From NCBI GenBank assembly GCA_009692465.1, contig SHZD01000027.1:1-42714 (forward strand): a stretch of 42,714 bases of DNA, given 5' to 3'. The DNA is from Myxococcales bacterium (GTDB taxonomy: Bacteria > Myxococcota_A > UBA9042). The notes beneath the pieces are model-generated. The model had not been told where the DNA came from and made no database searches. It saw only the letters and a program-made list of their open reading frames with translations. Shown here one piece after another: positions 1-42,714 of the stretch (position 1 is the first letter of the stretch; the number at the start of each line of letters is the position of its first letter). The translations under genes were made by a program, and so were the position numbers.

Positions 1-76
1 CAAACCGCGCTGAGGTAGCCGCGGCGAGCATGGCACAAACGCCACCGTGGTGGCACACTTTTACCGCGGCGGGCGA

Positions 77-114
77 CTAGGAGCCTGTCGGAGTATTCCG
101 ACTCGCTCCTAACG
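77..114. repeat. Short CTAG/CTAA-flanked hairpin element
   Basis: Starts CTAG-GAGCCTGTCGG and ends GCTC-CTAA. The arms GGAGC/GCTCC and CGGAGT/ACTCG-like segments fold into an imperfect hairpin. Its first 15 bases (CTAGGAGCCTGTCGG) are identical to the left end of the 211-295 element and to the inverted right end of that element. Both flanks fit YTAR. Confidence 0.5.
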
Positions 115-131
115 CCGTCTGGCTAGACGGC
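114..131. terminator. Perfect 7-bp hairpin, terminator-like
   Basis: GCCGTCT and AGACGGC are separated by the 4-base loop GGCT. No T-run follows, so intrinsic termination is uncertain. It could serve an upstream gene outside the window. Confidence 0.3.
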
Positions 132-210
132 GGCAACTGTCCGAAACTGAACGAATTTGATTGGGCCAGTTCTCCGGGCAGTTCTCGGACAGTTGAGAAT
201 AGTTGACGGG

Positions 211-295
211 CTAGGAGCCTGTCGGTTCGCAATAGATTCATTGTGTATAACCTGATAGACATTTCACAATCGATTGATTTCCGACAGGCTCCTAG
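211..295. repeat. 85-bp CTAG-bounded inverted-repeat element (MITE-like)
   Basis: CTAG plus GAGCCTGTCGG at 211-225 is mirrored perfectly by CCGACAGGCTC plus CTAG at 281-295. Inside lies a second inverted pair, ATTGTG/CACAAT, so the whole segment can fold on itself. Eleven-bp terminal inverted repeats with identical CTAG flanks look like a tiny non-autonomous element with a 4-bp target duplication of the YTAR type known for IS5-group transposons. That assignment is inferred from structure only; no transposase is present. Confidence 0.6.
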
Positions 296-330
296 GCCAA
301 GCGGACCGCGCCTGCAAGAGCCTGCCAACC

Positions 331-891
331 ATGCGCATTATCGCCGGAACTGCCAAACGCTGCCGCCTCGAGACGCCCGCAGGTCTACATACGCGACCGA
401 CTACCGACGGGGTCCGCGGCGCCGCCATGAGTCAACTCGGTGGCTTTTTTGCCGGCGGCCGGGTTTTGGACCTGTGCGCCGGCAGTGGCGCGGTGGCGCT
501 GGAGTTCTTGTCGCGCGGGTGCACGGCGGCGGTGGCGATCGACAACGATGCGGCCGCAGTGGCCTGTATGCGGGCCAACGCTGAACGCAGTCGTCTGGGG
601 CCGCGCTTGCGCATTTGTCAGGCTGAGGTCTTGCTCGAGTTGGCGCGACTGGTCGCGACTCAGCAGCGCTTTGAGTACGTGTGGTTGGACCCGCCGTGGG
701 AATCACCGGTGTATGCTGAGGTGCTGCAAGCGCTGGCTGCCGGTCATCTGATCACCCAAGACGGTGATTTGTTTGTTGAAAGTCGCAAGCCCCTGCCTGC
801 AAGTCTGTACGACGCCCACTGGCAGTTGTGCGACGGCCGTCGCTATGGTGCAGGTTGGCTACAACGCCTTGAACCCAAAGGCGAACAATGA
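331..891 (+). CDS. rsmD: 16S rRNA (guanine-N2)-methyltransferase RsmD
   Basis: This 186-residue cytoplasmic SAM-dependent methyltransferase would methylate G966 of 16S rRNA during 30S assembly, as RsmD does. It opens with the family-typical MRIIAGTAKR. It has the SAM-binding motif I around residues 46-53 (VLDLCAGSGA), an acidic motif II end (AIDNDA, 69-74) and the catalytic DPPW motif at 120-123. Length matches the family. I chose the ATG at 331 because homologues begin there; an upstream in-frame extension to 274 would run through the repeat element. The last four bases overlap the queA start (ATGA), so the two are translationally coupled. Identification is confident; the exact target nucleotide is by family. 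Confidence 0.92.
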   Translation: MRIIAGTAKRCRLETPAGLHTRPTTDGVRGAAMSQLGGFFAGGRVLDLCAGSGAVALEFLSRGCTAAVAIDNDAAAVACMRANAERSRLGPRLRICQAEVLLELARLVATQQRFEYVWLDPPWESPVYAEVLQALAAGHLITQDGDLFVESRKPLPASLYDAHWQLCDGRRYGAGWLQRLEPKGEQ

Positions 892-2000
892 CAACGACCC
901 CACCACCAACAGCGGCACCGCTCGATCTGGTCGACTTTGAGCTGGCCGCCTACGCCTTTGACCTACCGACAACGCACATTGCCCAGTTTGCGGTCGAACC
1001 GCGCCACGCTGCGCGCCTACTGGTCGCTGACCGCCACGACCGAGTGGCCGATGCGACTATGTGGCAGTTGCCTGAACTGCTGCTGGAAAACTATGGCCAA
1101 CCGCCGCTGCTGGTCGTCAACGACACCAAGGTGGTAGCGGCGCGCTTGCAGGGCATCAAAGCGAGCGGCGGTCGGGTGCAATTGCTGCTCGAAAGCCCGT
1201 TTGGCCGCGCCGGCGACGCGCTCAGTGGCCAAGCCGTCCTGTACAAGGCGTCCAAACCGTTGCGAGTGGGCCAAACGCTCGATCTGGGCGACAACTGCGC
1301 AGCGACGGTGCGAGCGGTGACGGGCGGTGGCCGCGCGCTAGTCGATTTGAGCGGGGCGGCGTGCCTAGCCGGTCTGCTCGATCGCGTGGGCCATGTGCCG
1401 TTGCCGCCGTATATTCGAGCGGGTGTGGATCAGCCGCTGATTGACCGACCGCGCTACCAATGCACCTGGGCAGAGCACGCTGGTGCGGTGGCGGCCCCAA
1501 CCGCCGGCTTGCATTTTTCTGCACAACTGCTTGAAAAACTTTCTGAAATGCACATCGAATGTGTCGCGGTGACGCTGCATGTCGGCCCGGGGACGTTCCT
1601 GCCGGTGCGCGCGGCCCAGTTGCAGGATCACCGCGTGGCCGGCGAGCGCTACGAAGTTTCGGCGTCTACAGCGCAACGACTGGCTAAGGCCCGCCGCGAC
1701 GGTCAGCCCATTGTGGCAGTCGGCACCACGACCACCCGAACTGTGGAACACGCGGCGGCAGTGGCCGGGCTTGAGCCCATCGCCGCGGGCTTTGGCAGTG
1801 CCGATTTGACCATCTTGCCGGGGCACCGGTTTAGGGTCATCCAAGGCATGGTCACCAATTTTCACCTGCCGCAGTCGAGTCTGTTGGTGCTGGTGAGTGC
1901 CTTTTTGGGTCGGGCACGGGTGTTGCGGGCCTACCAGCACGCCATTGGCCACGGCTACCGCTTTTATTCGTATGGCGATGCTTGTTTGCTAGTGAACTAA
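888..2000 (+). CDS. queA: S-adenosylmethionine:tRNA ribosyltransferase-isomerase QueA
   Basis: This 370-residue enzyme transfers and isomerises the ribosyl moiety of SAM onto preQ1-modified tRNA to give epoxyqueuosine, the penultimate step of queuosine synthesis. Diagnostic QueA segments appear in order: VNDTKVVAARL (~82), GHVPLPPYIRA (~170), VAAPTAGLHF (~203), LHVGPGTFLPV (~230), GMVTNFHLPQSSLLVLVSAF (~322) and YRFYSYGDA near the C-terminus. Length is normal or slightly long because of a Pro/Thr-rich N-terminus. The ATG overlaps the rsmD stop, giving a two-gene RNA-modification operon. The next gene, on the opposite strand, ends 48 bp downstream; I see no obvious terminator hairpin in that gap. 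Confidence 0.96.
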   Translation: MTTTPPPTAAPLDLVDFELAAYAFDLPTTHIAQFAVEPRHAARLLVADRHDRVADATMWQLPELLLENYGQPPLLVVNDTKVVAARLQGIKASGGRVQLLLESPFGRAGDALSGQAVLYKASKPLRVGQTLDLGDNCAATVRAVTGGGRALVDLSGAACLAGLLDRVGHVPLPPYIRAGVDQPLIDRPRYQCTWAEHAGAVAAPTAGLHFSAQLLEKLSEMHIECVAVTLHVGPGTFLPVRAAQLQDHRVAGERYEVSASTAQRLAKARRDGQPIVAVGTTTTRTVEHAAAVAGLEPIAAGFGSADLTILPGHRFRVIQGMVTNFHLPQSSLLVLVSAFLGRARVLRAYQHAIGHGYRFYSYGDACLLVN

Positions 2001-2048
2001 GGCGATCCCATTGCGGAGCGGCGTCGATCCAGGCCTTGGCCTTGGTGA

Positions 2049-2885
2049 TCAACCCGCAGGACCTTGCGCTGACCGTGCCTGCGCCTCTGCAAAAAAATCC
2101 AACAGCATAGTGTTGATCGCTATGGCATTTTGGCGAATTGCGCCGTGGCCAGCATCCGCAAAGCCAACCAACTTCGAACCCGCGATCGCTTGATGCAAGT
2201 GGTCCGAATGGGACGGTTCGATCAGGATGTCCAGATCAGGCCGCATCACCAGCACCGGCAGGACGCTCAATTGCGCAAGCCGGGCACCGGTGTCGTGGCC
2301 GCGCATGGCCCGCAGTGTCTTGGAAATGGTTTGACTGGGTTGGCCGCCGCCGTAATCGCGGTCCAGTTCTTGGGCCAGATCGGCCATCGCGCCACCGGCG
2401 CGCGCCGCTGCCGGAAACAGCAACCGCGCCATCGCCGCGACACGCGCCCTGCGCAGCGGCACGCTTTGCAGCAGCAACCACGGCAGGGCCCTCAGCGGCG
2501 GATTGCGGGCACTCGGGCCGCCGGCATGGGTGGCTAGCAGGGCCAAGCTGGCGATGCGCTGTGGCGCTTGCAGGGCCACATGCTGGGCAATCATGCCACC
2601 CATCGACTGGCCGACCACGTGGGCCCGAGCATGCCCCAAGTGATCGAGCAACGCGAGGGCATCGGCGGCGAAATCTGCCATCAGCCACGGCCCGGCCGGC
2701 GATCCCGAACCACTGACCCCACGGTTATCAAAGGCGATGACTTGATGTCGGTGTTGCAAGCCCTCGAGTTGATGCGACCAGGCCGAGGCCGGAGTGGCAA
2801 AACCCATGATCAGCAAGACCGGGGTGCCGCTGCCGGCACATTCATAGGTGATCTGGTGGCCTTGCGGCGCAGTAAACGATGGCAT
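2049..2885 (-). CDS. Alpha/beta-fold hydrolase
   Basis: A 278-residue soluble alpha/beta hydrolase. The nucleophile elbow is GQSMGG with Ser94. The oxyanion-side segment is IMGFATPASAW (~26-36), and FDNRGVSGSG (52-61) is the usual strand-4 loop. Acid candidates are Asp217/Asp219 (RPDLDILI), and His247 lies in ADAGHGA. The layout resembles 3-oxoadipate enol-lactonase-type or generic esterase/peptidase family members, but the substrate cannot be read from sequence. A strong ribosome-binding site (GGAGG) sits about 7 bases before the ATG. No signal peptide. It lies between queA (convergent) and the S41 protease gene upstream; a 133-bp repeat between them makes co-transcription with the protease doubtful. 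Confidence 0.85.
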   Translation of the reverse strand: MPSFTAPQGHQITYECAGSGTPVLLIMGFATPASAWSHQLEGLQHRHQVIAFDNRGVSGSGSPAGPWLMADFAADALALLDHLGHARAHVVGQSMGGMIAQHVALQAPQRIASLALLATHAGGPSARNPPLRALPWLLLQSVPLRRARVAAMARLLFPAAARAGGAMADLAQELDRDYGGGQPSQTISKTLRAMRGHDTGARLAQLSVLPVLVMRPDLDILIEPSHSDHLHQAIAGSKLVGFADAGHGAIRQNAIAINTMLLDFFAEAQARSAQGPAG

Positions 2886-2929
2886 GATCCTCCGCCCGCC
2901 GAATAAAAGCGGGGCCGAAAATGGGTTAG

Positions 2930-3062
2930 GAACTGCCCTGAAATAACTCGGTCGATCTGGGCAACACAGGAGCGGCGAGTCGGCCTTTCAGGACGCGAGC
3001 TTAGCGAACAACAAAGCAAGCAAACGGAACCAGTCCCACAATGACTTATTGTGGGACAGTTC
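2930..3062 (-). repeat. 133-bp core-family repeat, copy 1 (supplies protease 3' end)
   Basis: Flanked on the left by TTAG (2926-2929). Ends are GAACTGCCC on the left and GGGACAGTTC on the right, an inverted pair. Read on the minus strand it matches the 19554-19686 repeat over the full 133 bp with about 18 differences by eye. It contains the core TTGCTTGCTTTGT followed by TTCGCTAAGCTCGC. The last codons and TAA stop of the S41 protease gene lie inside its proximal end, in the loop of the hairpin at 3026-3063. Confidence 0.75.
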
Positions 3063-3063
3063 C
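3026..3063 (-). terminator. Hairpin containing the S41 protease stop codon
   Basis: GGAAC and GTCCCACAAT pair with ATTGTGGGAC and GTTCC around a short loop that includes the protease stop codon. This strong, nearly perfect stem is the proximal end of the 133-bp repeat. No long T-run follows, so factor-independent termination is plausible rather than certain; the stem could also protect the mRNA 3' end. Confidence 0.5.
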
Positions 3064-4851
3064 TTCGTGCTGGGCCACCAAGCACCGCGCCCAATCGGTC
3101 GCCGCCAGCAGCCACGGATCGGTTTTGGCCATCTTGAGCCGCCAATCGGCTTTTTCGTCGGCAAACTGGGCAACACACGCCTGCACTTTGGCAGTGACAA
3201 GGGCACTGCAATGAGCCGCCATGGAGGTGTCGGCCTGCAGCGCGGTGGCCAGATCGGCCTCGCGCGCGGTCGCGACCACCCACCCGCTAGGCAGCGGCAA
3301 CGTGATATCCGGCTCCACCCCCAAACTTTGCAGCGAACGGCCGCGCGGCCCGCGGTAAGTCGCGATTGTCAGCAGTACCGACCACGCCCCCATTGTCGCA
3401 TCGAGCACCGCCTGCACCGAACCTTTGCCGTAGGTACGTTGGCCTAGAACGACAGTGCGATCGCGATCTTGCAACGCGGAGCTGACCATCTCACACGCCG
3501 AGCGACACTCGATATCGACTAGCGTCACGACCGGCAACTTGATGTCGGTCGCGGCGGTCGTCGCCGAAAACACCTTGGGCGGTGGCCGTCGGTTGTGCTG
3601 AGTCGCCACCACCCCGTCGCCCAAGAACACGTCGGCCACCGCGATCCCCTCTTTGACCCAACCGCCGCCATTGCCGCGCAGATCCAAGACCAGCGCCGTG
3701 GGCAGCGCCCCCGTTTCCAAGCGCACGTCTTCCAAGGATCCGCGCACGCCGGTGGCCGATCCTGAAGCAAAACTGCTCAGGCGCACCACTCCTACGCCGG
3801 TCCCCTCGCCTGCCGCATAACCGGTCACCGTCGAGCGCACCAGTTCGCGGCGCTTGAGCACCAGTTTCTTGGGCTTGCTGGCGGCATTGGCTTGGGCAAG
3901 TACCACAACTTTACTACCGATTTTGCCTTCCAGCATGGCATTGAGTTGCCTAGGGTCGAGATCCGCCAGTTCTTTGGCATCGATGCGCACAATAATCCAG
4001 CCCTTGCGCAAGCCGGCCTGGGCTGCGGGACTATTGCGCTCCACTCGCGTCACGCGAACGACAGCGCCCTCTGTGGTCAAGGTCATGCCGACGTCGACGT
4101 TTTCGCTGCGCGCAGACTCTTTTTCCAACGCGGTAAACAGCGCGGTCGGCATCAAACTGCCGTGCGCGTCCAACCCATGCAAGAAGTTGCTGGTCGCCAC
4201 CCGCCACATGCGACTGCTGCGCGCGACCCGCGGATCGGCCATGGTCGGGGTCGCAGTGTCCGGCAACGGCGGCGACGCATCGTCCGGCAGCGGTTGCTTG
4301 TTCAGCAGGGCGGTGGCCACCTGCGCGGCGCACTCAAAACCGGCCTGACCAAAAGTGGCCGTGACCCAAGCCGCGTGCAGGCGCAGCGAGGCTTCTTTGC
4401 GCAATAGCCGCATCTGCCGCAGTTCGGCAGGGCTGCCAGCACTGGCGGGGGCTTTGTTGCGGGCAAACAATTCGGCCTGCAGGCTCGTGCCACAACCGGA
4501 CAGCTCGACGACCTCCCCGCTGTACAGGGCGGCACCGTCGGCGCGGGCCCGTTCGGCCTGCACAAAGCGCTTGGGCAGCAGCTCCAAAGGCGGATCGAGG
4601 GTCTTGAACAGACCAGCAGCCGCCAGCGCCCACGCCCGCGGCGGCACTTGTGGCAATACATGCCACTCTTGGGCGAGCAACAAGGCCTCGTCGAAACCAG
4701 TGCGCGTGAAGACTAATTCTGCCCACGCCGCTTCAGTGCGGTCCATTTGGGCGTGGGCTTGAGTGGGCACCAGCAGCGGCGCCGTGGTGAAAACGGCGAG
4801 CGCCGCACTGAAAACAGGCAGCATAGCAATGGACAGGGGCAAACGGGGCAT
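3046..4851 (-). CDS. Exported S41-family (C-terminal processing) protease with PDZ domain
   Basis: A 601-residue exported serine protease. The chosen ATG gives a signal peptide ending near AHA at ~33; an overlapping TTG at 4890 would add 13 residues and spoil it. Residues ~40-230 are an extended N-terminal region. A PDZ domain spans ~245-330 (GMTLTTEGAVVRV, then PAAQAGLRKGWIIVRI). The S41 core follows: LDLRGNGGGWV at ~389, the nucleophile Ser451 in RSACE (usually SASE) and the general base Lys476 in TYGKGSVQ, with the expected 25-residue Ser-Lys spacing. It likely trims periplasmic or envelope proteins. A ~100-residue C-terminal extension has several Cys. The aquaporin gene lies just upstream on the same strand. 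The last residues (GTVPQ) and the stop are encoded by an inserted repeat. Confidence 0.88.
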   Translation of the reverse strand: MPRLPLSIAMLPVFSAALAVFTTAPLLVPTQAHAQMDRTEAAWAELVFTRTGFDEALLLAQEWHVLPQVPPRAWALAAAGLFKTLDPPLELLPKRFVQAERARADGAALYSGEVVELSGCGTSLQAELFARNKAPASAGSPAELRQMRLLRKEASLRLHAAWVTATFGQAGFECAAQVATALLNKQPLPDDASPPLPDTATPTMADPRVARSSRMWRVATSNFLHGLDAHGSLMPTALFTALEKESARSENVDVGMTLTTEGAVVRVTRVERNSPAAQAGLRKGWIIVRIDAKELADLDPRQLNAMLEGKIGSKVVVLAQANAASKPKKLVLKRRELVRSTVTGYAAGEGTGVGVVRLSSFASGSATGVRGSLEDVRLETGALPTALVLDLRGNGGGWVKEGIAVADVFLGDGVVATQHNRRPPPKVFSATTAATDIKLPVVTLVDIECRSACEMVSSALQDRDRTVVLGQRTYGKGSVQAVLDATMGAWSVLLTIATYRGPRGRSLQSLGVEPDITLPLPSGWVVATAREADLATALQADTSMAAHCSALVTAKVQACVAQFADEKADWRLKMAKTDPWLLAATDWARCLVAQHEGTVPQ

Positions 4852-4886
4852 CATTGGACCGATTGTGGCTATCCAGATCCGATGCG

Positions 4887-5615
4887 TCAAACCGCGTCAT
4901 CGACTCGAGTGACGGCAACGGGCCAAAGCCAGCGCCCTAGCAGCAGTGCCGCAGCCATTCCAAGTCCTTGGCCGAGCAAAAACAGCGGAACGTCGGCGGG
5001 GCGAATGCCTGCAGCGCTGTCGGTGAGCGTACGAGCCAGAGTGACCGCGGGATTGGCAAACGACATCGAAGACGTACACCAATAGCCCGCCAAGATGAAC
5101 AGGCCGACGGCGACTGCGACCGAATCGGCTCGGCGCCGACCGACCCCTACAATCGTCACCAGCAAGCCAAAAGTGGCCACGCCCTCGCCCAGCGCCCGAC
5201 CCCAACCACTGCGTGCCATTGCTGAAATCGTCACCAGCGGCAGCTCAAACATGGCGTGGGTCAGGGCCACTCCGGCTGCTGCGCCGACCAATTGGGCGAT
5301 CGCATACTGCAGGGCGACGGCTGGCGACAACTCACGGCGAGCGACCGCCATGGCCGTCACTGCTGGATTGAAGTGGGCCCCTGAAACGTCGGCAAAGGTC
5401 CAAATCAGCACGACCAAACCGGCGGCCGTGGCTAGTGAATTGGCCAAATGTGCCAAGCCGTCATTGCCGCCGCACAAGCGCTGGGCCCAAATGCCGGAGC
5501 CGACCACAACCAGCAAAAGCATCGCAGTACCAATGGTTTCTGCAACAAGGCGCTGGGGCAAGGACCAAGTGTGGGGCACGGGCCAAGTGTTGGGCAAAGA
5601 CGCGGTGGGCGACAT
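4887..5615 (-). CDS. MIP/aquaporin-family channel
   Basis: A 242-residue inner-membrane channel of the major intrinsic protein family. It has about six hydrophobic segments and the two half-helix NPA boxes: HFNPAVT at ~83 and FANPAVTLAR at ~188, with the selectivity-filter Arg after the second box. The N-terminal ETIGTAML matches the AE(F)xGT signature. The ATG at 5615 is preferred; an upstream TTG at 5696 would add a highly basic 27-residue segment atypical of the family. Both NPA boxes are intact, so it should conduct water or a small neutral solute; discriminating water from glycerol needs structural alignment. It is divergent from the transglutaminase-like gene, with about 150 bp between preferred starts, and upstream of the S41 protease gene (35 bp gap). 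Confidence 0.88.
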   Translation of the reverse strand: MSPTASLPNTWPVPHTWSLPQRLVAETIGTAMLLLVVVGSGIWAQRLCGGNDGLAHLANSLATAAGLVVLIWTFADVSGAHFNPAVTAMAVARRELSPAVALQYAIAQLVGAAAGVALTHAMFELPLVTISAMARSGWGRALGEGVATFGLLVTIVGVGRRRADSVAVAVGLFILAGYWCTSSMSFANPAVTLARTLTDSAAGIRPADVPLFLLGQGLGMAAALLLGRWLWPVAVTRVDDAV

Positions 5616-5763
5616 GGTGGCACGCTGGCGGCGTAAACGCCGCGGCCGTCGATAGTCGAGCTTTTGTGGTGGTGGCGCAAGCGAGCTGGTTGCCAACTAG
5701 CGCTTGAGATCTGGTGCCAGCTACCACTTGCAACGGCAATTCCGCTATCCTGCGCTCGACCGC

Positions 5764-7566
5764 GTGGACGGCGCATGGGGACCCTTGCCAGCACCATCCC
5801 ACCCAGCATCCAAGGCCCTTGTCGCCGCGGTGGTCGCCGCAGTCGCCGTGGCCAGCCTCGGTGTGCTGGCATCGTGGGCCGCTGCCCAGCGCCCAGCGCC
5901 CATCTTGCACGAATACCTGCCGCCGCTCGCCGGCAGCGTCGGCCGCAGCGACCACGTCGTTGCCAGCAAAACTGGCGGCACTGAGGCGCTGCCCGAAGCC
6001 ATCGAAACTGCGCTGGGCCGCATCGCCCGGCCCAAAGCCGAACCTGCTGGCGGCGCTGTCCCGCTGTACCAAGCCCGGCCACCGGCGTTTGCTGGTCCGG
6101 ATCGGCGCACCGGCGGCGACCTCGACTTGCACTACCAGATGGTGTTCGATCCCGAAGTTGCCCCATTTAAACGCGAATCATCGCTTGATCGGGTCGGCGT
6201 CGATTTGCGCATGAGTGCCAGCGGTACTGGCAATGTGCAGCAAGTGGTAGGTCAGCCAGCGCGCCCAGGCCATGAGCTGTTTTGGGGCCATGTCCAGCTC
6301 AAATTGCAGCCCAATCAGGCCGTGGTGCTGCCCAGCGTGGCGCCGACTTCGCAAGTCTTGTCCTGGCAGGTGGAGCCGCCGGTGGCGTTGCAGCTATGGC
6401 GCGACCGTGCTGGAAACTTTTCGGTGCAGGCGGACCATACCGGCGTAGTCGACCTGCGCTTCTTGATGGACGGTCCAACGGACTATTTTGCAGCGCCGCT
6501 CGGAGTCGCCACGGCCCGCGACGATCCCGAAAATCCTGTTCTTTCACCCGAAGTTGCCGCCATGGCTACTGCGTTGTGGCCGACTCTCGGGGTCCATGCG
6601 CAACTGGAGCGCGGCGCCGCTATTGGTCGATTAGTCGAGTGGTTTCGCAGCTTTGAGCCCGGCGAACCGCCACCGGCCACTGGCGCTGCCCTGAGCGATT
6701 TGGTGCTGTCCAAAAAAGGCGTGTGCCGTCACCGCGCGCTCGGTTTTGTGATCATGGTGCAATCACTCGGGATTTCTGCGCACTTTGTCAGCAACGACGC
6801 CCACGCCTTTGCCGAAGTGTGGGCTCCGGCGGTTTCGGGTCGCGGCGCTTGGCAACGCGTCGATTTGGGCGGCGGCGCCGACTCGCTGGAGCTTCACGGC
6901 GCGCAAGGCAAACACTTGCATCAACCGCTGCACGCCGATCCATTTCCCAAGCCGGACGCCTACGCCAATGCCACCGGCCGGGTGGTGGTCGACGGCGCGC
7001 CGCTGGGCCAAACGTGGGCGGGCGCGGGGCAAGTCAAGGGCGCGAGTGGCTTGCAAGGGGCTCAAAGTCCATCAGCGGCAGTGGGCGCGGCCAGTGCTGG
7101 TGCTGGGCAGTCCAACGCTGGCCACCCCAAAGCTGGGCACCAGCAACCGCAGAGCGAGCAAGAGGCGCGACGGACTTGGTTGCAGCAGCGCGCTCAGGCT
7201 TTGGCGGCGCCGGTGCAGCCGCCGGGGATCCAGCCCACGGCCGACAAACCGGCGCAGGTGGCCAAGGCGCGCTGTCGACTGCGCCTGAGCGCGGTGGCCG
7301 CCATGGCTTGGCTGGGCGACCCGCTGGCATTGGCTGGCCACTTGGACTGCGACGGGCCCGCGGCGGGTTCGCTGGCCATCGAACTGTGGCTCATCGATCC
7401 GGCCATGCCCAGCCAAGCAATGCTGTTGGGTGTAGTGGCGACCGCCGCCCACGGCGCGTTTGCGGCGACTTTCAGCTTGCCTGCCGACGCCGCTCCCCAC
7501 GTCTATGACATCGTGGCGCGTTTTGGTGGTGATCACCTGCGCGCACCTGCCGATTCCGGACCGTAG
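5764..7566 (+). CDS. Membrane-anchored transglutaminase-like protein
   Basis: About 600 residues from a GTG at 5764 (a TTG at 5704 is possible). An N-terminal hydrophobic stretch (ALVAAVVAAVAVASLGVLAS, ~16-37) is a signal anchor, so the rest is likely periplasmic. The core is a transglutaminase-like papain fold: Cys321 in KKGVCRHRALGF, His347 in NDAHAFAEVW and Asp367 in RVDLGG, with normal spacing (26 and 20 residues). A low-complexity Gly/Ala/Gln linker (~420-500) separates this from a C-terminal beta-rich, Ig-like segment (~515-600). Such proteins can be proteases or crosslinkers; the triad looks intact but the substrate is unknown. The gene ends 52 bp before alr, so a wall-related role is possible but only by proximity. 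Confidence 0.75.
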   Translation: MDGAWGPLPAPSHPASKALVAAVVAAVAVASLGVLASWAAAQRPAPILHEYLPPLAGSVGRSDHVVASKTGGTEALPEAIETALGRIARPKAEPAGGAVPLYQARPPAFAGPDRRTGGDLDLHYQMVFDPEVAPFKRESSLDRVGVDLRMSASGTGNVQQVVGQPARPGHELFWGHVQLKLQPNQAVVLPSVAPTSQVLSWQVEPPVALQLWRDRAGNFSVQADHTGVVDLRFLMDGPTDYFAAPLGVATARDDPENPVLSPEVAAMATALWPTLGVHAQLERGAAIGRLVEWFRSFEPGEPPPATGAALSDLVLSKKGVCRHRALGFVIMVQSLGISAHFVSNDAHAFAEVWAPAVSGRGAWQRVDLGGGADSLELHGAQGKHLHQPLHADPFPKPDAYANATGRVVVDGAPLGQTWAGAGQVKGASGLQGAQSPSAAVGAASAGAGQSNAGHPKAGHQQPQSEQEARRTWLQQRAQALAAPVQPPGIQPTADKPAQVAKARCRLRLSAVAAMAWLGDPLALAGHLDCDGPAAGSLAIELWLIDPAMPSQAMLLGVVATAAHGAFAATFSLPADAAPHVYDIVARFGGDHLRAPADSGP

Positions 7567-7618
7567 CCACCGGCTTGCTGGTGCTGCTGCATACCCCTTA
7601 CCTACAGCAACGAGACCC

Positions 7619-8806
7619 ATGCAACCGTTGACTTGGATTGAGATTTCACGCTCGGCCTTGCAGCACAATGTCCAAGCCTTGCGCGCCGCCAGCCAGCAGG
7701 GCGGGCGCACGCCGCTGTTGTGCGCGATGGTCAAGGGCAACGCTTACGGCCACGGGCTGACGCCGGTAGCCCAAGAACTGGTCGCGGTCGGCGTCGATTG
7801 GCTGGGAACGGCCGATCTTTGGGAAATTGCGCAACTGCGCCAGCTCGGAATCACCGCTGGGCTGTACAACGTCGGCTATCTGGACCCGGCTCAGGCCGCC
7901 GAGGCGGTGCGGTTCGAGGCTCGGCTGGTGGTGTACGACGACCAGGTGGTGACGGCCGCGGCGCAGGCGGCGGCTGGGCTAGGCACCCGCGCTCGGCTGC
8001 ATGTCAAGGTCGAAACTGGCAATAACCGCCAAGGCTTGCGCCATGACGACGCGGTGCGCCTGGCGGTTGCGATTGGCCGCGATCCGCACTTGCAGCTCGA
8101 AGGGCTGTGTACCCACTTTGCCGACGTCGAAGACACCACCGACCACCGCTTTGCTCGCGATCAATTGCAGCGCTTTGAAGCGGTGGTACAGGCCGTCCGC
8201 ACCGAACTCAATCTGCCGCCGCCCGGCCATCCCGACGACAAGTTGTTGGCCCATGCCAGTAATACTGCAGCCCTTTTGCTGTGGCCCGAAGTGTGTGGCG
8301 CGCTGGTGCGCTTTGGCATCGGCACCTACGGGCTGTGGCCCAGCAAGGAAACATTGCTGACCGCTAACCAGCTGGGCCGCAAACACATTACCCTGCAGCC
8401 CGTGTTGACGTGGAAGGCCCGCATTGCCCAGTTGCGTCAGGTCCCAGTCGGCGAGTGGGTGGGCTATGGTCGCACTTTTCGCACCGTGCGCCCGACGACC
8501 ATCGCGGTGCTGCCGATCGGCTACTACGACGGCTACGACCGCGGTCTGTCCAATCTGGGTCAAGTGCTGGTCGGCGGTCAGCGCGCCCGCGTCATCGGGC
8601 GGGTGGCGATGAACATCGTGGTGATCGACGTCACCGATTGTCGAGCGGTGCGGGTGGGCGACGCCGTGGTGTTGCTCGGCAGTCAGCGCGCTACCGACGG
8701 CGAAGGCGATCGCATTTCGGCTGACGAAATGGCCGGTTGGCTGGGCACGATCCACTACGAAGTGACAACACGCATCGCCGAGCATGTGCCGCGTCTGGTG
8801 GTCTAG
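7619..8806 (+). CDS. alr: Alanine racemase
   Basis: A 395-residue PLP enzyme that interconverts L- and D-alanine to supply D-Ala for peptidoglycan. The PLP-binding Lys39 lies in AMVKGNAYGHG. The second catalytic base is Tyr283 in VGYGRTF. Other family landmarks are VKVETGNNRQGL (~130), GLCTHFADVED (~163), GIGTYGLWP (~234) and the C-terminal RVAMNIVVIDVTD (the usual GRVCMDQ-type box, with Asn replacing Asp). Start at the ATG at 7619, where homology begins (PLTWIEISRSALQHN); an in-frame extension upstream overlaps the end of the previous gene and is not expected to be protein. It is transcribed with, or shortly after, the transglutaminase-like gene. Confidence 0.95.
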   Translation: MQPLTWIEISRSALQHNVQALRAASQQGGRTPLLCAMVKGNAYGHGLTPVAQELVAVGVDWLGTADLWEIAQLRQLGITAGLYNVGYLDPAQAAEAVRFEARLVVYDDQVVTAAAQAAAGLGTRARLHVKVETGNNRQGLRHDDAVRLAVAIGRDPHLQLEGLCTHFADVEDTTDHRFARDQLQRFEAVVQAVRTELNLPPPGHPDDKLLAHASNTAALLLWPEVCGALVRFGIGTYGLWPSKETLLTANQLGRKHITLQPVLTWKARIAQLRQVPVGEWVGYGRTFRTVRPTTIAVLPIGYYDGYDRGLSNLGQVLVGGQRARVIGRVAMNIVVIDVTDCRAVRVGDAVVLLGSQRATDGEGDRISADEMAGWLGTIHYEVTTRIAEHVPRLVV

Positions 8807-8853
8807 CGTCGGTCACGCCCGGCAGTGCCACCAGGATTCCCCATCGAAATTCT

Positions 8854-8917
8854 CCGCGGCCCCCGATTTGGGATGCCAGTGCTCGGTCGCTCGCTGGCGC
8901 TCGACAAGGAGCAAGGC
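8854..8917 (+). repeat. Palindromic ~128-bp repeat family, partial copy A
   Basis: Begins CCGCGGCCCCCGATTTGGG, identical to the left end of the copy at 41582. After a divergent insert of about 25 bases it resumes AAGGAGCAAGG as in the other copies. The right half is absent or unrecognisable. It sits between alr and the convergent P-domain gene, and is preceded by ATTCCCCAT and AATTC motifs also seen before the 24481 copy. Confidence 0.6.
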
Positions 8918-8986
8918 TGGCCGCGATCACCCGCATCGCCAGCGCACGCTTACGCCGCAGCCCTTGGAGCAGTCGTACGCTGTGGG

Positions 8987-10879
8987 CTAGTTCTCCCAAC
9001 CACCGGTGGCATGGTCATAGTCTTCTGCCCATTCGAGCCCGGCCGGCAACTTGAGCGAACCGTCTTTGAAGGCTAAAAGCAGGTAGCAGAATTCGCCGGA
9101 TTGGCCATATTGCGATGCGATGGCAAACACGACGCTACTGGTGCGGTTCTTGGGAATGGGCAAGTTGACCGTGGTTGAGCAAGAAGCTTGGCAATCATTG
9201 GCACCCCACGAGTTGGCGCCGTTGACGGTAATCGAACTCTTCATGCCCCAGCCGGTCCCCGAGGTGTACCACATCGCCGGGGTCCAGGTGATGTCGTTTT
9301 GGGTGGTGTTCTTGATGCGTACCCAAAATCCCACGTGTTTACTGTTAGTGGTACTGTAGTTGCGCCAGCCTTCGTTCCACACCGTGATATTCTTGTAGAT
9401 CTTGCCTTCTTTGTTGAATACGGTGCGCAAGACATCCTTGTCACCGCTGCCGTTGGAGATGATGGCGTTGCTGTCGCCCCAAGTCGACGGCTTGATGCCC
9501 AAATAGTGCTCGTTGGGCTGATCGCTCATGGCCCAGCCGGACCAGTAGTCGTAGGTGCTCCACAACGCCCAGCGATAAGTCGACGGCTTGGCTAACTGAT
9601 TGGTGCCGCCCACCGTCACGGTGCCATCGACAATCAGATCGCCCTTGATCTGAATCTTCTTGTTGGACAAGGTCTGGATATTGACCGACCAATTGAACTT
9701 GCCGTCGATATTCTGCGGCGTATTGTCCTTCAGATCGCGCACCGTGATCGACCACAAGCCCTTGATATTTTTTCCGATCCAATCCTTATCCATATCGCCC
9801 GTCACCAGCGGGGTGTCGTCGTTGAACTTGGTGACCATCGAGTTGCCCGACTTGCCGCCGTTGTACAGCAAGTACGGAGTCGACATGCTCGGGCCGTACA
9901 ACTCGATCTTGACGGCGCTCAAGTCCGAGTTCTGCAAGTTCATCTCGATCCACATTTTTTGGGCAATACCGATATCCGGAAAATCAATCACGTCGGAGAC
10001 GCCAGGGCCGGCAAAATCGGGGATTTGCACGTCGGCTGTGCCAGGCTTCTTGTCAACAAACGTATTAAAAATCAGGCCGTTGGACACTTCGTCGATGGCG
10101 TCGGGCGGCAAATTCGCAGCGCCACCGGCGGCGCAGTCCAGCGCCCCGTCGGCCTTGATGCCCTTGACCACCAGCCCTGAACCGCACGCCGAACCGACGG
10201 CAGCCATCACTGGCTTGTCAGCAAGATCGGCGTAAGATCCGGTGAGCGCTACCTTTTTAAGGTCGGAGGTCTTAGCGTAGGCCGCCAAGTTCGGCGTGCC
10301 CTGCAAGTCCGCGTAATTGCCCGACTTCGCCACATCCGACAGCTCCGAGGTCTTGACCGCACTTTTGAGGTCATTGGCCAGCACGGTGTCCAAATGGGCC
10401 GCCTGAATGCAGCCCGAGCAGGCGATCGACTCAGCGGTGCCAGCCCGCGCGGCGTACAACACGCTATGCAGCGGTTTGCGTGGCAGCTCAGGGTCCGAGG
10501 CGACGGCAATGCCGATGTACGCCGCCGCCGCCAGAACTGGTTGGGCCAAATTGGCAGCCGAGCCCAAGGCGTGCTGAAACTGGCCACCTTTGGCCTCGAT
10601 CGACGCCTGCTCAGTCCACAGCGGAGCGCCGCCAACGGCGTCCTTGTACAGGCCGATCTTGATGCTGTAGTTGCCATCTGCGGCGGGGCTACCGCCGGCC
10701 GTGGCCAAAGTGCCTTCAATCAGCGCCACTGCCGGTACCGCCGCATGAGCGGTGCTCACCTGCAACAATTGAGTCAGCAGCAACCCCATGCTGAACAGCC
10801 CCAGCCTCCCGATCACCTGCTGCCAACCGTGTTTAGAACCTGTAGTCATTGTCCTATTCCCCTTAAACTGCCGCTGCAT
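8987..10879 (-). CDS. Exported protein with proprotein-convertase P-domain
   Basis: A 630-residue secreted or surface protein. The signal peptide is around residues 22-46 (LFSMGLLLTQLLQVSTAHA); the ATG at 10879 has GGAG upstream, and a second in-frame ATG at 10849 is also possible. The N-terminal ~45-150 is a beta-rich domain of the kind that precedes collar/tail-fibre-like repeats; residues ~188-225 contain SGNYADLQGTPNL and GSYADLADKP, like phage tail-fibre repeats. A P/Homo-B domain spans ~265-405 (IDFPDIGIAQKMWIEM, then GLWSITVRDL and the closing W). A Trp-rich beta domain follows to the C-terminus (~420-630) with a short Cys cluster (NDCQASCS). P-domains usually accompany subtilisin-like proteases; none is encoded here, so it probably acts in adhesion or as a surface structural module. 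Function otherwise unknown. Confidence 0.75.
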   Translation of the reverse strand: MQRQFKGNRTMTTGSKHGWQQVIGRLGLFSMGLLLTQLLQVSTAHAAVPAVALIEGTLATAGGSPAADGNYSIKIGLYKDAVGGAPLWTEQASIEAKGGQFQHALGSAANLAQPVLAAAAYIGIAVASDPELPRKPLHSVLYAARAGTAESIACSGCIQAAHLDTVLANDLKSAVKTSELSDVAKSGNYADLQGTPNLAAYAKTSDLKKVALTGSYADLADKPVMAAVGSACGSGLVVKGIKADGALDCAAGGAANLPPDAIDEVSNGLIFNTFVDKKPGTADVQIPDFAGPGVSDVIDFPDIGIAQKMWIEMNLQNSDLSAVKIELYGPSMSTPYLLYNGGKSGNSMVTKFNDDTPLVTGDMDKDWIGKNIKGLWSITVRDLKDNTPQNIDGKFNWSVNIQTLSNKKIQIKGDLIVDGTVTVGGTNQLAKPSTYRWALWSTYDYWSGWAMSDQPNEHYLGIKPSTWGDSNAIISNGSGDKDVLRTVFNKEGKIYKNITVWNEGWRNYSTTNSKHVGFWVRIKNTTQNDITWTPAMWYTSGTGWGMKSSITVNGANSWGANDCQASCSTTVNLPIPKNRTSSVVFAIASQYGQSGEFCYLLLAFKDGSLKLPAGLEWAEDYDHATGGWEN

Positions 10880-10944
10880 CTTGGCTCCTCACCCAAAAAC
10901 GTAAAATGGACAGAACCTTGCGAGTTCCGATTTGAAATCGATGG

Positions 10945-13851
10945 CTATTTGCCCAGCCAGCCCTTAATCCACGCCAAAAAGCCCCACTTGAGCGTGTACT
11001 TGCTGTCGGCGACACTACCCGCGGTATTGCTGGCTCCAGCGACGGCGCGCAAGGTCAAATTGGGACCCTTACCGCCGACATCGGCGGTGGCAAAGCGCGC
11101 ACTCCAGCCAGTTGGACTGCACCCTGGATCGGTGATGCCGTTGCAGTCGTTGTCCATGCCGTCACAGGTGTCCTTGGCTTCAGGCAGCACTTGATTGAGA
11201 CACGGCCCTAGCTTGCCCAAGGCATCGCAGTTTTGCAGGCCCGCTTTGCAGATGCCCTTGCCCTTGGTCGCCGGATCGCCCGAATAGCAGATGGCTTGGG
11301 CCGAGGGGTCGATGGTGTTCTTGCAGCCGGCCTTGCCGTCGCAGGTGTCCGCGGTGCACGGATTGCCGTCGTCGCAGTTGGGGCCGCTGCCGGCCACGCA
11401 GGTGTACTTGCCCGCCTTGTCGGTGCCGCACTTATCGCCCACCGTGCACTCGTTGCCATCGGTGCAGGCTTGGTCCTCCAGTTGCTTGAACACGCAGTTG
11501 CCGGACTTGCCGTCGCAGCTGTCTTGGGTGCACGACTCGGCGTCGTCGCACACCTTCTTGGCGCCGACTTCGCATTTGCCGTCTTTGCAGCCGTCGTCCA
11601 CGGTGCAGGCGTCGCCATCGGCGTTGCACGGACCGCCGCTGATGAGGTGCTTGCAGCCGAGCTTAGCGTCACAGATGTCGGCGGTACAGGTGTTTTTATC
11701 GTCGCAATTCAAGATCTTGCCGACTAAGCAGGCGCCAGCTTTGCAGCTGTCGTCGACCGTACACACGTTGTCGTCGGCTGGACACGGCAGGCCGTCCGGC
11801 TGCAGTTTGGGCGTGCATTTACCGGTCACCGGCTCGCAGTCGGTCTTCTTGCACGGATTGTCGCTGCTGGTGTCGCAGGTGACGACGGTCCCTAGTTTGA
11901 CCTTGCACTGCGACAAGGGCCCCGATTTGTCGCAGAACAACGTGCCGTTGCAGGTGTTGCCGTCGTCTTTGGCAGCGCACTGCGCGTCATTATCGCAAGC
12001 GCAGGTATTGGTGCCGGACAGGCAAGTGCCGGTGCCGTCGCATTTGTCGCCGACACTGCAGGCGTTGGCGTCGTCACAGCCTAGACCCACAGCTGGCTTG
12101 TTGACGCAACCGAGCGCCGGGTTGCACGCGTCGATGGTGCAGGCGTTGTTGTCGTTGCACGCCTTGCTGGGATCGACGGTCTGCCCATCGCATTTGCCGC
12201 CGACGCAGGCGTCTTTGGTGGTGCACTTGTCGCCATCGTCACACGAACCGGCGGCGTCGGCATGGGTGCAGCCGGTCTTCTTGTCGCAGGCGTCGATGGT
12301 GCAGCCGTTGTTGTCGTTGCAGTCCGTGGCTTTACCGACGCAAACGTCGGCGACACAGGTATCCACAGAAGTGCACGGACTGGCGTCATCGCAAGGCTGG
12401 CCGTCCTTGTTCTTGTATTCGCATTTGCCGTCGCCCAACAAGTTGCACTTGCCCAAGATGCACGGCTCATCGGTGGCGCAGGCTTTGGTGGCACCGGCGG
12501 CGCACTTGCCTTCTTTGCACGCATCGCCGACGGTACACGGGTTGTCGTCGAAGTTGCAGCCCAAACTGTCGGCGTTGGCATACTTGCAGCTCAATTTGGC
12601 GTCGCAGCTATCGGTGGTGCACGGGTTGTTGTCGTCGCAGCTCACCGGCTTACCTGTCAAACACTTGCCGTTGCTGCACGCATCGTCTTTGGTGCAAACA
12701 CTGCCGTCCGCGTCGCAAAAACCGCTGTTGTTGGTGTGACTGCATCCCGCTTTGGGATCGCAATTGTCGTCGGTGCACACGGTGCCGTCGTCGCAGGCGC
12801 TTTCGTCGGTCTGGCCGTCACAATCGTTGTCTTTGCCGTCGCATTTTTCGGCTTCCGGCTCGTCGGCCAAGCAGTTGGACAAGCCGCCGCCGCTGGGGGC
12901 TCCCGGCGCGGTAGCCGACAGGCAGATGCGCTTGCCTGTACACTTTGCGGTGCCCGTGTCTTTGTAACATGCGGTAAACAACTCGTTTTTCATCGCCGCG
13001 GCCGAGCAGGTGCAGGCACCGCCGTTCTTGACTACGCACTGCTTGCTGCTGTTGCCGACTAGGTCTTTGGATTCCAAGCATTCGTAGCCAACAACGCAAT
13101 CCGCGGTGGCGCTGCAGGCCTCGCCGCAAAACGCTCCGCCGTTGCCGAATGACACACAGCGGGCGCCGCCGTTGCCGGGTCCTTGGCATTGGCTGTTGCT
13201 GATGCACGGGTTGCACAGGCTGCCATGCGCCGGCACGCAGATATTGGTGACGTCGCCGCCTGTCAGTGGCACGGTCGCACACTTGAAGTCGGTAGGGCAG
13301 GTGCCATCGTCGCATTTCTTGGCGCACTGCTGGCCATTGGGAGTGTCGAGGCAAAATCCAGAGCTGCAGTCCGTTGTCTTGGTGCACGGGCAACCGGCTG
13401 CGCCGGGACAACCGCCGACGGGGGCGCCATCGCCTTGCAAGTCGGGCAGGACTAGGCCGTCGCTGCCAGTGCCACTCGTTGCATCGGCAGAGGTATCGCT
13501 GTTGGCGAACGGGGTGTCGATCGGCTCCCCTAAGTCATCGCCATCCACGCCGCCAGCCTCGGCCAATTGGCTAGCGTCAACGCCTGTTTCGGTCTCTGTA
13601 CAGCCCCAGCCGAGTAGCGCTGCAACCATTAGGACGCCAGCAAGTCCGCCGCGACACCTCGACAGCAGATCACCGCGCCAAGCCCGAGGTCTTGGCTCAA
13701 GCTGGCGCCCGGCAACCCAAGCCGCCAGATTGGTGTAAAATCGAGTGGATGGCGCGCCAAACCGTGCCACCAACGGCTCAGTCGGTCGCGCCCGCGAAGC
13801 GGCTAGTGCAGCGGCAAGCGCGCTCAATTGTGCTGTGAGTCCAGTCGGCAT
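10945..13851 (-). CDS. Giant Cys-rich surface protein with CTDC-like repeats and MopE motifs
   Basis: About 968 residues from the ATG at 13851 (AGGA 8 bases upstream). A hydrophobic segment ends LLGWGC at ~85, so it is exported and possibly lipid-modified, although the lipobox is atypical. An acidic linker follows. From ~200 to ~850 come roughly fifteen Cys-rich units of pattern CDDxNxCTxDxCDxxxGC alternating with GDxCTxxDxCxxGxC, similar to the Dictyostelium CTDC-type repeat known in large myxobacterial proteins. Two metal-binding-like motifs of the MopE type occur (CDGKDNDCDG and CDGMDNDCNG). The region CYSGDPATKGKGIC before the last motif is shared with the lipoprotein at 17126. Likely a disulphide-stabilised, Ca- or Cu-binding outer-surface protein; the exact role is unknown. 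Confidence 0.78.
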   Translation of the reverse strand: MPTGLTAQLSALAAALAASRARPTEPLVARFGAPSTRFYTNLAAWVAGRQLEPRPRAWRGDLLSRCRGGLAGVLMVAALLGWGCTETETGVDASQLAEAGGVDGDDLGEPIDTPFANSDTSADATSGTGSDGLVLPDLQGDGAPVGGCPGAAGCPCTKTTDCSSGFCLDTPNGQQCAKKCDDGTCPTDFKCATVPLTGGDVTNICVPAHGSLCNPCISNSQCQGPGNGGARCVSFGNGGAFCGEACSATADCVVGYECLESKDLVGNSSKQCVVKNGGACTCSAAAMKNELFTACYKDTGTAKCTGKRICLSATAPGAPSGGGLSNCLADEPEAEKCDGKDNDCDGQTDESACDDGTVCTDDNCDPKAGCSHTNNSGFCDADGSVCTKDDACSNGKCLTGKPVSCDDNNPCTTDSCDAKLSCKYANADSLGCNFDDNPCTVGDACKEGKCAAGATKACATDEPCILGKCNLLGDGKCEYKNKDGQPCDDASPCTSVDTCVADVCVGKATDCNDNNGCTIDACDKKTGCTHADAAGSCDDGDKCTTKDACVGGKCDGQTVDPSKACNDNNACTIDACNPALGCVNKPAVGLGCDDANACSVGDKCDGTGTCLSGTNTCACDNDAQCAAKDDGNTCNGTLFCDKSGPLSQCKVKLGTVVTCDTSSDNPCKKTDCEPVTGKCTPKLQPDGLPCPADDNVCTVDDSCKAGACLVGKILNCDDKNTCTADICDAKLGCKHLISGGPCNADGDACTVDDGCKDGKCEVGAKKVCDDAESCTQDSCDGKSGNCVFKQLEDQACTDGNECTVGDKCGTDKAGKYTCVAGSGPNCDDGNPCTADTCDGKAGCKNTIDPSAQAICYSGDPATKGKGICKAGLQNCDALGKLGPCLNQVLPEAKDTCDGMDNDCNGITDPGCSPTGWSARFATADVGGKGPNLTLRAVAGASNTAGSVADSKYTLKWGFLAWIKGWLGK

Positions 13852-14135
13852 GTCGTCCTCGGGTCGCCGCGGCTGCTGGCCGCCAAATCGCAAAAAAAGA
13901 GGTGCACTGGCGGTCGGCTCGCGCTGTGGCCTTGTGCTGTTGGCCGGGCGGGGCTGCTGGGAGTGCCATCGGGTCACGGCTAGTTTGATCAACTGCTTGC
14001 TCCCTCAACCCGTTCGCGCTTACTTTCAGATGCCCAGCCGACCACCGCGAGGGTGATAGCCTAGCGAACGCTGTACCGCGATTGCAAATTGGCCAGCGCG
14101 ACTGGGGTTCGCTGCGCCGGTTCGGGCCAGGTTAA
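13852..14135. other. Intergenic region upstream of Cys-rich gene
   Basis: About 280 bases between the 5' end of the Cys-rich gene and a core-family repeat. It should carry that gene's promoter on the minus strand. I see no compelling -35/-10 pair or further coding sequence; open frames here are Arg-rich and lack family features. Confidence 0.4.
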
Positions 14136-14262
14136 GGTCCTGTGCCACACTAACTCAATTAATCCGCGATAGGCAGCGAATCGCCCGAATAGATGCGAGC
14201 TTAGCGACCCACTAAGCAAGCAATGGGCCGGCGTGCAAAATCGACTTGATTTTGCACCGGCC
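14136..14262 (-). repeat. 127-bp core-family repeat, copy 3
   Basis: Minus-strand orientation. TTAA precedes it (14132-14135) and TTAT follows, overlapping the TAA stop of the neighbouring lipoprotein gene. Ends GGTCCTGTGCC and GCACCGGCC are imperfect inverted repeats. It contains TTGCTTGCTTAGTGGGTCGC and then TAAGCTCGC, one base different from the 19554 copy, and ends in a GAGTTAGTG segment like GAGTTATTT of copies 1 and 2. The hairpin at its gene-proximal end is listed separately. Confidence 0.65.
14226..14262 (-). terminator. Strong hairpin immediately after lipoprotein stop
   Basis: Long stem built on GTGCAAAATC pairing with GATTTTGCAC and closed by CCGG/CCGG, around the loop GACTT. It begins next to the stop codon of the 163-residue lipoprotein and ends the three-gene DUF4349-like operon. 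No T-tract follows, so the termination mechanism is uncertain. Confidence 0.55.
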
Positions 14263-14754
14263 TTATGGCAGGACTTCAAATGACTCCATAGCTTTAGCCA
14301 CCGATGCGGCCACTTTTTTATAGCGGTCGAATGGGCCAGCCGTTTCGACGACCGCAATGTGGTCGCCGTGGACAAACAAGGTTTCGGCCAACACCCAGTC
14401 CTCACCGCTGTGCGGCAGGACAAATTCCGCGGTGCAGCCATCGGCGCCTCTGGACGTCTTGAAGCACTTTTTGGCGTGCAGCAGGTAACCGCGAGCAACC
14501 AAATGCCGCTCCATGGCATCGGCCCAAAACGCCAAATCGGCTTTGGGGTAGTTGCGCACCGAGCGACTGCGCACCTGCACGCCATCGGCCGTGATGTAGG
14601 CTAGGCCCTTTTTGTCTTCAAAACGCACAAAGCCGTCCGGGGCCGGCATCGCGTACTTGGGCGTGCACGCCGTCAGCGCCGCCAACACGGCCAAGGCGCT
14701 GCCGAGCCGCAGCATCGGCCACCAACCAGTCGAGCTTGGGGTGGGGATCGCCAT
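14263..14754 (-). CDS. Small lipoprotein, standalone copy of the 15507 C-terminal domain
   Basis: A 163-residue predicted lipoprotein: the signal segment ends with lipobox LTAC (LAALTACTP, ~26-32). The mature part (~36-163) has no named family I recognise. It resembles the last ~130 residues of the 457-residue protein at 15507-16880: MPAPDGFVRFEDKKG versus MPRGFVLFEEDEV, then KADLAFWADAMERHLVARG versus KGDAAFWSLAVQHELEGR, and a shared final layout. It is the last gene of an operon, starting 9 bases after the stop of the DUF4349-like gene, with AGAGG before the ATG. Probably envelope-located and working with its two partners. Confidence 0.75.
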   Translation of the reverse strand: MAIPTPSSTGWWPMLRLGSALAVLAALTACTPKYAMPAPDGFVRFEDKKGLAYITADGVQVRSRSVRNYPKADLAFWADAMERHLVARGYLLHAKKCFKTSRGADGCTAEFVLPHSGEDWVLAETLFVHGDHIAVVETAGPFDRYKKVAASVAKAMESFEVLP

Positions 14755-14763
14755 CGCCGCCTC

Positions 14764-15510
14764 TTAAAAATCCGCCAAAAAGCGGTCAATATCCAAACTG
14801 TTCAGCCATTCAAACGGTGAACGCACATAACTAATTCGTTGGCGTTGGTGGTACTGAAAACTGGCTTGCACGACGGCCATCTTGGCGCTGGCGTCGGCGA
14901 CGTGCAGCTCGCCCTGCAAGCACTCGATCTCAATGACTAACTGCGTCATGGACTGTTCAATTCGCAACGTCGATTGGGTGTCGGAGTCGGCAAAAAAAGT
15001 CCGCAAACGTTCTAAAATCTCGCGCTTGGACTTGAGCCGCGCCTGCATTTGCGCAATTTGTTCAGTCAGGTCGACGCGCTGCAACGATTTTTGCAACACA
15101 ATTCCAGCCGCCGCCAGTTGATCGACGGTGGCTGCCAACGCCTCATGCGGCACTTTGAGGTGCAATTCGCCCTCCGTCACCAACGTGGGCCAGCCGCCCG
15201 CCGCTTTGGCTCGTTCGATGGCGGCTTTGCGCACTTCTTCAGGGTGCACCACTTTGACCACCAGCGTTGCGGTGAGCGAAGTCGCGCGCTCGATGGCGGG
15301 CTTGGGAACGTTTTCGACCGCTTTGGCCGGTTGTGCATCGCCATCCACAGCTTTTTGATCACCGGTGGGTCGATCGGGGCCGATTTTTGAGGCGCCAGGG
15401 CGCGCGGCTTTGGCGGCTGCAGCGCCTGCGGGCTGGGCTTCTTGAGCCTGTGCCGTGCAGACTAGCAGGGCGGCAGCCACTAAAGAGGCTGATAGTACAA
15501 CTATTTTCAC
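14764..15510 (-). CDS. Exported DUF4349-like protein (short paralogue)
   Basis: A 248-residue exported protein. The GTG start overlaps the upstream stop (GTGA), which decides the start and makes the signal peptide MKIVVLSASLVAAALLVC the N-terminus. After an Ala/Pro/Lys-rich linker (~24-70), residues ~75-225 match the DUF4349 layout: a ferredoxin-like first half (ATSLTATLVVKVVHPEEV), LKVPHEAL and a VDLTEQIAQMQARL coiled-coil segment, and a helical hairpin region. Unlike many members it lacks an obvious C-terminal transmembrane helix; it ends FEWLNSLDIDRFLADF, comparable to FGWVRGLTPHLVTLF in the longer neighbour. Function unknown; family members sit at the membrane. Confidence 0.75.
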   Translation of the reverse strand: MKIVVLSASLVAAALLVCTAQAQEAQPAGAAAAKAARPGASKIGPDRPTGDQKAVDGDAQPAKAVENVPKPAIERATSLTATLVVKVVHPEEVRKAAIERAKAAGGWPTLVTEGELHLKVPHEALAATVDQLAAAGIVLQKSLQRVDLTEQIAQMQARLKSKREILERLRTFFADSDTQSTLRIEQSMTQLVIEIECLQGELHVADASAKMAVVQASFQYHQRQRISYVRSPFEWLNSLDIDRFLADF

Positions 15511-16880
15511 GGCGACACCTCCAGCGTAGCCAGAGCTTGCCACAGTGACTCTTTGTGTTGATTCCAGGCCAGTTCGCTGGGCAAAAACACTTCAAGGGCA
15601 TACACGAAGTCGCCCGCCACGGCGGTCCCAACTAGGTAATAGCGCGGATGGACATCCTTATTGCGCCAGACCCGTACCTGCAGAGCGCCGACGACTTGGG
15701 TCAGGACTAGCTCTTCATCGCGGCCTTCGAGCTCATGCTGCACGGCTAGCGACCAGAACGCCGCGTCGCCCTTGGGTTCATTGTCGACCCGGCCGACCCG
15801 CAGCAGCGATGTATCCGCCGCTTGAGCGCGAAACACCTCGTCCTCTTCAAACAGCACAAAACCGCGCGGCATCACCATCTTAGTGGCCTTTTTGCCCTCG
15901 AAAAGCGTGACCAAGTGCGGGGTCAGCCCGCGAACCCAGCCAAACGGCGATCGATGAACAATGTGCCCACCATCGGCGACTATCGGCACAATATCGATGG
16001 TGATCGTGAAGAAATTAGCCAGATTGCGCAGCGCCGCCAGCGTGCCCTCGGCCGTCTCGATCAGCTCGGTCATGCGCTTGATCTCTTGCAGAATCTGCAG
16101 GCGTTCGTCGGTATTCTTGACCTTTTCCAGCAAGTGCAACAACCGCGACCGCGCTTGGACGGCCACCTGCAGGCGGGCTTCCATATCGGTGTACTGCTTG
16201 GAAACATCGACGGACTTGATGCGCCGATCGAGCGTTTCGCCGATCGCGGCAAAGCGGCCCATCGCGGCGTCAAAATCGGTCGCCGGCACCCGCACCACGA
16301 TCGTGGTCCCCGACAACGTCTGCACATAGCCACCGGCTGTTTGCGCCAGCTTGGTGATAGCGTCAAACGCTTCGATTTGGCGGCGCACCCGCAATTTCAA
16401 GTAGCCGAAGTAGACCACCATCGGCTGGCTGACTTCCTTGGCGCCTTTGACGTCGGTGTTCTTGCCACCGCTGCTCTCACCGCTGGATTTGCTGTCGAGC
16501 TCGGCATAGCTGGCCCCGGACTTGCTCCCTGCGCCACTGGCCTGAACGCCTGGTGCCGAAGCCCGCTTGTCGGCACCGTCATAGGCACGCGGGGGCGGCG
16601 CGCCTTGATGGCGTGGTTGGAAGGCTGGCGAAGGTCGGCGGCTCTCGGCTTGGCTACTGGCGGCAACTGGCTCGACTGCTTGCAATTCTTCACGATCGCC
16701 GCGTCCGCCGTACTCCTGGTCTTGCTCGACCCAGCCGCCCTCAGACTCGTTTAAAGAAGGGCTATAAGATCCGCCACATGCCAAGCTAAGGCCCAAAATC
16801 CCCGTCAACGCGATCACTAGCGGCGCAACCGCGGCAATCCGCTGGGTTGGGGATGAACGCGGCGGACTTGGCGAACCCAT
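15507..16880 (-). CDS. DUF4349-like lipoprotein with extra C-terminal domain
   Basis: A 457-residue predicted lipoprotein. The start is decided by GGAGG ten bases upstream. The signal sequence ends LSLAC (~35). A long Ser/Gly/Pro-rich linker (~36-145) leads to a DUF4349-like domain (~150-325): YFGYLKLRVRRQIEAFDAI, then GGYVQTLSGTTIVVRVPA, then the SVDVSKQYTDMEARL coiled coil with paired helices LLEKVKNTDERLQILQEI. The C-terminal ~130 residues form a second domain also encoded separately by the third gene. It is first in a tightly packed operon (16880 to 14263), divergent from the lipoprotein gene at 17126. Role unknown; coiled-coil envelope sensor or scaffold is a guess. Confidence 0.78.
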   Translation of the reverse strand: MGSPSPPRSSPTQRIAAVAPLVIALTGILGLSLACGGSYSPSLNESEGGWVEQDQEYGGRGDREELQAVEPVAASSQAESRRPSPAFQPRHQGAPPPRAYDGADKRASAPGVQASGAGSKSGASYAELDSKSSGESSGGKNTDVKGAKEVSQPMVVYFGYLKLRVRRQIEAFDAITKLAQTAGGYVQTLSGTTIVVRVPATDFDAAMGRFAAIGETLDRRIKSVDVSKQYTDMEARLQVAVQARSRLLHLLEKVKNTDERLQILQEIKRMTELIETAEGTLAALRNLANFFTITIDIVPIVADGGHIVHRSPFGWVRGLTPHLVTLFEGKKATKMVMPRGFVLFEEDEVFRAQAADTSLLRVGRVDNEPKGDAAFWSLAVQHELEGRDEELVLTQVVGALQVRVWRNKDVHPRYYLVGTAVAGDFVYALEVFLPSELAWNQHKESLWQALATLEVSP

Positions 16881-17125
16881 AGTGACCTCCGCAGCCACAG
16901 TAGCACGAATCGGTCACAGCGACAATCGCCAACGGTCACTGGCAGGACCGCCCGCCAAGCCGCTGTCTGGGGTCTGCGAACCCAATCGCTAGTTGCGGCG
17001 CAGGTGGAATGCGCTTGCTCAATGCACAGAAAACTTCTACCGTGCTAGGTGGCGCTATGCGTCCACTGCTGCTTTTTTAGCGGTTGGGCGGCAAAAAGCC
17101 GCGCAGTATGCGTAGGGGGCGGATT
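16881..17125. promoter_or_regulatory. Divergent intergenic region between two lipoprotein genes
   Basis: About 245 bp separates two divergent starts and must hold promoters for both. TTGCTC at ~17016, a 17-base spacer, then TACCGT is a weak sigma70-like candidate for the plus-strand gene. AGGGGG lies about 7 bases before the chosen ATG at 17126. No clear operator palindrome was found. Confidence 0.3.
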
Positions 17126-19480
17126 ATGGACCAGCTTGAATCAGCGCGTCGGCAGCAATCCTTCGACGTCAGCACTGGGCTGGCGCCCGCGAAAGCGTCG
17201 GGGATGGAACCACGGTTGGCAGCCTTCAAGGTGCTGCTGGTGGCAGCGCTCATGGCGACTACTGCGTTGATGGGCGCGGCGGGCTGCTCCAACGTTGATA
17301 ATGGCAATGCAGGCGTCGGCGCTGGACCGTTGCTGCCGGGCGCCGGTGGCAACTTGGGGGGCTTTGGCAAAGCCGATGGCACCGCTGCGGGCGCAGTCGA
17401 TGCGACAACCGGCGGCCAGACTGGCGATGATGCCGCTGGAGCAGCTGGCGACGGCGGCGCGACGAGCGGGACCGATCCAGACGCAGCGCCCAATGGCACC
17501 GATCAGGATTCAGGCTCCGCGGCAACTGCGGATGCGGCACCGGGCACCGACCAAGATAGCGGCGGCGACGATCCCGATACCGCGACCGATCCTGATGCTG
17601 CGACCGATCCCGATACCGCGACCGATCCTGATGCTGCGACCGATCCCGACACTGCCACCGATCCGGATGCGGCGCCCGCGTGTGCGGTGGACCTCGATCT
17701 CGACGATTACGGCGACGGCTGCCCCAAGGGCCCCGACTGCGACGACACCAACCCCAACTTCAATGTCACGTGCCCGGACTGCTCCAAAGCGGGCACCACT
17801 GGTTGTGGATGCGGTGGCGGCGCCGCTGCGGTCAAGTGCTATTCCGGCGACCCGAGTTGGCCCGGCAAAGGCCAGTGTTTGGCCGGCAAACATTTGTGTA
17901 AAGACGGCTTTTGGTCGGGCTGTCTGGATGAGATCTTCCCCGATCCAGAAAAATGCGACGCCAAGGACAACGACTGTGATGGCCTGACCGACGAAGGCGT
18001 CAAGTCGAGCTGCGGTACCTGTGACTTGACCTGCAACGAGCAGAAAATTGGCAGCGGCTCGACCAATGAGTGGAATCTAAATAGCGAAAACTCCACTGGT
18101 CTTGGTATTTCCAACGGCAATCTGGTTCTGGACCAAACCCAGATCAGCCTCAACCTCAAGTTCATCTGGATTGCCAACTCGCCCAACAGCACCGTGTCCA
18201 AAATTGACTGCAAGACGGTGACCGAAGTCGGTCGCTTTTCAGTGTGCAAGGACCCGTCGCGGACGTCGGTCGACTTGGACGGCAACGTGTGGGTCGGCTG
18301 CCGCGGCGACGGCGGCGTCGCTAAGATCATGGCGGAAACTAAGAATTGCATCGACAAGAACGGCAATGGCGTCATCGAAACATCCACCGGTGCGGGTGCG
18401 GGTGCCGTTCTGGCTGCCGGCACCGATGAGTGCGTCAAGTTCATTACCTACCCGGACGGCTCGTCGGTGGCCCGCGCCGCTGGCGTCGATAAAGACAATC
18501 ACGTGTGGATCGGATTCTGGAACACCTCCAATTTGCATCGTTTAGAGCCCTTGGCCGGCAAATCCGTGGACAAGATCAACATCGCATGCAATCCGTATGG
18601 CCTAGTCATCGACCAAAAAGGCATCATTTGGGCCCAAGGCGCGGGCTGCGGCAATCTGGTTCGCATCGATCCGGCGACCAAACAGGTGACCAAGTTCCCG
18701 TACAAGGCAGGTGCCTACGGCATTAACGTCGATAAGTTTGGCCACATTTGGGTGGCGTCCGGCGGCAGCGCATCGCGATTTGATGCGACCAACCCCGGCC
18801 CTGCGGCGTGGACCGTGGTGCCTGGCATCGCCAGCGGCGGGCGCGGCGTGGCTACCGCAAATGATGGCTATGTCTATACCGCGGCCGACGGCAGCAGCAT
18901 GGTCACCAAGATCAACGGCAACAACAACCCGCCCAACGTCGAAGCCAAGATCGCCGGCGCCCAATACCCGGTCGGCGTGGCCTTGGACTACGATGGCTTT
19001 GTGTGGGCCGTCAACCAGGGTGGCAGCAGCACCACCAAGTTCGATCCGAAGACCAACTCGGCGGTCAAAACGGTGGCCGTAGGCTCGTCGCCTTACACGT
19101 ATTCGGACATGACCGGCTACACCTTGAACTACTTCACCGCACCCAAGGGTCAGTACACCACGGTGTTTTTCGGCGGCGTGACCGTCAATCCGATTACCCA
19201 GAACATCCCAAAGCAGATTTGGCAATCGGTAAGCGCCGAAGCAGACCTGCCGGATGGCACGGCGCTGCGCATGCGGTTTCGAGCTGCCAACACGAAGGAT
19301 TTGTTGGAGAAAGCCGCGTGGTCGGAGCCCGTTGAGTTTCCGCCGGAGAAATTTCCCTTTAGCTTGGTGCCCAAGAACATCGTCGGCAATCTGTTGCAGG
19401 TCGAAGTGCAGTTGACGACCAAAGACAAGAAGCTGACGCCAGTGCTCAAGAGCGTTTCGGCCAAATCCAAGTTGATGTAG
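17126..19480 (+). CDS. Beta-propeller lipoprotein with Asp-rich repeat and MopE-type motif
   Basis: About 784 residues from the ATG at 17126. The signal sequence ends MGAAGCSN, a good lipobox (Cys ~54). A Gly/Asp/Ala-rich linker contains six perfect-phase six-residue units DPD(T/A)AT (17570-17677). Next comes a Cys cluster and the module CYSGDPSWPGKGQC ... CDAKDNDCDGLTDEG (MopE-type metal-binding motif, ~300). The rest is a virginiamycin-B-lyase/NHL-like propeller with repeated blades (GNVWVGCRGDGGVAKI, DNHVWIGFWNTSNLHRLE, GIIWAQGAGCGNLVRIDP, GHIWVASGG). A beta-sandwich-like tail follows. I infer an outer-membrane-anchored, surface-exposed binding protein; enzymatic Vgb activity is not implied. 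A core-family repeat begins 73 bp after the stop. Confidence 0.75.
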   Translation: MDQLESARRQQSFDVSTGLAPAKASGMEPRLAAFKVLLVAALMATTALMGAAGCSNVDNGNAGVGAGPLLPGAGGNLGGFGKADGTAAGAVDATTGGQTGDDAAGAAGDGGATSGTDPDAAPNGTDQDSGSAATADAAPGTDQDSGGDDPDTATDPDAATDPDTATDPDAATDPDTATDPDAAPACAVDLDLDDYGDGCPKGPDCDDTNPNFNVTCPDCSKAGTTGCGCGGGAAAVKCYSGDPSWPGKGQCLAGKHLCKDGFWSGCLDEIFPDPEKCDAKDNDCDGLTDEGVKSSCGTCDLTCNEQKIGSGSTNEWNLNSENSTGLGISNGNLVLDQTQISLNLKFIWIANSPNSTVSKIDCKTVTEVGRFSVCKDPSRTSVDLDGNVWVGCRGDGGVAKIMAETKNCIDKNGNGVIETSTGAGAGAVLAAGTDECVKFITYPDGSSVARAAGVDKDNHVWIGFWNTSNLHRLEPLAGKSVDKINIACNPYGLVIDQKGIIWAQGAGCGNLVRIDPATKQVTKFPYKAGAYGINVDKFGHIWVASGGSASRFDATNPGPAAWTVVPGIASGGRGVATANDGYVYTAADGSSMVTKINGNNNPPNVEAKIAGAQYPVGVALDYDGFVWAVNQGGSSTTKFDPKTNSAVKTVAVGSSPYTYSDMTGYTLNYFTAPKGQYTTVFFGGVTVNPITQNIPKQIWQSVSAEADLPDGTALRMRFRAANTKDLLEKAAWSEPVEFPPEKFPFSLVPKNIVGNLLQVEVQLTTKDKKLTPVLKSVSAKSKLM
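17570..17677 (+). repeat. In-frame 36-bp tandem repeat (3 copies) coding DPD(T/A)AT
   Basis: Three 36-bp units, each two 18-bp subunits (GATCCCGATACCGCGACC-like and GATCCTGATGCTGCGACC-like). The first two units are identical and the third has several silent or conservative changes. It encodes an acidic linker and could vary in copy number between strains. Confidence 0.85.
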
Positions 19481-19552
19481 CTGACGGCGATTGTGGCGCA
19501 AGTCGGTCGGAGCACAAACCAAGCTCGGCCAGTAATTTGGCATGTAGCGCTA

Positions 19553-19590
19553 GGAACTGTCCCAGAGTAAGTCATTCTGAGACTGGTTCC
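19553..19590 (+). terminator. Hairpin 3' of propeller lipoprotein
   Basis: GGAAC-GTCCCAGA pairs with TCTGAGAC-GGTTCC (imperfect stem, loop around GTAAGTCAT). It is the proximal end of the 133-bp repeat and the counterpart of the hairpin at 3026-3063. Confidence 0.45.
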
Positions 19591-19686
19591 GTTTGCTTGC
19601 TTTGTGGGTCGCTAAGCTCGCGGCCTCAAAGGCCGACTCGCCGCTCCAGTGTTGCGCGAGTCGATCGAGTTATTTAAGGACACATC
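19554..19686 (+). repeat. 133-bp core-family repeat, copy 2
   Basis: CTAG flanks the left end (19550-19553) and CTTA follows the right end. Starts GAACTGTCCC; the right end (ACACATC) is decayed relative to copy 1 (GGGCAGTTC). It contains TTGCTTGCTTTGTGGGTCGC, then TAAGCTCGCGGC and GGCCGACTCGCCGC. Same length as copy 1 with no indel, about 86% identical by eye. Confidence 0.75.
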
Positions 19687-19843
19687 CTTACTTGGTCCCT
19701 GCGGCGATTGAGCCCTTGCAGCGATTGTGTCGTCGACAATTCGCCGCACCGGTGGGCTCGGGCAGCGGGGTCGACTGGCCACTGGTAGCGCTTGCCGCTT
19801 TAACCGCATTTTGGCAGCCTAGCAGCCCCGTCGGCTGACCGGC

Positions 19844-21517
19844 ATGGGGTTGGCGCCTATGGCTGAACACGATTTGCAGACTGCGCTTGCCGCCTGGCGC
19901 CACACTACGCTGGGGGCTGCAACAAGAAAAGGCTTACGCAAGAAGCAGTTCCAGCGATCAACCTCGGAAACGATCGCTGACCTGTACACGCCTGCGGCGG
20001 ATCCTGAGTATTTGGCGCGGCTGGGTCTGCCGGGCCAGTTTCCGTATACCCGTGGCGTGCAACCGACGATGTACCGCGGGCGCCTGTGGACCATGCGTCA
20101 GTATGCCGGATTTGGCACTGCGACTGAGTCGAATGCGCGCTACAAGTACCTGCTCAATGCCGGCCAGACTGGCCTGTCGGTAGCCTTTGATTTGCCAACC
20201 CAAATGGGCTACGACCCGGACGACGCGATGGCGGCTGGCGAAGTCGGCAAGGTCGGGGTCAGCATCGCTAGCATCGACGATATGCATGAACTCGTTGCAG
20301 ATTTGCCCCTGGAGACCATCAGCATCTCGATGACGATCAACGCGACGGCGACGACATTGCTCGCCTATTTGGTGGCCGTGGCCCAAGAACGCGGCTTGGA
20401 CCCCAAACTGCTGACTGGAACGGTGCAGAACGATATTCTCAAAGAATACATGGCACGTGGTACGTACATTTACCCGCCGCGACCGTCGATGCGCCTGATC
20501 ACTGACCTTTTTCGCTGGTGTGCGACAGATGTGCCCAAGTGGAACACGATTTCCGTATCGGGCTACCACGTGCGCGAAGCCGGCTGCGATGCCGCTCAAG
20601 AAATTGCGTTCACGCTAGGCGACGGCATTGCCTACGTGCAAGCGGCGATTGCGGCAGGCCTAGATGTCGATTCGTTCGCAGGTCGCGTGGCATTTTTCTT
20701 CAATGGTCACAATAATTTCTTGGAAGAAATCAGCAAGTTCCGGGCGGCGCGACGCCTGTGGGCACACATCATGCGCGATCGTTTTGGCGCCAAGAATCCC
20801 GAATCGTACAAGATGCGCTTTCACACCCAGACCGCAGGATCAATGCTGACGGCACAGCAACCCGATAACAATATCGTACGGGTCGCTTTGCAGGCGCTAG
20901 CAGCGGTATTGGGCGGCACTCAAAGCCTGCACACCAATTCGCGCGATGAAGCATTGGGGTTGCCGACCGAGCAGGCAGCACAAATTGCCTTGCGTACCCA
21001 ACAGATTATCGCCTATGAATCGGGAGTGGCGGACGTGGTCGATCCGCTCGCTGGTAGCTATGTGATTGAAAACTGGACGGATGCCCTGCAAACGCGGGCG
21101 CAGGCGTATTTGGACCGCATCGATGCGTTGGGCGGGATGGTCGCGGCCATTGAGCAAGGCTATCCTCAGCGCGAGATTCAGGACAGCGCGTACCGTTGGC
21201 AACGGGCAGTGGAGGCTGGCGAGCAAGTTGTGGTCGGCGTCAACCAGTTCGCAGCGCCCGAAAGCCAACCGGCACCGGCGCTGACGCTCGATCCGCGGGT
21301 AGAGCGCGACCAAGTGCGGCGCGTGCAGGCGGTTCGGGCCAAACGCGATACGCAAGCGTGGCAGGCGGCGATGGTTGAGCTGGAGGCGGCGGCAAATGGC
21401 TCCGTCAACCTGTTGCCCGCACTGGTACGCGCCGTGCAATGCCGAGCGACGACGGGTGAAATCAGCCACACGTTGCGCCGAGTCTTTGGAGTGCATCAGG
21501 AAACTTTGGTGGTGTAG
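19844..21517 (+). CDS. Methylmalonyl-CoA mutase large (substrate-binding) subunit
   Basis: A 557-residue TIM-barrel acyl-CoA mutase without the C-terminal B12-binding domain, so it needs a separate small subunit not present in this window. Hallmarks are [13 protein letters not shown] (Tyr87), [39 protein letters not shown] (Arg205), [24 protein letters not shown] and [14 protein letters not shown]. The Tyr/Arg pair corresponds to the methylmalonyl-CoA-type signature (P. shermanii Tyr89/Arg207), not the Phe/Gln or Ile/Gln of isobutyryl- or 2-hydroxyisobutyryl-CoA mutases. It would interconvert methylmalonyl- and succinyl-CoA. The ATG at 19844 is used; the ATG at 19859 is possible. The kinase-fusion gene follows after 11 bp. 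Confidence 0.92.
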
Positions 21518-21528
21518 AAGGACTTAAG

Positions 21529-24249
21529 TTGATTGAGCCGATTCGTATTCACTGGAAGCAGACCATCGCCGCCCCCATCGACGAGGTTTGGGCGGCGTTT
21601 TCGGACACAGAGCGCATCAACCGCTTGGGCGGCTTGCACATGCAGTTTTCGTTATTGGCGCGCGGCGATGGCCGCAGTCCGCGCACTGGCGAACTGCGCC
21701 ACTTGGGAATGCGCGTGACTTGGAAGGAAAAACCGGTCACATTTACCGCGCCCAATCACTGCTGCATTGACCGCGTGTACGACGCGGGGCCGATTTCGCG
21801 CAGCCAGACTGAACTGTGGCTGCAACCGAATCCGGCGGGCGGCACTGACTTCACCTACGAAGGCCGGTTTACCCCCAAGTCGCGCCTATTTTCGCCGGCC
21901 ATTCGCCTCGACGTCGAAATGACGGTGCGGCCCAAGCTTGATCGGGCGTTCAAGGCCCTGATCGCGGCGCTCGAACACAATGCGGCCCTGCCCGATGCCC
22001 CGCCACCCAAGCTGAGCAGCGAAGCCGAAAAACGCTTGCAGCGCGGGATGGCCAAGATTGTCGAACCCGGAGTTGCCGAGCATTTGGGCGAGTTTTTGCG
22101 AACCGCGCCGATTCCTGAGCAAGTGCGGATGCAACCGCTTCTGTTGGCTAAGCGTTGGAAACTACCTGAAAAAGATGTGGTTGCTGGGCTGTTGCGCGCG
22201 GTAAGCGCCGGATTGTTGCAGGCACGCTGGGACGTCATTTGCCCGTCGTGCAAGCTACCTGCGGCCTCGGCCAAGACCTTGGATTTGCAGCGCGGCAAAT
22301 CGCATTGCGGGGCCTGCGAGGTCCAGTATGACGCCAGCTTGGCGGACTCCGTGGCGCTGTCGCTGCGACCGGTGGCCGAAATTCGGGCCCAACCTGAACG
22401 CATTGACTGCCTGTCGAGTCCAGGGCGCATGCCGCATGTGGTCAGCCAAAAGGTCGTGGCGCCCCGGCAAGAGGTGGAATGGCCGCTGACGCTGCTGTCG
22501 GGCAATTACCACATTCGCGGCTGGCCTAACTTGGACCAAGTGGTGGTCACCGTGCGCAGTGAACTCGCCCGCAGCGAGGGCAATGTGCTGGCCGGCCCCA
22601 AGGCCTTGACGCCGCCGACGCTGCGCCTGCGCGCTGGCCGGGTGACGCTGCGGGTGCGCTCCAAGATTGACGAACCGCTCAAGCTGGTGATTGAACGGGT
22701 GATGATTGCGCCCAATACGTTGACTGTTGGGCGGATTCTCGAGTGGCCTGACGTCGCAGCGCTGTTGCCAGCCGACTCGTTAGAACCGGGCTTGCGCATT
22801 GAACCTTTTAGCGGCCCCCTGCTGGCCATTCAGGTGTGCCGCGGCGGCGAACGTGCGGACAGCGTGGTCGGGCAAATCGTCCGGGCGGCCGGAGCCAACG
22901 CCTGTCAAGTGAGCAACGGCTGGGTGTTGGCGACGATGCCCAGTTGGCGGGCAGTGCACACGGTGGCCGACCAACTCCAAGGCGCGTTGTGGCAGACGGC
23001 GGCCGTCGGTATCGGCACGGTGGTGCAGTTGCACAGTGGCGACACCGCGATGGCCTCAGGTGCGGCGTTGCAAGAACTGGTGGCGCTGGCCCAGTCGGCA
23101 GAGCCGGGCCAGTGGTTAGTCGAAGGCGGCGATCGGCTGACGGAGGCCATGCGGCTGGTGGGGGCTTTGGTGCAAGTTCCGGCCACCGGTGGCCCAGCGC
23201 AGTTGACGCTGAACGAGCGCGAGGGCCCGCCGCTGGCGTTGCCGACGCGGGTGTTGACGGCGGCCCAAAGCGGCGATCTGATCGATGACCGCTTTGAGCT
23301 CGGCCAATTGGTGGGCAAAGGTGGATTCGGGCTGGTCTACGCTGCCCTAGACAAGGTGACCTCGACCCAAGTGGTGGTCAAACTGATGCGGCCGGAGCTG
23401 GCCGACGACGCGATCCAAGTTCAGCGCTTTTTCGACGAAGGCCGCTTGGCCGCGCGCTTGGAAGGGCCTAACAACGTGCAGGTTTATGAGTGGGGCATCG
23501 CCGACGATGGCCGCTTGTTTTTGGCCATGGAGCAACTCATCGGCCGTGAACTGGGCGAAGTGCTCCGCGACCTCGGCACCGTAGATCCGGTGCGCACCCT
23601 CAAGCTGTGTGCAGGCGCGCTGGCCGGTTTGCATCAGGCCCACAACCAAGGCTTGGTACACCGCGACATCAAGCCGGCCAATTTGTACCTGGTCCACGAA
23701 GGGACTGACGACGAAACCTTGAAAGTCATCGACTTTGGTATCGCACTGGACCTGACCGGGAGGATTAAGGCGCCCGAACAGGCCGGGGCGATCATTGGTA
23801 CGCCGATCTACATGAGCCCTGAGCAGGTGCGCGGCGAGCCGCTGGACTGTCGCACCGATCTGTATGCGTTGGGTATTGTGCTGTACGAATGCCTTTCTGG
23901 CGCTTTGCCATTTGCCGGACCGACAATGATGGCGTTGCTGTTGGCTCGCTTGACCCAACACCCAATCCCGTTGACGCGCAACTGCGCCCAGCCTTTACCC
24001 AATGGCGTGGCGCAGCTCGTGGATCAAGCACTAAGCCATGACGTGGAAGAACGGCCGACGGACGCGGAGGCCATGCGGCAATTGCTGTTGACTTTGGCAG
24101 TACAAGCCGGCGACCCAGCCCAGTGGTCGCGCTCGTGGCGGGAGCACAAGTCGGCGGCTACCCGCCTGCACGACGCGATGACGGCGGCAACCGTGTCCGA
24201 TTTATTCGTCGATGAAACGCCGTCTGAGCCCATGCAGAAGACAGATTAG
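21529..24249 (+). CDS. SRPBCC/DUF5939-like - degenerate cyclase-like - Ser/Thr protein kinase fusion
   Basis: A 906-residue protein from a TTG start with AAGGA well placed. Residues ~1-150 look like an SRPBCC/START-type lipid-binding fold (IHWKQTIAAPIDEVWAAFSD). Residues ~180-290 resemble the DUF5939 region usually found on class III adenylate cyclases, with a Cys4 zinc ribbon (C238, C241, C260, C263). Residues ~425-565 read like a cyclase homology domain without its metal-binding Asp residues (SGPLLAIQVCRGG, GWVLATMPSWRAV, VGIGTVVQLHSGD). Residues ~590-870 are a Hanks-type kinase with an intact core: GKGGFG (596-601), Lys618, HRD Asp713, DFG Asp735 and GTPIYMSPEQ. No transmembrane helix is seen. 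A cytosolic signalling kinase, apparently co-transcribed with the mutase; its partner is unknown. The pseudo-cyclase reading is inference. Confidence 0.8.
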   Translation: MIEPIRIHWKQTIAAPIDEVWAAFSDTERINRLGGLHMQFSLLARGDGRSPRTGELRHLGMRVTWKEKPVTFTAPNHCCIDRVYDAGPISRSQTELWLQPNPAGGTDFTYEGRFTPKSRLFSPAIRLDVEMTVRPKLDRAFKALIAALEHNAALPDAPPPKLSSEAEKRLQRGMAKIVEPGVAEHLGEFLRTAPIPEQVRMQPLLLAKRWKLPEKDVVAGLLRAVSAGLLQARWDVICPSCKLPAASAKTLDLQRGKSHCGACEVQYDASLADSVALSLRPVAEIRAQPERIDCLSSPGRMPHVVSQKVVAPRQEVEWPLTLLSGNYHIRGWPNLDQVVVTVRSELARSEGNVLAGPKALTPPTLRLRAGRVTLRVRSKIDEPLKLVIERVMIAPNTLTVGRILEWPDVAALLPADSLEPGLRIEPFSGPLLAIQVCRGGERADSVVGQIVRAAGANACQVSNGWVLATMPSWRAVHTVADQLQGALWQTAAVGIGTVVQLHSGDTAMASGAALQELVALAQSAEPGQWLVEGGDRLTEAMRLVGALVQVPATGGPAQLTLNEREGPPLALPTRVLTAAQSGDLIDDRFELGQLVGKGGFGLVYAALDKVTSTQVVVKLMRPELADDAIQVQRFFDEGRLAARLEGPNNVQVYEWGIADDGRLFLAMEQLIGRELGEVLRDLGTVDPVRTLKLCAGALAGLHQAHNQGLVHRDIKPANLYLVHEGTDDETLKVIDFGIALDLTGRIKAPEQAGAIIGTPIYMSPEQVRGEPLDCRTDLYALGIVLYECLSGALPFAGPTMMALLLARLTQHPIPLTRNCAQPLPNGVAQLVDQALSHDVEERPTDAEAMRQLLLTLAVQAGDPAQWSRSWREHKSAATRLHDAMTAATVSDLFVDETPSEPMQKTD

Positions 24250-24697
24250 GCGAACTGAGCTCGACCTCTGAGTGCGTGCTTGGCGTAGCGCGAGCGGCAC
24301 GCTGAAAAGTTTTATCTATCGAGGGTGCAGCGCGCGGCGTGCTGCAACTCACTAGTGGGTGTGTTTTGCGCGATCGGCGATCGTGAATCGCATCTGCCGC
24401 TGCGGGCCGCCGGTCTGGCGGCGCGGCGACGACCAAACAGGCCAGCAATCGACTCTGGCCAAATTCCCCATTCAGATTCCCCGCGGCTCCCGATTTGGGC
24501 TGCAGATCAAGGAACAAGGGGCTTGGCGACTGAGGCGTACTTGTGTACGCCACAGGGAGGAAAGCGCCGCAGTGACACCCAGATGCGCCCAAAGCGGGGG
24601 ATCGCGGTCTGCAGTCAAAGTTGCCGTCGCCGTCGCGCCGTTGTAGGCTACCGCGTCGCACACTGGGGCCGCTCGCCCCGACCGGAGCCGTAGATCG
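24250..24697. other. Intergenic region with palindromic family-B repeat
   Basis: 448 bp between the kinase and PEGA genes. It holds a full copy of the palindromic repeat at 24481-24607 and a small inverted repeat GCCGCC/GGCGGC near 24409-24425. The PEGA gene promoter must lie in the last ~90 bp, but I see no clear boxes. Short open frames crossing the repeat lack protein features. Confidence 0.5.
24481..24607. repeat. Palindromic ~128-bp repeat family, copy B
   Basis: Left end CCGCGGCTCCCGATTTGGG and right end CCCAAAGCGGGGGATCGCGG are imperfect inverted repeats of about 20 bp. The centre holds a perfect 7-bp hairpin GGCGTAC/GTACGCC with loop TTGT. TGCAGATCAAGG and the GCAGTGAC to CCCAGATGCGCCC segment match the copy at 41582 closely. 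Confidence 0.75.
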
Positions 24698-26692
24698 ATG
24701 AAGTTGTCTCACTTGGGTGCATTGGTTTTGCCGGTAGTGCTTGCTCTTGGGCAAATTGGTCTGTCCCACAGCGCCGTTGCGGCGCCAAAACTGACCGCGG
24801 TCAACATCGACACCCTGCCGCTAGGTGCTGAGGTGACCTTGGTGGAGCCAGCGCCGGAAAAGCTGCTGGGAATCACCCCACTTAAGAAAATCAAAATGCC
24901 ACAAGGCGCGGTCAAGCTGCGCCTCAAGCTGCCCGGCTACGAAGAAAAAATGGAGACGATCACCATTGGACCCAAGGAAACGACGTTCAATTTCGAGCTT
25001 GTGCGCAAGATTGTTCCGGCGACCTTGGACCTGACGGGCGACGCCGCGTCTACCGGCGCCGATGTGGTCGTCGACGGCGACGTCAAAGGCAAACTACCGG
25101 TCAAAGTCAGCGTGTCGCCAGGCCGCCATCAGGTGGTCGTGCGCAAAACAGGGTATGTGTCGTGGGAAAAATGGGCCGATGTCACCGAAAACCAAACCGC
25201 GACCTTTGAAATCGCGCTCAAAGCGCAGGACAAACCAAAGGGATCACTGCTGATTTCGTCTACGCCGGCGGGTGCTGATGTGCGCTTGAACGGCGCACCC
25301 AAAGGCAAGGCGCCGCAAATGGTCGAAAACCTCGACGCCGGCAGCTTCGAAGTCGAGCTAAGTTTGGAAAATTATAAGCCTTTTCGGCAGTCGGTGGCAG
25401 TCGGCGAAGGCAAACGAGAGACGGTCTCGGGCACGCTGGAGCCGTTAGCGGTGGCGACGCCGGTTGGCGAGTTGACCGTGCTGTGCGATGCGCCCAAAGG
25501 CACCATCACCATCGATGGCGAAGACAAGGGTCCGCAGCCCGCCAAGGTTGCCGGCCTCAAGGCTGGAGAGCACATCGTCGAATGCACCGCGCCCGGTTAC
25601 CCCAAAGCCCAGCAAGTGGTTATCGTCAAGGCCGGTGAAACCAAAACGGTGCAACTGAGCCCCAAACAGGCGGTGGCGGCCAGTCGCGGCGCGATCAGTG
25701 TGGTGTGCAATGTCGCCACTGCCAAGGCCAAAATTGGCGACGGCGAAGCCAAGAAGACCCCGTGCCAGTTCGACGATTTGGCGCCTGGCAACCATCAGGT
25801 CACCATTACCGCCGATGGCTATGCGCCGCAGACCAAAACCGTCGCGGTGGAGGCGACCAAGACCACGGAAATCAAGTTCGAATTGGCGGCGATGGGCAAG
25901 ATCAAGGTGACGGTGGCGGTGGGCAAGCGGGCCAATGTGTACATCGACGGCGAGATTCGTGGTCAGGCGCCGCTGACGGTCGAAGTGGCGGTAGGCGCCC
26001 ACAAGGTGGAAGTCAAAGAAGACGGCACCGGTGTCGCCACCGAGAGCCTAGATGTGCCGGTGGTGGCCGGACAAACCGCCACCGTGGACGCTAAGCTCGT
26101 GCCGCCACCTGCGCCCAAACTGGTACGGCGCAGCAACCCGACCTCGGCGCACGTCAATGATGCCGGCAATGGCACGATTCAACTGGGAGTTGGTATTCCG
26201 GCGATCTTGGAGGCGCGGATTACCGCGGGCATCTTGGACAATTTGAGCGCGGGACTGGAAATTCGCAACACTGCAGCCGTACTGACCGAATTTGAACTGC
26301 AGGCGACCTACCGCTTGGCTGGCAGCAACGCCTTTGCGGTCGCCGCGATGGCCGGTTTGGGTGGCGGTCTGGGCGCCAGCGAGCGCAACTCGTTTACCAT
26401 CACCGCCAAGGGCATTGCTTCGCTGTTACTCGGTGATACTTCAGCATTTTCGTTGTACGCCCAGTATCGCTTTTTTACCGACAAGGTCCGCGCCACGGCG
26501 GATCGCAGTACTGGCTCGCAACTGCCGATCGGTTTGCAGGGTGAATTCATGTACTCCAACGCCATCAATCTGTGGGGCAAAGTAGAAATGGACTTTGCGT
26601 TCCCGGCTGGTCGCGCAATTTACAACGAAGTGGACAGCGTGCTGAACGGCAAAATTCGTGGCGGTGTAGGCCTGACTTGGCTGTTTAAGTAG
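24698..26692 (+). CDS. PEGA-repeat exported protein with C-terminal beta-barrel-like domain
   Basis: A 664-residue exported protein; the signal peptide ends near SAVAA (~29). Six PEGA-type beta repeats follow at roughly 30-88, 107-163, 182-235, 257-310, 331-385 and 395-450. Each has the pattern G-x-hydrophobic-V-x-S/C ... GA/K-V-x-DG ... K/G-x-P ... L-x-AG-x-H-x-V-x-GY; the third (LLISSTPAGADVRLNG) is the most canonical. After a Pro-rich hinge (VPPPAPK), residues ~485-664 are alternating amphipathic strands ending LTWLFK, consistent with a small outer-membrane barrel. PEGA domains are often surface or peptidoglycan-proximal. The upstream kinase gene is on the same strand but 448 bp away. Confidence 0.8.
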   Translation: MKLSHLGALVLPVVLALGQIGLSHSAVAAPKLTAVNIDTLPLGAEVTLVEPAPEKLLGITPLKKIKMPQGAVKLRLKLPGYEEKMETITIGPKETTFNFELVRKIVPATLDLTGDAASTGADVVVDGDVKGKLPVKVSVSPGRHQVVVRKTGYVSWEKWADVTENQTATFEIALKAQDKPKGSLLISSTPAGADVRLNGAPKGKAPQMVENLDAGSFEVELSLENYKPFRQSVAVGEGKRETVSGTLEPLAVATPVGELTVLCDAPKGTITIDGEDKGPQPAKVAGLKAGEHIVECTAPGYPKAQQVVIVKAGETKTVQLSPKQAVAASRGAISVVCNVATAKAKIGDGEAKKTPCQFDDLAPGNHQVTITADGYAPQTKTVAVEATKTTEIKFELAAMGKIKVTVAVGKRANVYIDGEIRGQAPLTVEVAVGAHKVEVKEDGTGVATESLDVPVVAGQTATVDAKLVPPPAPKLVRRSNPTSAHVNDAGNGTIQLGVGIPAILEARITAGILDNLSAGLEIRNTAAVLTEFELQATYRLAGSNAFAVAAMAGLGGGLGASERNSFTITAKGIASLLLGDTSAFSLYAQYRFFTDKVRATADRSTGSQLPIGLQGEFMYSNAINLWGKVEMDFAFPAGRAIYNEVDSVLNGKIRGGVGLTWLFK

Positions 26693-26758
26693 AGCGTGGG
26701 CGATGGCGATAGGGCGGTTGAGTAGCGCGTTTGGCCGCTCCGACCCCGCCAACCGCGC

Positions 26759-27982
26759 CTACAACGCCCAGCGCAGTTGCCAGGCGAACCAGCCCAGCAG
26801 ACGGTCGCCGACCCCAAGCGCGCGGGCCTGCTGCAGCGTCCACGGCTGTGCCGCTTGCCACCACTGCTCAAAAGTGACAACCAACGGTTCACAATCGCCG
26901 CTGCCCACGACATTGGCTTCCAGATTGCGATGCAGCGACAGTCGGTCCAGATTGGCCGAGCCGACCGTCCACCACACGCCGTCGACAATGCCAAACTTGG
27001 CGTGCAGCATCACATCTTGGACCAAGCGCACTTGGGCCCCTGCGTGCATGAACGCCGTCAGGCCATGGATCATCGCGCAGCCGGCCACATAGACATCGTT
27101 GACCCGATTGGACGGCAACAGCAGCCGCACTTGGACGCCCCGGCGCAGCGCCGCCAGCAGGGCTTGCCGCAACTGGCGGCCGGGCAGAAAATAGGCGCTC
27201 GCCAGCCAGATCTGAGTGGTTGCCCGCTTGATCGCTTGCGTATAGGCCGTGTTGGCCACCGCCGTCCGCAGGCTACCGTGATTGACGGCCATCCCAACTG
27301 GGGTGGTGCCGACTGCGGCCAACGGCACTGGCGGTCCAAGATGAGCTGCGGCCTGAGCTTTTCGCCCCACACTGAGCTGGACGAGCATCGAGGGCGATGG
27401 GCGCAGGTGGGTGGCCAGCCGCACCAGCCAATCGCGGCGGCGACCACTGCGCAGGCGACCTTGCCAGTCTGCCTGCAATAGACGAATAAATTCCGCGACA
27501 ACTGGGCCGTGAATGACCACCCCAGCGTCCAACCAACAGGGCTGCGCCACGGAGCCGAGCGGATAGTAGGTGTTGCCGACATTGCGCCCGCCGATGTGCA
27601 GCGAATGGGCATCGATAACTAGCACTTTTCGGTGGTTGCGTCGCAACCATTGGCGCCAAGGCACCGCTAACCGCACCGGGCCAAACACCCCCAATTGCAC
27701 ACCAGCATCGACAAGCGCCCGCCATTGCATGGCACTGGTTGCAGATGAGCCAATGCCGTCGAGCACCAGCCGGACGTGCACCCCGCGCTGACGGGCATGG
27801 ACCAACGCCTGAACAAAAGCATCGCCAATGGGGTCGGCGTGCAAAGCGTAAAGCTGAATATCCAGCGACAGTTTAGCGCCGCCGAGCGCATTCAATAGGG
27901 TCGGCCAGGCCACCGCCGCGTCCAGCAGCCAATCGACGCTGTGGCCAGCAAGCAGGCGCCGATCGGCGGGGCCAGCCGTCAC
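26759..27982 (-). CDS. Phospholipase D-family protein (cardiolipin synthase B-like)
   Basis: About 407 residues from a GTG at 27982; a TTG at 28033 is the alternative and would overlap the upstream gene. Two HKD-type motifs form the active site: HRKVLVIDAHSLHIGG (His117, Lys119, Asp124) and HAKFGIVDGVWWTVGSANLD (His327, Lys329, Asp334). There is no N-terminal transmembrane segment, and the length is close to ClsB (about 413), so a cytoplasmic or peripheral cardiolipin/phospholipid synthase is the best guess; other PLD phosphodiesterases are possible. The gene follows the VCBS gene after ~16 bp and is convergent with the PEGA gene. No ribosome-binding site is obvious, so coupling to the upstream gene is likely. 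Confidence 0.82.
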   Translation of the reverse strand: MTAGPADRRLLAGHSVDWLLDAAVAWPTLLNALGGAKLSLDIQLYALHADPIGDAFVQALVHARQRGVHVRLVLDGIGSSATSAMQWRALVDAGVQLGVFGPVRLAVPWRQWLRRNHRKVLVIDAHSLHIGGRNVGNTYYPLGSVAQPCWLDAGVVIHGPVVAEFIRLLQADWQGRLRSGRRRDWLVRLATHLRPSPSMLVQLSVGRKAQAAAHLGPPVPLAAVGTTPVGMAVNHGSLRTAVANTAYTQAIKRATTQIWLASAYFLPGRQLRQALLAALRRGVQVRLLLPSNRVNDVYVAGCAMIHGLTAFMHAGAQVRLVQDVMLHAKFGIVDGVWWTVGSANLDRLSLHRNLEANVVGSGDCEPLVVTFEQWWQAAQPWTLQQARALGVGDRLLGWFAWQLRWAL

Positions 27983-27998
27983 AATGCGCGGCAGTCGT

Positions 27999-29762
27999 TC
28001 ACCGGGTTCGCCGCCGGTTGCCCAACGCGGCAAGAACCCAAATCGCCATTGCCCAGCTGCCCAGGGTGGTTGGGGCGACGGCCCGCGCACCACAACCCTT
28101 GTCGCTGGCGCCCGCAGCCGCTGCCCCCGGATTAATGCCACTGGCAGGGCCATCGGCGGCATCAACATGGCCTGTATGGGCATCGGCGTTGCCGCCCTGT
28201 GGTTCAGGCATGGGATTGCCGCTGACCACGGACACCGTGACCCCCGCGGCGCAGCCCTCGTTGCCTGCCAGGTCGGTCGCACACACGTGCAGTTGCCAGT
28301 CGCCCGCCGCGGCCAAATCGACGACTGCCGCATACAAGTCGCCACCGACAAAGCGTGCGACCACCGTGCTGGTCTTGCCGCCGCCAGCGTTGACTTTGAC
28401 CTGCGCCACTTTGAGCCGCGGGCCGGTATCGGTGGTGGTGCGGTCGCTAACGCCAAAGCGCACGAACAACTTGCCCATGTTCATGTATTTGGGAATCGGG
28501 CGGACAGCCCGGATGATCGGCGGCCTCGTGTCGACCGGCTGGTCGGTGCCGCCCAAATACAAGCGGTTAGTAAAATCGCCGCCTTCGCCTTGGGCGGTCA
28601 CCGCGTCCAGTCGACCGTCGCCGTCGACATCGCCCAAGTCTAGACCGAGCGTGGAGTCGCCGACTGCAGGAAAAGTGCCCGCCTTGAGCGCGAAATTGCC
28701 CTTGCCGTCGTTGATCAGCGTGCGTTCTTCGTCCGACAACGAGGCGACAATCGCATCCAAGTCGCCGTCGTTGTCGAGGTCGACGCACTGAACTTCGTTG
28801 TCGTCAGCGTTGGGATTGCCGGTGATGCGGGTGGCCGATTCGTCCAAGAATACGCCGTTTCCGCCATTAATCATCAGTTGTTCTGCAAGCTTGGCGCCAC
28901 CATTGTCGAGCCATACATCCAAGTCGCCATCGCTGTCGACATCACACACATCGGGGCCATACACATAAGGCCCGGACTGGTCGGGCAAATCAGCGTTGGC
29001 GTCGGCAAACTGCCCGCTGCCGTCGTTGGTGAAAAACAGCGACTCGCCGTTGCGACTGGCTAGCAACAGGTCGAGGTCGAAATCGCCGTCGGCGTCAAAC
29101 AGGTCGATGTCGATCGGGCCGGTACCGATCTTGTGGGTGTCTTGGGGCACAGCATCTGGTACTTGGGCAAAAAAACCCTTGCCGTCATTGAGGTAAATGC
29201 GCGCAGTGCCCACGGATTTGTACGGTTTGTCGCCCCAATCGGTCAGGGCCAGATCCAGGTCACCGTCACCGTCCACGTCGCCCAGACGGGCGCCAGCTGA
29301 GCGCGACGAAGTGCCCAAACGGGCCGGGCCTTCGTTATTGAAGACGAATCCACCTTGATTGATGAACACCGCGTCAGGCTGCAGGGCCCACGCATCGGCA
29401 GCCACGATATCGAGATCGCCGTCGCCGTCGACGTCACCGACGGCAATTTGGCGCAGCCGGCCAGAAAATCCTTGCAATGCCGTGGTGTTTACTTCGGTGA
29501 ACTGGCCTTTGCCGTCGTTTTTGTAGATCGCCAACGGCTCGGCCTTGCCGGGCACGTAGTAGCCGCCGCCGTTGGCAAAGGCCAAGTCGAGACTGCCGTC
29601 GCCGTCAAAATCGGCCATGACGACGTAATTGCTGTAACAGCCGGTGCCGCCGCAAGGTTGCGGGGCGCCCAAACGTTCTGTCGCTTCGGTGAACCACGCC
29701 GCCTCTGCCGCTGGCGCCCACACGACACTAGCCAACAGGATGTAACTGCGCAGCAACCGCAT
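27999..29762 (-). CDS. Secreted VCBS/FG-GAP repeat protein with MYXO-CTERM-like tail
   Basis: A 587-residue exported protein with signal peptide ~1-21 (ending AAEAA). Seven Ca-binding DxDxDG-type loops mark VCBS/FG-GAP propeller blades (DFDGDGSLDLAF, DVDGDGDLDIVAAD, DVDGDGDLDLALTD, DADGDFDLDLLLAS, DVDSDGDLDVWLDN, DLDNDGDLDAIVAS, DVDGDGRLDAVTAQ). A beta-sandwich segment (~425-525) follows. The C-terminus is KGCGARA, a hydrophobic helix (SWAMAIWVLAALG) and NRRRTR, i.e. Cys, TM, Arg cluster: the MYXO-CTERM sorting pattern, recognised by myxosortase and leading to surface anchoring. Its ATG overlaps the ccmF stop by one base (TAATG), so it is coupled to ccmF. Confidence 0.87.
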   Translation of the reverse strand: MRLLRSYILLASVVWAPAAEAAWFTEATERLGAPQPCGGTGCYSNYVVMADFDGDGSLDLAFANGGGYYVPGKAEPLAIYKNDGKGQFTEVNTTALQGFSGRLRQIAVGDVDGDGDLDIVAADAWALQPDAVFINQGGFVFNNEGPARLGTSSRSAGARLGDVDGDGDLDLALTDWGDKPYKSVGTARIYLNDGKGFFAQVPDAVPQDTHKIGTGPIDIDLFDADGDFDLDLLLASRNGESLFFTNDGSGQFADANADLPDQSGPYVYGPDVCDVDSDGDLDVWLDNGGAKLAEQLMINGGNGVFLDESATRITGNPNADDNEVQCVDLDNDGDLDAIVASLSDEERTLINDGKGNFALKAGTFPAVGDSTLGLDLGDVDGDGRLDAVTAQGEGGDFTNRLYLGGTDQPVDTRPPIIRAVRPIPKYMNMGKLFVRFGVSDRTTTDTGPRLKVAQVKVNAGGGKTSTVVARFVGGDLYAAVVDLAAAGDWQLHVCATDLAGNEGCAAGVTVSVVSGNPMPEPQGGNADAHTGHVDAADGPASGINPGAAAAGASDKGCGARAVAPTTLGSWAMAIWVLAALGNRRRTR

Positions 29763-32431
29763 TAGGCTGCAGCCAAATTGGGGTCAGGGCCGGTGGGGGT
29801 CGGCACAGGCTGCGGCGCCACTGGCACCACTTCGGTGACCACCTGACGCGCGGGCAGCAAGCACACAAAGCCACCAAACAGCATGACCACCGCGCCCAGC
29901 CACAAGAAACTGACAAACGGGAACACCACCGCCAACAGGCTGACGTGGCGCTGACCCTGCGCCGGGCGCATCGCCAAGTACAGGTCGTGCAGGATCGCCG
30001 ACTCAATCGCGACTTCCGTAGTTGGCGAGCTGTGTTTCTTGTAAAACCGCACTTCCGGCACCAACGCCCGACCGGCGCCGGCCAGCACCAGATCCAGCTG
30101 CACTTGGCCAGTTGTTGCCTCGGCGCGGCTATTGATGCCCAAGTACTGGACCCCCGCCATTGCATCGCCGCCCAACCAAGCGACAAACTGATTGCGATCG
30201 GGGTCATTGGCAAACACCAAGTCAAAGTTGGGCTGGCCAGGGGTGGTATGGACCGTGACGGCAAACGGCGCGGTCTCTTTGGCCCAATGCTTGACGTCGG
30301 CGATGGTGCGCATAATAGATTGCGGCGATACCTGTGCGATCTCCATAAATTGCGGCGTAAAAGTCATGCCCAGTTTGGCCGAACCCGCCGGCCCGACCTC
30401 TTGCACGGCGATGCGATTGGCGATTCGGCGCACAAACCACTGCGAGGCGGTCCTTTTGCCGCTGTCCGCGCCCACCAGCGCTTGAACCGTGGCGCGGCCT
30501 GGCAGCGCCTTGATCGAGGCCGAAGGGCCCAGCAAGCTCTGCGCGCGCGCCACCACCGCGGCAGTGACCGGCTCACTGCGGTCCAGCACGACCATGTGCG
30601 CCAGCGACGCCACGTAGGCACCATCTGGCTCCCAGCTTTCGCTTGAACCGGCAAAGGTGATCGTGTAGCCGCCGACGTCCAAGTGTTCGCCGGGCAAGAG
30701 GGCCACTTCGGGCCGGTAGGTGCGAAAAGCGTTGCCGGTGAAGGCTAAAAAGCACAACACCACGCCCAAGTGGACAATGTAGCCGCCATAACGGCGTTTG
30801 TTGCGCACCGTCAGCATCACCAAGGCGACCGGATAACTTTCCTCATGTTGACGCTGCCGGGCCCGCGCGCCGATATGAAACTCACCGCCAATCGTCATGA
30901 ACACGAACACCGCAAACCACACGCACACCACCCCCCACACCTCGGTCATCCCCAAGGCGTCGATGGTCTGGCGGAGCCCAGCGGCCAGTTCAAGTCCCTG
31001 CCACGCCTGCGCTTGCCACGCCGAGCGCCCCAGCCAAAACAGCGCCATCGTCAGCGCCGCCAGCGACGACACGATCAGCGGTCGGCGAAAATTTTGTTCA
31101 AAGTTCTTGCGCGTTGCGCGCCGCCACGAAATCAACGGCCCGACCCCAGTCATGAGCAGCAACGCCAAACCCAGCGGAGTCATTACCCGATTGAACCACG
31201 GCTCGCCCAGCTGCACCTTGGCCTGCAAAGGGTCGAGCTCAATGCCCACATGGCCCATAATACTGGCGAAACCGTTGTACAACTCTTGCACCGGCTTGGC
31301 TTCGCTAATTTGGCCAAAGACGGTGCCCCACAGCACCACAAAGGCACAGCCCACCAGCAGCACGTTGTTGAGCACGAAGAAGGACTCGCGGCTCCACGCT
31401 GAATCGAGATCGGCCTGCGCGCGCAGCAACTGCCAGCGCCACGCCAGCGCCGCCGCAGAAACCACAACAATCAGCGCCATATACCACAGGAAATACACTG
31501 CCAACGTCGAATCGGCAAACGCGTGGACGGAGTCGATCAACTGCGAACGGGTCAAAAAAGTGCCAAAAATCGTCAGCAGAAAGGTCAGGCACACCAGCAC
31601 CGCGTTCCAGCGCTTGAGCATGTTGCGGCGCTCTTGAATCATCACCGAATGCAAGAAAGCGGTCGCAGTGAACCACGGGATTAAACCGGCATTTTCTACC
31701 GGATCCCACATCCAGAACCCGCCCCAGCCCAATTCGGTGTAGGCCCAAGCCCCGCCCAAAATCAAACCCAGACTCAAGAACAGCCACGACACCAGCGTCC
31801 ACTTGCGGGTGTCGCGCAACCACTGGCTGTCTAGTTTGCCGGTCAGCAGCGCGGCCAGCCCAAACGCAAACGGCACCGTAAAGGCGATGTAGCCGGTCAA
31901 CAGGCTGGGTGGATGGATGGCCATCAGCGGGTTTTGCAGCAGTGGATTCATGCCCTTGCCGTCATCGGGACCGGCACTGGCGGTAAACACCTCAAACGGG
32001 CTGGACTCAAAGGCCATGAGCATGCAGAAGAAAAATACGGCCAAGCTCAAGATTCCAGTGACGTAGCCCAAAAAGCGGTCGCTTTGGGTCTTGTTGCTCA
32101 GAATGGCCCAGCACGAAAACGCGGTGAGCGAGGTGCCCCAGAACAGCAGTGCGCCTTTTTCGCCGCCCCAAAAGCCCGAAATCAGGTAAGCAAGCGGCAT
32201 GTCGACGTCGGTATAAGCGGCGATGTAGCGGTTGCGAAAATCGTGGGTCAGCAAGCCCTGCCACAGGCAGGCGTCCATGGCCACGAACAGCAACAGGATG
32301 GCCAACAGCCCGTGGCGCGCAGCACTGAGCAGTCCGCCTTGATTGCGCACGGCGCCGATCAGCGCCACCAGCCCATTGGCGAGGGTGGCCACAAAAGCGG
32401 CGTACAGAAGCGCTGTTCCCAGTTCGTGCAT
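29762..32431 (-). CDS. ccmF: Cytochrome c maturation heme lyase subunit CcmF, enlarged
   Basis: An 889-residue polytopic inner-membrane protein that presents heme to apocytochrome c. The heme-handling WWD motif is WGGFWMWDPVENAGLIPW (~236-253). Flanking periplasmic His candidates are His173 (AIHPPSLLTGY) and His261 (TAFLHSVMIQERR). WGGEKGALLFW near 88 is also family-typical. The C-terminus has the CcmF ending (YKKHSSPTTEVAIESAILHDLY, then a last TM pair). It is well above the ~650 residues of E. coli CcmF because of a large periplasmic region (~600-820). No other ccm genes are in the window. The downstream VCBS gene overlaps; the agmatinase gene lies 88 bp upstream. Confidence 0.93.
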   Translation of the reverse strand: MHELGTALLYAAFVATLANGLVALIGAVRNQGGLLSAARHGLLAILLLFVAMDACLWQGLLTHDFRNRYIAAYTDVDMPLAYLISGFWGGEKGALLFWGTSLTAFSCWAILSNKTQSDRFLGYVTGILSLAVFFFCMLMAFESSPFEVFTASAGPDDGKGMNPLLQNPLMAIHPPSLLTGYIAFTVPFAFGLAALLTGKLDSQWLRDTRKWTLVSWLFLSLGLILGGAWAYTELGWGGFWMWDPVENAGLIPWFTATAFLHSVMIQERRNMLKRWNAVLVCLTFLLTIFGTFLTRSQLIDSVHAFADSTLAVYFLWYMALIVVVSAAALAWRWQLLRAQADLDSAWSRESFFVLNNVLLVGCAFVVLWGTVFGQISEAKPVQELYNGFASIMGHVGIELDPLQAKVQLGEPWFNRVMTPLGLALLLMTGVGPLISWRRATRKNFEQNFRRPLIVSSLAALTMALFWLGRSAWQAQAWQGLELAAGLRQTIDALGMTEVWGVVCVWFAVFVFMTIGGEFHIGARARQRQHEESYPVALVMLTVRNKRRYGGYIVHLGVVLCFLAFTGNAFRTYRPEVALLPGEHLDVGGYTITFAGSSESWEPDGAYVASLAHMVVLDRSEPVTAAVVARAQSLLGPSASIKALPGRATVQALVGADSGKRTASQWFVRRIANRIAVQEVGPAGSAKLGMTFTPQFMEIAQVSPQSIMRTIADVKHWAKETAPFAVTVHTTPGQPNFDLVFANDPDRNQFVAWLGGDAMAGVQYLGINSRAEATTGQVQLDLVLAGAGRALVPEVRFYKKHSSPTTEVAIESAILHDLYLAMRPAQGQRHVSLLAVVFPFVSFLWLGAVVMLFGGFVCLLPARQVVTEVVPVAPQPVPTPTGPDPNLAAA

Positions 32432-32519
32432 CGTGTCCGCCGAGCGCGGTCTAGGCCGCCCGCTGTGGGGTTAGGGTATGCGAATGGCGCCGCAAGGCCA
32501 AGTGCAAGTTCTAAAAAGA

Positions 32520-33530
32520 CTAGCCGCGCCAGCGCTTCCACGCAGCGGGCGGCGCGAATTGGTAGGCCAGACACTCGGCGATCAGACGGGCGGTGGCGAC
32601 TTCGGAGACGTTTTGGCCGGCGATCGGACACAACTCGTTGACGTCAAGCGCAATCACTTGGCGACGGCGAAAAACTTGCTCCAGCACGGCCACCACCTGC
32701 TGCCAATATAGACCGCCGGGCTCCGGGGTGCCTACCGCCGGAATCACACTAGGATCAAAGCCATCCAGATCGACAGTCACAAATACCCGCGGTCCCAAAC
32801 GCTCTAGGATCTGCTCAATCCACACCTGCTGCGACGTCGCGTGCAGGTCGCGGGCAAAAAACGGCTGCAAACCCCGTTCGTCCAAGTACGCCTGCTCGTC
32901 GCTACTGACATTGCGAATGCCGACTTGCACCAACGAGCGCGGGCCGTCGCCGCCTGCAGCGGTCACCAGCTCGGCCATCCGCCGCATCACGCAGGCGTGG
33001 TTCCACGGGGTGTCTTCCCACTGGTCGCGCAGATCGAGGTGGGCGTCGATTTGCAGAATCGAAAAGGGCCCAAACTTGCGAACCAGCGCCGCGCATACGC
33101 CGACCGTCACCGTGTGCTCACCACCCAACGTCACCAAAAACTTATTGAATTGCAAGGCGTTCCAACAGGTTTGCGCAATGCGTTCAATGTGCTGCTGTGG
33201 ACCCGCCATGTGCGGATGGACGTCGTCCAAGGTGGCAATACCGACGTCGGCTGGGTCAAACCGCAAGTGGCTGTGGTAGAAATCAATCCACCACGACGCT
33301 TGCAGAATCCGCGCCGGACCTTCGCGCATGCCGCCGCGAGCGCTGCAGGTACTGTCGTAAGGCAGTGGAATTACAACCACTTGCGCACCAGAAAACTGAC
33401 ACTGATCCCGATCGAGCCGACCAAAATTCGCACCGCCGTCATAGCAGCGCGGCACCTGGGCGGCCACGGAGTCGTCCCAGGATAATGCAGGCTGACTCGC
33501 CGCGGGCGAGGTCTGGGCAAAGTGGGCCAT
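32520..33530 (-). CDS. Ureohydrolase (agmatinase/arginase family)
   Basis: A 336-residue binuclear Mn enzyme. Metal ligands are all present: His139 (GGEHTV), Asp162/His164/Asp166 (IDAHLDLRD) and Asp254/Asp256 (VTVDLDGFDPSVIPAVGTPE). The substrate loop and PGGL motif favour agmatinase (agmatine to putrescine and urea) over arginase, but guanidino-acid hydrolases share these motifs. An N-terminal ~45-residue extension precedes the core. The ATG at 33530 is used; no strong ribosome-binding site. It starts 27 bp after the TerB/DUF697-like gene and is followed by ccmF. No speA or speE neighbour is present to fix the pathway. Confidence 0.88.
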   Translation of the reverse strand: MAHFAQTSPAASQPALSWDDSVAAQVPRCYDGGANFGRLDRDQCQFSGAQVVVIPLPYDSTCSARGGMREGPARILQASWWIDFYHSHLRFDPADVGIATLDDVHPHMAGPQQHIERIAQTCWNALQFNKFLVTLGGEHTVTVGVCAALVRKFGPFSILQIDAHLDLRDQWEDTPWNHACVMRRMAELVTAAGGDGPRSLVQVGIRNVSSDEQAYLDERGLQPFFARDLHATSQQVWIEQILERLGPRVFVTVDLDGFDPSVIPAVGTPEPGGLYWQQVVAVLEQVFRRRQVIALDVNELCPIAGQNVSEVATARLIAECLAYQFAPPAAWKRWRG

Positions 33531-33557
33531 GGTGTGCGGTCCGTCGGGCGATTGTGG

Positions 33558-34502
33558 CTACAGTTCCGAGACTTTATGCTGGTACTGCTGCTGACTAATC
33601 CGCCCAGACTTGGTGTCCTCGGCCAGCTGCTGCAGGCGCTCCGCTTGCAATTGCTGCTTGGCCGCAATTTCACCCTTATGCGACTCGTACTGAGATTTGC
33701 CTTCTTTTTCAGCGGATTTGAACGCGGACAGCAGCACGCTCGGATCATCCTTAGCGCCGGTGGCAAAATACTCGTTGGCCACTTTGCCCAGCGCCCAGGT
33801 CGCCGCAAACGAAGTGGTGGCGCCCACCGCACTGCCCCAACCGGGAACCAGCTTGGCCAGATTGTTGACGGCCATCCGCGCCCCAGTCCCCAGCCCCAAA
33901 CCGTAGAGCATTGATTTGGCCGCGCTGGGATCGACCTTGTGTCCCCAGTACTGGCCAATATCGCGCACCAGCTTGACCTGCAGACCGACCACTGCCAAGT
34001 CGGTCAGGATCGCCAGACCCGGGACCGGAAATGCCCCAAGAATCGCCGACAAGATCGCGTACTTGAGCGTATCCTGAGCGATCTCGGCGGCGCGCTTGGC
34101 CGGATCGGCGATCGGTTCAATGCTGGACGGCAACACGGTATCGCGGGCCTCGTTGTACAGGCGATGCAGGCCGGTCACCGTGGTATCCTCAATCCCCAGC
34201 GCATGTTGCGCGTGGTCGAGCACAACCTGCTCCAGCGGCACGCAGTCGCCATCCGCCCACGCCATCGCATACATGGCGCTCCACGCGTGCTCTTTGGCCT
34301 GCGGGGTATCGAGCAGTCGAAATTGGGCATCGATATCCACAGCTTCTGCAAATAGGCGCTCGACGCTGAGGCCGCCCAACGGCAAAGTACTCAGCGCGGC
34401 TTCCAGTTGGGCACGCTCCTGAGGTGCCAAATCGTCGTCAGCCTTGGCCACGGCGACAATCAGACGCAAACTGGCGACAGCGTGAACTTCGGTCATCGAC
34501 AT
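33558..34502 (-). CDS. TerB-like/DUF697-like protein
   Basis: About 314 residues from the ATG at 34502, with AGGAG upstream; an ATG at 34553 is a weaker alternative. Residues ~1-110 are all-helical and acidic with a TerB-like feel (LIVAVAKADDDLAPQERAQL, then AMAWADGDCVPLEQVVLDHA). Residues ~140-260 match the YcjF/DUF697 pattern: AILSAILGAFPVPGLAILTD, VKLVRDIGQYWG, LVPGWGSAVGATTSFAATWALGK, i.e. two hydrophobic hairpins likely to associate with membrane. The C-terminus (~265-314) is a Gln/Lys/Glu-rich coiled coil. The family often senses stress or interacts with GTPases; function here is not known. It is the most upstream gene of a minus-strand chain leading through the ureohydrolase to ccmF. 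Confidence 0.72.
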   Translation of the reverse strand: MSMTEVHAVASLRLIVAVAKADDDLAPQERAQLEAALSTLPLGGLSVERLFAEAVDIDAQFRLLDTPQAKEHAWSAMYAMAWADGDCVPLEQVVLDHAQHALGIEDTTVTGLHRLYNEARDTVLPSSIEPIADPAKRAAEIAQDTLKYAILSAILGAFPVPGLAILTDLAVVGLQVKLVRDIGQYWGHKVDPSAAKSMLYGLGLGTGARMAVNNLAKLVPGWGSAVGATTSFAATWALGKVANEYFATGAKDDPSVLLSAFKSAEKEGKSQYESHKGEIAAKQQLQAERLQQLAEDTKSGRISQQQYQHKVSEL

Positions 34503-34633
34503 GAGCACGGACTCCTGCAAAGTAGCGCTGGGCTGCGCGCGGTTGGCGTACATAAGCGGGCGGCGCCGTCCATGTCAAGCGTTTCTGGGATCGACGGCGC
34601 GGCACGATTGGGCAGCCGCGTGGCCGCGAACCT

Positions 34634-34716
34634 AGACTCCACACACCAAGCACTTGCGACCTAACAAGCAAAGAGCCCCAGCAAAATCGGTTTGATTTTG
34701 CTGGGGCCCCGAGTCT
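34634..34716 (-). repeat. 83-bp core-family repeat, short copy
   Basis: Bounded by AGACTC (34634-34639) and GAGTCT (34711-34716), an inverted pair; CTAG lies at the left end (34632-34635). On the minus strand it reads hairpin, then TTTGCTTGTTAGGTCGCAAG, a shortened version of the family core. Confidence 0.55.
34675..34707 (-). terminator. Perfect 14-bp stem hairpin
   Basis: GCCCCAGCAAAATC pairs perfectly with GATTTTGCTGGGGC around a 5-base loop; on the minus strand TCTTTGC follows. The CAAAATC/GATTTTG top is shared with the hairpins at 14226 and 42568. It would terminate transcripts arriving from the Cys-rich lipoprotein gene upstream. Confidence 0.55.
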
Positions 34717-34752
34717 GTCGCCCTGCCTAAGCCAAACGCCCACGCACCCTAG

Positions 34753-34903
34753 AGAGCCGATCAACTAAGATTTGCTCGGCGTCTCAGTGCTTGCTTTGTG
34801 GGTCGCGAGCCTGCGGCACTTATTCAGTGGCCTGCGGGTTGGCGTCAGGCCGCTCCGTTTTGTTTGGCAATTCTTTGAGGTTCGGCGTGAATTGGTCGGG
34901 TCT
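34753..34903 (+). repeat. 151-bp MITE-like element, copy 1 (CTAG target duplication)
   Basis: CTAG stands on both sides (34749-34752 and 34904-34907). Ends AGAGCCGATCAA and TTGGTCGGGTCT are imperfect terminal inverted repeats. It contains GCTTGCTTTGTGGGTCGC, preceded by a partial hairpin GCCGA/TCGGC. It differs from the 38751 copy at only about five positions. Confidence 0.8.
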
Positions 34904-34947
34904 CTAGCGCTGCTCACCGACCGCCGACTCGCGGGCGGGCCGTCGGC

Positions 34948-37509
34948 TTACTTGCAGGCCGTCGGCGTGCACAACTTCTTGCCAGTCGGCTTGCCGGTCA
35001 GGCCTTTTTGGTCTTCGCACTTGCCGCCACCGTCGGTCTTGGCGCAGTCCGCGTCGGTTTCGCACGGCGGGGCGCAGCGGCCATTTTCGGCCTTGGTGTC
35101 GGTCCACGCGCACAAGTTGCCGGTAGCGCACTGGTAGTCGTAGGCGCACGGGATGCACGATTTCTTCTTGATGCACATCGGGGCTTTGGCAGCCATTTTG
35201 GTGTCCGCCCGCGGCAGGATCATCTTGGCGACGTCGCAGAACAGGCTGTCATTGCTGCCACAAACGGCATTGTCTTTGCACAACGCCGAGCAGTAGCCCT
35301 TGCCGGTGGTCGAATCGGGCATGCACAGACCCGAAGCGCACTCTTCGGGATCGCTTTGCGCGGGGTTGGGATTGCACAGTTCGCCGACTTTCTTGGTCGG
35401 CACCGGATCGGTAGCCGCATTCTTGAGGCTGCGGCAGCGGAAGTCTGTGGTCGCTGGCTTGTCCGGACCGGTGCCAATGCCGAGCGCTACGCATGCTTCG
35501 CCGGCTGCCGCGCATTTGAAATCGCTGCTGCAGTCTTGCAGGCTGGAATTGGCGGTGTCGGGCAGGCAAACGGGCAGGTAGAGATTGTCGAGCGGTTGAG
35601 CCGAGGCGTTGTGGCTCCAAAAGATCGAACTGCAATAGGCCTTGGCTTGCTGATTGTTGTAGCCAGTAAAGGTGATCGAAGGCGGGCAATCCGCCTTGCT
35701 GCTGCACAAATCCGTGCACCAACCGGGCGAAGTCTTGCCTGCGGCGTCCTGTTGGCCAAAGCACAAGCCAGACTTGCAGTTTTTGCCGTTCGACAGGCCG
35801 CATTGCGCGCCGACATCGCCAAAGCCAGCTTCGGGGGCGATGCACAGGCCGCCGATGGTGTACTTGCTTGCGCCAGTCTCGGTCCCGGCGTTGGGCAAAG
35901 GCAGTTCCCAGTGGCGGCAGAATTTCGCGGTCGCCTCGCCTTTGCAGTCGCCTTGACCCATGCAATCTTTGGTGGCACCGGGCATCGGCGTGCACACGGA
36001 AAGCGCGGTGTACACATCGTACTTCTTGTCTTGCGGGTCGCTGGTATCGAGCGGAATTTCGACGATGCCGCACTTCATGTTGGCGGCACACTGGGCGTTG
36101 GTCTTGCAGTGGTTGCCGCAAGTGCCATTTTGGCACCAGTACTTGTTCTCGCACGGCTTGAGGGTCACGTCGTCGTCGTTGGGGTAATCGTCGCAGGCCT
36201 CGCCTTTCTTGGCGGTATTGGGCGCCTTCTTGACGCACGACGATTCATCCCAACCGGGAAGCTTGATCTTGGTCGGGTCTTTGGGATCGGGGTCGCCTTC
36301 TTGATTATCAACGCCATTGTAGCCCGACAAGCAATAGTAATTCGGGTTGTTGCAGTCTTCGTCGAGGTAGCAGGGCTTGGGCAGGCACACGTTGACAGTG
36401 GGCTGGTCCTTGCCGAAGAACGCTTGATCTTTCTTGCACATCCACGCCGAGCAATCGGCGTCGTTGGCGCAACTCTTGCCGCCGCTGGCGCACTTGCCGG
36501 CCTGACAAGCGCCGGCCTCGGTGATGCAGTCGTTGTCGTCCTTGCAGAAGTCGGCGCAACCAATGCCCAAGCACAGATTATTCTTGCAAGTCGACAGCGG
36601 ACCGGCCTTGGGGTTGTTGTTGCAAATGTTGCCCAAGGTGGTGCCGGGCTTGCCGTCTACGTTCTTGTAGGCGGGGCCGCACACCGGGGCCAACTTGCCG
36701 CGAATTTGCTTGTAGCCGCATACTTCGCCGTTCTTGCAATCCGCATTGTTCTTGCACTGGATAAACGAAGTACCAGGAGTGCAAATGGCGACTTGTTGGG
36801 GATCGGAGGGGCTAAACAGGTTAACGCACTTGAAGTCTTTGCCAGCCGGGCCGTCGACAAAGTCGGAGCACTCCGAGACCGCTTCTGGATCTTCAATGCC
36901 GTCACCGTTGGCCACTTCGGCGCCGGTCGCGTTGTCTTTCTTGTCGGTCGCGATCTTGCAGAACTTACTGCACACGCCGAGGTAGCAACGACCGTCGGTG
37001 CATTGATCATTAAGGCATTGGCTATAGACCGATTTCTCTTGATCGCTAGCGTTGTTGCCGGGCACCACGCAATCCGCGTTGGGGCCGCACGATTCGCCAT
37101 TTTTCTTTAAGGCCTTGGCCGGCGCGGACTTGACGCAGGTGTTGACCGTCGCCGAACCGGTGGCGGCGTCACACTTTTCGCCGATCGGGCAGCCGCCACA
37201 CGAGCCGCTGCAGCCAGTGACGAAGCCACACTTGGCCTTTTTCTGTAGACAGCAAGCGGCGTTGCCGGTCGGGGCGGCATCGGCGGCGTCGGCGGGGGCA
37301 GCTGTGTCGCCCACGACTACATCGGTTTTGGCACCGGTGTCGAGCACAACCACATCGGCTTTGCCGCCGGCTGAATCGACTGCATCGGCGGTGCCGGCGC
37401 CAGAGCTTGACCCACCGCCACTGGAGCTAGCAGTACAGGCGCCGAAGGCGAGCGAACAAGCGACCGCGAACACCGCGCGCGCCGAAACGAAAGAAAGACG
37501 CATTTTCAT
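34948..37509 (-). CDS. Very large Cys-rich lipoprotein
   Basis: About 853 residues from the ATG at 37509 (GGAG upstream). The signal ends AFGAC (~26), a good lipobox, then Ser/Gly and an Asp/Ala/Val-rich linker (~30-85). The remainder has many Cys in repeated C-x-C-style units of the kind seen in surface Cys-rich proteins of Myxococcota: CLNDQCTDGRCYLGVCSKFC, CKNNADCKNGEVCG, CADFCKDDNDC, CKTNAQCAANMKCG, CVPLGIG-type spacers and a C-terminal CQ/CA cluster (CETDADCAKTDGGGKCED). No catalytic motif is recognisable and no transmembrane helix follows the lipobox. Likely surface-exposed and disulphide-rich. A 14-bp tandem array lies ~95 bp upstream of its start. Confidence 0.75.
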   Translation of the reverse strand: MKMRLSFVSARAVFAVACSLAFGACTASSSGGGSSSGAGTADAVDSAGGKADVVVLDTGAKTDVVVGDTAAPADAADAAPTGNAACCLQKKAKCGFVTGCSGSCGGCPIGEKCDAATGSATVNTCVKSAPAKALKKNGESCGPNADCVVPGNNASDQEKSVYSQCLNDQCTDGRCYLGVCSKFCKIATDKKDNATGAEVANGDGIEDPEAVSECSDFVDGPAGKDFKCVNLFSPSDPQQVAICTPGTSFIQCKNNADCKNGEVCGYKQIRGKLAPVCGPAYKNVDGKPGTTLGNICNNNPKAGPLSTCKNNLCLGIGCADFCKDDNDCITEAGACQAGKCASGGKSCANDADCSAWMCKKDQAFFGKDQPTVNVCLPKPCYLDEDCNNPNYYCLSGYNGVDNQEGDPDPKDPTKIKLPGWDESSCVKKAPNTAKKGEACDDYPNDDDVTLKPCENKYWCQNGTCGNHCKTNAQCAANMKCGIVEIPLDTSDPQDKKYDVYTALSVCTPMPGATKDCMGQGDCKGEATAKFCRHWELPLPNAGTETGASKYTIGGLCIAPEAGFGDVGAQCGLSNGKNCKSGLCFGQQDAAGKTSPGWCTDLCSSKADCPPSITFTGYNNQQAKAYCSSIFWSHNASAQPLDNLYLPVCLPDTANSSLQDCSSDFKCAAAGEACVALGIGTGPDKPATTDFRCRSLKNAATDPVPTKKVGELCNPNPAQSDPEECASGLCMPDSTTGKGYCSALCKDNAVCGSNDSLFCDVAKMILPRADTKMAAKAPMCIKKKSCIPCAYDYQCATGNLCAWTDTKAENGRCAPPCETDADCAKTDGGGKCEDQKGLTGKPTGKKLCTPTACK

Positions 37510-37834
37510 GAAGTTAAACTCCGAATGGTGGCCGAGGGTCAAAGGGATGGTCGCGGCGACGGTGGGGCGCGGTGGTTGCGCTGCAGGCTCGATGAAGGAT
37601 GTCGCGGGTCACTTGCCGCGGGTCACTTGCCGCGGGTCACTTGTCGCGGGTCACTTGTCGCGGGTCACTTGCCGCGGGTCACTTGCCGCGGGTCACTTGC
37701 CGCGGTTGGTAACCGTCGCGTTTGGCAGGGCCAGGGTCCGCGAAAAGCCGGAAGAGTGTAGAGCAAGTCAATCGCAGGCGTCAAGCAAAAAAGACTGCCG
37801 ACCCATGGCAAGTCGGGGCGCAAGGCTGCTGGGA
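37510..37834. other. Region upstream of Cys-rich lipoprotein, with tandem array
   Basis: 325 bp between panC's 3' end and the lipoprotein start; it holds the 14-bp repeats at 37605-37702. The lipoprotein promoter must be here. There is no coding sequence I can support. Confidence 0.5.
37605..37702. repeat. Seven 14-bp tandem repeats (GGGTCACTTGCCGC)
   Basis: Seven consecutive 14-bp units of GGGTCACTTGYCGC; units 3 and 4 have T instead of C at one position. There are no spacers, so it is not CRISPR. It is placed 96-193 bases upstream of the lipoprotein ATG, suitable for multiple regulator binding sites or a slippage-prone region. The function is unknown. Confidence 0.9.
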
Positions 37835-38722
37835 CTAGCTCGTTAGCACCGGCAGGTCGACTCGCGGATCTAGTGGCCAATTATCCAGCAATTTCGGGGT
37901 TCCGAACCAGGCCGCGACCAGCGCGCGCGCCGGACGATCGAGGCGATCCACAGGTTCCAGAGTTGCCGCATCGACAATGCACGCGTAATCGATGCGCCCA
38001 CCCGCGGCGGTGATTCGACCGGCAAGGTGGGCGGCCAACGGAGCCGTTTCGACGCCGCCCCGCCCGGCCAATTGGCTGATTTCTTGTAAGCTTTGCACGA
38101 TTGCCACAGCTCGCGCGCGCTCGTCGGCACTCAAGAAGGCGTTGCGCGACGACAAAGCCAAACCATCGGCTTCACGCACGATCGGCGCGCCGATAATTCG
38201 GGTCGGATGATGCAGGTCCGTGGCCATTTGACGTATAATTTGAAGCTGCTGCCAATCTTTTTCGCCAAACACCGCAACATCCGCCTGCGCCAGATTGAGC
38301 AACTTGAGGACCACCGTAGCGACGCCGGCAAAGTGGCCTGGCCGACTGTGGCCGTCCCAGCGGGCCTGCAGTTTTTCGACGGCAACGCTGGTCTGGAAGT
38401 CGGCTGGGTACATTTCGGCCGCCGAGGGCGCAAATACGAGCGCGGCCCCAGCGTTGGCGCATTTGGCACAGTCGCCGCTCAACTGCCGGGGATACTTGGC
38501 CAAATCTTCACGCGGGCCAAATTGCAATGGGTTGACAAAAATCGTCACCGCGACGGCATCGGCTTGGCGCCCGCCCTCGGTGATCAGCGCCAAATGGCCG
38601 GCGTGCAGGGCCCCCATTGTCGGCACCAGTGCCAGCGATCGCCCAGTGGCGCGCCAAGACTGCTGCCAGATCACAAACTGAGCCACAGTGCGGGCAACCA
38701 GCACGCCCTCAATGGTTTCCAT
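37835..38722 (-). CDS. panC: Pantothenate synthetase PanC
   Basis: A 295-residue enzyme joining pantoate and beta-alanine (ATP-dependent) to pantothenate in coenzyme A synthesis. VPTMGALHAGHLALI (~34-48) contains the HIGH-like HAGH. DADAVAVTIFVNPLQFGP-type segments follow (VTIFVNPLQFG, ~59-69), then the ATP-site VFGEKDWQQLQI, the pantoate-site GAPIVREADGLALSSRN and the closing helices. Length is normal. The ATG at 38722 is used. It is downstream of panB on the same strand; a 151-bp element lies in the 177-bp gap, so co-transcription is possible only by read-through, or panC has its own promoter in the gap. Confidence 0.96.
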   Translation of the reverse strand: METIEGVLVARTVAQFVIWQQSWRATGRSLALVPTMGALHAGHLALITEGGRQADAVAVTIFVNPLQFGPREDLAKYPRQLSGDCAKCANAGAALVFAPSAAEMYPADFQTSVAVEKLQARWDGHSRPGHFAGVATVVLKLLNLAQADVAVFGEKDWQQLQIIRQMATDLHHPTRIIGAPIVREADGLALSSRNAFLSADERARAVAIVQSLQEISQLAGRGGVETAPLAAHLAGRITAAGGRIDYACIVDAATLEPVDRLDRPARALVAAWFGTPKLLDNWPLDPRVDLPVLTS

Positions 38723-38750
38723 AGTTTCCCCGATCAGGCGGTGGGTCTAG

Positions 38751-38901
38751 AGAGCCGATCAAATCAGATTTGCTCGGCGTCTCAGTGCTTGCTTTGTGGG
38801 TCGCGAGCCTGCGGCACTTATTCAGTGGCCTGCGGGTTGGCGTCAGGCCGCTGCGTTTTGTTTGGGAATTCTTTGAGGTTCGGCGTTAATTGGTCGGGTC
38901 T
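38751..38901 (+). repeat. 151-bp MITE-like element, copy 2 (between panB and panC)
   Basis: CTAG precedes it (38747-38750). Terminal inverted repeats AGAGCCGATCAA and TTGGTCGGGTCT. It carries GCCGA/TCGGC with AAATC/GATTT as a hairpin at its left end and the core GCTTGCTTTGTGGGTCGC. The right end forms part of the panB TAG stop (38900-38902); the expected right CTAG is missing two bases. Confidence 0.8.
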
Positions 38902-39799
38902 AGCCGTGGGCTTGGCGCTTGACTGCCGCCACCGGTGTCGGGTCGTTATACGTGTGCTCGGGCGCGGGAAACTCGCCAGCCTGCACCTCGGCCTTGTAGT
39001 GCCCAAGGGCCGCGACAATCGCCTCGCCTATCTGGGCAAAATGCTTGACAAACTTTGGCTTGAACTGGGGATTTAGCCCGAGCATGTCGTACAACACCAA
39101 GATCTGGCCGTCGCAACCGGCACCTGCGCCAATGCCGATTGTCGCAATGGTAAGCGCGGCGCTGAGTTCTTGGGCCAACGCGGCCGGAATCGCCTCCACG
39201 ACCAGCGCGTAACAGCCAGCGGCTTGCAAGGCCTGCGCCGACTGCAGCAAGCGCTTGCGTTGGCGATCACCGCGACCCTGCACCCGATTGCCGCCCAAGG
39301 CGTGAACCGACTGCGGGGTCAGGCCGATGTGGCCCATGACCGGAATACCAGCGGCAACCAGTGCTTCGACAATGGGCACCACTTCAAGCCCGCCTTCGAG
39401 TTTGACAGCGTGGGCATGGCCTTGGGCCAACATCCGGCCGGCGTTTTGCAGGGCAACGTCGACATTGCGGTAGCTCATGAACGGCATGTCGGCGACCAAG
39501 TGGGCCCGCTGCAGCCCACGCGCCACGGCCGCGCAGTGGTAGACGATGTGGTCGACGGTCACCTGTAAAGTCGTTTCTTGACCCTGAATCACGTTGCCGA
39601 GCGAGTCGCCCACCAACACCACGTCGATCGCGGCGCTGTCAACCAAGCGCGCAAACGTAGCGTCGTAGCACGTCACCGCCGTGATGCGCTGGCGCTTGTG
39701 CTTGAGTTCGGTGAGGTGGTGAATGCGAATGCGAGCTGGCCCAGAATCGACGGCGTACAGCCCGCGCGGAGGCACCGCAACGGTAGAATTTTCTTGCAT
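38900..39799 (-). CDS. panB: 3-methyl-2-oxobutanoate hydroxymethyltransferase PanB
   Basis: A 299-residue enzyme that hydroxymethylates alpha-ketoisovalerate with methylene-tetrahydrofolate to ketopantoate, the first pantothenate-specific step. Diagnostic segments are ITAVTCYDATFARLVDSA (~38-55), VLVGDSLGNVIQGQ (metal Asp), MPFMSYR, KLEGG, PVMGHIGLTPQSVHALGG, VVEAIPAALA and DGQILVLYDMLG. Complete; somewhat longer at both ends than E. coli PanB (264). The ATG at 39799 has GGAGG nine bases upstream. The stop codon is created at the junction with a repeat element, so the last residues may be changed from an ancestral end. No panD or panE is nearby. Confidence 0.96.
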   Translation of the reverse strand: MQENSTVAVPPRGLYAVDSGPARIRIHHLTELKHKRQRITAVTCYDATFARLVDSAAIDVVLVGDSLGNVIQGQETTLQVTVDHIVYHCAAVARGLQRAHLVADMPFMSYRNVDVALQNAGRMLAQGHAHAVKLEGGLEVVPIVEALVAAGIPVMGHIGLTPQSVHALGGNRVQGRGDRQRKRLLQSAQALQAAGCYALVVEAIPAALAQELSAALTIATIGIGAGAGCDGQILVLYDMLGLNPQFKPKFVKHFAQIGEAIVAALGHYKAEVQAGEFPAPEHTYNDPTPVAAVKRQAHG

Positions 39800-39955
39800 G
39801 TCGGTGGCCTCCGCAGTCCGTGATGGACTAAATGGTAGACCCCTCAGCGGTCAATGTAGCGGCCGCAATGGCGGCATGCAAGCAGCGATGTCGGCGGCGC
39901 TTCCCCGCGTGGAATCTCGGTCGTCAATTTGGGTTGCCCGTCGGCTGCGACGCAA

Positions 39956-41452
39956 TCAACGCATATTGATCAACACCGTTTTTTCGTGGGTAAAATGCGT
40001 CAACATCGCGCTCAGTGATGCTTCCTTGCCCAGACCCGATTGTTTGATTCCACCGTAGGCCAGCGCGGCCTGAACGACCAGATTTTGATTCACTTGCACG
40101 AAACCGGCCTCCAGGCGGTGGACGGCATCGAGGGCGCGCCGCACGTCGCGGGTCCAAACGGTGGCTGCCAAGCCGTAATCGCTCGCATTGGCGATGGCGA
40201 TCGCCTCCTCGTAGGTGTCAAACGGAATCACCGCCGTCACCGGGCCAAATATCTCCTCGCAAATCACCGGGCTGTCGCGGGGAAGTCCTGTGAAAATAAC
40301 CGGTTGGATAAACAAGCCTTCAGCAAAGCGCGGATCAGTCGGCAGTTGCGAACAGCGGTGAGCGGTCGCTCCTGGGGTCGCCTCACCGATCGCGATGTAG
40401 CGCTGCACGGTGGCGAACTGCTGGGGCGAAATCACCGTGCCAATATCGGTAGTTTCATCGAACGGATCGCCCATCTTGAGTTGATCGACCCGCGCCTTAA
40501 CCCCGGCGACAAAGCGATCGTGAAGACTGCGGTGAACCAACATCCGACTCGCCGCAGTGCACGACTGGCCTTGGCGGGTAAAGCGCATCGACGTCAGCGC
40601 TCCGGCGATGGCCTGATCGAGATCGGCATCTTCCAGAACGATCATCGGCGATTTGCCGCCCAACTCCAGCGTAACGGGGATCAACTTGCGGGCCGCCGCC
40701 ATCGCCACCGATTTGCCGGCCGCCACCGAGCCGGTCAAGGTCACTTTGCCCACCAGCGGGTGTTCAGCCAGCGGCGCTCCGCAATTGGGCCCATCGCCAC
40801 AAATGACGTTGAACACCCCGGCCGGCAACAGCGCGTTCATGATCTGCGCCACCCGCAGCGAGGCAAACGGCGCTTCTTCGGCGGTCTTGACCACCACCGC
40901 GTTGCCAGCCACCAAAGCCGGCGCGACTTTGAGCGCCATCAGCAGCAGGGGCACATTCCATGCCACGATGGCGCCGACCACCCCGATCGGTTGCCGCAAG
41001 GTGAACACCAGCATGTCGGGGTGAAACGGGATGGTTTCTCCTTTGATCTCACTGCCTAAACCGCCAAAAAACGTATAGATGTCGGCATGAACCGCGGCTT
41101 CCACCCGACTTTCGGTGCGCAGGGCCTTGCCGGTTTCCAGCGTGATCAGCAGGGCAAGTTCTTCGGCGTGGTGTTCGAGTTGCCGCGCGCACTGCATGAC
41201 CAGCTTGCCGCGCTGGCGGGCCGGCACTTTGGCCCACGCCGCTTGCGCACTGTGCGCGGCCTGAACGGCGCGGTGGACGTCGGCGGCATCGCCATCGGCG
41301 GCCTGGCCGATCGGCGCCCGCGTTGCAGGGTGGGCCACCGTAAAGGTGTTCCCAGACAGCGGCGGCACCAATTGACCGTTGATCAAATGTTGTCCGCTAA
41401 GAGCGAGGGCTAAACGATGCGGATCGAGATCGATAGTCAGGTCCAAAGCCAT
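39956..41452 (-). CDS. NAD(P)-dependent aldehyde dehydrogenase
   Basis: A 498-residue aldehyde dehydrogenase superfamily member. The general base Glu263 lies in VTLELGGKSPMIV and the nucleophile Cys298 in QGQSCTAASRM, with the normal 35-residue spacing. Also typical are VGAIVAWNVPLLLMALKVAP (cofactor loop), GSVAAGKSVAM and EEIFGPVTAVIPF near the C-terminus. The ATG at 41452 is used; a longer reading would start in the upstream repeat. Substrate cannot be fixed: betaine-, phenylacetaldehyde- and generic classes share this pattern. It is immediately upstream of panB (156 bp gap) on the same strand; no clear terminator lies between them. Confidence 0.92.
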   Translation of the reverse strand: MALDLTIDLDPHRLALALSGQHLINGQLVPPLSGNTFTVAHPATRAPIGQAADGDAADVHRAVQAAHSAQAAWAKVPARQRGKLVMQCARQLEHHAEELALLITLETGKALRTESRVEAAVHADIYTFFGGLGSEIKGETIPFHPDMLVFTLRQPIGVVGAIVAWNVPLLLMALKVAPALVAGNAVVVKTAEEAPFASLRVAQIMNALLPAGVFNVICGDGPNCGAPLAEHPLVGKVTLTGSVAAGKSVAMAAARKLIPVTLELGGKSPMIVLEDADLDQAIAGALTSMRFTRQGQSCTAASRMLVHRSLHDRFVAGVKARVDQLKMGDPFDETTDIGTVISPQQFATVQRYIAIGEATPGATAHRCSQLPTDPRFAEGLFIQPVIFTGLPRDSPVICEEIFGPVTAVIPFDTYEEAIAIANASDYGLAATVWTRDVRRALDAVHRLEAGFVQVNQNLVVQAALAYGGIKQSGLGKEASLSAMLTHFTHEKTVLINMR

Positions 41453-41532
41453 GTTCGAGTCCACCAGCCCCGGTAGTGGGGCGCGACGATGGTAAGTAGG
41501 CCGATTCGCGTTGGCAACCGAAGGCAGACCCA

Positions 41533-41580
41533 CCCAAATTCACCACCCAAATTCACCACCCAAATTCACCACCCAAATTC
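41533..41580. repeat. 13-bp tandem repeats next to family-B copy
   Basis: Unit CCCAAATTCACCA, three full copies plus a partial fourth, abutting the left end of the 41582 repeat. The other two family-B copies have single AATTC/ATTCC motifs in the same place. Confidence 0.85.
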
Positions 41581-41581
41581 G

Positions 41582-41709
41582 CCGCGGCCCCCGATTTGGG
41601 ATGCAGATCAAGGAGCAAGGAGCTTTTCTGTCAGGGGCGTACTCTCGTACGTCCCTGACAGAAAAGTGACGCAGTGACGCCCAGATGCGCCCAAAGCGGG
41701 GGATCGCGG
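41582..41709. repeat. Palindromic ~128-bp repeat family, copy C
   Basis: Left end CCGCGGCCCCCGATTTGGG, right end CCCAAAGCGGGGGATCGCGG. Its centre is a long perfect stem, TTTTCTGTCAGGG pairing with CCCTGACAGAAAA and continuing through GTAC/GTAC to the loop TCTC, about 19 bp in all. The outer parts match the 24481 copy, while the central hairpin sequence is different but the hairpin is retained. Confidence 0.8.
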
Positions 41710-41930
41710 CCCAGCCGTGGCCTTGACAGTGGCGTGCTGGCGGCTATTTTCGCCGCCCGTTGGCGGACCCGTTTGGGTCGGAGTGCCGACAGTTGCGCCT
41801 TTGGCCGCCATGGTGGCCAGTCTGCGCGCATCCGCGTAGGATACGTTGGCTAGCTTGCCGGTGGCCCCCCAGCCGCGAGCGAGGCTGCCTTTGCGGGTTG
41901 GCCGGTGCCCGCAGTTGCGGCCGCGGCTAG

Positions 41931-41995
41931 CTGCAACCTAGTGCTGCAACCTAGTGCTGCAACCTAGTGTTGCGAGCTAGTGTTGCGAGCTGGTG
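41931..41995. repeat. Five 13-bp tandem repeats upstream of dksA-like gene
   Basis: CTGCAACCTAGTG three times, then TTGCGAGCTAGTG and TTGCGAGCTGGTG. Same 13-bp phase throughout. Ends about 140 bases before the DksA/TraR-like start. Confidence 0.88.
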
Positions 41996-42136
41996 TTTTG
42001 ACTGGATAGCGTCAGGCAACGCCCTGCCGAATGTGCCCGCGGGCAGCGTTAGCGAAAAGCTGAGGTTCAATCTTTAGTTACCCATTTTCAGTCGCGATTA
42101 TCGACTCTTGGGACCACGCTCGCGAAGGAGGACCCT

Positions 42137-42562
42137 ATGGCCGTCAACGATACCTTAGAGCCAATCGAACTGACCGAAGGTGAATTGCATCAGCAGCGTC
42201 TGGTTTTGCTGGACAAGCGCGAACGCATTGCTGGCCTGATGCGCAGTGCGGAGCAGAATTCCGACCCCGACGAACTGCGGGTGGCTGACGAAATGGACTT
42301 GTCCAGTGTCGGCTACGATCAGGCGTTTGAGTACCGCTTGCGCGACCGCGATGCCACTTTGATCAAGAAAATTGAAAAGGCGATTCGGCGCATTGATGCC
42401 GGCGAGTACAACTACTGCGAAGAGTGCGAGTCGATTATTGGCGCCCAGCGCTTGATCGCGAGGCCAGAAACGGATCTGTGTATCCAGTGCAAGGAAAAGC
42501 AGGAGCACGTCGAGAAAATGTACGAAAAGCGCCGCCAACGCATGACCTCGTTTGAGGCTTAG
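42137..42562 (+). CDS. DksA/TraR-family zinc-finger transcription regulator
   Basis: A 141-residue protein with a strong ribosome-binding site (AAGGAGG). Residues ~15-85 form the coiled coil, which ends ATLIKKIEKAIRRIDAGEY; the C-terminal zinc finger uses Cys94, Cys97, Cys115 and Cys118 (YCEECESIIGAQRL then LCIQCKEK). The family enters the RNA polymerase secondary channel, with ppGpp, to alter promoter choice. Length is near DksA (151). The coiled-coil tip acidic pair expected for DksA is not clearly aligned (DPDELRVADEMD), so a DksA-like rather than orthologous role is safest. Hairpin and tandem core repeats follow directly. Confidence 0.9.
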   Translation: MAVNDTLEPIELTEGELHQQRLVLLDKRERIAGLMRSAEQNSDPDELRVADEMDLSSVGYDQAFEYRLRDRDATLIKKIEKAIRRIDAGEYNYCEECESIIGAQRLIARPETDLCIQCKEKQEHVEKMYEKRRQRMTSFEA

Positions 42563-42567
42563 GTCGC

Positions 42568-42594
42568 GGCCAAAATCCAAGCGATTTTGCTGGC
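42568..42594 (+). terminator. Hairpin just 3' of DksA-like gene
   Basis: GCCAAAATC and GATTTTGCTGGC pair with a small bulge around the loop CAAGC. It shares the CAAAATC/GATTTTG top with the hairpins at 14226 and 34675 and begins 5 bases after the stop codon. Confidence 0.5.
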
Positions 42595-42613
42595 GCCCGC
42601 GGGCTGGCTTGGC

Positions 42614-42714
42614 GGGTCGCTCAGTTCGCGTCTATGCAGCCGACTCGCCGCAACGTGCTCAGTGGGTCGCTCAGCTCGCGTCTATGCAGCCAACTCGCCG
42701 CAACGTGCTCAGTG
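42614..42714 (+). repeat. Two tandem 50-bp copies of the repeat core, running off the window
   Basis: Units 42614-42663 and 42664-42713 each start GGGTCGCTCAG and contain CTCGCCGC; they differ at two positions only (T/C and G/A). The unit is the internal core of the post-gene repeat family (GGGTCGCTAAGCTCGCG then GCCGACTCGCCGC), here locally duplicated. The array may continue past the edge. Confidence 0.85.

Follow-up and report, generated by a model that had tools for sequence, protein, structure and literature searches.

Receptor guanylyl cyclases carry kinase-fold and class III cyclase-fold domains in one sensor chain, in which the kinase is a pseudoenzyme and catalysis is left to the cyclase. 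PknB-type Hanks kinases couple an intact kinase with a sensor and are likely controlled by pairing, and class III cyclase domains also work as pairs, with a geometry set by upstream sensors. The 906-aa protein described here, encoded within a window of 42,714 nucleotides (the whole stretch of DNA analysed) from a Myxococcales bacterium, has the domain pairing of the receptor guanylyl cyclases, again with one partner apparently dead, but with the roles reversed, as a mirror image; it does not place an active cyclase behind a pseudokinase. It shares an intact Hanks kinase and a sensor with the PknB-type kinases, but lacks their PASTA part (score 243 against a cut-off of 450 for the NCBIfam PASTA kinase model), and its sensor appears to be cyclase-derived. 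The TOMM system kinase/cyclase fusion (TIGR03903) is also a kinase plus cyclase-type protein, but only the kinase part of the 906-aa protein matches it, with 152 bits against the NCBI cut-off of 706. Class III cyclases of the same phylum that contain DUF5939 (PF19363) share the order of SRPBCC domain, DUF5939 with Cys4 ribbon, beta region and cyclase domain, but they retain their catalytic residues and have no kinase, whereas the 906-aa protein combines a putatively dead cyclase with an active-looking kinase. The literature searched, with most subscription papers outside it, held nothing on DUF5939 or on a pseudocyclase driving a kinase, which is weak evidence of absence. As far as that literature shows, pseudokinases regulating active cyclases are textbook knowledge while pseudocyclases regulating active kinases are not, and the 906-aa protein is a seemingly new variant of the Hanks sensor kinases.

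The gene is an ORF lying exactly at 21529–24249 on the forward strand, as do all features given below. The entire layout recurs in relatives throughout the family and the phylum, at identities from 70 down to 26%, which excludes chance or mis-assembly; a frame error or chance ORF was ruled out by the same relatives. At the N-terminus is an SRPBCC/polyketide-cyclase-like (START-type) domain (21541–21978, residues 5–150) that matches Polyketide_cyc2 (PF10604) over residues 10–149 (Pfam, E = 1.1e-9), and its model finds SRPBCC/PYL/Bet v 1 proteins as best PDB matches (Foldseek, E = 5e-7). The N-terminal half of DUF5939 follows, comprising a helical part and the Cys4 ribbon (22021–22383, residues 165–285). 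PF19363 matches residues 173–279 with E = 4.4e-12 and 46.2 bits against a gathering cut-off of 22.5, covering only positions 10–117 of the 281 in the profile, and the ribbon cysteines C238, C241, C260 and C263 are invariant among 20 aligned sequences. A first-pass annotation made from the sequence had proposed an SRPBCC/DUF5939-like part with a Cys4 ribbon and named a DUF5939 profile search as a check; both the domains and the profile match were recovered. Between residues 280 and 589 Pfam found no match. This interval holds a beta-rich C-terminal half of DUF5939 (22411–22713, residues 295–395; strands in the model), homologous to the corresponding segment of catalytic DUF5939 cyclases (hhalign E = 7.5e-23), then a degenerate class III cyclase domain, or pseudocyclase (22789–23163, residues 421–545), called from profile–profile, fold and selection evidence, and a poorly conserved linker of low pLDDT (23164–23274, residues 546–582). 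The Hanks-type kinase domain (23290–24093, residues 588–855) matches Pkinase (PF00069) over residues 590–851 (Pfam, E = 2.5e-40). It contains a GKGGFG G-loop, VVVK with the VAIK-type Lys, the alphaC Glu in FFDEGR, HRDIKPAN, DFG and SPE, and by these motifs is predicted to be catalytically intact, in agreement with the earlier annotation. A C-terminal tail without domain match (24094–24246, residues 856–906) is 55% identical to the nearest relatives.

Within the family, 15 of 22 genomes contained DUF5939, as did 117 of 379 genomes sampled from the phylum. Three layouts emerged from full-length loci: SRPBCC-DUF5939-cyclase (type A), which is the order that the annotation had given as normal for such N-terminal parts; kinase-SRPBCC-DUF5939-cyclase-like (type B); and SRPBCC-DUF5939-cryptic region-kinase (type C), to which the 906-aa protein belongs. 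The model of its whole N-terminal part reached only moderate confidence (pTM 0.62), and a Foldseek search with the whole 1–582 model returned only SRPBCC proteins among the best 50 matches, so the cryptic domain was modelled alone. The alignment contained the 906-aa protein and 19 type C relatives, and type A and B sequences were excluded to keep any resemblance to cyclases from being built into the model. From these kinase-fused relatives only, AlphaFold2 predicted residues 412–548 with a mean pLDDT of 92.3 and a pTM of 0.84, and the best 50 PDB matches to this model were all class III nucleotidyl cyclases (best match Rv1625c, E = 1.7e-5; Rv1900c, TM 0.54 on the target), the outcome expected from the proposed cyclase scaffold. 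The Pfam cyclase model matched none of the 20 rows, so that the domain is called by profile and fold methods. An ordinary HMM search using the catalytic cyclase profile left it undetected in most type C proteins, making profile–profile comparison necessary. With hhalign, residues 421–545 aligned to type A catalytic cyclase domains with E = 2.2e-5 (score 36.9) and to type B pseudocyclases, those with N-terminal kinases, with E = 1.6e-8 (score 55.5). In controls, 60 column shuffles reached at most 17.3 and 16.5, respectively, a reversed profile scored about 10, and unrelated stretches gave E values of 0.2–0.35. When a sequence profile was searched against PDB chains, the cyclases Ma1120 and Rv1900c aligned weakly (E about 0.1) but collinearly. 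These computations identify residues 421–545 as a predicted class III cyclase fold of cyclase ancestry.

With the predicted fold of the class III nucleotidyl cyclases, this domain lacks the residues that would make it an enzyme of that class. Both metal-binding Asp are absent at the aligned places, IQVCRGG standing where type A has FTDxxGST and VSNGWVLATM where type A has TIGDxxMxxF. A deletion removes about 18 residues from the helix-1 region, and the substrate-specifying Lys/Asp and transition-state Asn/Arg are absent. In the branch that contains the protein, nothing remains of the first metal Asp with its adjoining loop and helix-1 stretch, of the Lys, of the DYFG or of the Asn/Arg. The first-pass description of residues 420–570, a cyclase-like order without the metal-binding Asp, holds for the order and the missing residues; its boundaries need trimming to about 421–545, with the linker 546–582 beyond. 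Compared with the two nearest relatives, the pseudocyclase is 66% identical with a pN/pS of 0.44–0.46, comparable to the beta region and somewhat less conserved than the kinase; the linker falls to 32–41% identity with a pN/pS of 0.81–0.84, against about 70% and 0.2–0.5 for the domains. The pseudocyclase is under purifying selection.

Loss of the cyclase site went together with the presence of a kinase throughout the survey, in which some contigs end inside the gene and a few sites were unreadable. DUF5939 proteins without a kinase and with a detectable cyclase domain kept both metal Asp and the Lys in 79/79 cases (non-identical, across the phylum). The full catalytic set was found in 0/42 kinase-fused proteins (23 with an N-terminal and 19 with a C-terminal kinase); for most type C proteins, where the catalytic HMM gives no alignment, residue calls came from a merged profile alignment. 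Two N-kinase proteins, L073 and L154, retain the two metal Asp but have neither the Lys nor the transition-state Asn. Kinase catalytic motifs are intact in the B and C layouts with few exceptions: L090 and L078 have Cys or Gln in place of the HRD Arg, and L082 has DLG. As far as residue patterns can tell, kinase fusion is thus strictly associated with a dead cyclase in the DUF5939 proteins surveyed, a computational result that confirms the dead-cyclase-plus-kinase observation in a stronger form than first stated. N-kinase loci (L058, L069, L071, L073, L080, L086 and others) mostly keep DYFG, or EYFG/EFFG, and mostly have His or Glu at the position of the catalytic Asn; such regularity could reflect a new ligand site. 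Two loci (L091:4227–8612 and L167:583–2364) have the C-type platform and pseudocyclase with no kinase in frame or on the stretch examined (10 kb for L091). Cyclase loss may therefore predate kinase gain, or kinases were lost, and the pseudocyclase in such proteins may have another role or be older than the kinase.

Phylogenetic analyses favour, without proving, separate origins of the N- and C-kinase forms. Type C forms one clade in the DUF5939 tree (support 98), which still holds when three kinase-less or truncated members are included (100/99), and type B occurs in at least two places. The careful 52-row tree rejects a constraint that joins B and C (AU p = 0.0027); for the larger, quick 77-row tree a single origin of all kinase fusions stands unrejected (AU p = 0.066). 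In the kinase tree, C kinases apart from that of L082 lie among other kinases of the source genome and B kinases lie elsewhere, with union of the two not rejected (p = 0.17).

We consider it likely that the 906-aa protein derives from a DUF5939 receptor of the adenylate-cyclase type and works as a sensor kinase, with the dead cyclase kept as a structural and regulatory part. SRPBCC domains commonly bind hydrophobic ligands, and here the domain would bind a small, probably hydrophobic, molecule. The ligand-induced change would be relayed through the Cys4/beta module to the pseudocyclase, which would pair or re-orient with its partner in the way of catalytic class III domains, and two kinase domains would be brought together or apart, setting autophosphorylation and substrate phosphorylation. 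Because types A and C differ mostly in their output part, the most economical view is that an unchanged ligand-driven shift in geometry now reaches the kinase through a cyclase fold that no longer catalyses. Ligand, dimerisation, direction of kinase control and substrates are what we infer for this protein. The cyclase platform may drive phosphorylation, and the re-purposing suggested in the first-pass annotation is supported.

The profile and fold results bear directly on whether residues 421–545 are instead an unrelated alpha/beta (ferredoxin-like) domain that merely resembles a cyclase. Ferredoxin-like folds are common and Pfam is silent here, but no other ferredoxin-like family appeared among the best 50 fold matches, the profile matches run in register across the catalytic segments far above their shuffles, and the domain occupies the same chain position behind the same homologous DUF5939 halves. 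This reading is very improbable, and we rejected it on the Foldseek and hhalign shuffle evidence. A cyclase-derived remnant might still serve as a passive relic or spacer, leaving the kinase controlled only by the SRPBCC/Cys4 module or its own activation loop, as its missing catalytic residues and its somewhat lower conservation than the kinase would allow. This seems unlikely given that the remnant is conserved and constrained about like the beta region, which the true spacer 546–582 is not, and that a phylum-spanning alignment yields a confident predicted fold. A decaying relic was rejected on the comparison of pN/pS and identity with the linker.

A slightly better case, though still a doubtful one, can be made for a pseudocyclase that binds a nucleotide (ATP, cAMP or other) without turnover and serves the kinase as an allosteric nucleotide sensor instead of a pairing module. 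The regular residue replacements in the N-kinase relatives do not look like random decay, and purifying selection on the domain is compatible with such a site, but little of a nucleotide site is left in the C-type branch of the 906-aa protein. Returning to the pseudocyclase as a pairing module, we lean modestly towards a wider proposal, a class of sensor kinases in which a fused Hanks kinase, at one chain end or the other, is switched by a class III cyclase domain that has lost catalysis, this conversion having happened on more than one occasion. Such a class would mirror the receptor guanylyl cyclases, with cyclase and kinase outputs mutually exclusive on one platform. A dead cyclase whenever a kinase is attached suggests that cells swapped second-messenger output for phosphorylation. 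The strict split between catalytic cyclases without a kinase and apparently dead cyclases with one is a natural experiment on a receptor changing its output currency, and allows a direct test of whether the pairing of class III domains is a general-purpose switch that works without cAMP. A further protein (L085:55–2769) joins the DUF5939 module to a pyridine nucleotide-disulphide oxidoreductase (Pyr_redox_2, E = 2.6e-45); with this third kind of output, DUF5939 looks like a general input module.

Upstream of the kinase-fusion gene, by 11 nt, lies a gene for the methylmalonyl-CoA mutase large subunit (19844–21517; PF01642, E = 3e-219). An AAGGA ribosome-binding-like site (21518–21522) directly follows the mutase stop, 6 nt before the TTG start at 21529. 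This gene pair, with 4–11 nt spacing, occurs in four genomes of the genus, namely the source genome and, by tblastn, L021, L022 and L023; the two genes may thus be translationally coupled in part of the genus. The mutase neighbour hints at an acyl-CoA-related signal or target, but other relatives lack it at this place. About 450 nt downstream, on the same strand, is a protein with six PEGA repeats (24698–26692) that was not found beside relatives of the kinase. A protein scan of the genome contigs gave one close relative only. The source genome has a single DUF5939 gene as far as was found, along with 63 kinase matches and about 17 cyclase matches.
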